DNA of 64,000 bases from Pyropia haitanensis (Eukaryota > Rhodophyta > Bangiophyceae > Bangiales > Bangiaceae). The stretch covers positions 2,929,090-2,993,089 of the forward strand of contig SDUX01000010.1 in NCBI GenBank assembly GCA_008729055.1, in the 5' to 3' direction. Every line of letters starts with the position of its first letter. Position 1 is the first letter of the stretch. The notes beneath the pieces are model-generated. The model made no database searches and was not told the DNA's origin. It worked only from the letters and a program-made list of their open reading frames with translations. This document shows positions 1-64,000 of this stretch, piece after piece. The translations under genes and the position numbers were made by a program.

Positions 1-1110
1 GCGGCAGGCGGGCGTCGTCGCGGGCCTCCGCGCCGAGCTGGACGCCGCCCACGCGGCGGTGGCGGCCGCGACGGACGACGCGGCGGCGGCGGCGGCCGCC
101 ACCAACGAGGCGGCCGCCGACGGCCGACGGCGGGTCGAGGCGGCGGCCGCGGCCGCCGCCGCGGCGGGGGAGGACCGCGACCGGGTGCGGGCAGACGCGG
201 CAGCGGCGGCCGCGGCGGCGGCCGCAGCGCTGGATGCCGCGACGGAAGCGGCCGCGTCGGCCACGCGGGAGCTGCACCGCGTGCGGGGAGAGGCCGCGGC
301 GGCCGCCGCCGACGCGGCGGCGGAGCTGTCGCGCGTACGCGCGGCCGCGGCGGCCGACGTGGACGCCGCGTTGGCACGGGTCCACGCACGACAAGCCGCG
401 GCGGCCGTCGCTGCGGCGGCGCCCGGCCGCCCCGCCGACGTGGCGGCCGCCGCGGAAGGCGCCGCGCGGTGCGTCAGCGGCGGCGGCACGGCGGCGAGGA
501 GCGGCAGCGACGGCGACGCGGCGGCGCGGAGCAGCGACGGCAGCTCGGACGGCGGCACCGACGGCCCGCCACCGTCGGTGAGCGACGGCGGCTCCCTGAG
601 CGGCGCCGCCACGTCCGACGCTGGCGGCGGCAGCGACCCGCCCGCGCGCGTCGGCAACGCCCACCCCCTGGTGACCCCCCTCACTTCCGGGGAGAGCGCC
701 GACTGGGGCAGCGACGGCGGCGGCAGCACCACCACCAGCGGCGACCGCCGCCGCCGCCGCCGCCGCCGCGACGCGCTGTCGCCAACCCCCTCCGCGGCCA
801 CGACGACAGCGGTCCGCCCCGGTGCGGCGGCGGCGACGGCGGGCACCCCCCCCTCCCCCCGCCCTCCCGGCGGGCGGCGGCCGCCGTCTCGGCCGGCGAG
901 CGGGAGCACCTCCACGCGCTCCTCGCCGCCGCCGCCGACGGCGCCGCCGACGCGGACGCGGCGGCCGCCGCGGCCGACGCGCGGGCGGCGGCGGCCGAGG
1001 CACGGGCGGCGGCGGCCGAGGCGGCGCTCGCCGCCGCGACGGGCGGCGGCGGCCGCCGGGGGGGGGGGGGGGGGGGGTGGTCGCCCGCGGCGGCCGCTAC
1101 GGGACTGGCA

Positions 1111-1160
<50 letters not shown>

Positions 1161-1780
1161 TGGGCGGCGGCGGCGGCCGCCGCCGCCGCCGCGGCGGCGA
1201 CGACGCCAGCGTCGGCGGCGGGGGTGCTGCGGACGGCGGTGACGGGGGGGGGGGAGTCGGTGGGGTGCCCGGGTGCTGCCTGCCGCCGCTGGGCGGCGGC
1301 GGTGGGGGTGGGCGGGGGGGCGGAGGGGCGGCCGGCGACGGCACCACCACGGCGGCGGCGGCGGCGGCGGCGGCGGCAGCGACGGCGGCGGTGCCGCCAC
1401 GGCGGCCGCGGCGGCCACCCGCGGCGGCGGTGGCGGCGGCCACCCGCGGCGGGGGCGGAGGGGGGGTGGGGGGGGGGGCCGCCGCGCTCGTCGACCGCCT
1501 CCTCTGCCGCCGCCACGTGCTGAGCGTCACCGCGGCGCCGCAGGGGGTGGCGCCGCCGCCGCCACCGCCGCCGCCGTCCGCGTCGGCGGCGGCTCCGTCC
1601 AAGGCGTCGGCGTCGCCGTCCAAAGCGTCGGCGGCACCGTCCAAGGCGGCGGCGTCGCCGTCCAAAGCGTCGGCGGCACCGTCCAAAGCGGCGGCCGCCA
1701 CGGAGGCGGAAAGCACACCGCGCAAGGGCAGGGGGATGGGCGGCGCCCCCGCAGGGCGTGCCCCCGCAAGAGGCTGGTGA
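1..1780 (+). CDS. Ala-rich coiled-coil protein, 3' part (5' end outside window)
   Basis: The reading frame is open from the left edge, so the start lies upstream of the window. The N-terminal visible part is a long alanine-rich segment with regularly spaced Arg, Glu, Asp and Leu, as in a coiled coil, followed by a Ser/Gly/Asp-rich linker. Near 885-1050 the coiled-coil-like pattern (for example GEREHLHALL) continues in a different frame, reached across the poly-C run near 846-860. The frame changes again at the poly-G run at 1060-1077. The last part, from about 1485, is coding-like and carries PSKA repeats before TGA at 1778-1780. No family is recognised. The frame changes are probably homopolymer errors, so exact boundaries inside the gene are uncertain. 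Confidence 0.5.
1591..1695 (+). repeat. 21-bp tandem repeat encoding SPSKA-type heptads
   Basis: Five imperfect copies of a 21-bp unit encode alternating SPSKASA and APSKAAA heptads at the C-terminus of the partial gene. Lys/Ala/Ser-Pro repeats like these resemble histone H1-type tails, which bind nucleic acid; that role is an inference. Confidence 0.7.
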
Positions 1781-2063
1781 GAGGTTGGCGGTGGCCGGGG
1801 GTGGGCGGGGGGGGGGGTGCGGAGAGCGGGCATAGTTGGAGCAACGGACCACCCGCCAGCCCTGCCGAGCGGTGGAGCGGGCGGATTGTCGGTGGGGGGG
1901 GGAGCGCGGCCGCGCGACACCCGCGCTACGGGCGCGTGGGACTGGTCTGGACGTCCGCCGCGTGCACGGGCACGCTCGCCGCTGCCGCCGCCCCCTCCCG
2001 CCCACGCGCGCCGCCCATTCCCAGCCGGGGGGGCGTCCGCGCCGCCGCGGCGGCGGCGGCCGC

Positions 2064-2473
2064 CTAGCCGAGCAGAAACGCCAGCGCCGGGGACACGTCG
2101 TCCCCCCCCCCCCCCCCTCCCCCCATCCGCGGCCGCCGCGGCGAGCACCGCCCCCCCCCCCGCGGCGGCGGCCGCGGCGTCGGCGGCGGCCACGTCCGCC
2201 TCCCACGCGGCGACGAGCGACGGGATGAGGTCCCCCCCCAGGGCGGGCGCGTGGACCCACAGCGCCACCCACGTGGCCGCCACCGTCGCGGCGGTGGCGG
2301 GGGTGACCGCCGCCGCCGCCGCCGCGGTGGCGGCGGGGTCGGCGGCGGTCAGGGCGGTGACGACCGCCGCCTTGGACGCCGCGTCCGCGGTGAGGGCGGC
2401 GGCGGCGGTGGTGAGGAGCACGTCGAGGGCGGGGGGGGGAGCGTCGCCGCCACGGCCGGGACGCCCGCCGCGG

Positions 2474-2506
<33 letters not shown>

Positions 2507-3016
2507 GCGCCGTCGCCACCGTCGGTGGCACCGCCGCCGCCGCCGCCGTCGCCGCCGCCGCCGCCGCCGCCGCGGTCGCCGTCACCGTCGTGGCCGACGC
2601 CGTCGTCAGCGGCTCGCCGTCGGCGGCCGCGACGGCGGCCTCCCCCCCCCCGCGGCGCCACACACGCCACACGCGCGGCACGCGGCGGCGGCGCGGGCGA
2701 CGCCCGCCGCCACCCGCCGCAGCCGCGCGGCGGTGGCGGCCAGCTCCGCCGCCGCCGCCGCGCCCTCCGCGGCGGCGGCGGCCACCGCCGCGGCGGTCCC
2801 CCCCCCGGCGGCACCGCCCCCCTCTGGCCACCCACCCACGTCGCCCTCCCCCCCCCCAGCGGCTCCCCCGCGGCGCCCGCCCACGCGACGGGGTACACGA
2901 CCGTCGCGTCGTCGGCGGTGGCGGTGGTGGTGGCCGCCCCCGCCACGGGCCCCGCCGCGACCGCCCGCAGCCGCAGCACCGCGGACGCTGCCGCCGTCGC
3001 GGCGGGGCGGCCCGCC

Positions 3017-3047
<31 letters not shown>

Positions 3048-3146
3048 GGGCGGTGGCGGCAAAGGCACGGGCGTAGCGGGGGCGGGTGATGGTGGGGGGG
3101 GGGGGGGGTGCCCGCAGGGTAGGGGGGGGGGGGGGGGGGGCATCAT
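2064..3146 (-). CDS. Ala-rich unknown protein, frame broken at homopolymers
   Basis: Coding potential is clear on the minus strand but is spread over three frames joined at poly-G/C runs (near 2646, 2665, 2830-2860, 2435, 2235 and 2106). Reading down the strand gives segments such as YARAFAATARAAA, VLRLRAVAAGPVAGAAT, DDATVVYPVAWAGAAGEP, ALDVLLTTAAAALTADAASK, WVALWVHAPALG and LIPSLVAAWEADVAAADA, then DDVSPALAFLLG and TAG at 2066-2064. The start is probably the ATG pair at 3146-3141, directly before a poly-C run, but this is uncertain. No domain is recognised; the helical, Ala/Leu-rich pattern would suit an alpha-helical repeat or bundle. It converges with the gene ending at 1780. Confidence 0.5.
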
Positions 3147-3851
3147 CGCCGCGCCCGCGCAGCGGCCGCCGCGTGGACGAGAGCGGATGAAGGGGGGGGG
3201 CGGGGGGACGCGCGCGGGCGGTGGTGTGTGGAGGGGCGAGAAGAGAGACAAAAGGGGTAGGCAGGGGGAGGGAACGGATATTGTATGGGGGGGAGGAGAA
3301 GGAAGAGGGGGGGGGGGGAGAGAGGACGAGGGGAATGTGGTGAGGACGAGGAGGGAAGAGGGAGGGCAGGGGACGGGGGGGGAGGGCGGCCTGGGAGGAG
3401 GAGGAGGGCGGGTAGTACAGTACAGGTAGGTAGGGCCAGGTGCGCACGCCCATGCGGTCGACGTCTTTTGGGGTGGGTGGGCGCGTGAGGCAGCAGGCCA
3501 TCGGTTTGGCTGGGGCGGACGCCGCCGCCGCCGCACGGGATCCCGCTAGCCACAATTCCATCGGGCACGTTGGTGTGTTCCGGCCGCGGCCGGGCGGCCC
3601 GAGCCCGATGCGATGCGGACCGCCGCCGTGGCCACAACTCCCCCGCTGACCGGTGCGCGGCGGCCGCGCGCGCGTGTGGGGCGGCACACCCAATTCCGGG
3701 TGCCACGGGAGGAGCGAGCGTCGGCGCGCTGACGGCGGGGCGGGGCGGCCAGCCGGGGACGCGTGTGGGGTGGCCGCGGGCGGGTGGGGGCGGCCGTGCG
3801 CCCACGGGTGCGCCGCCGGCCGTCTTGGCCAGGCGCGTCGGTACTGGCGCC
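3147..3851. promoter_or_regulatory. Probable bidirectional promoter region
   Basis: No convincing gene is seen between the divergent starts at 3146 (-) and 3852 (+). The stretch 3181-3420 is purine-rich on the plus strand. A palindrome-like GTAGTACAGTACAGG at 3412-3426 belongs to a motif seen again in other intergenic regions of this window. No TATA box is obvious. Confidence 0.4.
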
Positions 3852-4925
3852 ATGTCGCTGTCCGCCGCCGCCGCCGCCGCCGCCGCCGTCACCGCCGCGG
3901 CCGCCGTCGCCACGGTCGCCGCTGGCGGCGGGTCCACCCCCCCCGCCCCGGCAGTCTGCGGTCGGCGGCGGCGGTTTTGCGCGCCGACGGCGGCGAGCGC
4001 CCGCGCGCGTCGCCGCCCCCGTTGCGCGGCCCACCCGCGGCGCCGCCGTGCCCCCCACCGCCCCCCGGCCATTTGGCCGCCACCCCGCCGCGGCGGTGGT
4101 GGCCGCCATGGCGGCGGCCGCCACGGTGGGGCACCCCCCGCCCCCCCCCCCCCCCCCCCCAGCGACCCCCCCCCCCCGCCAGCCCTGCCGCCGCTGACGC
4201 TGCTCGACCTCCCCCCCGAGCTCCTCGGCCTCATCCTCGAGGCGCTGCCCGGCGCGGACCTCGCGCGGGTGCAGGCCGTCTCGTCGGGCCTCCGCGCCGC
4301 CGCCGCCGACGGCGCGCTGTGGCGGCGGCTCGTCCTCCGTCGGTGGCACGTGGACCGGCCGCCGCGGCGGGTGGCGGCGGCGGCGGGTGGCGGCGGCGGC
4401 GGCGGCCGCGGCGGGCCGCGGCAGGGGGGGGACGCCGCCGGCGGTATCGGCGGCCGCCGCCGCCGGCTGGTGGGCGGCGGCGCGGCCGCGCCGGCCGTGC
4501 GAAAGGGGGCGCCGGCGGCGGTGCCGGGCGTGCCGCCCGCGGCCGACTACCAGGCGCTGTATGAGAACTGGCGCGCCCTCCGGCGGATGCCCGCGTCGCC
4601 CTACAGTGGCCACCGGTGGCCCGCGTTTGCGCGGCCGCCGCGGCCGCCGCGGGGCCGCCGTCGGGGGGGGGGGGACGACGACGGTGGGGGCGGCTGCGGT
4701 GGGGCCGCCGGGGGGGGGGGGGACGCCGCCCGTGCTGCGGCCGCCGCGGACGCCGCCGCCGGCCGCCGCGGCTGCGCTGCGTGTGCGGTGGATGTGAGCG
4801 TGTGGGTGACGCTCGCGCCGGCGGATGACTGCCGGCTGGGCGTGGCGCCGGGGGGGGGGGAGGACGCCGCGGCGGTGGCGGCCGCGTGGGCACTGGGCAG
4901 TGGCGGCGGTGGTGGTGGCGGTGGC

Positions 4926-4957
<32 letters not shown>

Positions 4958-5951
4958 TGGCGGTGGCGGTGGCGGTGGCGGCGATGGAAGGGGGGCGGGG
5001 GCGGCGAACGGCGAGGCGGCCAGTGGCGGCGGCGGCGGCGGCGGCGGCTCCCCAGTGGCGGTGGCGGCGACGTCGGCGGCGCCCGTCGCGCGCACCCTCT
5101 GCTTGCGGGTGGTGGTGCAGAGCCACGGGGCGGCGCCGGTGCGGCTGCACCTGCGCCACCTGTCGCTGGTCACTCTTGGCGGGGCGACGCTGTCGCCGCG
5201 GCGGCTGCGGCCGCTGCCGTCGGGGGGGCGAGCAGGGGGGGGGGGGGCGACGCCGCCCGCCGCGGTGGGGTGCGGCGGCGGTGGCGGCGGCGGGTCACCG
5301 CCCAGCTGGGCGGGCTGCGCCCCGCCCCCGTGTGGCTTCCCCGTGGCCGCGGCGGGGGGGGCGGCGGCGACGACCGCCGCGGCGGCAGACGCCCCCACCC
5401 CCGTGCCGGCCGGACTGCCGGCACGGCAGCCGCCGCCGCCTGCCGCCACGTGGGACATCCTCGGCGTCCACGTCCTGGCGCTGCTGCCCGCATCGGGCGG
5501 CGCACGGCCACCGTCACCCGCCATTGGGGCCGCCACCGCCGCCGCCGCCGCCGTGCCCGGCGGCGGCGCCGCCGCCGCCGCCGACGGCGACGGCAGTGAC
5601 GACGGCGAGGACGACGCGGACGACGCGGGCGTGCGGGTGACGCTGGCCGAATCCGACGCCGCCATCGTGTCCGTCACCGTCCCGGCGCCGGCCGAGGCGG
5701 TGTGGGAGCCGGACGTGCTCGAGCGCCTCGCCGCGGCGGTGGTGCCCGTGTCGCCGTCGCCGACGGCAGTGGCGGGGGCGGCGTGGGGTGGGGGGTGTGG
5801 GTGTGGCGACGGCGCCGCCGCGGCGTGGCGGCGGCGGCGGCGGCGGCGGCGGGCGGTGCGGGTGACGTTTGAGGAGGCGTCGGTGTGGCAGTACTACCAG
5901 CCGATCAGCGGGGCGGGGTACGTGTTTCGAGAAAAGGCGGGGAGCTTGTGA
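3852..5951 (+). CDS. F-box protein with Gly-rich insert
   Basis: An F-box lies at 4192-4360: LTLLDLPPELLGLILEAL followed by a helix ending in LWRRLVLRRW. F-box proteins are substrate adaptors of SCF ubiquitin ligases, bound through SKP1. Downstream are conserved-looking beta-rich segments (YQALYENWRALRRMP, VSVWVTLAPADDCRLGV, VRLHLRHLSLVTLGG, WDILGVHVLALLP, VRVTFEEASVWQYYQPISG) that may form a substrate-binding domain I cannot name. They are separated by Gly- and Ala-rich low complexity. The 699-residue frame starts at ATG 3852. An ATG at 4108 in a strong context (gccgccATGg) is an alternative if the poly-C run at 4140-4165 holds an indel. The stop is TGA at 5949-5951. Confidence 0.75.
4903..4983 (+). 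repeat. Hexanucleotide (ggtggc) repeat encoding polyglycine
   Basis: A ggtggc-type repeat encodes an unbroken run of more than 25 glycines inside the F-box gene. Pure in-frame codon repeats of this kind are prone to length variation. Confidence 0.85.
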
Positions 5952-6839
5952 GGGGGTACGGACGGTGGGAGGGGCGGGGGGGGGGGGTGTCGTGGGCCGT
6001 GCGGCAGTTTTGAGAGGGAGGCGGCGGCGGCGGGAGTGGGCGGTGCCCGCGAAGAGCGCCGGGCTGGTGTGGTGGCGAGCGCGGCTGCCACTCAATGGGA
6101 GAGAGCGCGCCAGCGGTAGAGCTGGTGGCGGCGGTGGGGGCGGCCGCGGCGGCGGCGGTCGGGGCAGCGGCGGTGGCGGCGGTGGCTGCGGCTATGCCGG
6201 GCGCCATTTTCCGTACGGCCGCGGCGCTTGGCCAGGTGCGTGCCGCCCATTTTATTGTATTTTTTTTTCTTAGACATGTGGTGCACCACAAACACCTACC
6301 CTCCGCTCTGGTCGAGGCCATTGTGGCGCGCCGCCGTGCAGCCGACCTAGCGTGGCGCCACGCCGAGAGAGAGAAGAGGAGGCGCGGGCGGTAGCGACTT
6401 GGCTGTCGGCGCCCCCCGTGTGCCTCTGTGCGTGCGTGAGCACGAGTCTTTGCTCTTCCGGGGGGGGCTACAAGACTGTCTGAGACCCCCAAGTCCTGCT
6501 GTTCAAACTTTCATTTTTCATCAACGGACCACGCGAATCGCACTAAATTCGTACACGCCGCCTCTGTCCCGCCAACTGCGCGCCTGTACAGGCCGCTGTA
6601 CAGGCGGTAGCTGTCACTGCGACCGCGGTCGCGACACGCGGCGTCCGGACATCGTCGCATTGGCCCCACGACGCCCGCCGCCGCCGCCGACGCTACGACT
6701 GCTGGCCGCCCGTGACTCCCACACTCATCGACTGGATCAAGCGCTCGCCGTCCCCGCCAACCCTCTCTGTCTCTTCCCTGCTCCCTTTGTTCCCTCCCCC
6801 CCCGACACCGTCACTCGGCGTGGCCGCACCGGCGTGGCG
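5952..6839 (+). other. Intergenic, upstream region of RanGAP gene
   Basis: No supported gene. There is a T-rich patch at 6251-6272, and a repeated TGTACAGGC at about 6590-6606. The last 100 bases before the RanGAP start are pyrimidine-rich, as is usual for 5' leaders in this window. Confidence 0.5.
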
Positions 6840-8451
6840 ATGGCGTCCCCCAACGGCGCCGCCGACGCGGGCGTCTTTGCGGTCTCCCCCCCGCGCGGGA
6901 GCTCCTCACCGCCGCCCGCGCGGAGGAGCTGGTACTCGCCCCCGCCCGCGCGGCGGTCGCCGCCGCCGCCGCGGCCGGCACGCCCATCCACACCGCCCGG
7001 CTCGGGGGCCTCTCGTTTGGCGCCGACGCGGCGCCGGTCGGCGCCGCGGCGCTGTCTGCACTCGCCGCCGCGGGTACGCTGTCGTCGGTCGACGTGGCCG
7101 ACACGATCGCGGCACGGCCAGAGGCCGAGGCGCTCGCCGCGCTGGCGGTGCTCGTCGCGCCGCTGGCGGGGCTCGAGTCGCTGCGGGTGCTGGACGTGTC
7201 GGACAACGCGCTCGGCGCCAAGGGCATCCGCTCCCTCCGGGCGGCGCTGGCGGGCACCGCGGGGCGGCTGACGTCGGTGGCGTTTCAAAACAATGGCCTC
7301 GCCGCCGACGCGGGCGCGCTCATCACCGACTTTCTTACCCTCTCGGACGGCGGGGGGGATGGGGGGGGGGGGGCGGCGCCGCCACTGCCGCCGACACTGC
7401 CGCCGACGCCGCCGCTGCCAAGGCCGGCGAGGAGGAGCCGACTGCCGGCGGCCGGGTGTCGGCGCTGACCGAGCTCCGCATCCACAACAACCTGCTTGAG
7501 GACGCGGGCATGGTCGCGCTCGCGCCGCTCATCGCCGCGTCGCCCCGTCTCGCCACCCTCCGCCTGTCGTCGCTGCGCGTCGGTGCGCGGGGGATGGCGT
7601 GCGTCGCGGACGCGCTGGCGGGGGCGGTCAGCGGTGGGGGGGCGGGCGTCGGCGGCGCGCCGGGCCACTCGCGGCTGCGGGTGCTGGACCTGTCGGACAA
7701 CACGGTCGGCGCGGCGGGCGCCGCGGCGCTGGCCGAGGGGGTGCTCGCAGTGGCCCCGCGGCTGGAGGTGCTCAACTTGCGTGACACGTCGCTGGGTGAC
7801 CTCGGCGCCCGGCGGGTGCTCGCCGCCCTGACCGCCGCGCGGGAGCTGCGGAAGGAGGTGGGCGTGGACGCCGACGGGGGGGAGGGCGGCGGCGGGGACG
7901 GGGACGGGGACGGGGGCGACGCGGTGGCGGTCGCCGCGGGCCTCACCCAGCTGGACCTGTCGGGCAATGAGCTGTCGCCAGAGGGCGCCCGGTGGGTGGC
8001 CAAGTTCCTGCGCGCCGCGGGCGCGTCCCTGACGACGCTCCTCCTCGATGACAATGAGCTGACGTCGGCGGGGGCGGCCAAGGTGGCCTGCGCGCTGACG
8101 CCCGACACCACCCCCGCGCTCGTGTCGGTGAGCATGACGGGCAATGGCGTGGGCGGCCGCGGGGCGGTGGCGGTCGCCACCGCCGCCGCCGCGCTGCCGG
8201 CCGTGGCCGCGGTGGGGCTGAATGAGAATGCGATTGCGGAGGAGTCGCTGGCGCGCGTACGGGAGCTGCTGTCGGCGGAGGTTCTGGGCGACATGAGTGA
8301 CAATGAGGAGGACGAGGACGAGGACGAGGACGAGGAGGGAGGGGAGGACGAGGGGGATGAGGGTGCCAGCGACGAGGGCACGGATGAGGAGGTGGACGCG
8401 CTGACCGAGCGGCTGGCAAGAGGCGTTGGACTCGGCACCCTGCGCCACTGA
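6840..8451 (+). CDS. RANGAP1: Ran GTPase-activating protein (RanGAP)
   Basis: RanGAP stimulates GTP hydrolysis by Ran on the cytoplasmic side and so maintains the Ran gradient for nuclear transport. The protein is a leucine-rich-repeat array of the RNase-inhibitor/RanGAP class: LRVLDVSDNALGAKGIRSL, LTSVAFQNNGLAADAG, LTELRIHNNLLEDAGM, LRVLDLSDNTVGAAGA, LTQLDLSGNELSPEGA and LTTLLLDDNELTSAGA. It ends in the acidic tail typical of the family (NEEDEDEDEDEE, then DEGDEGASDE). The segment VDVADTIAARPE aligns with the family's catalytic-arginine loop; that Arg is codon 7115-7117. No plant-type WPP domain is present. Two frame changes, at the poly-C run at 6886-6891 and the poly-G tract at 7349-7372, must be bridged to read the whole protein (about 536 residues). 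Confidence 0.9.
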
Positions 8452-8923
8452 GGGGGTGGCGCACGGGGGGCGGGTAGCACGCAATCAATGGAGCTTCCGA
8501 ACCTTGAGTGGGACACGACCGCTGCTGTTCCTCTCCCGTGTGAACCGGAGATGTCACGTCTACGGGTCCCAGCACACGACCCACAGACTGTACGGCGTTG
8601 TCAGAGCCTCAGAGGGCGCACAGAGAGGGGCTCCATCGACCACGGCGGCTGTGGATGGATACCATTGACAAGGGCAGAAAAACCAAGCAAGTGTAGCTTT
8701 GCAACGAGACCCTAGCGTTCCAGCGTCGACAGCAGGGGGCGCAGGAGTGGGCGAGGCGAGCGTGCCGTGGCTCCGCAACCACCCCCAGAAGAAATCTAGC
8801 GCCGCCGCGGGTGGTGGCGTGGCCCCACCAAAAGGGTGGCCACCGCCCCACGCGCGCGCACACGCCGCCCCACCCGCGGCCGCCAGCCCCACACGAACCC
8901 CGCCACGCCGCCGGGCGACCCGC
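8452..8923. other. Convergent 3' intergenic region
   Basis: It lies between the stops of RanGAP (+) and uL23 (-) and should hold both 3' untranslated regions. No other gene or RNA is recognised. Confidence 0.5.
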
Positions 8924-10200
8924 TTAGATGATCCCAATCTTGGACGCCACGTCCAGGGCGTCCGTATCCGCTGGCAGCCGCACGTACGCCTTCTTTTGTC
9001 CGTCTGGGCGGATGAGCGTGTTGACCCGCTCGACCGGGATCTTGTACATGGACTTGACCGCAGACAGAATCTTGGGCTTGTTCGCCCGCACGTCCACAAT
9101 GAACACAATCGTGTTGTTGTCCTCAATCTTCTTCATCGCCGACTCGGTGGTCAGGGGGAACTTGACGATCGCCAGGTTGTCCACGCCCGCCTTCTTCGGC
9201 ACCGACTTGCGCGTGTACTTGGGGTCCCGCGCCAGCTTCAGCGTCTTGGGCCGGTGGAAGTGCACCGACGTGCGGATCTTCCGGGCCTTCTTCGTGGGCG
9301 CACCCTTGACGACGCCAGCCGCCTTGGTGGCCTTCTTCACCGCATTGGTCGGCTTCTTCACCGCACCGGTCTTGGCCGCACCGGTCTTGGCCGCACCGGT
9401 CTTGGCTGCACCGGCCTTGGCCGCACCGGTCTTGGCTGCACCGGCCTTGGCTGCACCGGCCTTGGCCGCATCGGTCTTGGCCGCATCGGTCTTGGCCGCA
9501 CCCGACTTGGCCGCACCCGTCTTCACCGTCCCGGTGGGCTTGCCATCTACACACACGCCGCACACGAGGACGAGGCCACGGGGTCCACGACGCACACCGT
9601 TCGCAAGCAACGGGCCACAGCGGGCGACGCCAGCAGCGGGAGGGACCCCCCAATGCGCCCGCCACGGCGTACGCACCAAGGACCAAAACGACAGACGAGT
9701 CAGTGCCGTAAACGACGGGCCGCGCCTATCCGTCGCTGCACACAGCCAACCACCGGATGGTCCCCACCCGCCACGCCACGGGCACCACGGGCGGCACCGC
9801 GTCGCACACGCGCACGCCCACACGCGCGGCGGGCATCCAAACCCGTGTGCAGCTCGCCATAGAGAGCCACGGGCCGGCCCACGCTACCGTGTCGCCGCCA
9901 CGGGGCGGGTCACCACAGCACGCCCCAGCGCGCCGCCCCAGGGGCCGTACGCCATGCGGTGGGGGCGCGGCACGTGCCAGGCCGCGTTGCATCGCAGGTA
10001 CAAGAGCGATTGCAGGTAGGACAAACGGCCAAGCTTGGCACCGCCACCCGCGCACACTCACCAATGCCCCACGACGGGGGCAATCGGCATGACGCCCCCC
10101 CCCCCCCCCCCCCCCCCCCGGCAACACCCCACCTCCCGACTCCTCCCAACGGAAAAAAAAAAACGAGCAGAGGTCCACCACACGTACCACCACGTGCCAT
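8924..10200 (-). CDS. RPL23A: 60S ribosomal protein uL23 (L23a) with H1-like N-terminal tail, two exons
   Basis: uL23 is a core large-subunit ribosomal protein at the polypeptide exit tunnel. The C-terminal domain is a full match by eye: [68 protein letters not shown] and DVASKIGII. The proposed join is exon 1 at 10200-10188 (MARG plus one base), intron with GTACGT donor and TAG acceptor, and exon 2 at 9546-8924. It gives 636 nt and 211 residues with no frame problem. The N-terminal half is a Lys/Ala repeat tail (KTGAA units) much like histone H1. Insect L22 and L23a are known to carry H1-like extensions. An alternative first exon at about 10091-10064 with a GTGAGT donor does not keep the frame. 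Confidence 0.94.
9360..9530 (-). repeat. 15-bp tandem repeat encoding K-(T/A/S)-(G/D)-A-A pentads
   Basis: About eleven copies of a 15-bp unit (plus-strand ttggccgcaccggtc and variants) encode five-residue Lys/Ala units in the N-terminal tail of uL23. The copies are nearly identical, which implies recent slippage or unequal exchange. Confidence 0.9.
9547..10187 (-). other. Intron 1 of uL23 gene
   Basis: The donor is GTACGT after a 13-nt coding exon and the acceptor is TAG before ATGGCAAG. Phase is 1 on both sides. At 641 nt it is the longest intron I can support here. It contains a poly-G run (minus sense) at 10120-10093. Confidence 0.7.
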
Positions 10201-10670
10201 GACGACAACAACGCAAGGGTGAACCTGACAGCGGGGAGGCTGCTTCTGGGGAGGAACACGGGCAGCAACGAGGTGGGGGGAGGGGGGCGACGGGGATGGG
10301 CGCCACGACGGTGGGATCGCCTCGCCCCGCCCGGTAGCCGGCCCGTCGTCGCCGCGGCGGCCGGCGCCAGACTCTGGCCGCGTGTCCCGACGGACAATTG
10401 GTCGATCCGCGGATACGCTCCCAAATTTCTTGAGCCTGGTTTTATCCGTTTCCATACGACTTGTCCCGCAGACTGACACTACTCCATTACGACAGAAACG
10501 GGTGTTGAGCGTGCATCATGCCAGTACTTTCTCGATGGATGATGACCCTGGATCGTGATCCGTGTGGTGGTGGGTGTCGACGGAGCTGGCGGCCGCCGTC
10601 GTCGTCTCGGTCCCCCCCCCTCTCGCGGAACGCACCCTCGACCAGACCGACGCGCGCGGGCGGCCGCGCC
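10201..10670. promoter_or_regulatory. Bidirectional promoter region, uL23 (-) and FKBP (+)
   Basis: The divergent starts lie 470 bp apart. The middle (10395-10520) is the least GC-rich part. No coding segment is supported and no TATA box is obvious. Confidence 0.45.
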
Positions 10671-10888
10671 ATGGCCAGCCGCGCCCCGCTCCCCCCCCTC
10701 GCCATGGCCTTTCGGGCACCCCCCCGGCTGCTGGCCTCCCCCCGCCCCCGCCCCCCGCTCCGTCCCGTCTGCCGGCCCGCCCTGTGCCAGGCGGACGCTC
10801 CCCCCCCCGGCGGCGTGGCGCCGCCCCGCGCCGCCGCCGCGCCCGTCTCCCGCCGCGCCGCCGTGGCCGCCACCGCCCGGGCGGTGGC

Positions 10889-10936
<48 letters not shown>

Positions 10937-11522
10937 TGTCACGGTGGCCGCCCTCCCCCCCCCCCCCCAGCGGCTGCCGGCACCCCCCCCCCCCCCCCCC
11001 CCACCTTTGCCGGCACCCCCCCCCAGCGACGCTCCCCCCCCCCCTCCCCCTCACCTACCAAGACACCTTCACACCCTCCCCCAACGGCGGCGGTGGCCTC
11101 CGCCGCACCGTCACGCCCGGCGCGGCGGTCATTGCGCACTACCGCGTCGTCGACGGCCGCACCGGCCGGCCGCTGGTCGACACGCGCGCCGCCGGCGCGC
11201 CGCGGTCGTTTGTCGCGGCCGGCGGTGTGGGCGGCGCCGCGGCCGCCGCCGCGGCGGCGGTGGTGGCGGCGGCGGCGTCGGCGGCGGCGGTGGGGTCTGC
11301 CGGTAACGGCGGGGGGGGTGGCGCTGGCGCCGGTGCTGTGGTGCCGCCTGGCGTCGCGTGGGGGGTGGTCGGCATGCGCACGGGCGGGCGGCGGCTGCTG
11401 TACGGGACGGCCGAGGCGGTGGGGGTGACGGCGGCGGCCGCCGCTGATGGGGGGGGGGGGGGGTGTGGGTGGAGGTGGCGGTGCTCAAGGTGGGCGCGCC
11501 GCCGTCGTCGGCGCCGCCCTAG
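10671..11522 (+). CDS. FKBP-type peptidyl-prolyl isomerase, probably plastid lumen
   Basis: The start ATG (context gccATGg) opens an Arg/Pro/Ala-rich transit-like region (MASRAPLPPLAMAF). A twin-Arg segment (SRRAAVAATARAVALAAA) and a hydrophobic Ala run follow, as in bipartite thylakoid-lumen targeting. The FKBP domain reads TYQDTFTPSP, TPGAAVIAHYRVVDGRTGRPLVD, VPPGVAWGVVGMRTGGRRLL and VWVEVAVLKV. These match the family's VxVHYxG, F/W-pocket and GMxxGGxRR elements, with a large Gly/Ala insert where FKBPs bind the proline ring. The frame changes at poly-C runs around 10960-11050 and at poly-G 11448-11463; the stop is TAG at 11520-11522. Several FKBP active-site aromatics are not obvious, so catalytic activity is unproven. 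Confidence 0.8.
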
Positions 11523-11880
11523 GTGGGAACCGGTGTGGCGGCGTGTGGCGGGGGGGGGGGGCGGCGGGGGGGGGGGGGGGGGGGAGCGCGGCGGCGGCCC
11601 CGCGGCGGGCTGGACGACGTACTGGGAGCGGGTGGGGCGGCGGGCGCCGAGACGCCCCGCGTGGGGCGCTGCGCGCGCGCCGCCGCGGCCGCCCCGGCCG
11701 GCCGGCCGGCGTTGGGCGCTCGCCACGCCCGTTTTTCAGTCCTACCCCGCTGGGCGTGGCGGTGGGGAGCGGCGGCGGCGACCCGCCGCCGCCGCCCGCG
11801 TCCGCCCGACGCGGCCGTCGCGGTCACCAGCGGCGACGCGGCGGCCTGCGCCGCCGCCTCCCCCCGTCCCCGTTTGGCGG
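11523..11880. other. Convergent 3' region rich in poly-G
   Basis: It lies between the FKBP stop and the MDR oxidoreductase stop. Poly-G runs sit at 11550-11584. No gene is supported. Confidence 0.45.
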
Positions 11881-12605
11881 TCACGCCCCCCCCCCGGCGC
11901 CGTCGTCGTGCCCGTCCCACACGCGGACGACGACCTTGCCGGCGGCGTGCCCCCCCTCCACCACCGCCACCGCGTCGCGCCACCCCCCCAGGCCGTCGAC
12001 GACCGCCGCCAGGAGCACCGTCAGCGCCCCCTCCGCCACCCACCCCAGCAGCCGCCCCGTCGCCGCACCGTCCGCGGCGACCACGTGCGGCGCCCAGCCG
12101 ACGCCCGCCGCCCACGCGCGGAGCGTCGTTGGCGCCGCGCGGGCGGCGAGGTACGGCGGCGCCCACGCGGGCGGGGCGCCCCGCGGGAACCAGTGCGCCG
12201 CGGCCGCCGCCGACACCGGCCCATTGACCGAGATTTGTTGGGGGCGGTCCGCGGCGGCGGCGGCCGCCGCGGCCGCCGCGGCGGCGTCCCGGCGGCGGCG
12301 GCGGCGGAGGGCGCCAAAGAGGCCGGGCACGCCGTCGCCGACAAAGTCCGCGGCGGCGTCGACGCGGCCGCCGCCACCGGCGGTGGTGGTGGTGAGCGCC
12401 GTGGCAACGGCCGCGGCGGCGCCCGCCGGGACGGTCTCGGTCGCGCCGAGGCGGCCGGCGGTGCCGGCCTTGGCCGCCGCCACCGACACGGCCACCCGCG
12501 GCACGCGGCCGACGCGGGCGGCGAGCTGGATGGCAAACGAGCCGACGCCGCCGACGCCGCCGTGCAGGAGCACCGACGCTGGCGGCGGCGTGCCGTCGCC
12601 GCCGC

Positions 12606-12666
<61 letters not shown>

Positions 12667-13240
12667 CGGCGTGTCGCCATCGCGGTCGCGGGCGGTACCG
12701 CCGTGGCCGGTCCCCCCCCCACCCGGCGGGCACGCCACGCCCAGCCGCCGGAGCACCTGCAGCGCGGTCAAGCCCGCCAGCGGCACCGCCGCGGCCGTGA
12801 CCGGCGACACCCCCGGCGGGATGCGCGCGACGCACCGCCCCGGCACGGCAACGTACTCGGCGAGCGCCCCCCCCCGGGGGACCATGCCCGCCACCCACGC
12901 GCCCACCCCCAGCGCCGGGTCCGCGTCGGTCGACGCGACGACCCGGCCGGCAACGTCAAACGCCGGCACTTCGGGGGTGGGCCACCGCGGGAGTGGCAGG
13001 CCCGCGGTGCCGCGGCAGCGCTTGACGTCCACGGGGTTGAGGCCGACCGCCGCGACGCGGAGGAGGAGGGTGGGGGGGGTGTCCACGTGGGCCGTCGCTG
13101 CTGCCGCCGCCGCCGCCGGGGGGGGGGGGGGGGCGCGCCGGCGGTGGGGGGGGGGGGGGGAGCGTCGGCGTGGGGACCGCCTCTGCGAGGGAGAGGACGT
13201 CTGCCGGCGCGCCGTGGCGGGTGTACACGACCGCCGCCAT
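11881..13240 (-). CDS. MDR-family NAD(P)H-dependent oxidoreductase (quinone-oxidoreductase-like)
   Basis: This is a zinc-independent medium-chain dehydrogenase/reductase. The start, MAAVVYTRHGAPADVLSL at 13240, is typical of quinone oxidoreductases. After a frame change in the poly-C/G tract at 13114-13160 come LLRVAAVGLNPVDVKRC, VPAFDVAGRVVAST, GVGAWVAGMVPRGGALAEYV, VPLAGLTALQVLRRL, the cofactor loop LLHGGVGGVGSFAIQLA, and a C-terminal GGHAAGKVVVRV. The last element is a family hallmark (usually GHxxGKxV). Structural and catalytic zinc ligands are absent, as expected for the quinone-reductase branch. A polyglycine insert (12590-12665) sits before the Rossmann fold. The substrate cannot be read from the sequence. 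The stop is TGA at 11883-11881. Confidence 0.85.
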
Positions 13241-14029
13241 GGTGGGGGGGGGGGGGGGGGGGGGAAGGGCGGGTACGCCCGGGGCGTCTGCCATGGTGGC
13301 CGGCGGCGGTCCCGGGCGTGGGCGGCGACGTTTGGGGAGGGGGGTGGGGGCAGCGCCGGCGGGCAGCAGGGCAGGCTGGCAGGCAGGCAGGACGGCAAAG
13401 CCGGCGGATGGGAGGGCGGCGGCGTCGACGGTCGGTCGGATGGCGTGCCAGCGCTGCCGTGACGGCCGCGCGCCGCGCTTTATGTGCTCCCTGCCGCTGA
13501 TGCGTCGGCCGTTGCGGGGGTGTGGGGGACGCGGCTGCGGGATGGGGCGAGGAGGGAGCGCTGTGCCGTGGGTGGGGTTGGGTGAACAAGATGGCAGTGC
13601 AGGCGGGCCGCTGGTTGGCCAACGACGCTCCATCGGCCGGCCACTCAGCTGCGCGGATGCCGGTGTGTCAGCCGCTTCCATACGCGCCTTGTCATCATGT
13701 GGCCGCCCCCCCCCCCCTTCCCCTTGGTTTGAGTCGCACAATTCCACGACTTTAAGAAGAGTTCGCTGGAAAAAGGGGTCCACAAACAGACCGTCACGCG
13801 GCACGCGACCTGCAAAAAAGGCTCGAAAACAGCTGGCTGCTGACGGCCTCGTGGTCGAGGACCACAGCGCTGGGCAGGCGCGGCGGGCGGCGTGCGCCCG
13901 CCCTACCGCCCTCCCCCTGGCCTTTCTTCCTCGCACCTCGCCCCCGCCACAACCCCACCTCGTCTACCTCGCCCCACACTCTCCTGCACACCCACACGCC
14001 CTGCAGGTGGCAGCTCGTCTGTTGTGTCA
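13241..14029. promoter_or_regulatory. Bidirectional promoter region, MDR (-) and OS-9 (+)
   Basis: No supported gene. The centre (13735-13790) is less GC-rich, and the 100 bases before the OS-9 start are C/T-rich. Confidence 0.4.
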
Positions 14030-16024
14030 ATGGCGGCTACTCCCCCCCCCCGTCGGCGGCGGCGGCCGCCGATGCGGGCGGTCACCACCGCCGCGGCTGC
14101 CGCCGCGGCGGCGGCGGCGGCGGCGGCGACGGCGGCGGTCACCCTCCTCGCGGTCCCCGCCCCCACGCCCGCCGGCGCGCTGCAGGTGATCGTCTCGGCC
14201 GGGGTCCCGCCCTTCCCCTCCCCCGGCCCCCAGTACACGCTCGCGCTCCCCCCCACGGGCGGCGCCGCCCCGCCCGGCGGGCGCCCGCTCGCCGACGCGG
14301 ACGAGGCGGTGGCGGTCGGCCTGACCACCCCGTCGGGCCAGCGCCTGGCGTGTGGGGTGCCCGTCGCGCGCCCGCCGGGGGGGAGGCCGCCGCCGCCGCC
14401 GCGCGGCGCGCGCGGGCGGCCGCCCGGGGGGACCTCTTTGACGGGATTGAGACGCTGCTGTCGGCGTACGAGGGCTTGTGCTTTTTGCGGGTACGGTTTT
14501 TGTGGTGGGGGTGGGTCGGGGGGCGACGTGCGTGGGCGGGGATGGCTTGGCGATGGCCATTGCGGGATGGGAGGGGGGGGGAGGTGATGGTGGGTGTAGG
14601 AGCGCTGGCCAGCGGGTTGCCCATGGTCGGTGCGTGCGGCAGTGTGTGCTGGCGCCGTTGTGGGTTTCGCGGGGTGGCCGTCTTTCACGTTGGCGCGCTC
14701 CTGTTGCCTGTTATTGGCACGTACGTCGCGCTAACCACCACGCGTGTGTCCCGCCTGCGTGTTCTTTTGTTTGACGCCTGCCTGGCACCTGGTCTGCCGT
14801 GCTGGCCAACGCAGCTGGAAGGATGGTGGACGTACGAGTTTTGCTACGGCTCCAGCGTCATCCAGCGGCACATCCCGCGGGATGGTGAAGAGGAGAGCGC
14901 GTACACGCTGGGCTTGGCGCAGCCGCCGTCGCGCGGGGGGCGCGGCTCGTCGGGGTCGGCAGCGGGCGGCGGCGGCGGCGGCGCCGGTGCGGCAGCGGCT
15001 GGGGCGCGGTTGGGGTCCGCGGGTGGTGGTTTGGGGGGGTCCTCCACCTCGCACGGCGGGGGGGGAGGTGATGATGGCGCCAGCGCGGGGCAGGGGAGCG
15101 GTGGCTCCGCCGAGGGGACGCCGGCACCAGGTATGCTCGGCGCTTGCCCCTGTGTCACTAGCTCTTTTGGGGGTGCTGTACTCCTTGGTCTCTGCCGCGC
15201 GGGGGGGGGGGCGCGAACGCTGCCGCCATGGCGGCCGCCGCGACCTGGCCAGGAAGACGCTGTTGCATGTGGGGCGGTGTCGGTTGCCTGGTCACCTCTG
15301 CCTTTGTTCACGGCAGCCTGTTCTGACTCTTTTCGTTCTTCTCCTCTCCTTTTCCCCTGTTCTTTTTTTGCGCCCCCGCAGGTGCCTCCCCCCCCCCCCG
15401 CACGCAGACGGCCCCCCCCTACGTGCAGGTGTATACCAACGGCACGCCGTGCGACCTGAGCGACGGCAGCCCCCGGCGCGTCACCATCCGGTACCTGTGC
15501 TCCACCGCCCTGCACGGCCCGCTGGCGACGCGCCTCACCCCCCCGGGGAGGGCACCGCCTCGTCAGGCGGCGGCGGCACCAGCGGCACCGGCACCCGCAG
15601 CGGCGGTGGCGGTAGCGGTGGTGGTGGGAGTGGGGGTGGGGGTGGGCGCGGTGGCACGCCGAGCACGCGCGAGGGCGCGCCCCCGACCGGCCCCGTGACG
15701 GCGCACTACATCGCGGCGATCCGGGAGCCCGCGTCGTGCGTGTACGAGCTGGACTTTGTCAACGACGCGGTGTGCGCGCACGAGGCGTACGCGCAGGAGG
15801 ACACGGGGGGGGTGGGCAAGACCGTCTGGTGCACGCTCGAAGACGAGGGGGAGGAGACGGCGGAGGAGACGGCGGCGAGCGGGGGGGTGGGGGGGGGGTG
15901 GGGGGGGCGGGGGCGGGGGGGGGCGCCGGCCGGCCGCTCCGGTCTGGGCGCCGCCGTGGGGGCTGGGCGCGGCTTCCGCGGCTTTGGTGGCGGCCGCATG
16001 GGCCGCGCGAGCATCCTCTTTTAA
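14030..16024 (+). CDS. OS9: OS-9/Yos9-type ER lectin with MRH domain, three exons
   Basis: OS-9 proteins sit in the ER lumen and read trimmed mannose glycans on misfolded glycoproteins for ERAD. The start MAATPPPRRRRR is followed by a hydrophobic Ala segment (signal-peptide-like). The MRH domain is spread over exons: EGLCFLR / LEGWWTYEFCYGSSVIQRH, YVQVYTNGTPCDLSDG, RRVTIRYLC and IREPASCVYELDF. The Q, R, E and Y of the mannose site are all present. Introns are 14491-14814 (GTACGG/GCAG, phase 0) and 15131-15382 (GTATGC/GCAG, phase 1). Frame slips at G/C runs (about 14378, 15390 and 15543) must be bridged. Exon 2 ends in a long Gly/Ser-rich insert, and the tail after the MRH domain is Gly/Arg-rich. 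No KDEL-like signal is seen. Confidence 0.87.
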
Positions 16025-16656
16025 AGGAGCGGCGCTGGCGAGGACGGGTGGCGAAGCGAGGGGGGGGGGGGGGGTGTGGCCGCCAAACGGGGGGCCGCTG
16101 GTCGCCGTGGCGGCCGACCGGCGGCTGGGCGGGACGGCGGGTCACGCTGTGGTCGGCCAGTCCTGTCCCCCCGCAGCTGGGTGGCAGCGCGCCGCCACAT
16201 CCCGTCGCACGCTGCCGTGGCGGTGGCCGTCGAGTTGGTGGGCTGGGTCGGTCGCGTGCTGCTGCTGCCGACAGCACGTGGCCAGCGCCTGGGGGAGCGG
16301 GCCCCCTGCTGCGGCGGGGTGTCCCAACAGGGCCGGGTCGGTGGGGGGCGGCACGCAGAGGGGGCGTCGCTCACCTACGCTGTCGCGCTTGGTGGCCCGG
16401 GGGGGCACTGGTGCGGCCGCAGCGTCCGTGGTCCCCGTGTCGACCGCGTGTGACGCGGCCGCGCTGGTAGCAGCGCCGGCCAAGGCGCGGACGAGAAGCC
16501 TCGTGTCGCGCGTGCGTCTCTTGCCGCAGCTCCGTTGTGGTGCCCCGGCGACGGGCCCCAGCTGCCCCACGCCCACGACCAAGCCGATACGCCCCGCACC
16601 CACGCGCGGCTCTCCACAAAACGCACAAACGCACCTCCCCACTCTCTCGCCACCCT
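16025..16656. other. Convergent intergenic region
   Basis: It lies between the OS-9 stop (+) and the KDSR stop (-). Contains the 3' flanks of both; no further gene is supported. Confidence 0.45.
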
Positions 16657-16725
16657 CTACTCGCTGCTTGCCGTCGCCGCCTTCTCCCCCCCCTCCCGTC
16701 CTCCCACCTCCCCCTCTGCTGCTGC

Positions 16726-16756
<31 letters not shown>

Positions 16757-17789
16757 ACCTGCTCCCGGTGCGCCCGCCCAACCAGCCAGTGCCAGTACGC
16801 GACGTACCCCTGCGCGACAACCCGCACGACCCCCCCCCACAGCACCTCCCCCCCCAGCCCCGGCCCCATGCCCGCCGCGACCCCCCCCAGCATCGCCCCC
16901 TCCGCGCCGTACGTGACGCGCGGCGTCCCCACCGCGGCGGCGGCGAGCATCTGGGCCGCCACGTCCGCGGGCCGCCACAGCCCCCCCCCGCCGACACGGC
17001 CGCCGTCTCGGGCGGCTTGCCCACATTCTCCGCGTCAAAGCCCGGCGTCGCCGTGTCGGGCGGGAAGACGACGCTCACGTCGATGCGGTGCGGGCGGAGC
17101 TCATAGTAGAGCGCCTCGCCAAGGCCGCGGAGGCCCCACTTGGCCGCCCCGTACGCGGCCAGGCCGGGCACGCCGACGAGGCCGCCCATGGACGAGACGA
17201 GCACCAGCCGCCGCGGGTACGCGGGCGGGGGGGTCACGCCGGCCATGGCCCGTGCCGCCGCGTGGGCGGTGTGGAGGGCGGTGCCGAGGTTGGTGGCGAC
17301 CATCCTGTCGAGCGTGGCGGCGTCCATCTCGATGAACCGCCGCGCCGTCGCGCCGCCCGCAACGCAAAACACCGCGTCCAGCGCGCCGTGCGCGGCGATC
17401 GCGGCGGCGACCGCGGCCGCCGCGCCATCGGGCCGCGACACGTCGGCGGCAACGCCCACCACGTGGGCGGCGTCGCCGTCACCACCGCCGCCGCCACGGG
17501 CGGCGGCGGCGCGTGCGCCGTCGTCGCGCGGGACAGCCCGGAGGTGCTCCACAGCAGCGGCAAGCCGCCCCGCGTCGCGGCCGACCACCGTCACCCGCGC
17601 GCCGAGGCCGACCGCCTCGGCGGCGGCGGCGAGCCCAATCCCAGACGTGCCGCCCGTGAGGAGCACGTGCCGGCCGGCGTAGGCCGCGGCGGTGCGCGCC
17701 GCGGTGGCGCGGCGGCCGAGGAGCACCGCCGCCGCCGCGGCGGCCGCCACCGCGGGCAGCAGCACGAGCACCAGCGTGAGGAGTTCCAT
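16657..17789 (-). CDS. KDSR: 3-ketodihydrosphingosine reductase (SDR family)
   Basis: KDSR/TSC10 reduces 3-ketosphinganine to sphinganine with NADPH at the ER membrane, in sphingolipid synthesis. The start MELLTLVLVLLPAVAAAA is a membrane anchor. SDR motifs follow: the cofactor loop LLTGGTSGIGLA, AGGATARRF, a catalytic Ser in LVLVSSMGG and YGAAK for Tyr-x3-Lys. The segment FPPDTATPGFDAENVGKPPET is diagnostic for this subfamily (up to one residue of spread). A frame change in the poly-C run at 16983-16991 (plus strand) joins ETAAVSAGG to the C-terminal part, DVAAQMLAAAAVGTP and VVRVVAQGYVAYWHWLVG, a hydrophobic membrane-associated segment. The length is about 377 residues. TAA/TAG/TGA boundaries beyond the Ala run are as given. 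Confidence 0.87.
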
Positions 17790-18480
17790 CGGCTGGGGTG
17801 GCGTGGCGTGGGGCGGAGGGGGGGGAGGGAGGGGGGTGGCCAGAGGCCGAACAAGGCGCCACGCTAGGGCAGCAGAGCAAGGCCGCCGCGGTCGCAAGGG
17901 GAAGAAGAAAGGCGCGGCAGCGCGACGGGATCAGGGTGCACGGGGTTGGGCAGGGGCCGACACGTGGCTGATCCCCCCTCCCAAGACGCCAAAATCGCGG
18001 CCGCCTGGTCCCACACGGGATGCCACCTCCCACCCAACTGTAGGCCAGCTGGGCGTGCAGATGGGTGGGGTCCATAGCGTCGCTGCGGCGGTGGGGAGGA
18101 CGCCCACATCTCGTCGCATGGCGGTGGGGTGGGTGGGTGCCCGCGGGAAGACTCGCCACGTCCGCGGCTGGCGGCCCACCCCCGGCACGGCGTCGCGCCG
18201 CACGCCGCGCCGCCGCGGCGTCGCGCCGCTCGGCCGACGGTCGACCTCCCGCCCGAAAAGGGGCTGGGAAGGAAACCTCAGCCCGTCCAAGACGATGCCT
18301 CGCCCGGGTGTCTCCCCAACAGTCGCGGGTGGTGCCGACAATGGCGTCGGCCGCCCCAGCCGGCTGCCCCACCCGCAATCACCGCCGCCCCGAAAGCCGC
18401 CCCACCCAGCGCCGGCGCCGCGCAGCCGCACCTCCCCCCCACCCCACCACCACCACCACGGCCTTGCCCAGACACAGCCG
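17790..18480 (-). other. Intergenic, KDSR upstream region and bZIP-A 3' flank
   Basis: It lies between two genes on the same strand. No supported gene. Confidence 0.4.
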
Positions 18481-20279
18481 CTACCGCGGCGCCAGTGGCC
18501 ACGCAGCCGCCGTCTCGGCCGCCGCCGCGCGCGCCGCGTCGGCGCGCGCCTTGCGCTTGGCGTTGCTCCGCCGCGCGGCCTCGCGGTTGCGGAGCACCCG
18601 CGCGCGCGCGTCGGGGTCGGTGATCGCCGCCAGCTCCACCCGCGACCGCTTGCCGCTGCGCCCGTCGGCGGGTGGGCGCAGCGCGGGGGGGGGGGGGCGG
18701 GGAGGGGGGGAGCGGCGGCTGCCGCCGCGCCCGCCCCACCCGCTGCCCCTGACGGTGGCGTGGCCGCGGACGGGGGTGATACGGACAGCGGGAGGGAGGG
18801 GGGGGCCGTAGCGGCGGTGGGCGCCGGCGCAATCGGGACGGCCACACTGGCGGCGGCGGGGGCGGGCAAGGCCAGCGGCGGCGGCGGCGCGGTGGCGCCC
18901 AGCGGCGCCGCCGCCCGGGCGGTCGCCGCGTGCCGCCCGCCGCCCCCCCCCCTGCCGCGGGCGCGGGCGGCGGCCGGGCGGCCCAGCCGGAGCCCCCCCG
19001 GGTGCACCCCCCGCGCGCCGAGCGCCATAGCCCGCAGCCGCGCCACGACCGACGCGCTCGCCAGCTCCAGCCGCATGACGCTCGCGAGGACCGGGCCCTC
19101 GGCGGGCACGTCGGCCAGCACCGCCGACGTGCCGCCGCCACCTCCCCAGCCGTCACCCCTGCCGCTGCTGCCAAAGGAAGAGGAGGACGACGACGGTGCC
19201 GACAATGATGGCGGCGGCGGTGGCGGCGGTGGCGGCGCGGCGACCGTCGCGGCGCCATACGTGCCGAGCTCCCGCCCGAAAAACGAGTGTGCCGCGGCGA
19301 GCGCCGGCGGCGGCGGCCGCGCGGCGCCGAGGGCGCCACACAGCGACTCGGCGCCCCCCCCCGCCGTCCCCCTCGCCCCCACCACCCCCGCCGGCGTCAG
19401 CAGTACCGACAGGCGGCGGACGAGGAGGGGCTCCCCCCCTGCAACGGCGGGCCGACGCAACAAGGACGCGACGTACCGGAGCTCGGCATCCCCCGTCCAG
19501 CAAAAGAGGGAGAAGAGAACGTGCCCGCCATCGACGGTGGCGCCCGTGTACGCGAGCGTCCCGTCAGCGGGGCGGAGCGCCCAGCGGCCGACCAGGCCCA
19601 GCGGCGACAGGCCGTCGAGTGCGTCGCAGCCGCTCCTGCTGCCGCCACCACACCCGTGCGCCTGATCATCGTCGCCGCCGCCGCCGCCGCCGGGGCCACC
19701 ACCGAGGCCGTCATTGCCGCCGACAAACCCGCCGCTGCCGAGCGTCTCCTCACACACGGTGACGCCCAGGATGGTGGTACCGTCGTCACCCACTGCCGAC
19801 ACGGGCACGTTCATCAAGGACTTGATGGCGGCGGGCGGGCCGAGGTCCGCGTCGTCCGCCCCGTCGTCAGCCGCCCCGCCCGCGGCGCCGCCCTCGACGC
19901 CGCCACCCGCCCCACCGCCGCCACCATTACCAGCCGCCTCACCCTCCCAACCAGCCGCACCATCCCCCCCCCGCGGCCACACCACGTGGTCAAACGTGAT
20001 GGCGTCGCGGAGGCACCGCACCGCGCCGGCGGGAAACACCCCCCCGCACCCGCCGCCGCCGCCACCAGCGGCGGCCGTTGCGGCCGCCGCGGCGGCCGTG
20101 ACGGTCGGCGCAAAGGGGGCGGCCCAGGCGGCGGCGGCCGCGTCGGCGAGCCACGGGCGGAGCTCGGGGAGCGCGCCGAGCGCGGCGGCCGACAGCGCCA
20201 GCGGGGGGGCCGCCGCCGCTGCCTCCGCGTCGGGGGGGGGGGCGGACGCGACGGTGTGGGAGGCAAGGGCGGAGGACAT
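18481..20279 (-). CDS. bZIP-like protein A with unusual basic region
   Basis: The start MSSALASHTVAS is followed by a domain shared with the protein at 25699-27211: PELRPWLADAAAAAWAAPFA, AIKSLMNVPVSAVGDDGTT, ILGVTVCEE, GLVGRWALRPADGTLAY, GHVLFSLF, YVASLLRRP and SVVARLRAMALGARGVHPGG. After a frame change at poly-G 18687-18710 the end reads RSRVELAAI, ARVLRNREAARRSNAKRKAR, then about 20 Ala-rich residues and TAG. The basic region has the N-R-E-A-A-R-R-S pattern of bZIP factors, but the invariant Arg (N-x7-R) is Asn and there is no leucine zipper. The role is likely DNA-related and nuclear; this is inference. The shared N-terminal domain is not one I recognise. Confidence 0.75.
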
Positions 20280-20601
20280 GGCGGACAGGGGCGGGGAGGG
20301 GCAACGTACGAGGGGAAAAAAACACAAGAGGAGGCGGGGGGGGGGGAACGAGGGTGGGGAGCGCGGACAACACCGCGGGACACGTCCGCCGCACGGACAG
20401 AGACGAGAGACGCGGCACCCACACACGACAACACGCTGTCGCACCTGCCCGAAACTCTGAAAACGTTGGTTTTGTTGGAATCCATTCGTCCAGGCTCGTG
20501 GTATCCAGCTTACAGTGCCTGGTCGGCAGAAGAGAGTCAGGGAGGTGGCTCTCAGCTTTGCCCTTCTCTTTCTCTGTCGCCAGACGCTCTGACTGTGTTC
20601 T
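20280..20601 (-). promoter_or_regulatory. Upstream region of bZIP-like gene A
   Basis: A relatively AT-rich stretch (20440-20600) before the start at 20279. No gene or known element is recognised. Confidence 0.35.
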
Positions 20602-20850
20602 CTACCAAATTGGCCACGCCCCGAAAAGAGAGAGAGAAGGGTGGTGAACTTCCCTCTGCCGCTGGCCATCACACGGCGGTGCGGGACCGCGCAGTGGCCA
20701 GTGCGCGGCGGATGGGGTTGTCGACGGCGCCGGGGCCGCCGCGGCGGTGCCCCCTGCCGATGGACCGCAGGCAGCGGCGACAGCGTCGGGGCGGCGACAG
20801 CCGCTGCTGCCGGCCTGCCGCCGTCGCGTGCCGGGGTAACGGGGTGACGA

Positions 20851-20881
<31 letters not shown>

Positions 20882-21201
20882 GCGGCAGCAGTGGCATCCA
20901 ACCCCACCTCGACCGCGTCCACAGCTGCTCCAGGCGGCTCCGCCACCCGCAGTTCACCCCCCCCCTCCCGCCCTGCCGCACCTGTAGCCGCGGCGGCGTT
21001 GAAGGGGTCTTCGTTCTTGCCCGCCGCCGCCGCCAAGACCCAGTAGTGGGTGGCGGTGTGGGCATGCAGGGGGGGCCCCGCAACCGCCGCCGCCACCACC
21101 GCCGCAACTGCCGCCGCCACCACCGCCGCAACTGCCGCCGCCACCACCGCCGCCACCACCGCCGCCACCGCCGCCGCTACCGTCGCCGCCACAAGCCCCA
21201 T
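20602..21201 (-). CDS. Doubtful small Ala/Val-rich protein
   Basis: An open frame of 199 codons starts at ATG 21201. The first 40 residues are a hydrophobic Ala/Val repeat (AAAVAAVV units), followed by GPPLHAHTATHYWVLAAAAG and KNEDPFNAAAAT, which look protein-like. The remainder is Pro/Arg-rich and less convincing. It may end earlier through an intron (a GT-type donor follows AAAAT) or a homopolymer slip. It could be a short secreted or membrane peptide. No family is recognised, and it may not be a gene. Confidence 0.3.
21085..21190 (-). repeat. 24-bp tandem repeat (Ala/Val codons)
   Basis: Three or more copies of a 24-bp unit (plus-strand caccaccgccgcaactgccg plus four bases) encode AAAVAAVV octads. 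Confidence 0.75.
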
Positions 21202-21645
21202 GAACGGGACGGGTGAGGGCCCGTTGCGACTCGCACTGCCGCCGCCGCCGCGTGGCCGATGCCGGCCACTCCCACACAGCTCGCCAGTGGCCGCCTATAG
21301 TGAACGGGCGGAAGCGGCCAGCCGCCCTAGCCGCGCGACCGCCACCGCCGCTTCCCCCACCCCCACCGCCATCGCCACCACCCCCCGGGGCCGCGTCGAC
21401 CATGGTCAACGCGACGGCGACCGCCGCCGCCATCGCTGCGACGCTGCTGGCGCGTGTGGCGAGAGCGGCCAGCCACCCCCGCCGCTGCACGCGCTTGACC
21501 AGCATCCAAGACAAACCAACAAGCGAGCACGGCAGTCTGCACCGTTCCCACACGACGCGCGCGGACGTGAGAGCCAGACAAAAACCACAACAACGCAAGG
21601 CGCTCGCAGCGCTGCTGCCCAGCCGGTCCGGCCCGCAGCCCGCCA
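21202..21645. other. Intergenic region downstream of SF3B4
   Basis: No supported gene. It contains the 3' flank of SF3B4 and the upstream flank of the doubtful gene. Confidence 0.4.
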
Positions 21646-21650
21646 TCACT

Positions 21651-21699
<49 letters not shown>

Positions 21700-23538
21700 G
21701 CCCGGCGCGCCCGGCGCGCGCGGCGACGGTGGCGGCGGCGGGTGGCGCCCCCCCCCCCGCCCCCCCCCCCCCGGCGGCCCACCACCGCCACCACCAAGCC
21801 CGCCGGCCATGGCGCCCGGGCGGCCACCCACGCCCCCCCCCCCCGTCCTCCCCCCCCACCGGCGGCGGCGGCCCCCCGCCTGGGCCCCCACCCCACCGGC
21901 CGCCCGCGGGCGGCGGCGGCGGCGGCGGGCCGCGGTAGCCCCACCCTCCCGCCCCACCGCGTCCACCCCCCCCCCCCCGCCGCGCCCGCCGCCCATGCCG
22001 CCACCATACCCGCCGCCGCCCCCGCCGCCGTACCCACCTCCACCCCCCCCCCCGGCGGGAGGCGCATCCCGCCCAGTGGCGGGCCGTATCCCCGCCCGCC
22101 GCCGCCGCCCCCCCCGGCAGCGGCCCGAACGCGCCCGGCGGCGGCGGCGGCAGCGGCGGCGGCGGCGCGCCCCCGCCCGGCCCGTACGGCCGCCCAGCCG
22201 GGTGCCCCGGCAGCCCCCCCGCGTACAGCGGGTGGTGGCCCGGCGGCGGCGGCGGCGGCGGCGGCGGGTAGGGCCGCGGCGGCCCGCCGCGGCCGGCCGG
22301 GCGCACGCCCGGCGGCCCGCCGGCGGCGGCCGCCGCTGCCGCCCGCGGCGGGCCGCCGGGCGGCGGCGGCGGGAAGGCGCCGCCGGCGGGGCCACCATAC
22401 GCCCCGCCGCGGCCGCCGCCGCCGCCGACGCCCGGGGGGGGGAAGGGGAGCGCGCCGGGCGGGGGGAGAGGGTGGCCCCCGGGGGGGGGGGGGGGGGGCG
22501 CACCCCGGGCGGGAAGCCCAGGTAGTCGCCGCCGCGGCCGGGGGGGGGGGGGAGGGCGCGGGCCTGCTCGCGGCAGCTTCGGCCGCCGCCGCGGACGCGG
22601 CGGTGGCGGCGGCGTAGCCGGCGCCACCGCCACCGCCGCCGCCCCCACCGCCGCCGCCCCCAACCCCGACGGGGCCGCCCCCCCCCCCCACGGCACCCCC
22701 CCCCCCCGCCTCCACCTCCTCCTCCTCCTCCTCCCCCGCCGCGGCCGCGGCGGCCGCCGCGAGCGCCCGCTCCGCGGCGCTGCCGTGCCGCTCGCCCGGC
22801 GCCCCCCCCTTCTTCAGCGCGTACTGCACGACCAGCGGCCGCGACGCGAGGTACTGCCCGCCGAGGCCCGCAATCGCCGCGTCGCCGCCCGCAAAGGTCG
22901 CCATCTTGACAAACCCAAACCGCCGCTCGCCGCCGCCGCCGCCGCCGCCGCCGGCCGCGCCGCCGCCGCGGCCGCCGGGTCCGCCCGCGGGGCGGCGGGC
23001 GAGCGTCACGTCGAGGACGCGGCCAAAGCAGCGGAACGCGTCGCCGAGCGTCGCCTCGTCCACCTCTGCGTCGAGGTTGCCGACAAAGAGCATCGCGCCG
23101 CCGCGGCCGCGGCCGCCGTAGCCACCACCGCCAGGCCCGCCAGGGCCATCGCCGGCCGCGCCGCCTGGCCCCCCCCGCCCCCCCCCCCCCCCCTCCCCCT
23201 CCGCCGCCACCACCCGTGGCGGACACCCGGATCGGCCGCCCCGACAGGCGCACCAGGTTCAGCACCCGCGCCGCGTACGCCGCGTCCTCGGCGGTGTAAA
23301 ACTCACAAAACGCATACCCGTGGTGCCCGCCCGTGATGCGGTCGCGCGGGAGGTACACATGCTTGACGGGTGCCACCTGCGTGCACAGCTCGGTGAGGAG
23401 GGCTTCCGTCGGCGGCGGCGCGTCGCCGAGGCCGCCAATGTGGACCGTCGCCTCGGGCTGCCGGTCCGCGGGGTTGGAGTTGCCCCCGCCCGAGGGGGGG
23501 AGGGGGGGGGCCGTGGCGGGTGCCGTGGCAATTGACAT
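21646..23538 (-). CDS. SF3B4: Splicing factor 3B subunit 4 (SAP49/Hsh49)
   Basis: SF3B4 is a U2 snRNP protein that binds SF3B2 and contacts pre-mRNA near the branch point. Two RRMs are clear. RRM1 reads ATVHIGGLGDAPP, VYLPRDRITGGHHGYAFCEF and VLNLVRLSGRPIRV. RRM2 reads MLFVGNLDAEVDEATLGDAF, RRFGFVKMATFAGGDAAI and LGGQYLASRPLVVQYALKK. The diagnostic tail motif GERHGSAAERALAA follows RRM2. A long Pro/Gly-rich C-terminus typical of the family follows, with segments such as GHHPLYAGGLPGHPAGRPYG. It ends in a polyproline run and PAKQ, TGA at 21648-21646. RRM1 and RRM2 and the tail are in different frames joined at poly-G/C runs (about 23175-23205, 22680-22705 and 22480-22560). Start ATG is 23538. 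Confidence 0.92.
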
Positions 23539-24162
23539 GATGGGCAGCAGAGGAGGGGAGGGGGGGGGGGAACCTCAGGAAAAAGGTGGGGGGGGAAACT
23601 GCAGCCGGGGGAGGGGGGAAGGACAGCGGCGAGCGAGACGCCGCGACACGCTCAGAGACAAAGTGAACTCGACGAGATGTTGAGGGCGACAGACGACGTG
23701 GCATGGACGCGGAAGGCCCACGCAGCCTGTACTCTCATCCGGTACAGTATGGTGTTGATTTCGTTGAACATGCAAGTATCTAAATAATGAGTGAATTGTG
23801 AGATCCACCCATTGCCTGTCGCCCCGTGGCAGCCTCATCCTACGATGGATGGGTTCTCTGTCGTGGCGCGGCTACAGACGAGGCAAGGCTCATCAACGTC
23901 ATCGGACAGTGTGCCTTTCTTCCCGAAACGGCGCACGGTGGAGGACAGGCGGCTGTCTGCAGGGGGTGCGCCAAACAGTATCTGCTGCGGTCCACCTTGG
24001 ACTGGGCGCAGCTGCCATGGCCGTGGACGTGCCTGCCCGTTTGTCTTGTGGCAGGCCTTGCCGCCCCGCTCTTCGTGCCTCCCCAGTTGCTGTTCTCCTT
24101 CCCGGTTTGCCATTGCCAATTGTGGCGCCTCGACGGTGGTGGTCATCGGCATCACCATTGCC
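23539..24162. promoter_or_regulatory. Bidirectional promoter region, SF3B4 (-) and AhpD-like (+)
   Basis: Unusually AT-rich for this window at 23740-23800. It carries GTACAGTAT at 23742-23750, one of several related motifs in intergenic DNA here. An in-frame upstream ATG at 23839 could extend the AhpD-like protein but the sequence there looks less coding. Confidence 0.4.
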
Positions 24163-25603
24163 ATGGCAGGGACTCTGCAGCTACTCCAGTGCGTGATCCC
24201 GGTGGATGAAGCCGAGGATGACCCCCGTATTGCGTCAGACTACGCCGCCAGCAGTGCGGCGCTGCTGGAGCTGTTTTCTACCGAGGTGCTGGCGGTCAAG
24301 CGGTGGCCCAGCTGGGGCATCCCCGAGGCCCACTTCCCCGCTTTCCCGGCTTTTTTGGCGGTGTACGGCGTGTGGCGAGAGGCCACGCTCGTCGACGGCG
24401 CTTTTGACCGGGCCGTCAAGGAGATTATCTGCGCGTGCGTGTCGCTCTCTGTACGTCCTTGGTTGTCCGCTCTGGTTTATTTCTTTGTGCTTGATTGTGA
24501 GTCGAGCATGCACAGTGTGAGGTGCTGGGACGATGCCAAACCCCTTGGCTACCGGTCAGGCACTGACCCACCGCTCTCTGCCTGAACCGCCCTCGTCCCA
24601 GTCGGGCGGCGCGGACCATGTGCGTAACTCACTTGTGTGGATGACTGTTTTGGTACTGTCGCTGTTGCTGCTGCCCCGTCCCCCTCGAACTGCCTTCCCA
24701 CAGAGCTCCTGTAACTTTTGCGCCAACGGCCACGCTGTGTGCGCGCGACTGGGCGGCATGGAAGGCGCGCTCAAGCTCGTGCGTGACCGCAGTGCGGGGC
24801 ACATCAAGGACGAGCGGGTGCGGACGCTCGCCACGTGGGCGCTGGCGGTCAGGGAGCCCTACTCGCAATCGGTGCGGCAGCCGCCGCCCATGTCGCCCCG
24901 CGACGCGGTTGAGCTGCTCGGCTCAGTCCTACACGCCATTTACAAAAACGTGTTTGCCAGCATCTTTGTGGGCGCGGGCCCCCTCCCCGACGCATTCCCC
25001 CAGCCGGTGCGGGCGGCGAGCATGTACTCGTCGGCGGCGATGGCCAGCATGAACAGGATGATGCAGATCTTCTTGATGCCGCGGTCAAAGCGGGCTTCCC
25101 CCCGCCGCATCCGCGAGGTGTGGGCGCGGCTGCCGACCCCATTTGACCCCTCATCGGTGGTGCTGCCACCTGACCTTTGGTGGTCAACGCCCAACGCGGC
25201 GATCGCGGACGCGCTACGATTTATGGTCGTGGAACAGGAGCGGATAGAGGCGCGATGGCTGCCCCCATCCGTGGCCGCGGCAGTGACCCGGTTCATTGCC
25301 TACGAGTACCGCGGGCGGCCGATGGCCTACATCGACGGTGAATGGGCAACGGCGGCGGGGATGCCCACAGTTGAGGGCAACGACAATGTCTTTCTGGTGT
25401 CTTTTCTGCTGACCGCGGCGCTGGACTCGTCGGCTGTCCGGGGGGAGCTAATCGATGAGTTCCGCCGCCGCTTTGAGCACCTGGACGAGGTGGTCGAGCT
25501 GATGCTGCGGGAGGTGATATCCTGGGCAGCCTGGGTTGCCTCGCGGCGCATGGTGGCGTGGATGGGCGCCTATGCCAGCCCTGGGGGGCAGCAGTACGCG
25601 TGA
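24163..25603 (+). CDS. AhpD/carboxymuconolactone-decarboxylase-like protein, two exons
   Basis: Exon 1 (24163-24450) and exon 2 (24704-25603) join in phase 0 across a 253-nt intron with GTACGT donor and ACAG acceptor. The spliced junction reads EIICACVSLS / SSCNFCANGHAVCARLGG. It recreates the helix plus CxxC and downstream His found at the active site of AhpD-like alkylhydroperoxidases and related decarboxylases. The 395-residue product is longer than single-domain AhpD (about 175), and the second half (ADALRFMVVEQERIEARWLP, FLVSFLLTAALDSS) has no second CxxC. The likely role is a thiol peroxidase or related redox function; substrate unknown. It shows no homopolymer frame slips. Confidence 0.75.
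24451..24703 (+). other. Intron of AhpD-like gene
   Basis: GTACGT donor, CTTCCCACAG acceptor, phase 0. Removal places the CxxC motif next to its helix. Confidence 0.8.
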
Positions 25604-25698
25604 CGCAATCAAACTGGGTTCGTCTCTTGGTCAGGCGACTGGGTCTTTTTGCATGCTGTTTTAGTCCTTGTTGTGAGCGCAAAAGAGGGGCCCCCCCG

Positions 25699-27211
25699 TC
25701 ACGCTGGCGGCTCGGCCACCACCCGCACCGCCGCGGCCGTCTCTGTCGTCGACGCCGCCACCGCCGCCGCCGCTGCCGTCGCCGCCGCCCCTACGAGGCG
25801 CCGCGGCGGCGGCGGCACCCCCCCCCCCCCCCCCCCACTCCCCCCTGAACTGCCGCAACCGCCGCAGCCGCGGCGGCAGCCGCCCGCCGCGCGTCTTGCC
25901 GCGCCCGCCGCTTGGCATTGGAGCGGCGGGCGGCCTCGCGGTTGCGCATGATGCGCGCGCGGGTGACGTCGTCGGCGACGGCGGCCAGGTCAATCCGCGA
26001 CCGGCGGCCCGCCGACGGCGCGCGCGCCGCCGCCGCCGCCGCCGCCGCAGCCGCAGCCGCCGACGGCCACGACGGCAGGTCGCCGGCGGCCGCCGCCGCG
26101 GCGGGCAGCAGCCCACGGGGCAACAGCGCCGGCGGCCGCCGCTCCACCCTCCCCCCCCCCCGCACGGGGCGGCACGGCATACGCGAAGCCCCCCCGGGTG
26201 GACGCCCGCGGTCGCCAGCGCGGCCGCCCGCAGCCGCGCCACCACCGACACGGACGCCATCTCCATCCGCGCAATCGTGGACGACACCTCGCCCGCCGCC
26301 GCGCACGCGGCGGCCGCCCGCCCCGCCACCGACGCGAGCGGCGCGTCGCCAAGCGCCAGCACCGCCGCCGCGCCAAACGTGCCGACGCTGCGGGCGAAAA
26401 ACCGGTGCGCCGCCGCCAGGATTGGCGGCGGCGCGTCGCTGTCGGCGACGGCGGCGGCGGTGCGGCCGGCGACGCCCGTCGGCGGGCCGTCCGCCCCGTC
26501 GTCCACTCGCTGGGAGAGGGTGGACAGCCGGCTGATCAGGTACGGGTCACCCCCTGGCGTGGTCGGCCGCCGCAGAAGAGACATGACGTAGGTCGATTCG
26601 GCCTGCTCCGGGTGAAACGTGCCAAACAGGACGTGACGGCCATCTTCGGTGCCGCACGCAAACGCGAGCACGCCCTCGGCGGGGAAGAGCACCCACCGGC
26701 CAAGCGTACCGACCGAGCCGCTGCGACCGAGCCCGGCCGTACACGAAATCATCTCTTCCGTGACCGTGACGCCCAAGACGGTGGCGCCGTCGGGCGTCGC
26801 CACCGGGACATACATCATCGACTTGACTCCGACGGGGGTGCCCAGGTTGTCGTCATACCCTGCGGCCATGGGCAGCGTGCCGCCCGCACAACTACCGCAA
26901 GCAGCGGCGGGCTCGCCCTTGCCATCCCCCTGCAACCACACGCAGGTGTCCACGGTTACCGCATGGCCCAACGACGGCACCGCCAGCGACGAAAGGCGGC
27001 AGCCCCCGGCGGCCAGCCCCGCAGCGGCGGTGAGGGTTGGCGCGTAGGGGGCGCCCCAGGCGGCGACCGCGGGTGAGGCGACCCACCGCTGCACCTCGGG
27101 GAGGGTGCGGAGGACGTCGGGGGGGAGGCGGATCGGCTCGATGGAGAGGGGGCATGAACCTTTGATCGATGGCGGAGGAGGGAGGGGGGCGGGCGGGGGA
27201 GGGGGCTCCAT
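25699..27211 (-). CDS. bZIP-like protein B with unusual basic region
   Basis: A paralogue of the protein at 18481-20279. The shared N-terminal domain reads PEVQRWVASPAVAAWGAPYA, GVKSMMYVPVATPDGAT, VLGVTVTEEM, GTLGRWVLFPAEGVLAF, GRHVLFGTF, YVMSLLRRPTTPGGDPYL and SVVARLRAAALATAGVHPGG. The C-terminal basic region is DLAAVADDVTRARIMRNREA continuing ARRSNAKRRAR. Again Asn replaces the invariant bZIP Arg and no leucine zipper follows. The start is ATG 27211. Frame slips at poly-G/C near 26145-26160 and 25818-25840 are needed; with the second, the end is an Ala-rich tail and TGA at 25701-25699. Without it the frame stops at 25791. The paralogue pair suggests a lineage-specific nuclear factor family. 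Confidence 0.75.
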
Positions 27212-27999
27212 TGCGCAGCAACTCAAGAGTGCGGGGGGGAGGAGGGGGGGAGGGGGAAAGAGGATGGTGGTGGACGAGGATGGGAGAAACAGACAGACAG
27301 AAGAGGAGCTGAGGGGGGTAGCTTCCCGCAGTATGCAGGCCACAGCGTCGAGGTGGGACGGCGAGGAAACAGCAGCGGTTCGCCGGTACGTCCGTATACT
27401 GTATGCGGGGGAGCACCAAAGGGGTCGGCACGGGAAGGACTCGTTCAAGGGGGAGTGCCCAGACGAGTCTATGGGCTCGTGTCAGACTGGCGGCGCTGTC
27501 GTTGAGGCAGCCGAGAGCGGTCAAGTGCTGCGGCACGTGATGGGCGTGCTCGAGGCTGGTCTCGCCGTGTCCCCACCCCCTATCTCGTTGCCGATTGGCT
27601 GATTCACCGCGGACCACGACAGGGACCGGAGAGTGGACTTGGCGGGACCGCGGGGCGCATGGAAACACCAGACACTTGAGAAGGCGGGCGCAACCCGGAC
27701 AGTACGTACAGTAGCCCCCACTTCACCACGGTCGAAGCAGGCTGCCTCCACGCTCCCCCACCTCAGCTGCCGTCACACTTGCCCCTCCCCACCTCCCCGC
27801 CCCACCTCTCCACCCCACGCCTTCCAACCCCCCCACCATCCCCCCACCCCCCCCCATCGCTCCACTCCCATCTCTTCCGCACTCTCTCGCATTGACTTTC
27901 GCTCTGCTCTCCTGGCGCTCTACATCCTTGTTGGCTTGCTTTCCTGCCAGCCAATCGACGGCGCCATCCCCTTCCTCTCCCCCCCCCCCTCCCCCTACG
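27212..27999. promoter_or_regulatory. Bidirectional promoter region, bZIP-B (-) and F-box/LysM (+)
   Basis: It contains GTATACTGTAT at 27394-27404 and ACAGTACGTACAGTAG at 27699-27714. The latter shares 13 bases, in inverted orientation, with 41552-41564. The 200 bases before the start at 28000 are strongly C/T-rich. Confidence 0.45.
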
Positions 28000-29153
28000 A
28001 TGCCCCCCCAACTGGCGCTGCTGGACCTCCCCGACGTGCTGCTGCTGTGCATCATGGCGGCCCTCCCCCCCCTGTCCATCGTCTCGCTGGGTGCGGCGCA
28101 CCCGCACCTGCGGCGGCTGGCGCTCGACGCGGGCCTGCCGGCGGCGCTCGCCGCCGCCGCGGGCGTCCACGCTGTCGACGCGGCCGCCCCGACCGTGTGT
28201 GGCGACCGCGGACGAGGCCGCGGCATTCGGGTCGCTCCGCATCTCACCCCAGCGGTGCCGCCACCGCCGGCCCGCCACACTCACGACGGGGGGGGTGGCG
28301 TGCGTGACCGCACCGACGGCAGCGGCGGCGGGGCGGGTGGGGGCGGCGGGGGGGATGCGGCGGCCGCCGCGGTCGCCGCGCTCGCGGCGTGGTCCCGCCT
28401 CTTTGCCTGGGTCGCCACTGCCGGCGCGGCGGGCCTAGCCGCCCACGAGCCCGTCGCCCGCGGGCCGGGCTCCACCCTGGCGGGCGTGGCACTGCGGTGG
28501 GGGGTGTCCCCGGGGCTGCTCGCGTCGGTCAATGGGGGGGGGGTCGACCGCCTGCCGCTGGTGTTGGTGCCCCGCCCGTTTGACGTGACGCCCGACGGCG
28601 AGCGCGGGCGCCGGACAGGGGGCGGCAGACATGGCGGCAGCGGTGACGGCGGGGACAGCGGCGGTCGGCGGCACGTGGAGGTGGTGTGGTTTGCCGCCCG
28701 CCGGCGGTACTTTCTCGTCCGCGTCCCCCCACCGCCGCCGCGGGGGGCCACCGCCGCCGGTGGTGGCACGGCCGCGGCGGGCGGCCGCGACGGTACGGCC
28801 GGCGGCGCCACCAGCGACGACGCGGCGGCCGTCGCTGCCGCTGTCGTGGGCGGGCAGGCGGCCAGCCGCCGTGGCGCCGCGTCGGCCACCACCGCCGCAC
28901 GGCACGTCGTCGACGCCCGCGCCGCGGCGGCCGCCGCAGACGCCGCCGCCGCCGCCGACGCTGCCGCGGCCGGCCGCGCCCGTCGCCGGGCGGTGGCGCT
29001 CCTCGTCCGTGGCGCGGCGGTCTCGCCCGAGGAGGCGGCGTACTACCTCGACGACGCGGGGGGGAACCTGGGGGGGGCCCTCCGTGCCGCCCGGGAGGAC
29101 GCGTCGTGGGCGGCGTCGGTGGGGGAGGGCGGCGGTGGGGGGGGGGGGGGTGA
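28000..29153 (+). CDS. F-box protein with LysM and UBA-like segment
   Basis: The start MPPQLALLDLPDVLLL opens an F-box (residues about 4-50). A LysM domain follows at about 28440-28585: HEPVARGPGSTLAGVALRWG, VSPGLLASVN, LPLVLVPRP. Near the C-terminus, ALLVRGAAVSPEEAAYYLDD and GGNLGGALRAAREDASW resemble a UBA/CUE-type helical module. Land plants have F-box proteins with a LysM domain, so the architecture has precedent, but the function is not established. SCF adaptor activity is the likely role. The frame to 29138 is continuous. The poly-G run at 29137-29150 probably hides a slip to TGA at 29151-29153; without it the frame runs to 29571 through non-coding-like sequence. Confidence 0.75.
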
Positions 29154-32099
29154 TGTCCTGCCATGGCCAAGGTGGATTGGTGGGGGGGATGGGGGGGGAA
29201 TGCGGCAGGCGCTGCAACAAGCGAACGGCTTGCGGGCGGCGGGCGGTGGCGGGCGGCACCACGGATGGCGACTAATTTTTTGGGTGGAGGGAGATGGCTT
29301 CGTTGAGGCTGTCGATGGCCCGTGTGGCGCGTCCCATCGCGTAGCGGCGGCAGCCGAGGCGCGCGGGCACGGGCAACCTGGGCGGCGGCAGTGGCGCCGG
29401 GTGGGCAGTGCCACCACGCGGGCGGTGCGCAGCCGCTGTTCCACGCTCGCGACCGCTTCCGTGTCAACCGGCCGACGCGGTGGTGGTGCGGCTGCCGACG
29501 ACCGGGGCGAGGCCGCACTGGTGCCTCGGCGGGGTCGGCCGCCGCCGCCGTGCCATCGGCGGCCAAGCTGACGCCGCCAACCCCGAGTGGTGCGCAGAGA
29601 CACCCAGGTGTTGCGGCGACGGTGCAGCTAGTGCCGACCAAGACCAGGCGATGCAGCGGCCGAGACCAACGCGCTGCCGCGGCCAAGACACACGCTGCGG
29701 CCGAGCCACACAGTGTCCGCGGCCTAGACTGCTTTGACCGGGTGGTCGAGGCACACGTCCAGGTATCGCGGCTACGGCACAGCTGGACGCGGCCGTGGTC
29801 AAGACAAAGCGAGGAGCGGCGGAGACGCACGGAGGCCGCGGCCGCCGTGGCGCAGACGACTGCAAATGGGCGGTCGGGGGCCGCAGGCAGCGCACCCCGC
29901 GCGTGTGCGCGCGCGCCCGGTCGGCGAAGGAGTCGGGGATCCCCCCGCGTGCAGCTGTGTGGGGACCGTCGGCGGCTCGTCTCGCTCGCCCCGCCCATCC
30001 AACGCTGTGGGTGACAACCGACAAGCAGGCGCGCGCGGTGGCGGAGGCGTGGCCGACCAAAGCGCCGTGCGTGGCCGCCCAACAGTCGCGACGGATTGGA
30101 ACGCCGTACGATGGTGTGGTACACTGTACACTGTATGTCTGTTATGTTTTTGTGTACACTGTGTACCTGTAGGCAGCAGTAGGCACGGACCTCAACTGGC
30201 GCCCTCCCACTGCCTCCTGCGCGGACACACCCACAACAAATAAAGAGATGAAAAAGAAGACGCAGCGCTCGCCGCCCTGGCGACGCTCCTTGTGGAGATG
30301 TTTGACAGGGGTGCCGTGCCGCCAGCACCAGGCACGGCCGGTGGCGGGTCTTTCGCGGAAACAAGCCAGTGTCGTCCTCGCCGCCGGCTGTTGCCTGCGG
30401 ACGGGCGCGCGCAGCCCGCATCGCCGCCGCCGATTTGGGTGGACCGCCCCGTCGGCCGCGGTACGTTGCGCACTGTCCCCTCGGCGGGCGTGTGGCGGGC
30501 GTGGAACGTTGCCGTGCGGCTGGAGGAGGGGGCTGGGGGACGGAACCGGGGGTGTGCCGACCAAGTGATCCGGGTCACCCCCCGGCCCAACGGGTGGACG
30601 CGGGGGGTTCCACCCGAGAGGACCGCACCACGGCTCGCGCCTCCCCGCCCACAGCAGCCTGGGTGACCAGGACCCGCAGCCAGAGGGGCCTCTGACTTGG
30701 TCGCCGCGCCCAAGGCGCGGCCAGACTCCCTCTCGTGTGCCACCTTGTGGGCCGCCCCGGCCGACGCCGCGGCCGACAGGCGGCCGCGGCCGGGTGCTGA
30801 GCCAGGCGGGAGGCCCGATGGCCCGCTTGACGGTGGCGTCCCCTCCGCCCTGGAATCGCCGGCTGCCTCTTGTGCCCGCGACTGTCGACCGCCACCCACC
30901 GCACCCGCAGAGGATCTCCCCATCTCCTCGCTGCTGTGGCGGCGCCCTTCGCTGGCCAGTGCGCACGGGGGCCCCCACGTTGGCGGCGACGCCGCCCATG
31001 ATCCAAGCAACCCATCATGGGTTTCCGCGGACTGGCAGCGGCCGTCGGGGATACTCTGAACTACGTACGCCCCTCATCATGATGATGGGCTATGAGTGGC
31101 CAGTGGAGGAAACCGGGCCACCCCCAGCCTTCCCCCCCGGGCGAGGCCCCCGACGCCGCACGCTCCACCCACCAGTCCATCGGCCGCCCACGCGCTCGGC
31201 AGGACACCCCACCGTGGTTGCTGACATCCAGGTGGCAGCCGCGCCCCGCCCGGGGCGGGGAGCACCCACCGCCCGCACCGCGGGCCCCGCGTCGGGTGGC
31301 GTTGCGGCCCTTGCCACGGCGACTCGCTCGCCTCTCCTGCTGCCCCGTTCGGCCCCCCGAGTGGGCCGCGGACGCCTCGTCAGTCGGAGGGAGCGGGCGT
31401 GGGGGCAGGTGTTGTGACCAACGCGCCTTCGTCGTGCCGTCTGCTGCTGCTTGTAGGCTACGATTGCTTCTTCTCCTGTCGCCCTCAATGCTCGTGTGGC
31501 GCGCCACCACCCAATTCCGCACGAGAGGAGGGGGACGTCTGGACGGCACGCCGCCGCCGCCCTCGCCGCGCCCCCGCCGCCGTCTCCCGCCGCGCGCTGC
31601 GTAGACGTGCCGGGGAGCCGCGCGCGTCCAACAGCCTCCCGTCGTGCCGCGCGTCGTGCGCACGCCCGCCACGCTTGGTGTTGGCCGCCGCCCCTGGGAG
31701 CGCTCCGCCGCTGGTAGCGCCGGCCGCCGGAGGCTGTACCAACCCCATCCCCGCCGGCGGCATCGTCTACGCACACCCGCTGGGCGCGCGCCAAGTGAGC
31801 GCGCAGGAACGCAGCACCGCGCGTGCCGGTGCGCCGGTGCTGAGGGCGGCATCCCCGCCGCAGGCACAACCCCCACGGGCGAGGCCACCAACCGACTGGT
31901 GCCGGCCGGCCGTTAACACTCTCGCCCCCTGCCACCACCGACGCCCCGCTCGACCGATCCCCGAGCACCGCGGGTCGGGACCCGCCGCGCGTGGCCGCGC
32001 TTCCGACCCCGACGCACCCCCCCCCCCGTCCCCCGCCGAGCTTTGACCCTCGGCAACGCCGGCACCCGGTCCACCCCCCGCCGTGGTACTCCCGCTGCG
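29154..32099. other. Gene-poor region of about 2.9 kb
   Basis: Several open frames exist on both strands but none has recognisable domains or the biased Ala/Gly codon pattern of neighbouring genes. At 30118-30172 is an AT-richer patch with three TACACTG units and a palindrome GTACACTGTGTAC. The long GC-rich stretch 29300-30000 has repeated gccgaccaagac / cggccaagac-like phrases, which suggests degenerate repetitive DNA. The 3' part should hold the lipase promoter. Confidence 0.4.
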
Positions 32100-35000
32100 A
32101 TGGCGTCCCCGACAACGGGGATGCCGCCGCTGCCGCCGCCCTCTCCCCCTCCCCCGCACGCATCTTCCCCGCGGGCCACCCCGTGGCGGCCACGCTGGCT
32201 GAGTAGCCCCGCAGGCGGTAGCGCCAGCGGCGGCGGTGGCGGTGGCGGTGCCGGCGTCGGCGACGGGCGGCAGCCATGGTACTCACGGGCGCTGTCGCGC
32301 TCGGTCAGCGCGCGCACGTCGACGTCACGCGGCAACGTCTCGTCGGCCGCTGCGGACGGGCCCTACTCGGAAGGGAGTAGCTTTAGCGAGGGCGACCTTG
32401 ACGACCGCTTCCGCGGCGGCGGTGTGTGGAGTGGGTGGGGCAGCTCGGCGGCGGCGACAGCGGCTGGTGGCGGCGGTCGTGGCGGCGGCGTCTGTGGCGG
32501 CGGCGGCGGCGGCGGCGACGCCACCGAGCCAGAGGTGGTGGTGTTTGCGCCCCCCCCCCCCCTGGTCAAGCTCGACGTCATCCGGGCGGGCCAGCTCCGC
32601 ACCCTCATCCGCGTCGTCTGGGCTGGCGTCGCCGTGTCGGTGGTGCTGTGCGTGGCGGTGCTCGTCGCCGCCCACCACGGGCTGATCGAGTCGGAGTTTG
32701 CGCCCGACGGCACGCCGCCCGTGCCGCTGGCAGTCGCCACCAACGGAGTGCTGCAGTGGCAAAACCTGCTGTGGATTGTGGTGCTGTCCGCGACGACCGC
32801 GTGGACGGCCGCGCTGACCGTTATGTTTGGCGTGCGCATCCTGCGGCTGGGCGCGGCGCGGCGGACCAAAGAACAGCTGTGGGTGATCACCCTCCTCGTG
32901 TGCACGGCGGTAGCGTTTTGCCCGCCATTCGTCCTCCGCCTGGTCCTGGAGCGCCTGCACGACGGGCCAGAGGACGTGGGCGTCCTCACCTCCATCAACG
33001 GCACGCTCGGGGAGCTCATTGCGGGCGCGTACACCTGCTGTCACCTGTTTTACCTGTGGAGCTGCTGCGTGCAGTACCGGCGGCAGGGCCGCCACCCCGT
33101 GTACGCGGCGATGCGTGCGGGCATCCTTGCTACCATCTACGTGGTCAAGCTGGGGCTTGCCTTGCGCTTTGACCTCATTATGACGCACCTGCCGCTGGTG
33201 TCGGCCCTACTCTCTGCGATGCTCTTCGTGAAAGTTGGAACGGTGCCGCTCGTTCACGGCGTGATGCTCGGCGTCATGACCGCCGTGGAGGCGGTGCTGG
33301 TGGCGGTCATCGCGTCGGACTTTGTGCGCACCCACCGCTTCCTTGCCGCCCAAGACCCAATGGAGTTCCGCACCAAGCGCGTCGGCTTTCGCTTTTTCGT
33401 GTTCCACAACTTGCTACACCGGCTGTCCTACCTTGCGCTCTACGTCATTTTTTTCGTCGGCCTGTCACTGCAGCCAGCAATCCTTTGCTTTCAAAAGTTT
33501 GGAGAGACGGGCGCGTACAACCGGGACCAGAGCTACCTCTTTCTGTCCGTCGTATGGTACGTCACTGTGGAGGCGTACGTGAACCTTCCAGCAGACAGCC
33601 GGGGCCTCTGGGGATGGTGGGGTGGCGGCCACCGTCACTGCGACGCGCCCGACTGCTTCGCACGACTGGCAGCTAACGGTGGCGGCGCTGGCAAGCTGCG
33701 CGGCGGCGACGGTTTGGCCTTTGATGTGTGGGACGACACAGTCTCGGACGCGGCCGTCGACGAGGCCACCACCTCTGATGGCAGAGACGCCCAAGGAGAC
33801 GGAGCAAGCGAGCCCCCTCCGGCTACACTGCCGTCGCCACGCCCCCCTCCTCTTGTCCAACTCGCGCCCCCTTCCCCCGGGGTGCCGCACGTGCGTCCAT
33901 TTGGCGCTCGCGGCCGCGCCCATCTCTCCCCACCGTGCAGTTGCGCCCCTGCGCCGTTTGCCTACATGTCGCGGGAACCGGCCGTGGCCAACCCCGTCGG
34001 CTTCATCCACCCGTGGACGTTTGTCATGGAGCGGCACGTGGCGCTCTTCAACTTTTCGTGGCTGGCCTACTCGTACCGGCGCAACTCCCACCCTTTTGAC
34101 GCGGAGGCTCAGCTGGCCGCCGACGGATTCGTCGTCTTGGCCGAGGTGACGAGCGCGGAGACGGACACGATGGCGCTGGTGCTGGCGTCGGACAACCGTG
34201 TTGTGGTGACCTTCCGCGGTACCACGTCGGCTTTGAACGTCAAGACGAACTTGGCCGTTGGGCAGCTTCCGGCGACTTCCCTGTTTCCACTCTCTTCCGG
34301 AGGAGGCGTGGGGGCCTCCGCGCCATCCGCCGCGGCCACGCCTCGGCCGTCGGCCGCGGCGCAGAACGCAGACCCAGCAAGCACGCTACGCAGCGAGCGG
34401 CTGTTTACTGCCGACGTCCACGCTCAGTCGCGCTCTCGATCGGGTATCCGGCAAACGCCATTGGCGCGTGCCCGCCTCCACACGGGCTTTGCACACGCAT
34501 ATGGCAGCGTGCGGGAGCCACTAATGGCAACGCTGCACGCCCATCTCGACCAGTACCCGTCGAAAGACGTGTTCTTCACGGGGCACAGCCTGGGCGGCGC
34601 ACTCGCCGGTCTCGCCGCCTACGACCTGCGCACCTCCCCACCGCCAGGCGGTGGCGGCTCTGGGGTTTCCCGTGGCGGGATGCCGCGTGGACGCGTGGCT
34701 GTGGCCACGTTTGGGTGTCCCAAGGCGGGCAATGTGGCGTGGGCGGCCGCCTACAACTCTGCCGTGACCTATCACTGGCGCGTGGCGGTTGCTGGGGACA
34801 TCGTGTGTGGCCTTCCCAAGGGCCTCGGCCTCGATCACGTGGGCCAACAGGCGCTTCTGACGACGGGGGGAGAGCTCGTGCTGGATCCGAGCTCTTTTGA
34901 GGCCCACTTTGGGGGCGGCGTGGCCAAGTCTTGGCAACGCCACCGGAAGCGGTCTTACCTTACTGCCATCCGCAGGTGGTGCGCCCGCTACGGCGGGGGG

Positions 35001-35105
35001 AAGGGGTACGTCCCAGGCCTGTGGCCGTGGCGGGAGGGCCCCAAGGGCAGCCGGCAACCGAGGTCAGACCCAGTGCTGCCCACACACTCTGGGGAGGGAG
35101 CGTAG
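32100..35105 (+). CDS. Multi-pass membrane class 3 lipase (DAGL-like alpha/beta hydrolase)
   Basis: The 1,001-residue frame is uninterrupted. After a low-complexity N-terminus, residues about 160-530 hold eight or nine hydrophobic helices (for example LIRVVWAGVAVSVVLCVAVL, WVITLLVCTAVAFCPPFVL, LSYLALYVIFFVGLSL). The C-terminal half is a lipase class 3 domain: VVVTFRGTTSALNVKTNL (oxyanion strand), LHTGFAHAYGSVREPL, the nucleophile motif FTGHSLGGALAGLAAYDL (Ser830), VAVATFGCPKAGN, AGDIVCGLP (likely Asp) and GLDHVGQQ (likely His). The triad is complete. The domain order resembles sn-1 diacylglycerol lipases, which release 2-monoacylglycerol, although those have four membrane helices. Start ATG at 32100 is in a good context (gcgATGg); an in-frame GTG/TTG-type extension is not supported. 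Confidence 0.87.
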   Translation: MASPTTGMPPLPPPSPPPPHASSPRATPWRPRWLSSPAGGSASGGGGGGGAGVGDGRQPWYSRALSRSVSARTSTSRGNVSSAAADGPYSEGSSFSEGDLDDRFRGGGVWSGWGSSAAATAAGGGGRGGGVCGGGGGGGDATEPEVVVFAPPPPLVKLDVIRAGQLRTLIRVVWAGVAVSVVLCVAVLVAAHHGLIESEFAPDGTPPVPLAVATNGVLQWQNLLWIVVLSATTAWTAALTVMFGVRILRLGAARRTKEQLWVITLLVCTAVAFCPPFVLRLVLERLHDGPEDVGVLTSINGTLGELIAGAYTCCHLFYLWSCCVQYRRQGRHPVYAAMRAGILATIYVVKLGLALRFDLIMTHLPLVSALLSAMLFVKVGTVPLVHGVMLGVMTAVEAVLVAVIASDFVRTHRFLAAQDPMEFRTKRVGFRFFVFHNLLHRLSYLALYVIFFVGLSLQPAILCFQKFGETGAYNRDQSYLFLSVVWYVTVEAYVNLPADSRGLWGWWGGGHRHCDAPDCFARLAANGGGAGKLRGGDGLAFDVWDDTVSDAAVDEATTSDGRDAQGDGASEPPPATLPSPRPPPLVQLAPPSPGVPHVRPFGARGRAHLSPPCSCAPAPFAYMSREPAVANPVGFIHPWTFVMERHVALFNFSWLAYSYRRNSHPFDAEAQLAADGFVVLAEVTSAETDTMALVLASDNRVVVTFRGTTSALNVKTNLAVGQLPATSLFPLSSGGGVGASAPSAAATPRPSAAAQNADPASTLRSERLFTADVHAQSRSRSGIRQTPLARARLHTGFAHAYGSVREPLMATLHAHLDQYPSKDVFFTGHSLGGALAGLAAYDLRTSPPPGGGGSGVSRGGMPRGRVAVATFGCPKAGNVAWAAAYNSAVTYHWRVAVAGDIVCGLPKGLGLDHVGQQALLTTGGELVLDPSSFEAHFGGGVAKSWQRHRKRSYLTAIRRWCARYGGGKGYVPGLWPWREGPKGSRQPRSDPVLPTHSGEGA

Positions 35106-36008
35106 GCCGTCTGTCGGTGAGTCACCCGCATGGGAGAACGGTGAGCGGGGGGTTGACTGGGCTTGCTCCATGCCGTCGCAGCAAGCTGTAAATATCAGCG
35201 CGGTCGGGAAAGACGTTCTTGCCCCAGGCGCTCGCCAGCGGCCGGACCTGCCTTGTTGCACATCGCAGCAAAGGGGGGGCGGGCACAGCAGCGGAGTCGA
35301 GCATCACAGGGCCACGTCGTCTGTGGTCCCCGCTCTTGCTCATTGGCAATGCAGTCTTTCATCCTGGACTCCGGTCACCTCCAGCACCACATCGCGATCC
35401 TCACGAACGGCGCCTCGAGGCAACAGTGAGGTGTCACTCCGGCCGCCGCTGCCGACGAAGGTGGCGGCGGTGGCGGCGGCGGCGCCGCCTACACTGGCAT
35501 GGTACGGAGGGCCCATGACATCCTGACCCCTCCGCCCCGTCCGTTCACGGTCAGAAGGCTCTTGCGCAATAAGATCGCCATGGCTGGTGCCATGGCTGGT
35601 GCGACTGGCTGTGAGCGAGGCGCATCAGAGTACTTTTGGTGCTCAGGAGCGGGCGGACGAGTCGATAGACGGGGCGGAGACTGAGTGACGTGAGAGTGTG
35701 AGAGTGGCTTGTGGGTCACTCCGGTGTATGCCCTCCTCGTTTTCAGGTCGATAAAGCAACCGAACGCCTCACTTGAGTCTTTCAGTTCGTGCGGATCCTA
35801 TTCCCTCGCCCTGCGCTCGTCGCTGGAGGGTGCTGGGATGGATGGCGATGACTCTGCATGAGTCGTGCACCTTCGAGCGAAGCGTCGCCTTCCCCGGCGA
35901 CCTTGTCAACAGTGGCCAGAGTTGATTCATATTCGATTCATTTTAAGACCCGGATGCGCAGCATGTGAGGTTTGGTTGTCATTCAAGAACTTGACGCCCT
36001 CCGCTTTT
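35106..36008. other. Intergenic region upstream of U6
   Basis: No supported gene. Base composition falls from GC-rich to balanced toward 35930-36000, where a TTCATTTTAAG element lies about 65-70 bases before the U6 start. Whether this is a promoter element is unknown. Confidence 0.45.
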
Positions 36009-36108
36009 GTTGGCTTCGGCCATATGATACACTGGAAAACAAACAGAGAAGATTAGCATGAGTCCTCGCGCAGAGATGACACATACAAATCCGAAGAGTA
36101 CCACTTTT
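36009..36108 (+). ncRNA. U6: U6 spliceosomal snRNA
   Basis: U6 forms the catalytic core of the spliceosome. The match is by conserved blocks in order. A 5' hairpin TTGGC-TTCG-GCCA lies at about 36010-36022. The ACAGAGA box that pairs with the 5' splice site is at 36043-36049. The catalytic AGC within GATTAGCATG is at 36051-36060. The internal stem-loop region CCTCGCGCAGAGATGACAC follows (36064-36082), then a 3' tail running into a T tract. The length (about 100 nt) is normal. The exact 5' end is inferred from the hairpin. Its presence fits the GT-AG introns in this window. Confidence 0.94.
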
Positions 36109-36120
36109 TTTTTCTTTTTT
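36105..36120 (+). terminator. RNA polymerase III T-run terminator of U6
   Basis: Ten T residues, one C, then six T residues immediately follow the U6 body, as expected for a Pol III gene. Confidence 0.85.
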
Positions 36121-37444
36121 CCGCTTGTCCTATTTCTCTGCCCTTGTGCCGGACACACGCCACCCATTCTATGTCTGATCCAGGGCACTCCCGTGCATCT
36201 GCCTCCTGCCTGTGGCCAGAGGTCCTCGCCTTGACTGAACCGGTGTGTGGCCCCTACGATACGCAAGTGCCTGCCACTGTCGCCGCAGTAAGCAATTTAC
36301 TTCCTGCCGCTCCTGCGGATCAGCTCGTCCAGGTGGTCACGCATCTCAGAGGAGCGCTTTTCAGGTTGTGAATCCTTGAGCGGCTCCTTTGTGTATGCGG
36401 ATGGCGGCGACGGGGATGGCCAACGCTCCAACCTGTGTATGTCCACATCCGCCCCCTCCGCATTCATGCCCGTCCACCCCTCGTGCCCTCCTACAGGCCC
36501 AGCCCGCTACGCCTGGGCCGCCCCCACCGTGGCCGCCTCAGAACTGGCGCCTTTTGACGAGTCCCGAGCCGCCGCACCCGCCCGCCGCGCCGCCGTCGCT
36601 ACCGCCGCTGTTGGCACTGCTGCCGTCGCTGCCGCCGTCGCCTTTTCCGACGCCGCTGCCACCGCTGCACCCTCTACCACGCCTGTGGTCGTTGGGGAAG
36701 GCGCAGCGGCGGTCCAGGGGGGTTGGCCATGCCAGCGGCACCCCGCCGCTGCTCCTGCCGCCGTCGCCACGGCTCCCACCGCAGCCTCTGTGCATTCCAC
36801 GGCCGGGCTGTTTCGGCCCTGATGAAGGGGCCGCCGCCGCCTTCGTCAGGATTTCGGCGTGATGGCGACATGCGTCGCGGCAGCCGCGGCGCGCCCGCGG
36901 ACGTCGCCGCCCCTGCTGTGGTAGGGGTGGCGTTGCGGCGGGTGGTGGCGGCGGCGGCGGCGGCGGTGGAAGAGGCGACGGCGACAGTCGGAGCCCGCCC
37001 GCCGCGCAGGGGTGTCAAACCCGCGAACGCCGGGACATCGAGCAGCGTGATGTCCACTCCCTCAATTACGTTGGGAGCATGCAACAGCAATACCAATGAT
37101 GTCCCCAAGGAACATTGACTACTGAATTAAATCAACTTTTTATTTCAGACGACAATACACCACCAGCGCCATCAGAAGCCGCGCGCCCACGCGCCCAACA
37201 CCCTCCCGCGTCGCGACCGTCGAAGCGGTCTCCGTGTGCCGGCCACACCGGCGTGCCGCGGTCGGGTCACCCCCACCGTCGCGCCGCCCCTCTCGACGGG
37301 GTGCCTCCCGGCTGCCCCCTTCCCCCTCACGACACTCACCTTGCTCTCTTTTCATTCGCCTCTCTCGTTTTTTTGAGTGTGTCTTATTCCTACCGCTCTG
37401 CGACGGTCTTCTAACCCTCGCCCTATCCCCTCCTGCGCCTCGTC
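36121..37444. other. Intergenic region between U6 and Nup98
   Basis: No firm gene. A minus-strand frame at 36674-37108 begins with a protein-like segment (VLLLHAPNVIEGVDITLL) but degrades into Arg/Pro-rich sequence; I do not call it. At 37117-37148 a branch-point-like TACTGAAT, a T-rich tract and TTTCAG look like a 3' splice site, possibly of an intron in the Nup98 5' leader; no donor could be fixed. Confidence 0.4.
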
Positions 37445-40400
37445 ATGTCGTTTGGAGGCACGACCCCCTTTGCGGGGCAGTCCCTCTTTGGCTCCACCCC
37501 CGCCTTTGGGGCCACCCCCGGCGCGGGTTCCACCCCCGGTGGCGGTCTGTTTGGCGCCCCCACACCCGCTGCTGCGCCGTCGACGGGGCTGTTTGGTGCG
37601 CCCGCTGCGGGCGCCGGCGGCGCCACCGGCGGGGGCCTCTTTGGGTCGGGATCGCGGCCCGCGACGGCGGGCGCGTTTGGCGCACCCGCCGCGGCGGGGG
37701 GGGCTTCCGCCGGCGGCTGGGGGGCGCCCGCCGCGTCCGCCGGCGGCGGCGCGTTTGGCGCGCCCGCCGCGGCCGCCGCCGGCCTCGGCGGCGGCGCGTT
37801 TGGCGCGCCCGCCGCGGGGGGGGGCGCCTTTGGGGGGGGGGGGCGTTTGGGGCGCCCGCCGCTGGCGGCGCTACTGCAGGCGGCTGGGGCGCGGCCGCCG
37901 CGCCCGCCGCGACGGGCGGGGGGCTTTTTGGGGGGTCTGCCGCGGGGGGTGGCGGTGGGGGGCTCTTTGGCGGCAGCACGCTCGTGGCGACCGGGCCACC
38001 CAAAGGGACCTCCCACACCGCCTACACGATCACCAAAGAGATGGATGGCGGCGTGTCGAGTGTGCCGTACGCGTCCCTTGTGATGATGCCCGTCTATCGC
38101 GGGTTCTCCCCCGAGGAGTTGCGGCTAGAGGACTACACGGCGGGCAACAAGGGCGGCGGCAGTGGGGGGGGGGCCCCCCCGGCGGGGGGGGGCGGTGGGC
38201 TCTTTGGCGCTTCCACAACGACCGCCGGATCGGGGGGGGGGCTGTTTGGGGGCGGCGCGGCGGCGTCGACCACCCCGTTTGGGGGAGGGGGTGCGACGGG
38301 CGGCACTGGCGGCTGGGGCGGCTTTGGCACCACCCCCGCGTCGGGCGGTCTGGGCGGCACCGGCGGGACGGGCGCGTTTGGGGCGGCCACGCCGGCGACG
38401 GGCGGCGGCGGCGGGCTCTTTGGGTCGACCGGCATTGCCGGGGGGGGGCTGTTTGGGGGCGGCGCCACGGGCGGGACGGGCGCCACGGCGACGGGCGCGT
38501 TTGGCGCGGCGCCCGCCGCTGGTACCGCCGGCGGGGGTGGCCTCTTTGGCTCTCTCCCTGCCAGCAGCGCCGGCGGCGCGTTTGGCACCACCCCCGCCGG
38601 CGGGGGTGCCGGCAGCGGCAGCGGCCTCTTTGGCGGCACCGGCGCGTTTGGCTCCACGCCCGCCGGCGGGGGCTTTGGCGCGCCCGCCGCGGCGGCAGCG
38701 CCCGCCGCGGGCGGGGGGGGCTGTTTGGGGGTGGGGGCGGCCTCTTTGGCTCCGCCGCCCCGGCCGGGACGGCCGCCGCCCCCGCCACTGGTGGAGGCTT
38801 GTTTGGTGGCTTTGGCGCCGCCCCGGCCACGTCGGCCGCGGCGCCCGCCGCGGGCGGCGGGGGGCTGTTTGGGGCCACCCCCGCCACGTCGACGGCGGCC
38901 GGGGGGGGGGGGCTTTTTGGGGGGTTTGGCAGCACCTTTGGGGCGCCCGCTGCACCGGCGGGCGGCACCGCCGCGGCGCCGGCCGCCGGGACTGGCGGAG
39001 GGTTGTTTGGGGCCGCCCCCGCGAGTGGGACGGCGGCAACGGCGGGGGGGCTGTTTGGCGGCCTGGGGGGGGGACTCGGCGGTGGCGGGGGGCTGTTTGG
39101 CGCGCCCCCAGCGTCGACGGCGGGGGGCGGCGGTGGCAGCCTTTTTGGGGGATTCACCCTGGGCGGGCTCGGCGGTAGCGGCGGTGGCGGGCTGGGCGGG
39201 CTGGGCGGCTTTGGGCTGGGCGGCCTTGGCAGTGGCGCCACGGCGACGCAGCAGCAGCAGCAGCAGACGACGGCGGCGCAGCAGCAGGCGGCAGCGACGG
39301 CCGCAGCCGCCTCCCAGGCGCTGGTGGCGCGCCTAACGGACCACCCGTTTGGGAGCTCTGCGCTGTTTGCGTCGGCGGGGAGCGGTAGCGGCGGCGGCCG
39401 GAGGGCTGCCGCGGGCGCCCTCACTGCCTCGCACCGGGGGGCGTATGAGCGGCCCGTCACGCCGGCGACGAGCCGCCGCGGCGCCTCCGCCGCCGCGGGC
39501 GCGGCGAGCCTGTTGCGCCATCCGCTCCGCCGCGCGGGCGCCGCGCGGTCGGCGGCGGCCGCCGCCGCGGGTGCCGTTGCGCTTGCGTCGTGGGGCGCCC
39601 CGGCGGTGGCGGCGGACGCATTCTTTGCGCGTCCCCCCGGCAGCGGCGGCGGCGGCGGTGGCGGCGGCGGCGGGGCGGCGGGCGGCGCCTTTTCCATGGG
39701 ATCCACCCTCGTGCGGGCGGCGAGCCGGGCGGCGACGATCAAGCGGCTGGTGCTGGAGCCGCCGCCGCTGCCGCCCGCGGTGCCACCCGTCGGACACGAC
39801 GCGGCGGCGGCCGAGGCTGCGGACACGGACGCACCCTCTGACAGGGGTGACGGCAGCGGCGGCGGCTCGCCCGACGGCGGGCGTCGTCGCCCGTCGTTTG
39901 AGGCGTCTGGCACCCCGCTGGCGCACCCATCGCCGGCGCGCCGCGGGCGGCCCGCGGTGGTGTTGGCGGCGGTGGCGGGGGGCGCCCCCGGCAGGGGCGG
40001 CGCAACGGCGGGCACGCCGTCGCCCGCGGTGGGCACCACCACCCCCGGCCGCCACCGCCTGTCGGTGGCCGACGCGCTCTCCGAGGCGGCCGCCGATGAT
40101 GCGGACGCGGCCGACGCGGCCGGCGTGCCGCCCCAGGCGGGTGGCCGCGCCGGCGCTGGCGGGGGCGGCGCTGCAGCACTGCCACCGTCCGCCGGCCGGC
40201 CCCATCGCGGCGCGCGCGCCCGCGATGCCAAGGCGGAGGGAGCGCCCGCCGCCGCGGCCGCCACGGCGAATGGCGGGGGCCCCCGCCGCACCCCCCCCGA
40301 CCGGCCAGACCTGCCCACCCTCGCCGCCGCCGACTACTATACCCGCCCGTCGCTGGCGGAGCTGGCGGCGCTCCCCCCGCGGAGCTCGCCGCCGTTCCTG

Positions 40401-40738
40401 CGTTCACGGTCGGCCGGTCGGGCGTCGGAGAGGTGACGTGGACGCACCCCGTGGACGTGCGGGGCGTGGACCTGACCGCCGCGATCGAGCTCGCCCCCCG
40501 GCAGGTGAGCATGGACGGCGGCGCGGCGGGCGCGGCCGCCCTCAACGCCCCCGCCACGGTGCGGCTGGTGGGGGTGTGGCGGCGGGACAAGGCAACGGGC
40601 GCGCCGCGGCGGGGGGCGGCCGCCGACGCGGCGATGCGGCGCAAGCTGCGCGCCCACTGTGACGCGGCGGGCCTGACATGGGGGGGGTACGACGGTGACG
40701 GGGGAGTGTGGCAGTTTGGGGTGGATGGGTTTCTGTGA
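37445..40738 (+). CDS. NUP98: Nucleoporin Nup98 without Nup96 part
   Basis: Nup98 lines the nuclear pore with FG repeats that bind transport receptors. The start MSFGGTTPFAGQSLFG opens a GLFG/FG repeat region. A GLEBS motif (37990-38160) ends in FSPEELRLEDYTAGNKG and would bind RAE1/Gle2. More GLFG repeats follow, then a linker and the Nup98 C-terminal domain: ADYYTRPSLAELAAL, AFTVGRSGVGEVTWTHPVDV, VDLTAAIEL, ATVRLVGVWRRDKATG, MRRKLRAHCDAAGLTWGGYD and GVWQFGVDGFL, stop. In other Nup98 proteins this domain ends in HF|S, the autocleavage site before Nup96 or a short tail. Here the gene stops at that point. Frame slips at 37831-37843, 38713-38720 and 40374-40380 must be bridged. Confidence 0.94.
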
Positions 40739-40961
40739 CGGGCGGGGGAGGGGGAATTGGGGGAGGGTAGGAAAAGAAGAGGGGGGCGCGGGGGGGATTA
40801 GGGGGCGTGTGGGACAAGGTGCGACGGGAGGGGGCGAGGGGAGAGGCTGGAGGGGGATGCCGTATGGTGCTGGGACGGCAACGACAACAACGAAGCCGAG
40901 GTCAGCATGAACCCAACCGCGAAGGGTCGTCACCACGAAGACGCACCCCCCCCGCCCATCT

Positions 40962-41200
40962 GCTGCCGCCGCCGCCGCTACTATCGCTGACGCCACCGGC
41001 CACTCTCATCATCGGCCAGCTGGCGGCTTCCCACCGGGCGAGCAGGGGTGCGTCACTGGCCGGTCTCTCCCCCCCTCCGCCCCCGCCACCGCTGTCGCAG
41101 CCCCCACTGCCATCATTGACACCGCCGGCCACTCCCCGTCGACCGGGTGGCCACTTCCTGCCGGGCGAGGAGGGGAGCGTCGGCTGCCGTCCCCCCACCC
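40962..41200. repeat. Imperfect tandem duplication, period about 128 bp
   Basis: Two adjacent blocks share ordered phrases: CTGACGCCACCGGCCACTC at 40987 and TTGACACCGCCGGCCACTC at 41116, then CACCGGGCGAGCAGGGG and TGCCGGGCGAGGAGGGG. The copies are well diverged. Confidence 0.6.
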
Positions 41201-43255
41201 CTTCCTTCTCTCTAGCCGCCCGTCCCCCAGTGCCCGCGTGGGGGTGCGCGAGAACGCCGTGGCAGGCGCGCGTCACGCGCCGCGCCCGCCGAGGACACCC
41301 CCGAGCTCCCGCCTGGTCAACCGCACCCGCCTGCCCGATGCGGGGCTGACCAATCACCAGCTGTCTGTCCCGTCACCCTCACCTTCCACTGCAATGAGCG
41401 GTGGACCGGCGCACCTCGCATCACCGCTCGTGCTGTGAGGAGCAGTCCTCTCCTCAACCACCCTCTGAGCTTGTCCCCCTCTGACCACCCCCCCGGGCCT
41501 ACCCCTCCCCAACAGCGGACACCCGCCGCGGGCGGGCCTGGGAATGGGTATCTACTGTACGTACGGCCAAGTCCGTCAGCCGGCGGGGGCTGGCACAGCC
41601 ACGGCCGGCAACGCGCGGCGGGCGCGTTGTCCGCGGCGGGGTGCAGAACACAGCAACGGAGAAAAGAAAAAAACAAGAAGGGGTGACAAGGACTGCGTTG
41701 CACTACGCGCCTCCACACCACCCCCCACTCCATGGTCCACATGGTGTGGAGCAGAGAGGCGATATGGAAAGGAAGTCGCACAGAGCTGCAGCAGTCGTGG
41801 CGCCCACCACATAGCCAGCAGGGGTGGTGCTGCACCCCTGTTGGGAAAAATCATGATGCGCCAGACAGTGTAATGGCGGGAAGTCTCTCCCAGCGAGGCT
41901 GTCGTGGCAAAGTTCGAGGCAACAAGATGTGCTGGGGCCCAGACCGCTGGCCCGTGCGTCGGCCAGCTTGCACTGCCGTCGATATGGATAAATTATTTGG
42001 CAGTCCAGGCCGAAGCAGTGGAAGCGAGATTGCACCGCCTCGTCGATATCTCGTAATCTCGCGAGAGCACGTGCGCGCCTCTGAGCCACTCTCCCGCGGA
42101 TGCTGCCTGGACGTTTCCTACTGGGTGCAAAACCGACCGTGGACCAGGCCCAGCAATGCGACCACGAGGACGAGCACGGCACCTGACCGGCAGGCCAGCT
42201 GGGTCAGTACGAACAGCATTGGCGTTTCGGGAGATACAGATCTCCCCTTGCAGGCACTACACCTGTTTGAAGTTTGGGGCGGAGTCGCACAAAATTCGGG
42301 CCCACTCAAGCACCCCACACCTGTCAACAGCGCCTCGAGGGGGTCCCGGCCGCGCGGGGTGCTCGATCGAGAAAGCGCGCCATCCTGCAGGCAGAAAGAT
42401 GGGGGGCCTCGGCCCGAGGATGCGCCCACTTCTCCTTTGCACAGATGCGAGACTGAAGAGAGGGCGGGGCCACGCAGCGGGGCCAGCACGGCCTTGGCCC
42501 CGGAATTTTTTTGTCGCACCCCGCGGGCGCGTCAATCCGACCGACAGCTGTGTGTGGGGCACCAGATGTGGGCGAGAGACGACGGGACGGGACCTCTGAC
42601 AGGCCCAGTTTGTGGCTCCTCGAGTCGCACCCGTAGATTTTTCTCTCACGTTCGCCGGTCCAGGACGCGCCACGTTGACAGGCGGGCTGTGATGGTAGGT
42701 TGGTCCGGCCCACGTGGCCCGGCGGTGCCCCCAGGGGCCTCCATCGCCCACCGCTTGCGCGGCGGGAACCTTCCACCGCCTCCATTACCCCCAAGATGGA
42801 CGTTCTGGGGGTGGGGGGCGCGCGAGGGGCGGCCCCTCGCCGGGCCCGCCACCCCCCCTCGCCGCGCAGCCGCAAATCTGAAACCGACCCGACACGGTCG
42901 CGCGTGCTGCCGTCGGCCGCCACCACACGGGGGACAGCCGTGGCCAGCGCCGTCGACGCTGGCCAGGCTGTGCTCTCCCAGTGGCAGGCTCGCCGCCAAC
43001 GCCACGCCAGGACACGACTATTTTCCAGTCCTTTTGTGACTTCGAAAGACTGCATGCCAGTCGGCGGCTTCCACTCTGCCACACCCCCTCCCCCCCCCCG
43101 GGATGTCTGTCGCTCGCGGGGATTGGCCTGCGCTCCACCGGGGGCGCTGGTGATGGACCCCCCCCCCCTGGCAGCAGAGCACCCACTGCGCGGGGTCGGG
43201 GGGGCGGGGGGGCGGGGCCCCTTTCGAAAACACGCCTGCGACAGTGTCTCTTTTT

Positions 43256-43276
43256 GCACCCCCTCCGAGGGGGTGC
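43256..43276. repeat. Perfect 9-bp inverted repeat with 3-nt loop
   Basis: GCACCCCCT, CCG, AGGGGGTGC, preceded by five T residues. Function unknown; it lies 450 bp upstream of the RelA/SpoT start. Confidence 0.8.
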
Positions 43277-43726
43277 CGCAGGGAGGACGCCTGGGCCACA
43301 CCGCCCGTGGCGGGCGGGCGGCGGGCGGCCTGAGCATTTCGTGGTGGGGGGCCCGTTTTTCGGGCGGCCAACCCGTGCCTCGCCCGCTGCAGGCGACCCC
43401 CCGGCCACGCGTCGTGGGGCGTGCACGTGCGTGACCGCAGCACGCGCGACATAAACGCGGCTTGGTCCCGCCGCCCGCTCCGCTGCCATCCTTCGCCGTC
43501 GTGCACCGTAGCGTCTACCCTCTCCCCCTTCCTACGACCCCGCGTCGCGTTGCGGGCCTCCGCCTGCCCGCGAACATCCCTTGCGCGTTCCCTCTTCGCG
43601 TGCCCTTGGTCTTCCTTTCTCCCCTCCAAGCGCTACCTCCGTACGTGGGTCCCCCATCCTGCTCCGCCCCTCCCCTTTCCCTTTTTTTTGTTTTGGGTTT
43701 GTTGCACGTCCCCCTCGGTCACGGGG

Positions 43727-46018
43727 ATGTTGCATCAGATGCGGGACCGTGACGCCCTGCGGGACGCTGCCATGGCGGGGGAGGCGGTGACCCCGCCCGA
43801 ACCACGGACGGCTTTTTTGGCGTCGTCGCCCGTCCCAGTGAAGTTGGTCTCGGACGTGCGGTTGCTGCATCAGCGGCACCGGCCGCGGCCGAGCGAGCAC
43901 CTGTTGGATAGTGACGATGGGGTGCTGGGCGCGTCTCCGATGAGCGTGTCCCCGTCTGGTTCGCCCGCGTCGTCGTCGTGGACGATGCGTGCGCGCTTTT
44001 GGCCTCCATCCCACTCGGGGGGGCGCCACCGGTCGGGGTCGAGCGTTGCCACGCTGCCGCCGGTGGAGGAGCGGTCGGCCGTGCGCGTTGCGGAGTCGTC
44101 CGCCGACCGCTTTTCCGAGCTGCTCCCCATGGGTGCATCCATGCCCGACGTGTTGGGCGAGGATCTTGTGTGCGGCGTGAAGGCGCTGCCGCTGCTGCCG
44201 GTGGCGCCCGAGCTACCCCAGATGGACGCGGACAGCGCGTTGCAGTTGGCGGGGGCGGTGCGGCAGTTGGACTCGGCTATGTACGCCTACTTGGGTCCGA
44301 TTGCGCGCAACAAGGTTGTGCGAGCGCTGGAGATGGCCCAGACCCTGCCGGTACAGACCCAAACGACACTGCTGGTGGAGAATGTGTCTGTTGCGGCCAT
44401 TGTTGCCGACCTGCAGTGGGACGTCGACACGGTCATTGCAGCGGTTCTGCGCGGTCTGGTGTCCTCTCCGTCGCTCACGTTTGCGGGCGTGTGTTCGGAT
44501 GATGCCCTCACCTCATACGCTGCGTCGGCGGGTCTGTCGGAGGCGGATGTGGAGGCGAATGTTGGCGGCGATGTGCTGCTCATCCTGCGTCAAAACCACA
44601 TTGTTGACAATGTGGTGGAGGTGACGAAGGACTCGGTGATGAGCGACGCCAACTTTGCGACGCTGCGGCAACTGATTTTGGCGACCGCCACGGATGTGCG
44701 GGCAGTTGCCCTGCAGCTGGCCACGGCGGTGGTTAGTGCGCGGCAAATGGCGTCTTCTGGCGTGCCGTGCGAGGGCGAGCATGACGTGGGCCATGGGGCG
44801 GCCACCCGCACCTTGAGCCTGTACGCCCCGCTGGCGAACCAGCTGGGCGTGTGGGCCATCCAGACGGAGCTAGAGGAGCTGGGCTTTGAGGCTCTCTATC
44901 CCGAGGAGTGCGCTCGCGTACGGGAACTGGTGGGCGCTCGGATGGGCGAGTGCGCAGTGACGCTGGAGGAGACGAAGCGGGAACTGGAGCGGACGCTGTC
45001 GCGCTCCCCCGCTGTGCGCCGGTCGGCACGCTCCGTGCGGATTCGGGGCCGTGTTAAGGGCATCTTTTCCTTGGCCCGCAAGATGGCCCGATCTGGCAAG
45101 TCGCTGGATGATATTCACGACCTGCTGGCGCTGCGTGTCATTGTGCAGCCTCGTGCGGCCGGTGATGCGGACGAGGTGGCGGCGTGCTATGACGTGATGA
45201 CGGCGGTCAACGATGCGTGGTCGGTGGTCGAGTCGCGGTCCAAAGACTACCTGGCCAACCCCAAACCCAATGGGTATCGCTCCCTGCACACAACGGTGCG
45301 GTCGTCGTCAGGCACCCCACTTGAGGTGCAGGTGCGCACGGAGAAGATGCATGTGCTGGCCGAGTACGGCCAGGCGGCGCACTGGATCTACAAGGAGACG
45401 GGCTCGTCGGAGCCGACGTCCTCTTCCTGTGGTGACTCGTCGGACCGACACCCCCTATTTACCACTGCGGAGCAGCGGGTTCTCGGCATCCCCCGCAGCT
45501 CTTCCCTTCAAAGGCCCGCCGCCTCTGCGCCTGTTCCCATTCCTGGGGCTGCGCACGCGTCGCCCGCCCAAGACCACTTCTACGCTGCGGATCTAGCGGG
45601 CGCGGCTGCGTGGAGCGGGACGGACACGCTGCACGCGGAGCTGCGCGAGATGCAAGCTCGGCCCTCTCGGCGGGGTCAGAGCAGCAACGCAGCGGTGTCT
45701 GAGGCAGCGCTGCTCACGCTCGCATCGGTTGGCCGCGCGATCCGCGATAGCTGGGTTATCGTGTGTGCGGCGGGACAGCTGCATCGTTTGGCGGTTGGAT
45801 CCACTCTACTGGACCTGGCGGTGCGCACTGGTGTCGTGGAGGCGGCCACCTTTGCATCCAAAGGCGTTGTGGCACTCGTCAATGGACGCGTGGTGCCATC
45901 GTCCTACCGTCTGCGGATGAATGACAACGTGAGCTTTGTCAGCGGCGACGACCGGGGAACGGCTTGCTCCGCAACCAACCCATCGGGGCGGCGGACGTCG
46001 GTTCGCGTGGCTGCATGA
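43727..46018 (+). CDS. RSH: RelA/SpoT homologue (RSH), synthetase-type with degenerate HD domain
   Basis: RSH proteins make and break (p)ppGpp; in algae and plants they act mainly in plastids. The synthetase domain (residues about 430-560) is intact: RGRVKGIFSLARKMARSGKS, DDIHDLLALRVIV, SKDYLANPKPNGYRSLHTTV and EVQVRTEKMHVLAEYGQAAH. A TGS-like domain follows at about 670-750 (WVIVCAAGQLHRLAVGSTLL, VALVNGRVVPSSYRLRMND). The region equivalent to the HD hydrolase (about 200-330) keeps its helices but lacks the metal-binding His and His-Asp; where active enzymes have a LLHD..ED motif this has VLRGLVSSPS. So it should be synthetase-only. The first in-frame ATG is 43727, giving 763 residues; the N-terminus is Ser/Pro/Arg-rich and could be a transit peptide. 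Confidence 0.92.
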   Translation: MLHQMRDRDALRDAAMAGEAVTPPEPRTAFLASSPVPVKLVSDVRLLHQRHRPRPSEHLLDSDDGVLGASPMSVSPSGSPASSSWTMRARFWPPSHSGGRHRSGSSVATLPPVEERSAVRVAESSADRFSELLPMGASMPDVLGEDLVCGVKALPLLPVAPELPQMDADSALQLAGAVRQLDSAMYAYLGPIARNKVVRALEMAQTLPVQTQTTLLVENVSVAAIVADLQWDVDTVIAAVLRGLVSSPSLTFAGVCSDDALTSYAASAGLSEADVEANVGGDVLLILRQNHIVDNVVEVTKDSVMSDANFATLRQLILATATDVRAVALQLATAVVSARQMASSGVPCEGEHDVGHGAATRTLSLYAPLANQLGVWAIQTELEELGFEALYPEECARVRELVGARMGECAVTLEETKRELERTLSRSPAVRRSARSVRIRGRVKGIFSLARKMARSGKSLDDIHDLLALRVIVQPRAAGDADEVAACYDVMTAVNDAWSVVESRSKDYLANPKPNGYRSLHTTVRSSSGTPLEVQVRTEKMHVLAEYGQAAHWIYKETGSSEPTSSSCGDSSDRHPLFTTAEQRVLGIPRSSSLQRPAASAPVPIPGAAHASPAQDHFYAADLAGAAAWSGTDTLHAELREMQARPSRRGQSSNAAVSEAALLTLASVGRAIRDSWVIVCAAGQLHRLAVGSTLLDLAVRTGVVEAATFASKGVVALVNGRVVPSSYRLRMNDNVSFVSGDDRGTACSATNPSGRRTSVRVAA

Positions 46019-47318
46019 GGCGGCACCTCTGTCCAGCCGTATTGGGCGTCCCACTGACGTGCTGCAGCTGGTTGGAGTGCTCGTACCCTTTCCCTTGTGC
46101 CACCCGTGGACCACGCCGCCGATGGGCTGCTGTACAGTTGTGTCCCTGGCTGGCTGGGCCTCTGTACCTGGCCACTTTTTGTGGGCGGCGGGCCATGGCG
46201 CCCAGACGATGACCGAGCCCACTGGGAGGAGCGGAGGGTTCATCGGATGACTGCGATCCGTCGGCCTGCCCCCTCCCGCACCCCGCCCTTCCCTTCTGAC
46301 TGCAGACGCGCGGCGCCTGCTTCCTTCTCGGCTGCATGCTGTTGTCGGTCGCGGGGTTTTGGCGCACTGCGCCCCCCGCACGGACCTGACTCTATTGCTC
46401 TCCTGGCGCGACCCACCTGTACATAGCCTGTTCAGGTCGCGCGGGGGGGCTGTGCGGTGATGGCCCAATTTTGAGGCGCGCATTCTATTTCCTTGGTGCC
46501 GCCTTTTATTTTATTTTTTGAGTCTGGTGGCGTGCCTCACTCCTTCGTGGTCGCTGAAGCGGGAGGCGAAACCCAGAGCTGGCTCTGGCCACTCGCATGC
46601 CATCAGGCAATGTATAAAGTGTAAAGAAGTGTACAAGTAACCAACTGATGACATGAAGCGGGGCGCTGCTGTTGACCTTGGCCACATGGGGGTGTTGCTG
46701 CTCAGGACATCCGGTCCAGGTAGCCGCAGCTTGTTCCGCGAAAGAGAAACGGCGAGAATGCCGCGAGCCGAGCGTTTAGCGAGGCGGAGGGCACCAGCCA
46801 CCAACCAGCCTGAGCTCATCCACAAAGGAGAAACAATCCAATACCTAGGAGCTCGGACACAAAAAAAGATGACCCACGAGGGCACGCCGCCAACAAAGCT
46901 CTTGGCAGTAGCCACCAGCAGACGCGGAGTGGAGGGCACGGGAGGGAAGCCGTAGCGCACGAGTAGCCGGTTGTAGACCACGCAGACTGACTGCGGGCCC
47001 CCACAGCCCGCAACGGGCGCCACCACCAGACCAGAGGCAACGCGAGGACAAGCCCTGACATGTATGGGGCCGTCCATCGCCCTCATCTCCACCACCAGCA
47101 CCCGTGCGCGGCACCAACCCATGTAGCGACCTCGTGCCAGGCCCAAGCTAGCCGCACAATGAACTACAGGCCAGCCCCGCCGGTACATCTGGCACAGCCA
47201 CTCCCTCGCTCCACGGCGCGTCCTCCGCCAGCCGTTGCAGCCCCTTACACCAGCGCCACAGCCCCCTCCGCCGCCCCTCCCACCCTCGCCCCACACCTGT
47301 CCCCTACGCCCCCGTCCC
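46019..47318. other. Intergenic region, convergent
   Basis: It lies between the RSH stop (+) and the small plastid-type gene stop (-). T-rich at 46500-46525 and balanced in composition at 46600-46650, where 3' ends are likely. No gene is supported. Confidence 0.45.
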
Positions 47319-47744
47319 TTAGTCCTTGCGAGGGCGACGGTCCTTGTTCCCCCCCTTCTTGCGGTCGTCCGATGCCGCGGACGAGCGGGCGTCAAAGGTC
47401 AGCACGTTAAAGATGGAGGACAGGAACTCAGTGTCCTTGTCCGTCGTCGTATCCACGGCCGAGCGGCGGTTGAAGAAGCGGGGCTTAGACTTCTTGAACG
47501 TCCGCCCGTTCGCCCGGTTGCGGGCGCGCTTCTCCAGCTTGAGGTTGCGACGGCAGCGCATCGTCACGTCACCGCCCAGGATGCCAAGGCCATCAACCAC
47601 AAGCGGTGCAGCCGTCACAGGTGGGAGCACGGGCGCGCCGCAGATCGCGGCGGCAGCAGGGCGGGCCACCACGGTGGCGCCGCGGAAGGCGCCACCGCCC
47701 AGGGCGACGAAGGCGGGCGCCCGGCGGACGGCGGGGGCATTCAT
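47319..47744 (-). CDS. Small basic protein, probably plastid ribosome-associated
   Basis: The 141-residue frame starts MNAPAVRRAPAFVALGGGAF, an Ala/Arg-rich transit-like leader. It is followed by a very basic core, GDVTMRCRRNLKLEKRARNR then ANGRTFKKSKPRFFNRRS, and a Lys/Arg-rich tail GGNKDRRPRKD. The basic core resembles small plastid-specific ribosomal proteins in style, but I cannot assign a family. The start at 47744 is chosen because the frame upstream has no leader-like sequence. An HMM search of plastid ribosomal protein families would decide the name. Confidence 0.6.
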   Translation of the reverse strand: MNAPAVRRAPAFVALGGGAFRGATVVARPAAAAICGAPVLPPVTAAPLVVDGLGILGGDVTMRCRRNLKLEKRARNRANGRTFKKSKPRFFNRRSAVDTTTDKDTEFLSSIFNVLTFDARSSAASDDRKKGGNKDRRPRKD

Positions 47745-48369
47745 GGCGGCGAGTTGGCAAGCCCACAACACAGGCACAGAGGGCAGTGGCGGAGGGTAGA
47801 GGGAGGATAGTATGTAGAAGGGTGGGCGGGTGGATGGAGTAGGCAGAGGTTGTGCAGGACGATGCCCAGATGTCAGGAGAACGGGCAGGAGAGGGCGGCC
47901 TCGTCCAGGTCAGAGACGGCTCACGCGGAGTTCTCGAGGATTGGCCACAGCTGTGCGTAGCTGGGCGGCGGTTCGAGCGACGCCGGCGCGGGGGCTGGGA
48001 GATGGCCACGTGGCGGGCCGCGCTGGGGTCCACAATCACAATGTCGACGGGATTAGCTTCGAATGTATAGTAGCACCCGTGCGTTCATTCGTGTAAATAT
48101 ATTTAGAATTCAATAACAACATCTACTGCTATCTTCCAGTACGAACCGCTCGAAAGATTCGCGCGCTGCACCTCGCAGAGTCGCACCCGACCATCCTCGT
48201 TGACCTTGGCAGAGAAGGTCGAGAAGTATCCCCGGGAGCACCCACCTTGACGCACTGGCGCAAGCCCCACCCCTGCCACGGCCCCTGCGCCTGCCGTGGT
48301 CGCCTTTGGCGGCGCGGCTGTTCGTATCCCCCTGCCTACCCGCCCCCAGTTGTCTTTGCCCCCTCTACC
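47745..48369. promoter_or_regulatory. Bidirectional promoter region
   Basis: It separates the divergent starts at 47744 (-) and 48370 (+). The AT-rich segment 48060-48140 includes GTAAATATATTTAG and, 30 bases on, a TATCTTCCAG. These could be the two ends of a 46-nt leader intron (48093-48138), but this is not proven. Confidence 0.4.
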
Positions 48370-49305
48370 ATGGCACTCGAGGCGTTTTGCGTTCCGCCGC
48401 TGGTGTCGCTGAGGCCCTCGAACGGCGCGGCTGTCGGCCGCCGCGGTGGTTCGGCGTTTTGTCCGCCCCGGCCGGCGGCAGCAGCCATCGTGCGTCACGC
48501 GGCAATCCAAGGTTCACGGCTGCGTGTAAGCGCTTCCGCCGGTGGGCCAGCCCCCGAAGCGCCGGCGGCCAGCAATGGCGACTCCGTTGCTGCGGCCGCT
48601 GAAGGCGACGAGGAGGAAGACGTGGGCGTCATGATGTCGGCGCCTACCGAGGCAGACGCGCAGCTTCTGTCTGCGGCTATGAATGGTGAGCTCCCCGCCA
48701 TCTCTGCCGCCCTTGAGGCGGGTGCGAGCCCATCGGCGACCGACGGCAATGGCCGCACCGCCCTCCACATGGTCGCTGCCAATGGTCTGCGGCAGGCCAT
48801 TGGGGACCTCCTGGAACGGGGCGCGGATATTGACGCTACCGACACGGAAGGCCTGACCCCGCTGCACATGGCCACAGGCTACCAGCGCCCCGACACGGTG
48901 CGGGCGTTGTTGGCCGTCGGTGCCGACCCCGACATCCGGTCCAGGGTGGGCGACTCGGCGGTGGAGCTGGCAGAGAAGGTGGTTGGGGTGACACCTGAAA
49001 AGGTGTTTTGGCGGCGGAATGCCAAGTACGACACGGCGTTGGAGGTGTTGGGCATCCTCGAGGATCTGTACGAGTATTACGACGATGACGAAGCGGAGGC
49101 CGACGGGGAGGGTGCTGCAACCGAAGGGGCTGAGGCGATGGCTGCCGAGGCAAGTTCCGACGGGACAGATGTCAAGTTTACGGTGCGCAAGCGCGTGCGC
49201 GCCGAGGAGGCGGGTGGGGAGGCAGTGCCGGTCGAGGCGCCGCCGACGTCGTCGTCGGCTGACGTGCAGACAACCGTGCGGGTGCGCAAGCCGCAAAAGG
49301 ATTAG
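48370..49305 (+). CDS. Ankyrin-repeat protein, probably plastid
   Basis: 311 residues with no frame breaks. The N-terminus (MALEAFCVPPLVSLRPSNG) is transit-like, with Ala, Arg and Ser and few acids up to about residue 60. Ankyrin repeats lie at about 97-200: AQLLSAAMNGELPAISAALE, DGNGRTALHMVAANGL, DTEGLTPLHMATGYQRPDTV and VRALLAVGADPDIRSRVGDS. The C-terminal part is acidic (EYYDDDEAEADGEG), then has two related basic strands, VKFTVRKRVRAEE and VQTTVRVRKPQKD. It does not show the chromodomains of cpSRP43. A protein-binding role in the plastid is an inference. Confidence 0.82.
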   Translation: MALEAFCVPPLVSLRPSNGAAVGRRGGSAFCPPRPAAAAIVRHAAIQGSRLRVSASAGGPAPEAPAASNGDSVAAAAEGDEEEDVGVMMSAPTEADAQLLSAAMNGELPAISAALEAGASPSATDGNGRTALHMVAANGLRQAIGDLLERGADIDATDTEGLTPLHMATGYQRPDTVRALLAVGADPDIRSRVGDSAVELAEKVVGVTPEKVFWRRNAKYDTALEVLGILEDLYEYYDDDEAEADGEGAATEGAEAMAAEASSDGTDVKFTVRKRVRAEEAGGEAVPVEAPPTSSSADVQTTVRVRKPQKD

Positions 49306-50061
49306 GCGAGCGGAGCAGGTGACGCCCATGCGGACAGGTCGCCGGGTCTCCTCTGGGCTGTTGTGGCCATGCCTGGAGTGCAAAGCCGTGCACAAGCCCC
49401 CGCCCTTCCCCCCACCTCCCACGTGTTGACGTCTACTTGTGTGGCGCGCCTGATGGTCACTTGCATCCCCCCGGCGAGAGGACGGCTCCGCAGATTGTTT
49501 GTTTTGTATGGCGGGCCAGTGTACTTTTTTTCTTTCCTTCTCGTAACGTAGACCACAGTTTGCGCCTTGCTATCGCCCTGCCACACAAGCTGACCACTGC
49601 AAAGTGCACTGTCGTCATTGTAGGCTATGGGCTGCGCTCAGCAGGTCCATGAGCAGCATCAACAATTCAAGGTCAGAGGAAGAAAAAGTAAAAGGGCGCA
49701 ACAGCGTGCCGCACACAGCGAATGATCCATCATCACTGGACTACAATATTCACTCACACACATACACCCGCAGCCAAACGGGTGCCCGGCAGCTGCTCGT
49801 CAGAGCAAACCTCTGTACATCCCAGGCACTCAGCGCGACACACGACCACGCATGCGATTATAGCTGCCCCTCTTCACACACCTCGCACTTCCGGCGGACC
49901 GCCGTTAAACGCTCCACCGTCAAACTTTCGCAATCAAGCAAACGGTGGCTGGCCACCCGCGACCCCGCGACCGCCATTCCACTGTCTGGCCGCTGCGGCC
50001 AACAGGGTCACGGGCGACAGCGGCTGCAGCCGCCGCCATCCGATGCTGTCACCCGACCTCC
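49306..50061. other. Convergent 3' intergenic region
   Basis: It lies between the stops of the two ankyrin genes. T-rich at 49496-49550 and mixed composition at 49560-49760. No gene or RNA is recognised. Confidence 0.5.
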
Positions 50062-51057
50062 TCAGATGGCCCCGGCGCGGATGAGTACCTTGGACACCTT
50101 CTCCGCCTCCCCACACTTGCGCGCCTCGCGGAGGGGCGTAGTCTCGCCGTCTCCCGCCCGACCAGAGGCGCTGCCCTTGGCATTCACGTCCGCCCCCACC
50201 TCAACAAGCGCCGTCAACGCATCCACGTTCCCAGTGGCGGCAGCCCACAAGAGGGGCGTCCAGCCCACCACGTTCTTGGCGTCCACGTCAGCACCAAGGC
50301 TCGCCAGCACCCGGATCGACTCGGCGTGGTTGTCAATCGCCGCCAGGTGCATGGCCGTGTGCTTGTACCCCTTGCTTACCGCATTCACGTCCAATCCGCG
50401 GCTTACCAAAAGGTCAATGAGGCCAGGGTAGCCCTTGCGTGCGGCTAGGTGGAGCATCGTCTCGCCATACGGGGACACAACTCCAGGATTGGCGCCAGCG
50501 ACCAAGAGGAGCTTGGCCACCCCCGCGTGGCCAGTCACTCGCGCGCGGATCTCGACCTGCTTGGGCGCCTTCTTGGCAGCCTTACCCGTCAGGCCAGGGA
50601 AGCCCGCAGGCGGCGCCGGCCGCGGCTTAGTCGTCGGCAAGTTGTCAAACGCATACACAAGCGCCGTGTGGCCCGTGTTGTTGGTCGCATTCACGTTCAC
50701 GCCCGCGGCGAGCAAAGCCTTGGCAATCGGCACGCTGCCTTCCGACGCCGCCCACATCAGCGCCGTCATGCGGCTGTCGCCTTGCGTCGACGCGTAGTTG
50801 GCCGACACGCCCGCGTCGAGCGCCGCCGTCACCGCCGCTTCATCGCAGAGCATGGCGGCGCGGACCATGGCCTCCTCGGGCGTCAGGCGTGGGGGGGGCT
50901 CCCCGCCTGCCGCCGCCATGACCAGTGGCCGGCCCAGGCGGGCGGGCGACGCCACTGCCGCCGCAGTCGGGCGGCGGGAGTGGATGAACCGGGGGGCCAC
51001 CCATGCAGATGCAGACGACGGCACGCAGGCAGCCGAAACCGTAAAGGCGGGCGCCAT
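50062..51057 (-). CDS. Ankyrin-repeat protein, probably plastid
   Basis: 331 residues, uninterrupted. The N-terminus MAPAFTVSAACVPSSASAWV plus RRPTAAAVASPARLGR is a good plastid-transit candidate (Ala/Ser/Arg-rich, no acids). About six ankyrin repeats follow: MTALMWAASEGSVPIAKALL, GHTALVYAF, GHAGVAKLLLVAGANPG, GETMLHLAARKGYPGLIDLL, HTAMHLAAIDNHAESIRVLA and GWTPLLWAAATGNVDALTAL. A linker with KAAKKAPKQVEIRARV interrupts the array. The C-terminus REARKCGEAEKVSKVLIRAG is a degenerate capping repeat. It is convergent with the other ankyrin gene and divergent from the Fanzor gene, whose start is 833 bp away. Confidence 0.83.
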   Translation of the reverse strand: MAPAFTVSAACVPSSASAWVAPRFIHSRRPTAAAVASPARLGRPLVMAAAGGEPPPRLTPEEAMVRAAMLCDEAAVTAALDAGVSANYASTQGDSRMTALMWAASEGSVPIAKALLAAGVNVNATNNTGHTALVYAFDNLPTTKPRPAPPAGFPGLTGKAAKKAPKQVEIRARVTGHAGVAKLLLVAGANPGVVSPYGETMLHLAARKGYPGLIDLLVSRGLDVNAVSKGYKHTAMHLAAIDNHAESIRVLASLGADVDAKNVVGWTPLLWAAATGNVDALTALVEVGADVNAKGSASGRAGDGETTPLREARKCGEAEKVSKVLIRAGAI

Positions 51058-51890
51058 GGCAGCAGGGAAATCGGTGGACGTCAGCAACGATGATGGCGGC
51101 AGCGGCCGTACAGACACACACGGACGAGGGACTACGCAAAGGTGAGGGAGGGGGGGTACAGAAGCCGAGCAGAGGTCAAGCAGTGCAACAGCCACGGAGC
51201 TGTGGTGGTGGGATGGTGGGGATGCGGGTGTCGCAGGCCACTCGGCAGCGACAGCGGTGGCGAGTGTACAAAAGCAGGTGGCGTTCACCCCCCCCCGCCA
51301 CGGTGAGTGGGACGAGACCTGCGTGTTACACCCACCCGGTGCGCCTCCACACACGCGCCGTGGACTCCCCCACTCACGCCGCTGCAGACACCACAACTGT
51401 ACGGTCGTGTGCACGGTGCAGCCAGCGCACGAGGCGGGCGTCGCTGGAATGGCACAATGGCCGGCAGGGGAGCGTGTAGATGGCGGCGGCCTCGCACGTG
51501 ACGGAGAGGATGGAACGCGACGTGGCCCCTCGGCTGTGGGGCGACCGGGACGGGGGTGCCGTGGGCAGGCGGGCGAGGGGGGGGTGTGGGAGGGGGGGGC
51601 AGCTGCAGACGGGAGTGGAAGATGGGCGCGCAACAGCAGCCACGGACATCGTAGGAGGGGGAGGGGGCGCGCGGTAAAGGTACCGCCAGCGTATCGCCAC
51701 GTGGCTAGATCGATGTGGTCTGGCTGCGCAAGCGCGCTGCTGGGCGCCCTTGGGAGCCGCCTGCAGGCCACCCAACTTGGATGCAACGCGTGACTGGACT
51801 TACAACTTAACACGTGTGCTAAACCAGCACCAGACCGTGCCAAGGAGCACGCGTCCCCCCCACCCGCTCCCGACGTCCGCGGCGCTTGCA
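51058..51890. promoter_or_regulatory. Region between ankyrin gene and Fanzor gene
   Basis: Divergent starts on both sides, so it may hold two promoters or the left boundary of a Fanzor-bearing element. Small inverted repeats are present (GCGGTA/TACCGC at about 51671-51686, and GTGC/GCAC close to the Fanzor start), but no terminal inverted repeat matching the right side was found. In-frame codons upstream of 51891 back to 51750 lack coding character. Confidence 0.4.
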
Positions 51891-54077
51891 ATGGAGCCGG
51901 ACGAGGAGGAGCCGGGCGCCGGCCCTCAAGACGAAGGACCGCACGGACACGGCGCAGACGCCGACGACGCCCTCCCGCCCGGAGATGGCGCCGCGTCGGG
52001 CGACGACGCCGACCCGCGGGAGGTGGCCGAGCTGGAGGCCGCCGTGCACCTCAAGCAGGGGCGCCTCCGCGGGCTGCTGCGCCGCATGGGCGAGGCGCGG
52101 GCGCGGCGCCCGCAGCTGCCCGACGGCGCCGCGCTGGACGCGGCCCTCGCCAGAATGACGGCGGCGGCGGCCGCCGCAGCCGGGGCGCCCCACGAAGCCT
52201 CGCCCACCACCGACGGCGCGGTGGCGGCGTCGGGCGCCGCCCTGGAGGCGGCCACCACCCCGGCGGTGGCGGGCGCGACCGCGTGGGTGGACGCGCACCA
52301 CCCGTTGGACGACGACGGCCTTTTGGCGCAGCGGGCGCGGCGGGCGGCGTCCCTGATTGGGAGCACCTCCCGCGGCATGGCGCGGCGCGTGGCAGAGGTG
52401 GAGGACCGCCGCGGGGCGGCGCCCGGCGGCCGCCCCTGCGCCCGCTGCCGCCAGCGGTCTCACAAGACGGGGGCGGCGACGTGCCCGGCCACGGCGGTGG
52501 GCGGCGACAAGAACCCGCACGCGTACGACCGCGGGGAGGACCCCGCCGCGTCCGACCCGTACGCCTGCCGGGCGACGGGCACGTCGTCGGTGATGGTGCC
52601 CGTCGCGGCGGTCCTGCGCACCCTGCCCGCGAGCCCCGACGGAACGGCGCACGCCGTCGTGCGCGGCGGCTTCCTCGCCACCGCCGAGCACCACACGCAG
52701 CTGCACTTCACGCTGACGCTGGTGTGGCTCAACACCGTGCACACCCTCTTTGGCGCCGTCAAGGCGGACGGGTGGGCGGCGGCGCTGCCCGGCCCCGCCG
52801 GCTGGGGCGAGTACTGGAACTGGGTGGCGTACGCGGTCTGCTGCCGTGGCGCACACGGCGGCAGCCTGCCCGCCGGCGTGAAGTGCGGCAGCTGCGGGCG
52901 GGCGCGGGACAACACGTTGTGCGGGCCTGCTGCGCGTCGGCTGTCGGTGTCCTACCCGGCCTTGATGGACGCCACGCGTAACGCCATGGACGCGCTCGCG
53001 TCTTCCTTTGACGCCGCGTGCCACGACCACCTGCCGCACGGCAACAGCCACGCGCGGTGGCGAGGGGTGGTGACCACCATCGTCACCCACACGGCGAGGA
53101 CGGTGGCGGTCGCCACCCGGCGGCTGGCGTGGCGGGTGGCCACAATGGTGGTGGATGCGGCCGACGCCCCCGCCTCTGGCGAAGAGCAACGCGGACGGCG
53201 CCGCGCCGCGGTCTACGCCGCCGCAAGGAGCTGCCTGGAGCGGGGGAGCGACGCGCCCCACGCGGCGCACGCGGCCAAGCTGGACGCCCTACCCCCCGAC
53301 GTGCGTGCGGCGGCGCTCAGGGAGATTGCCGACGCGCGGGTGCGGGCGCAGCCGGCGCCCGTGCAGGGTACCCCACCGCTGTTCCCCACAGGCGGGGCGC
53401 ACGTGGTCGCGCGCCGGTGGGCAGAGTACATCCCGTACCTGCTGCACGTGCAGGCGGAGGGGGTGGTGGACAAGCCCTTCTCGCTGGTGCCTGGCAAGGC
53501 CGCCACCCTGCACGGGTATGGCACGGTGACCAAGGCACGCCTGGGCCCGCTCATCCGGCGCGCCTGGCCCGCACACCGCGAGCTGTACGAGGACGTCCGT
53601 CGGCGGGGGGCGGCGGCCATTGCGGGACTCCTGGGGCTGGAAACTGCGCGGTGCACCTCCGGCGCCGACCTCCGCTCCAACGGGGAGGGGGTGGTCTTCA
53701 CGCTGTCGCGGCCGGCGACGGCCGCCGAGGCCGAGGCCGCGGACGTGGCGGCCGTGACGCGCAAGGCCAACGGCAGCCGGGTGCAGTCGCGGGTGCAGGG
53801 GAGCCCCACCACGCAGCTGGAGAAGCAGGGCTTCCCCATCGCCGCCGTCAAGACCCTCACCGTTGTGTCGGCAGACCCCGGCAAGGCCACCGTCCTGACG
53901 GCCGTCTCGTCTGGGCCGACGGCAGCGGCATGGGGCGACCGCCCGTGGGTGCGCCGCCGCCGGCTGGCGCGGTCGCGGCTGGTGGCGGCGGACGCGCTCA
54001 CCCGCGCGGCGCTGGCGCTAGACGCCGTCGTCTGGCGCGCCGCCGCCCTGGCGCCGGCCGAAGCGGCGGCGGCAGGC

Positions 54078-54120
<43 letters not shown>

Positions 54121-55862
54121 GCGGGGCCCCGCCGGGAGCCCTCACCCCCTCTCCGGCGTGGAGAAAGCGCAAGGCCGCCCCCGGCGGCGCAGAGCAACGG
54201 CAGCCGCCGTGCGGCAACGCGGCCACGACTGGACCGCCTCGCGGCGGCGCCGCCGGCGGGACAGCCGCGCCGGCGCCATCGGTGCGCCCGCCGTCGGAGA
54301 GAACCGCGCGGGGGCCGGCAGCCTCCCTCCGGCGCGGCGCCGTGCGGCGCCTGCGGGCCGTGGCGCAGCGCCTGGTGGTGGCCACCGGCAATGGCCGGTG
54401 GCGGGTGCCGCGTCACGCGGCCGTCGACGTGGCGCTCGGCTGCCTGCGCCGGGCCGCCGCCGGCTGGGTCCGGCCGCGAGTGGCAGACGGGCGGCCCGAC
54501 GGCGCCGCGTTCGCGGCGTGCAAGACGGCGGCGGCGGCGCAGGACGTGGCCGCCGCCGGCGCGTTTGCGTCCGCCTTGGACGGCCTGACGGCGCGCGTGG
54601 CAGACGCGGTCGGGGCGACGCGGGGGTGGCGGGCGCCCCCCCCCGCGGGCGCCGTGTACACCCTGACCAGGGGCCGCTACACCGAAGCTGCAGGCAACGG
54701 CATGACGGCGCGGGCGGCGGCGGCGGAGCACCGGCGGGAGGCGGCGCAGCGGCTGGCCGCGCTCCAGCTGCCGCCGGCGACGACCCCCGAGGTGGTGGCC
54801 GCGCACGACACGGTGCGGACGGGCGACGCGGCGGCGGTGCTGGCGGCCAGCCGCCAGTGGATGGAGTCACGCCGCCAGCCGCAGTACAGGGCGGTGTGGG
54901 GCGCCGCGGCGACGGCCGGCCAGCGCAAGGCGCGGGTGCATCAAGTCATCCGACGGCGGCGGCTGGGCGAGGCCGTGGCGCGGGAGCTCACGGGTGGCCG
55001 CCTCCGCCGCGTCGTCAACCGCTCGGCGGTGGTGGTGGTGGTCGGGCAGGCGGCCACCCGAGGGGGCGCCACGTGGCTCCGCCGCCACCTCCGCCGGCTG
55101 TGCTGGATGGTGGACGCAGACGAGCACAACTCGAGTCAGGCGTGCGCCGGCTGCCGCCAGCAGCTGGCGGTCGTGTACGCGTCGGCAGCGGCGCCGCCGC
55201 CCGTACCCCGCGGCACCCTGATCTGTGGGCGGCGGCGGGGCCGCCGTGGCCGGCAGGGGCGCCCGCGTGCGCCGCCGACGGCCGGCTGGGAGCGCACGCA
55301 GCCGGTGCGCTCCGCCGCGCGACGGGCGGCCTGTCGAGCAGAGGCTGCCAAGATGGCGGCAGAGCGGGCGGTCAAGCACCCACCCCCGGCGAGGGTCGTG
55401 TTTCGTGCCCCCGCCGCCGCGGGGGTGTGGGGCGTCAAGCGCTGCGTGGAGCGGGCGTGTTCGCGGCAGCTGGTCAACCGCGACGTGAACGCGGCGGCCA
55501 ACATGGGGTGGAAGGCGCTGCGGCAGATACGGCAGCTGCCGTGCCACCCGTTTATGCGCCCGCAACGCGTACGACGGCCGAGGCTGGGAGGCGGTGACGA
55601 CGGCGAGGCGGCGGGCGCCGCCGCCGCAGACCGAGCTGGCGACGGCGCCTGCGGCCGTCCCCCAGGCGCCGCAGTGGTGGCGGTCGCCACGGGCGACGCG
55701 GGCGGGGAGGCGGCTGTCGGACCGGATGGCGACGGCGGGGCGCGGACGGCGGTGGTGGCGGACACGCACACGGTGGCAACCACGGAGCTCGCCAGAGCGG
55801 CAGAGACGGGAGACGGTGCGCCAGCGGTGGCGGGCGGCGGCCGGGCAACTTCCGTGGCGTGA
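51891..55862 (+). CDS. Fanzor (eukaryotic TnpB-like RNA-guided endonuclease)
   Basis: Single uninterrupted frame of 1,323 residues from ATG 51891 (gcaATGg). The C-terminal third has the TnpB/Fanzor RuvC nuclease. RuvC-I is TLTVVSADPGKATVLTAV (Asp662). The canonical RuvC-II site has no Glu (VVVVVGQAATRGG), but Glu1078 in WMVDADEHNSSQACAGC sits in the rearranged Fanzor position before the zinc knuckle. RuvC-III is LVNRDVNAAANMGWK (Asp1198). The zinc knuckle is CxxC (1085, 1088) plus Cx4C (1185, 1190), split by about 96 residues instead of the usual short loop. A further CxxC (183, 186) lies near the N-terminus and a poly-Ala tract at about 720-745. Length and divergence suggest the Fanzor1 group. 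Fanzor proteins are known to cut DNA guided by an RNA from the 3' flank. Confidence 0.88.
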
Positions 55863-56300
55863 GTCGGTTCCACACCGCGGTACTCACGGCACGATAGCCA
55901 CCGGCCGCCGAGTGCCACGAGCTCGGTTCACCCCTCTCTCCGACGAGCCGCGTGCGGGTTTTCGTCGGATGTTCAGATTGCGTGTGAGGGGGGTTACTCT
56001 GCTATCGCAGAGTTTCTCCCCGGGGGCCGGTCCCCCCACGTGCATTCTCCCGGTCACGAGATCTTCTGCTCGCCCTTCGCGTACCGATCTCTCTAATCGG
56101 CAGGATGATCCTGCATGCTCCTACCACCCAGCTGGCTGCACCGCGTTGCAAGCGTGTGTCCAACCTAGGCCAAGGGCCTTTTCGCATCTGCGCACCTCGT
56201 CTGACACGGTATGCGTGACGAAATGAGCGTGGGGAGGACCCCTCGCTCGTGGAGAGCACCCCACGCTCGTGAACCTCAACCTTCCCTTCTCACCCTCACA
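55863..56300 (+). ncRNA. Candidate Fanzor guide-RNA scaffold (hairpin-rich 3' flank)
   Basis: In TnpB and Fanzor loci the guide RNA is read from the 3' end of the gene and its flank. Here the flank has a series of perfect inverted repeats: ACTCTGC-TATC-GCAGAGT (55996-56013), CCGAT/ATCGG (56084-56100), GCAGGAT-G-ATCCTGC (56100-56114) and GAGCGTGGGG/CCCCACGCTC with a 24-nt loop (56225-56268). No protein frame is convincing. Promoter, 3' end and guide boundary cannot be fixed by eye; this is inference from position and structure. Confidence 0.3.
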
Positions 56301-57526
56301 CACATTTCAAGTAGGCTGGGCCGTGCTCTGTAGGCGGCTGGCGCGCTCTTTGATGTCTTTTCCTTTCACATCAGTCGACCCACGCGTGGCGCCCGTGGGT
56401 TGGCCGTGCGCCTTTCCACGACACGACCGGGCGAGCTGTCACAGACAGGCGGGGGAGGAGTGGGACGCACCACCGGACAGCGCTGGGCGGCTGCTGCCAG
56501 TGAGAGCGTGTCCGGTGCTCCTGGGAAGTTGGGGCGCCGCACCACGCCATCCCGCCGCCGCGCCGCCTCAAAGCGGCTCATGCACACCCGTCGACAGTGA
56601 CGAGTGGGCGAGAGCGACCTCTTATCCCCACGTAGACCGTCGATCGCGTGACCAACTGTCATTGAAAGCCCTGTATGGTAGTGGGAAAGAAGGAGGGGAT
56701 GGGGAAGCCTGCTCTCTTCCGCTAACATACTAACAGGAGCTCGCACCGCGTAGCCAAAAAAGTGGCCGCAAAGGGTGCTCCAGCGGCAGACCCACTGGCG
56801 CGGGGCAGGGCCGCCGAGGAGGCCTTGATTCCGCTGCAACCGGCACCGCAGATCAGCCGAGCAGATGGCTCCTGTGCGATTCAGGGAGGTCGTCTCTGGG
56901 GAGGGGCCTATTGCGCCCGCGCCCACAGCACCACCCGTGTCCCAGCTGACGGCCGCTGCAGGTCGGCCAGGCTGCGGCCGCTCGGCGGCGGCCAGCGGGC
57001 CGCGGCCGCCCGCGGCGTCCCGTGGGTGTCGGACCCTATTCGAGCGGCGCCGCGGGGCCGCACGGATGGGATCGGCCACGCGTGATTGTGTGTCCCGAGG
57101 GAGCCGTTTCGCTTCTCTTGGGGTGTGTGCGGGGATTCTCTGCGCTTCCGCCAGGCCGACATCATGACGTCAGTGCGTCGGTCTCGCGACATAGTCCCTA
57201 GGGGCAGTTGAACTCGGGCCCGCAACCGGGCCGCTACCCTTCCTGTACCTGCCCATCTTGTGGCCAGTCGCCCAGTGGGCTGCTCCCCCCAGCCGTGGCG
57301 GTCTGGCTGGGTCGCGGCGGGGTGAGATCGCTTTCCCACCGCGAGACCCCCCCCTACCGCCACCGCCGGTACCCCGCCGACCCCCACCGTCGTCCCCCCC
57401 TACCCCCACCGCCGTCCCCCCCTACCCCCTGCGTCCTCCACCAACACCGCAGGCTACCCCCCCCAGCGACGGCCGCAGTTTCTCATTCCCATTTTTTCAA
57501 ACCCGCCCGACTGCCAAAGCGGGCCA

Positions 57527-57561
<35 letters not shown>

Positions 57562-59118
57562 AACAGCCGCTGCGGCAACTGCCGCCTGCGCCCCACCTGC
57601 CGTTGGTCCGGCTGCCAGCGGTGCGCTGACCTCCCCCGTCGCTTCCTGTCCCCACAGCCACAACGCTCGTCCGCCCTCCGCGCACCCCGCCGCCCTCGCG
57701 GCGGCAGCCGTCCGCTTCGCCACCGGCGGGCGGTGACTGCAGACAGTCGGGGCTGAGGCGGTGCGAAAAACGAGAAAAGACACCGGCGCATCGCTGCTTC
57801 CCCCCGAACAGACCCCACCACCCACCCCCCCACGCGACTGCCGCCGGGGCTTGAAAGTGGTCGATGGGTGCGGACTGGCCGCTGCCCTGGCCAGCAAAGG
57901 CGGTCGGCGCCGTCGGTGCCCACGGCAGCGGCGGTGGGGTACCCCCCCCCAAGCTCACCCCGCACCACCAGTGCCCGCTTGCATCCCCCGCCCTGCCTGT
58001 CTGATTAGGCAGGGCGCCTCCTTCGAACCCCGCGACCCTTACTCGCCTCCTCCTGCGCTCCCGTCCCCCGCCCCCTGTGCTGTTTTCCTTTTTCTTTCTT
58101 TCTGTTTTGTCTCGACTGGCCCGCGTGGTCAGCCGGTTTGAATCGGAGCCCTCCAGCCTCGCCCGCCGCACGCGGCACGGCCGCCACCCGGGCCGCGCCG
58201 CGCCGCCGTCGCCGCGGCCGCCCTCACCGACTGCGGCCAATGCCGTCTGTGCCGCGGCAGCTGCGGTGGGGCACCCCCCCCCCCCACGCCACGCTGCCCC
58301 GCACCACCCTCTTCCGCTCGTACCCCCCGCTTCGCAGCTCGCCAGCGAGAGCGCGCGCCCTTCAACGGACCCCCCCAGCTCTCTCTGACAAACTCACACC
58401 CCAGCGTCTCCCCCCGCCATGCTGTTTTTCCTTTTTTTTTCTATTTTTTTGCCTCGACCGCCCCGGCCCAGCCAGTTTGAATCGCCGCCGCGCCCGCGCG
58501 ACCGCGACCTCCCAGAGCCGCCGGCACGGGGCCGGTGCGGCGTCTGCCCGCCGGCCGCCGCCGCGCGCCGCCAGCCCGTGCGGCGGGCGGCTGCACCGGC
58601 GCGGCCATGCCCCGGCAGCGCACCCCCACCCCCATGCTGGGGGGGGCGACCCGCCCCCGAGCGCGGCATGGCGGTGGGGGGTGCGGATGCGCTGCATGGG
58701 CGGAGGGGGGGGGCCGCCAGGGCCGCCCGTCGCAACCGGCCCCGTTGGTGGAATGGGCGGCGGCGGCAGCGGCGGTGGCTGCCGCCACGACCCGCCACCG
58801 CCGCCGTTTCACCGCCACGGCGCCGCGGCAGCGACGTCGGTGGCAACGTGCGTGCCGGCGCGCTGCTGCGGCCGCCGCATCGCTCCGTCGCTGCCCACCC
58901 CCCCCAAAGCCGCCGCTCACGCCAAACCCCACCCCCCGTCTCTTGCCCGGGCCCCCCTCACGGCACCTCGACTGCCTTGAGGGGTGCGCTCCCCCGCGAT
59001 CGCTGAGCACGACCCCCGTTCCCTCCCACGACACGCGCAGACCGGCCGCCCCCCCCCCCCAGATACCCGCCGGCCGACCCCCCCTTCCCTGTCCGCCTCG
59101 CCTACGGGTGTGACTACC
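56301..59118. other. Intergenic region with pyrimidine-rich duplications
   Basis: No supported gene. 56301-57200 is of mixed composition; frames there lack domains. From 57330 the plus strand becomes strongly C/T-rich and contains the duplicated block described separately, then runs into the leader of the gene at 59119. Confidence 0.4.
57905..58600. repeat. Imperfect tandem duplication, period about 340 bp
   Basis: Ordered matches recur at about 335-342 bp: CGGCAGCGGCGGTGGGGTAC (57922) with CGGCAGCTGCGGTGGGGCAC (58255); TGCTGTTTTCCTTTTTCTTT (58078) with TGCTGTTTTTCCTTTTTTTT (58420); CAGCCGGTTTGAATCG (58130) with CAGCCAGTTTGAATCG (about 58470). Two diverged copies lie upstream of the gene at 59119. 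Confidence 0.65.
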
Positions 59119-61314
59119 ATGGGCGGCGGTGACCCGCCAGCGCCTGGCGCCGTGCCGCTGCTGCTGCTGACGCCACTCCGACCCCCGACTGCAACGCTGA
59201 TGGGTGCCGCCGCCGTCGACGAGTGCACCTCCCTGACGGGCTACTGGGACTATATGCGGCTGCGGCAGCTGCTCGACGGGCCTTTGGTCGGGGGCGCGGG
59301 GGGGGGAGCCGAGGCAGGGGCGATAGCGCCAGTGGCACCCGCCGCCGACGTCGTCACTGCTGCCGCGGCATCCCCCACGTGCCGCCGCCGTCTCCGCGCG
59401 GGCCATCGGTACCCACCGTTGCTGCCGCGTATTCTCCGCCGCCGCCCGGGGGAGGAAGACCCTGACCGCCGCCGCACGCCCCTGCACGAGCTGCTTGGCG
59501 TCCCGGCGGCGGCTATGGCCGCGGCGGTGGCGGCAGCGGCGGCGGCTGCTGCTGCTGACGCCGCCGCGCCGGCCGACGCCGCGTCGGGGTGCGCCGTCGC
59601 TGGCGCGGCGGCGGCGGCGGCCAAGGCGATCGCAGCGGTGTCGCCACCGCGGCGCGCTCCCAGCAGTGGCAGCGACGTCTGCAGCAGCGGCGGCAGCAGC
59701 GGGGGTGCGCGTCCTTGCGATCGCGACGAGGCGTCCCCCACCTCGGTGCGACCACAAGAGGCCCCCCAATGGCACGCAACGCGACAGCGTGTGTCCACTG
59801 TCGCGCCCTTGGTGGCGCGTGGGGCGGTCGCATCCGCGACGGACCGCGCCGGCACGGCGGCCGTTGCCTGCTCCACTCCATCGCCGCAGCCGCGGCAACC
59901 GCGGCGGCGCACGCCGACGACCGGCCACGCGTCTCGGCCGGCCGGCGCCGCCCCGATCGCGGCTTGCACCCCAACAGCACCCCGCCGACTGCCATCGAAA
60001 CTGCGGCGACAGGTGTCACCGTCTTCTCTACCACCACGGCTGCCGCCGCCGCCGCCGCCACCGCCGCCGCCACCGCCACCACCACCGTCGCCTGCGGCAC
60101 CATCCGCCCCACGCCCGCCCCTCGCGGTCCGCCGCGCAGCGGCGGCGGCACGCCAGCCACGCGGTCCGGGTGGCCGGTTCCGCCCGCCGCCCCCCCGCGC
60201 CGATGGCGTGGCCGCCGCCGGTGCTCGCCCCCTCGCCCGCAATTCCCTCCTGGCGGTGCCAAGGGGAACCCGCCAAGGCCGTGACGCGTCGGGCCGGTGG
60301 CTGCCGACGGGGCTGTACCCGTCGCCGCATCCCGCCATCGAAGTGGCCGTCCCGGCGGGGCCGCGGCCGGCCGTGCCGCCGCGACCGGCCGCGTCGCCGC
60401 CCCGCCACCCACCACGGACCGCCGACTGTGCCGCGGGGGCGGTGGCCACGGCACCATGGGCGGTCCCGCCGACACGACCGCGCGGGCGGGACGATGCGCC
60501 GCCATTTGCAGACGCGGCGGCAACTGCCGCCGCCACCACCGCCGCCCAGACCGCCCCCTCGGCGACGGCGCGCCGCGAGCCGGCCGTGGTGACGGCGGTG
60601 GTCGAGCCAACCGGTCCAGTTCGCAACGCCCCAGAGGCTGAGGCGGTGGCGATGGCGGTCACTGGCAGCGACAGCCGCAGGGGCGGTGTTGACGCGCCCC
60701 TCCCCGGCGGCGCGGCCGCCCTCCTCCACCGGGTGCAGTCCCTCGAGGTGACCTGCGGGCTGCTCGTCAAGGCGCTGGCAGCAGCCTCCGGACGGGGAGT
60801 GGGCGCGGCGTCGCCCGCCCATGGCACCATTGGTTTGGCGGCGGCGGCGGTAGCGGCGGTGGAGGCAACGACAGCCGCGGCGGAGACGACGACGGGTGGG
60901 GGTCCCCGCGTCGCTCACCCAAGCACCGCACCCCAAGCACCGCCACCCGCCCGACCGCCGCACCCCGCCGCGCCACTGTTACAGCCGTTACCTCCGCTGC
61001 CGCCCCTGTCGCCCCTATCGCCACGCCCCTCGCTGCCGCCGCGTCCGTCACGGCCGTCGCGGTTATTGACGCGGCCGCCGCCGCCGCCACCGACGGCGGC
61101 GCCGGTCCCATCTTGCGACGACGGCGTCCGCGGCTCTGCCCTCCCCAGAGGTGGCGGCCGCGACGAGCGGTGCCGCCGCAACACCCGTCGACGCGGCGGC
61201 TCCCCGCTGTCTGTCGGCGGCCGCACGGACCGGGCAGCGGTGGCCCCCCCGACCAAGCGCCGACGGTCTGTGTGGTGGGCGACGGAGGTGGGAGTGTTGG
61301 GAGAAGGAGCGTGA
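59119..61314 (+). CDS. Unknown protein with long low-complexity regions
   Basis: 731-residue frame from ATG 59119 (accATGg). Protein-like segments are VDECTSLTGYWDYMRLRQLL, HRYPPLLPRILRRRPGEEDP, TPLHELLGVPAAAMAAAV, QPRGPGGRFRPP, ASGRWLPTGLYPSPHPAIEV and a short heptad-like ALLHRVQSLEVTCGLLVKAL. Between them are Ala, Pro, Ser and Arg-rich stretches including a 16-Pro run. The C-terminus is basic (PTKRRRSVWW), possibly a nuclear localisation signal. I recognise no family; a regulatory nuclear protein is a guess. No frame slip is required. Confidence 0.55.
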   Translation: MGGGDPPAPGAVPLLLLTPLRPPTATLMGAAAVDECTSLTGYWDYMRLRQLLDGPLVGGAGGGAEAGAIAPVAPAADVVTAAAASPTCRRRLRAGHRYPPLLPRILRRRPGEEDPDRRRTPLHELLGVPAAAMAAAVAAAAAAAAADAAAPADAASGCAVAGAAAAAAKAIAAVSPPRRAPSSGSDVCSSGGSSGGARPCDRDEASPTSVRPQEAPQWHATRQRVSTVAPLVARGAVASATDRAGTAAVACSTPSPQPRQPRRRTPTTGHASRPAGAAPIAACTPTAPRRLPSKLRRQVSPSSLPPRLPPPPPPPPPPPPPPPSPAAPSAPRPPLAVRRAAAAARQPRGPGGRFRPPPPRADGVAAAGARPLARNSLLAVPRGTRQGRDASGRWLPTGLYPSPHPAIEVAVPAGPRPAVPPRPAASPPRHPPRTADCAAGAVATAPWAVPPTRPRGRDDAPPFADAAATAAATTAAQTAPSATARREPAVVTAVVEPTGPVRNAPEAEAVAMAVTGSDSRRGGVDAPLPGGAAALLHRVQSLEVTCGLLVKALAAASGRGVGAASPAHGTIGLAAAAVAAVEATTAAAETTTGGGPRVAHPSTAPQAPPPARPPHPAAPLLQPLPPLPPLSPLSPRPSLPPRPSRPSRLLTRPPPPPPTAAPVPSCDDGVRGSALPRGGGRDERCRRNTRRRGGSPLSVGGRTDRAAVAPPTKRRRSVWWATEVGVLGEGA

Positions 61315-62036
61315 GGCGCGGCGGGGGGGGGCTCGGCGCGGTGCGAGGGGGAGAGCCGACCGGGCGAGCGGAGGGGGGCTGGGCGACGGAACAACAGGCT
61401 GCTGGGATTGAGCAGAGGCGGTGGGAGAGGGCGTCGTCGGTAGACAGCTGGGCGTCTCAGAGGTGCTGTTGGCGTGCGCCGCAGCGCGCGGGAGGCTACG
61501 GGGCGGCAGCCAATCTAGGTCTCGCTAGAGCGTGGGCGTCAGCAATTCGGGCTATCTGCGACGCCCCTGTTCTGTTCGCTCTCTCTTCGTGACCCCCCGC
61601 CCCCTATACAGGGCAGGCAGTGTGAGAATACAAAACGTGCGCCCAAGCATTGAGCCAGGTCGGCGGTGCTCATGCTCGAATACCCTTGTCTGAGTGCACA
61701 TGTACAAGGACATGACTCACAGACAGTACCTCTACTCACGTGGTCGCCGGTCGGGTAGCAGCTCGTGCGTACAGTACTGGATAGCAGCACACAATTCAAA
61801 ATGGTGCGCCGTCGTGACCAGGACGCGTACTCGACCCCAAGCAAAGAAGCGCCGCAGTCTGGCCTCCAACGCCGCGCCCCGCCCGTAGATGATGTCTACT
61901 TCCCCCCCGCTCATCCTGCTCAGCTCACCACCCATAGGCAGCTGGCGACGGGCTCCACAATACGAACCTAGTCCAGCGCGCTGCGGAGTGCCGCGGATTC
62001 CCCCCCCCACCCCAATGCACTCCCCCCCGCCGTCCA
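61315..62036. other. Convergent 3' intergenic region
   Basis: It lies between the unknown gene (+) and the copper monooxygenase gene (-). CGTACAGTACTGG at 61768-61780 is another member of the intergenic GTAC-rich motif. No gene is supported. Confidence 0.45.
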
Positions 62037-64000
62037 TTACGCAGAAGCGGCACTGCACATCGGGGGCCCCCCAAAAGCCGACGTCAGCCCCCCCGTGTCG
62101 TTTCGCCCGGTGGTATCAATGGCCAGTCGCGTTCCCGAGTCGGTGTCCCGGATCGAGTCGAGGCCCCCGCAAAAGGTGTCTGTCGTGCCGTTGGCCGCCA
62201 CCGGCGCACAGTAAGCGAGCCGCGGGGGGTCCCCGCCGGCGGGGGTGGCGACCGCCAGCGTTGGCCGCGGGTAGACAAACAGGAAGGACATGCACATCTC
62301 GTCCGTCGTGGCGAGCCCAAAAACGGGCGGCGCGCCGTCAATCGCCGTCACCTTGTCCACATCGTACTCGCACGACATCCGCAGCTCGTCACCCGGCAGG
62401 AGGGTGGCGTTGGCCTCGAGCAGCGTATTGCGCTGGTGCTCATTGCTCCAAAAGGCGCTCTCCTCGAGCGTGCGCACAAACGAGCCGTTTCGATACAGGT
62501 TGGTCCACAGCCGCATGCCCGTGAGGTGGGCATGCAGCATGGACCCAAAGACGGTAATAGACGACTGCTGGATCTGCGACGTGCACTCGGACGGGCACGT
62601 AAAGGTATAGTTGCGGCCCCCCTCCACGGGCTGGTCTGCCAGGGAGATGAGGGCGTCGCCGATGGAGATCGTGCCCGCATCCAGCTTTCGCGGGGTATCG
62701 GAAAAGTGGAGCCGCACCGATGAGTTGTCAACGACCCCCGCCACGCCCGTGGGATTGGTGTAGTGAGTTTGCATGACGTAGTACCGCTCCTCCTCAGTGA
62801 CCGGGAAGCCGACGTCGGGAGGCATCACCAGCGGGTCGGCACCAACAGCCCATCTGCATGGCAGCGAACGAAAGAGAGGAACCAACCACGTGACAGTTCA
62901 TCTCCAGCAGCGCCAGAAAAACACCAACAGGTTGGGGGAAATGGTCAGTGACCGCGAGGCACGCTCTCTGCCGACGCTGCTGTGCCTCGACCCGCTCGAG
63001 TCGGTACAAGCGCCGCCACTCCGCATCGTGTTCCCCTCTTTCCCGCACCCTACCGTTCCCCCTCCATCATCCAGTCGCTCACGTTCAACGTACACCCACA
63101 CTATATCGCGGCAGTTGACCTGCTCATCAAAGCAACTGCCGGGCCCGTTGGTCGCAAACTTGTCCCACAGCCCCTCCTTGGCACACGAAAATATGAGAAA
63201 ATGGTGGACCATCTTGCCCGCCTCAGTCGTCTTGTCCACCACCGCCTCGGCGGCGACCACCTGCCGCCGCCCACCCCCGGCACCAGCCGGCGGCAAGTCA
63301 ACAGTAAAGGACGCGCACGCGTACTCGGTGTGGTTGGTGGGGATGGTGTAGTTTGGCATCGTCAGCAGCTGGCTCGCCACCGCGTCGGCGGGGAGGCGCC
63401 CAGACTCGGCCAGGCCGAGGTCGCCCGTCGCGGTGGGCCCGGTCTCCATCAAGTCTACCGCCACACTCTTGCGGCGGGCGCCGTGGTAGGAAAAGCCGTC
63501 GCCATAGGCGTACAGAAAGATGTTGCGGCCGGGCACGATCGGCCGGTCCTGCGCCGGGTCCCCCGCCGCCAGATCCCGCGACACCTCCAGCGTCAGCGTG
63601 CCCGTTGCCGGCTCCACCGTGCAGCCGACGAGGCCCCACGTCGGCACCGTCCCGCAGTCGTCGGGCTCCGGAAATACGCCACGCCCACCGCCGGCGGTGG
63701 AACCCAGCGGGTAGGCCACCGATGGAACGTGGCGGTCGACGAGGCGGCACGTCGGGCCGCCGCTAAACTCGCCCGTCACAATGTCTGCGCCGAGCATGCC
63801 GCCCGATGTTGGCTCACCGACGCCGAGGCCGAGCCACAGGGCGCTCGCGTTGGCCGTCACGACGGCAGCGTCGGTGATGACCAGGCCCAGTCGCACGGCC
63901 GAGTCATTGAGCGTCCAGTGGAGCGTCGCGACCGACGGCTCCAGCACTGCCAACGCGGCGTACGTCTCCAGGCCGGCGGTGGGGGCGGGCGCCGCCGCCA
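62037..64000 (-). CDS. DOMON/copper type II monooxygenase (DBH/MOXD1-like), 5' end outside window
   Basis: The family hydroxylates small substrates with ascorbate and two coppers, usually in the secretory pathway. From the window edge inward: a DOMON domain (LHWTLNDSAVRLGLVIT, ALWLGLGVGEPTSGGMLGAD), then the Cu-monooxygenase N domain with the His pair GKMVHHFLIFSC, then across an intron VWAVGADPLVMPPDVGFP and YYVMQTHYTNPTG. The C domain follows with the CuM pair GSMLHAHLTGMRLW and the Met ligand EMCMSFLFVYP. All usual copper ligands can be placed, so activity is plausible. The exons are 64000-63094 and 62853-62037, with a 240-nt intron between them (GTACGT/GCAG, phase 2). Several N-x-S/T sites are present. 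The signal peptide must lie outside the window. The stop is TAA at 62039-62037. Confidence 0.87.
62854..63093 (-). other. Intron in copper monooxygenase gene
   Basis: GTACGT donor and ATGCAG acceptor; joining restores DIVWV to WAVGADPL, the family's conserved W-x-W-A-V-G element. Confidence 0.85.

What the first reader, a model, noticed from the sequence alone, without database searches (positions are those of the whole stretch)
51891..55862. A Fanzor RNA-guided endonuclease gene in a red-alga-like nuclear genome
All three RuvC acidic positions can be placed (Asp662, Glu1078, Asp1198), with the Glu in the alternative position that distinguishes Fanzor from most TnpB proteins. The frame is intact over 1,323 residues while many neighbours are frame-broken, which suggests selection or recent arrival. 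It is much longer than typical TnpB (about 400) and at the long end for Fanzor.
Basis: partly seen in the sequence, partly recalled or inferred. Interest (0 to 1): 0.95.

Follow-up and report, generated by a model that had tools for sequence, protein, structure and literature searches.

The report
Giant Fanzor nuclease on mobile DNA
A red seaweed genome carries about ten nearly identical, recently spread copies of a mobile element whose gene looks like an unusually large Fanzor (the eukaryotic cousin of CRISPR nucleases), and the element ends in a conserved folded RNA that probably serves as its guide-RNA scaffold.

Summary
In detail: an intact 1,323-aa frame at 51891-55862 (+) with Asp662 (DPG), Glu1078 (six residues before CxxC) and Asp1198 (NRDVNAAAN). 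Deciding evidence: relatives in Pyropia yezoensis and other data; three separate segments align in order to a profile of a viral Fanzor1 plus the three solved Fanzor1s (2/150, 0/150, 0/150 shuffles as good), the N-terminal third does not; the Fanzor1 TDG motif occurs in sister subfamilies. The gene is mobile: 10 of at least 35 matches in its own genome are 99.5-99.9% identical in DNA and share one exact 3' end. New here: the 187 nt between stop codon and that end carry a conserved RNA structure, a stem-loop plus a terminal three-stem fold closing at the element's last bases, kept across subfamilies through compensatory and G-U changes, as expected of a Fanzor1 omega-RNA scaffold with its guide in the flank. 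The window copy is 5'-truncated. The protein is over 1.5 times the roughly 800 aa published as the upper Fanzor1 size. Transposase unknown, activity untested. Verdict: new variant of a known kind.

The parts
51825..56049 (+). window copy of the mobile element: 4,225 bp, 5'-truncated relative to copies of about 9.7-10.9 kb, right end complete
   Evidence: homology to nine other copies ends at 56049/56050 in each; on the left it starts at 51825 while six other copies run on
51891..55862 (+). Fanzor1-type gene, 1,323 aa
52437..52484 (+). zinc-knuckle-like C-x2-C-x4-H-x6-C (residues 183-198) in the N-terminal extension
   Evidence: kept in P0002 and P0003; Pfam zf-CCHC_6 only at E 4.2 in P0003; zinc binding is inference
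53676..53684 (+). SNG (residues 596-598) at the place of the Fanzor1 TDG motif of the WED domain
   Evidence: TDG in B30 and D93, TNG in P0002-P0004; motif described in PMC10711439
53874..53882 (+). RuvC-I DPG with catalytic Asp662
54066..54320 (+). Ala/Gly/Pro-rich low-complexity insertion between RuvC-I and RuvC-II (approximate limits)
55122..55154 (+). alternative Glu1078 and first zinc pair Cys1085/Cys1088
55443..55460 (+). second zinc pair C-x4-C (Cys1185/Cys1190)
   Evidence: second Cys missing in D93 and L049
55482..55484 (+). RuvC-III catalytic Asp1198 in NRDVNAAAN
55939..55969 (+). conserved stem-loop of the right-end RNA
   Evidence: pairs in 66 of 66 cells of six distinct sequences, with compensatory changes
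55971..56049 (+). terminal three-stem domain, candidate omega-RNA scaffold; outer helix 55975-55986 with 56037-56048
56050..56064 (+). host flank that would be the guide (15 nt, by analogy with SpuFz1)
   Evidence: inference; differs in each copy; 14-15 nt guide of SpuFz1 in PMC10432273

Best explanation
The gene encodes a very large Fanzor1, an RNA-guided RuvC nuclease carried by a recently active mobile element of a (probably Bangiales) red alga. Shown by sequence: the Fanzor fingerprint, collinear similarity to solved Fanzor1s, ten near-identical copies with one exact right end, and a conserved RNA fold filling the last 79 nt of the element. Inferred: the 3' part of the transcript is the omega-RNA; its scaffold ends at the element's border and the next roughly 15 nt, from the host flank, are the guide. 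The protein-RNA complex would cut DNA that matches that flank, that is the empty target site, which favours keeping or copying the element there. Movement itself probably needs an enzyme acting in trans: I found no transposase in the element; the lack of visible TIR and TSD and the hairpin-prone ends are compatible with a Helitron2-like route but do not prove it.
For: Fingerprint and its rarity. Profile segments 1010-1105 and 1170-1225 beat 150 of 150 column shuffles and 490-705 beat 148 of 150, each landing on the homologous place of Fanzor1. PF07282 is the only Pfam family listed at E<10 for C-terminal pieces of three subfamilies, though below its cut-off. Ten copies at 99.5-99.9% DNA identity with a common right end and different flanks; 6 of 7 fully read frames intact. 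Right-end RNA: 89.8% of 98 cells paired, 10 cells changed on both sides against 4.6 expected, 0 of 500 shuffles as high; stem-loop 66 of 66 cells; the same three-stem MFE in A, B and C. It matches the published description of Fanzor1 right-end RNAs: about 75-nt scaffold after the stop codon, three stems, no pseudoknot, terminal double-stranded stem (PMC10432273 and PMC10711439, passages). dN/dS 0.32-0.54 within family B.
Against: Whole-protein Pfam 10.2 bits against 26.3; nothing in NCBIfam or PDB by sequence; full-length profile comparison has a probability of only 6%. AlphaFold2 unusable, so the triad geometry is untested. Spacing Asp662 to the [TS][TS] motif is about 418, outside the 125-275 of PMC3627910. 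The A subfamily has SNG instead of TDG. In D93 and L049 the last zinc Cys is missing. No RNA or activity data. The RNA evidence rests on six distinct sequences; L045 lacks part of the first hairpin (z -1.8 against simple shuffles), D93 has z -1.7 with an end chosen by eye, and the number of pairs changed on both sides, 5 against 3.5, is not exceptional by itself (81 of 500).
Confidence: 0.88

Rival explanations
1. The right-end structure is a DNA feature: single-strand hairpins recognised by a rolling-circle (Helitron2-type) transposase, not an omega-RNA. The protein may still be a Fanzor.
For: Hairpin-prone left and right ends, no TIR or TSD seen in two copies, variable inner parts; two Helitron_like_N matches in the genome; Helitron2 carriers of Fanzor1 are known in Chlamydomonas (PMC3627910 passages).
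Against: G-U pairs are frequent among the kept pairs (9 cells, 7), which suits RNA better than DNA; position and size match the SpuFz1 omega-RNA. The two readings can both be true.
Confidence: 0.12
2. A Fanzor-derived protein that has lost nuclease use and serves the element or the host in another way (for example RNA or DNA binding).
For: Large added N-terminal part and insertions; SNG for TDG in subfamily A; many broken copies in family B.
Against: Catalytic positions kept wherever covered, right-end RNA kept, dN/dS below 1.
Confidence: 0.06
3. An unrelated zinc-ribbon protein, or a chance resemblance.
For: Sub-threshold Pfam, no PDB sequence match, failed structure predictions.
Against: Three segments align in order to Fanzor1; 0 of 20,000 shuffles give the fingerprint; the mobile-element setting with a structured right end is that of Fanzor.
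Confidence: 0.03

Closest known systems
Fanzor1 of Spizellomyces punctatus, Parasitella parasitica and Guillardia theta (8gkh, 9cf0, 9cer)
   Same: TDG-DPG-alternative Glu-zinc-RD order, second zinc pair C-x4-C (alignments), right-end RNA after the stop codon
   Different: about 1,320-1,410 aa, an unmatched N-terminal third, a low-complexity insertion after RuvC-I, a longer Arg-rich stretch inside the zinc module; no sequence-level match without profiles
CMe-1A Fanzor1 element of the red alga Cyanidioschyzon merolae (PMC3627910, passages)
   Same: Fanzor1 in a multi-copy red-algal element without TIRs
   Different: about 150 copies each about 80% identical to the consensus, 3-kb element; here ten copies at 99.5-99.9%, full elements about 9.7-10.9 kb. 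The proteins were not compared.
CRe-1/2/3 Helitron2-borne Fanzor1 of Chlamydomonas reinhardtii (PMC3627910, passages)
   Same: non-autonomous element with hairpin-prone ends and a Fanzor1
   Different: CRe elements share ends with verified Helitrons and have TSDs of about 7-19 bp; neither was shown here
Viral Fanzor1 L057 (IMG/VR contig)
   Same: all motifs in the same order
   Different: 655 aa, AT-rich, PF07282 above its cut-off

Membership tests
Fanzor, fingerprint of PMC10711439 | RuvC-I DPG | tested here: met
   Asp662-Pro-Gly; kept in P0002-P0006 and in D93
Fanzor, fingerprint of PMC10711439 | alternative Glu six residues before the first zinc CxxC | tested here: met
   E-x6-CxxC in P0001-P0004, also in P0006, P0007 and D93
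Fanzor/TnpB motif of PMC3627910 | D-x(125,275)-[TS][TS]-x-x-C4 zinc finger-x(5,50)-RD | tested here: inconclusive
   all elements in order, but the first spacing is about 418 because of the insertion
Fanzor/TnpB, Pfam PF07282 | zinc-ribbon domain above the curated cut-off | tested here: not met
   10.2 bits whole protein, 16.3 for the C-terminal piece, cut-off 26.3; the reference Fanzor1 L057 scores 28.7. This is a detection cut-off, not a biochemical feature.
Fanzor1 | profile similarity to solved Fanzor1s along WED, RuvC and zinc parts | tested here: met
   three segments, 2/150, 0/150 and 0/150 shuffles as good; full length only 6% probability
Fanzor1 | TDG motif in WED | tested here: inconclusive
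   TDG in B30 and D93, TNG in P0002-P0004, SNG in this protein
Fanzor1 | RuvC triad in one site of a RuvC fold | tested here: inconclusive
   two AlphaFold2 jobs, mean pLDDT 36.6 and 36.4
Fanzor1 | carried by a mobile element, omega-RNA at the right end | tested here: met
   ten near-identical copies with one right end; structured right end; expression not shown
Fanzor1 | RNA-guided DNA cleavage | not testable with these tools
   needs experiment
Fanzor1 as against Fanzor2 or TnpB | place in a tree | not tested
   no Fanzor2 or TnpB references were gathered; Fanzor1 is favoured by TDG in sister subfamilies and the C-x4-C pair only
Helitron2 element | 5' and 3' hairpins with asymmetric terminal inverted repeats, RepHel in autonomous copies | tested here: inconclusive
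   hairpin-prone ends and an 8-base AACCCCCC/GGGGGGTT complement that is low complexity; no known domain in ten upstream frames, nine of them inside the element; two Helitron_like_N matches elsewhere

The most novel reading that the evidence does not exclude
A lineage of giant Fanzor1s in Bangiales has gained an N-terminal, possibly zinc-binding part that replaces a transposase partner, so that the nuclease and its right-end RNA alone drive insertion or copying of the element.
Probability: 0.07. Interest if true: 0.9.

Novelty: new variant of a known kind. Interest (0 to 1): 0.66.

Why it matters
One genome of a lineage that includes crop seaweeds holds about ten copies of a Fanzor element so alike that they must have moved recently, at least six with an intact gene, each with its own natural flank, beside an older family of at least 13 copies. 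That makes a direct test possible of whether a Fanzor spreads with its element by cutting empty sites. It also supplies a Fanzor1 much larger than those described, with an unexplored extra part, together with a covariation-supported RNA scaffold to express it with.

Tried and rejected
Template switching: three copies (L023, L025, L029) first looked 5'-truncated onto one shared sequence. That sequence encodes a polyprotein that I recognise by its protease, reverse transcriptase, integrase and chromodomain-like parts as Ty3/gypsy (recalled, no family search was run). In L023 it is flanked on both sides by Fanzor DNA, with 862-bp LTRs 99.9% alike and a 5-base duplication, so it is a nested insertion; for L025 and L029 only the 3' junction was read.

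Structure: two AlphaFold2 jobs were unusable, so no fold search was run. A viral-contig search with our alignment gave 161 pattern matches and no relative. Upstream frames of the element: ten tested (nine inside the element), best Pfam E 0.98. PDB search with the D93 C-terminus: 29 rows, none a Fanzor; the three alignments shown fall on its Gly-rich tail. The third homologue search returned only known members. In one search one row (L030 piece) did not overlap the others and says nothing. In one search the fold of D came out empty by an indexing slip; it was folded.

Full report
WHAT IS THERE. The frame 51891-55862 (+) is intact, 1,323 aa, 78% G+C with 90% at third positions, and lies in the longest stop-free stretch of the window. 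None of 20,000 residue shuffles carries the fingerprint, and of 379 stop-free stretches of at least 100 aa in the window only this one does.

HOST. The window holds a U6 snRNA and genes such as a RelA/SpoT protein, a class-3 lipase and two ankyrin proteins. It lies in a 52.9-Mb genome of 136 contigs. Relatives P0006 and P0007 are named as Pyropia yezoensis hypothetical proteins, a Bangiales red alga. That the host itself is a Bangiales species is inference; no tool names it.

PROTEIN FAMILY. The first search listed four proteins among 7,977 scored candidates, one of them (P0005) a fragment of this same gene; the second added P0006 and P0007; the third nothing new. Two subfamilies, A (this gene, P0002, P0007) and B (P0003, P0004, P0006), share DPG, the Glu-zinc motif and, where the sequence reaches it, RDVxAAAN. 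A third, D, lies at G000:C93 with VDPG, STDG, DEFNTSQACPSC and NRDCIAAVN, and one stop inside.

COMPARISON WITH FANZOR1. Standard libraries are nearly blind to it: PF07282 at 10.2 bits for the whole protein against a cut-off of 26.3, NCBIfam nothing, PDB nothing relevant, and PF07282 finds nothing in the own genome at E<=0.001 although it rings in 6 of 14 control genomes. For C-terminal pieces of A, B and D, PF07282 is the only family listed at E<10, at 0.011, 0.081 and 0.015. A pattern scan of viral contigs gave 8 stretches, of which one, L057, holds a full-length protein with all motifs; it matches the solved PpFz1, SpuFz1 and GtFz1 at 4e-35, 3e-34 and 4e-23. Against a profile of these four, our seven-sequence profile gave a score of 34.3 and a probability of only 6% over full length, the match being the RuvC-III region. 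By segment: 1010-1105 scored 33.8 (shuffles at most 22.1), 1170-1225 scored 28.4 (at most 24.5), 490-705 scored 22.3 (2 of 150 shuffles as high, one of them far higher), and 130-480 scored 16.1 (27 of 150, no similarity). The second zinc pair is C-x4-C, as in the three solved Fanzor1s, but its second Cys is missing in D93 and L049. The TDG motif that PMC10711439 calls characteristic of Fanzor1 (passage) reads TDG in B30 and D93, TNG in P0002, P0003 and P0004, SNG here. AlphaFold2 failed twice (mean pLDDT 36.6 and 36.4), so the geometry is untested.

SIZE. PMC10711439 gives up to about 800 residues for Fanzor1s (passage); the solved PpFz1 chain has 1,259 residues, but that counts a fused maltose-binding protein. 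Members here have 1,323, 1,331, 1,394 and 1,408 residues. The extra length is an N-terminal part with a zinc-knuckle-like motif, a low-complexity insertion after RuvC-I, and an Arg-rich insertion inside the zinc module.

MOBILE ELEMENT. Searching the own genome with residues 1010-1225 gave 35 matches, a lower bound: 10 at 100%, 13 that cover residues 1-213 of the query at 56-60%, and 12 partial or more diverged. The 10 share one right end; DNA identity to the window copy is 99.53-99.91% over 1,081-4,228 bp for the nine others, and the flanks after the end all differ. Of the 7 copies whose whole frame I read, 6 are intact and one has an early stop; in the other 3 a retroelement stands where the 5' part should be, shown as a nested insertion in one. 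The window copy lacks the left half: homology begins at 51825. The two copies read to the left end are about 9.7 kb and 10.9 kb; a search with that left end gave 11 matches. No TIR or TSD was seen in those two, and no known domain in the upstream frames tested. Four family-B copies give dN/dS of 0.32-0.54 in their six pairs, and 0.33-0.35 against a more distant broken copy, which is consistent with purifying selection.

RIGHT-END RNA. From the stop codon to the right end there are 187 nt in A and 180 nt in B; ten of eleven fetched B copies share that end and L033 does not. The whole region folds better than shuffles (z -3.3 and -2.9). A stem-loop at 55939-55969 pairs in 66 of 66 cells of six distinct sequences, with U-A, C-G and G-C at one pair and G-C, A-U and G-U at another; 8 of 500 shuffles reach its covariation score. 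The last 79 nt form an outer helix around two hairpins in A, B and C in the same register. The outer helix plus the second hairpin have 89.8% of 98 cells paired, 10 cells changed on both sides against 4.6 by shuffling, and a covariation score that 0 of 500 shuffles reach; sliding gives 38.8-68.5% paired. The number of pairs with a change on both sides, 5 against 3.5, is not exceptional by itself (81 of 500). The first hairpin was not scored because its alignment is uncertain, and L045 lacks part of it. Energy z scores are -5.6 (A), -3.4 (C) and -5.1 (B). D93 folds alike (z -1.7), but there I picked the 3' end by eye, so it is weak support.

READING. SpuFz1's omega-RNA is a 75-nt scaffold between stop codon and right end plus 14-15 nt of flank (PMC10432273, passages). 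Fanzor1 right-end RNAs are three-stemmed, lack the pseudoknot, and end in a double-stranded stem (PMC10711439, passages). The red-algal right end fits this description. I therefore infer that the flank after 56049 is the guide. G-U pairs (9 cells, 7) favour RNA over a DNA hairpin, without excluding a double role in transposition.

NOVELTY. Fanzor1 in a red alga has been in print since 2013 (C. merolae; PMC3627910, passages). Searches of the held library for Fanzor with Porphyra (0 papers), Pyropia with TnpB (0), the two P. yezoensis locus tags (0), Fanzor with Rhodophyta (3) and Fanzor with red algae (5, of which 4 listed) showed no Bangiales Fanzor in what I saw: passages of PMC3627910 and PMC12633428, and listings with abstract starts for the rest. 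The Fanzor listing itself has 82 papers, 40 of them shown. Large Fanzor surveys outside the library, or supplements, may list it.

Noticed in passing
L041 with L023; L025; L029: A Ty3/gypsy-like LTR element (recognised from its polyprotein, not by a family search), LTRs 862 bp and 99.9% alike in one copy, sits inside three of the ten Fanzor copies at different points; possibly a preference for them.
   Followed up: partly
G000:C9:6366806 and G000:C8:4588886: The only two Helitron_like_N matches of the genome lie about 11 and 20 kb from Fanzor fragments listed (C9:6355267, C8:4609039). Not shown to be linked.
   Followed up: no
L022, L026 and L028, about 640-1,000 bases left of the point matching window 51825: A duplicated block of about 121 bases with the palindromes GCAGTAGTACTACTGC and GAGTAGTACTACTC; variable modules of the element meet near it.
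   Followed up: no
window 55860-55886: The stop codon opens a hairpin (TGAG...CTCA) that is in the predicted folds of L045, L046 and family B, but not in the lowest-energy fold of the window copy.
   Followed up: partly
window 48247-49305 (+) and 50062-51891 (-): Two ankyrin-repeat genes; the Fanzor copy starts just upstream of the second.
   Followed up: no
window 43421-46018 (+): RelA/SpoT-type protein with HD and synthetase domains, as expected in a plastid-bearing alga.
   Followed up: no
window 36012-36110 (+): U6 spliceosomal RNA (Rfam RF00026, 61.9 bits).
   Followed up: no
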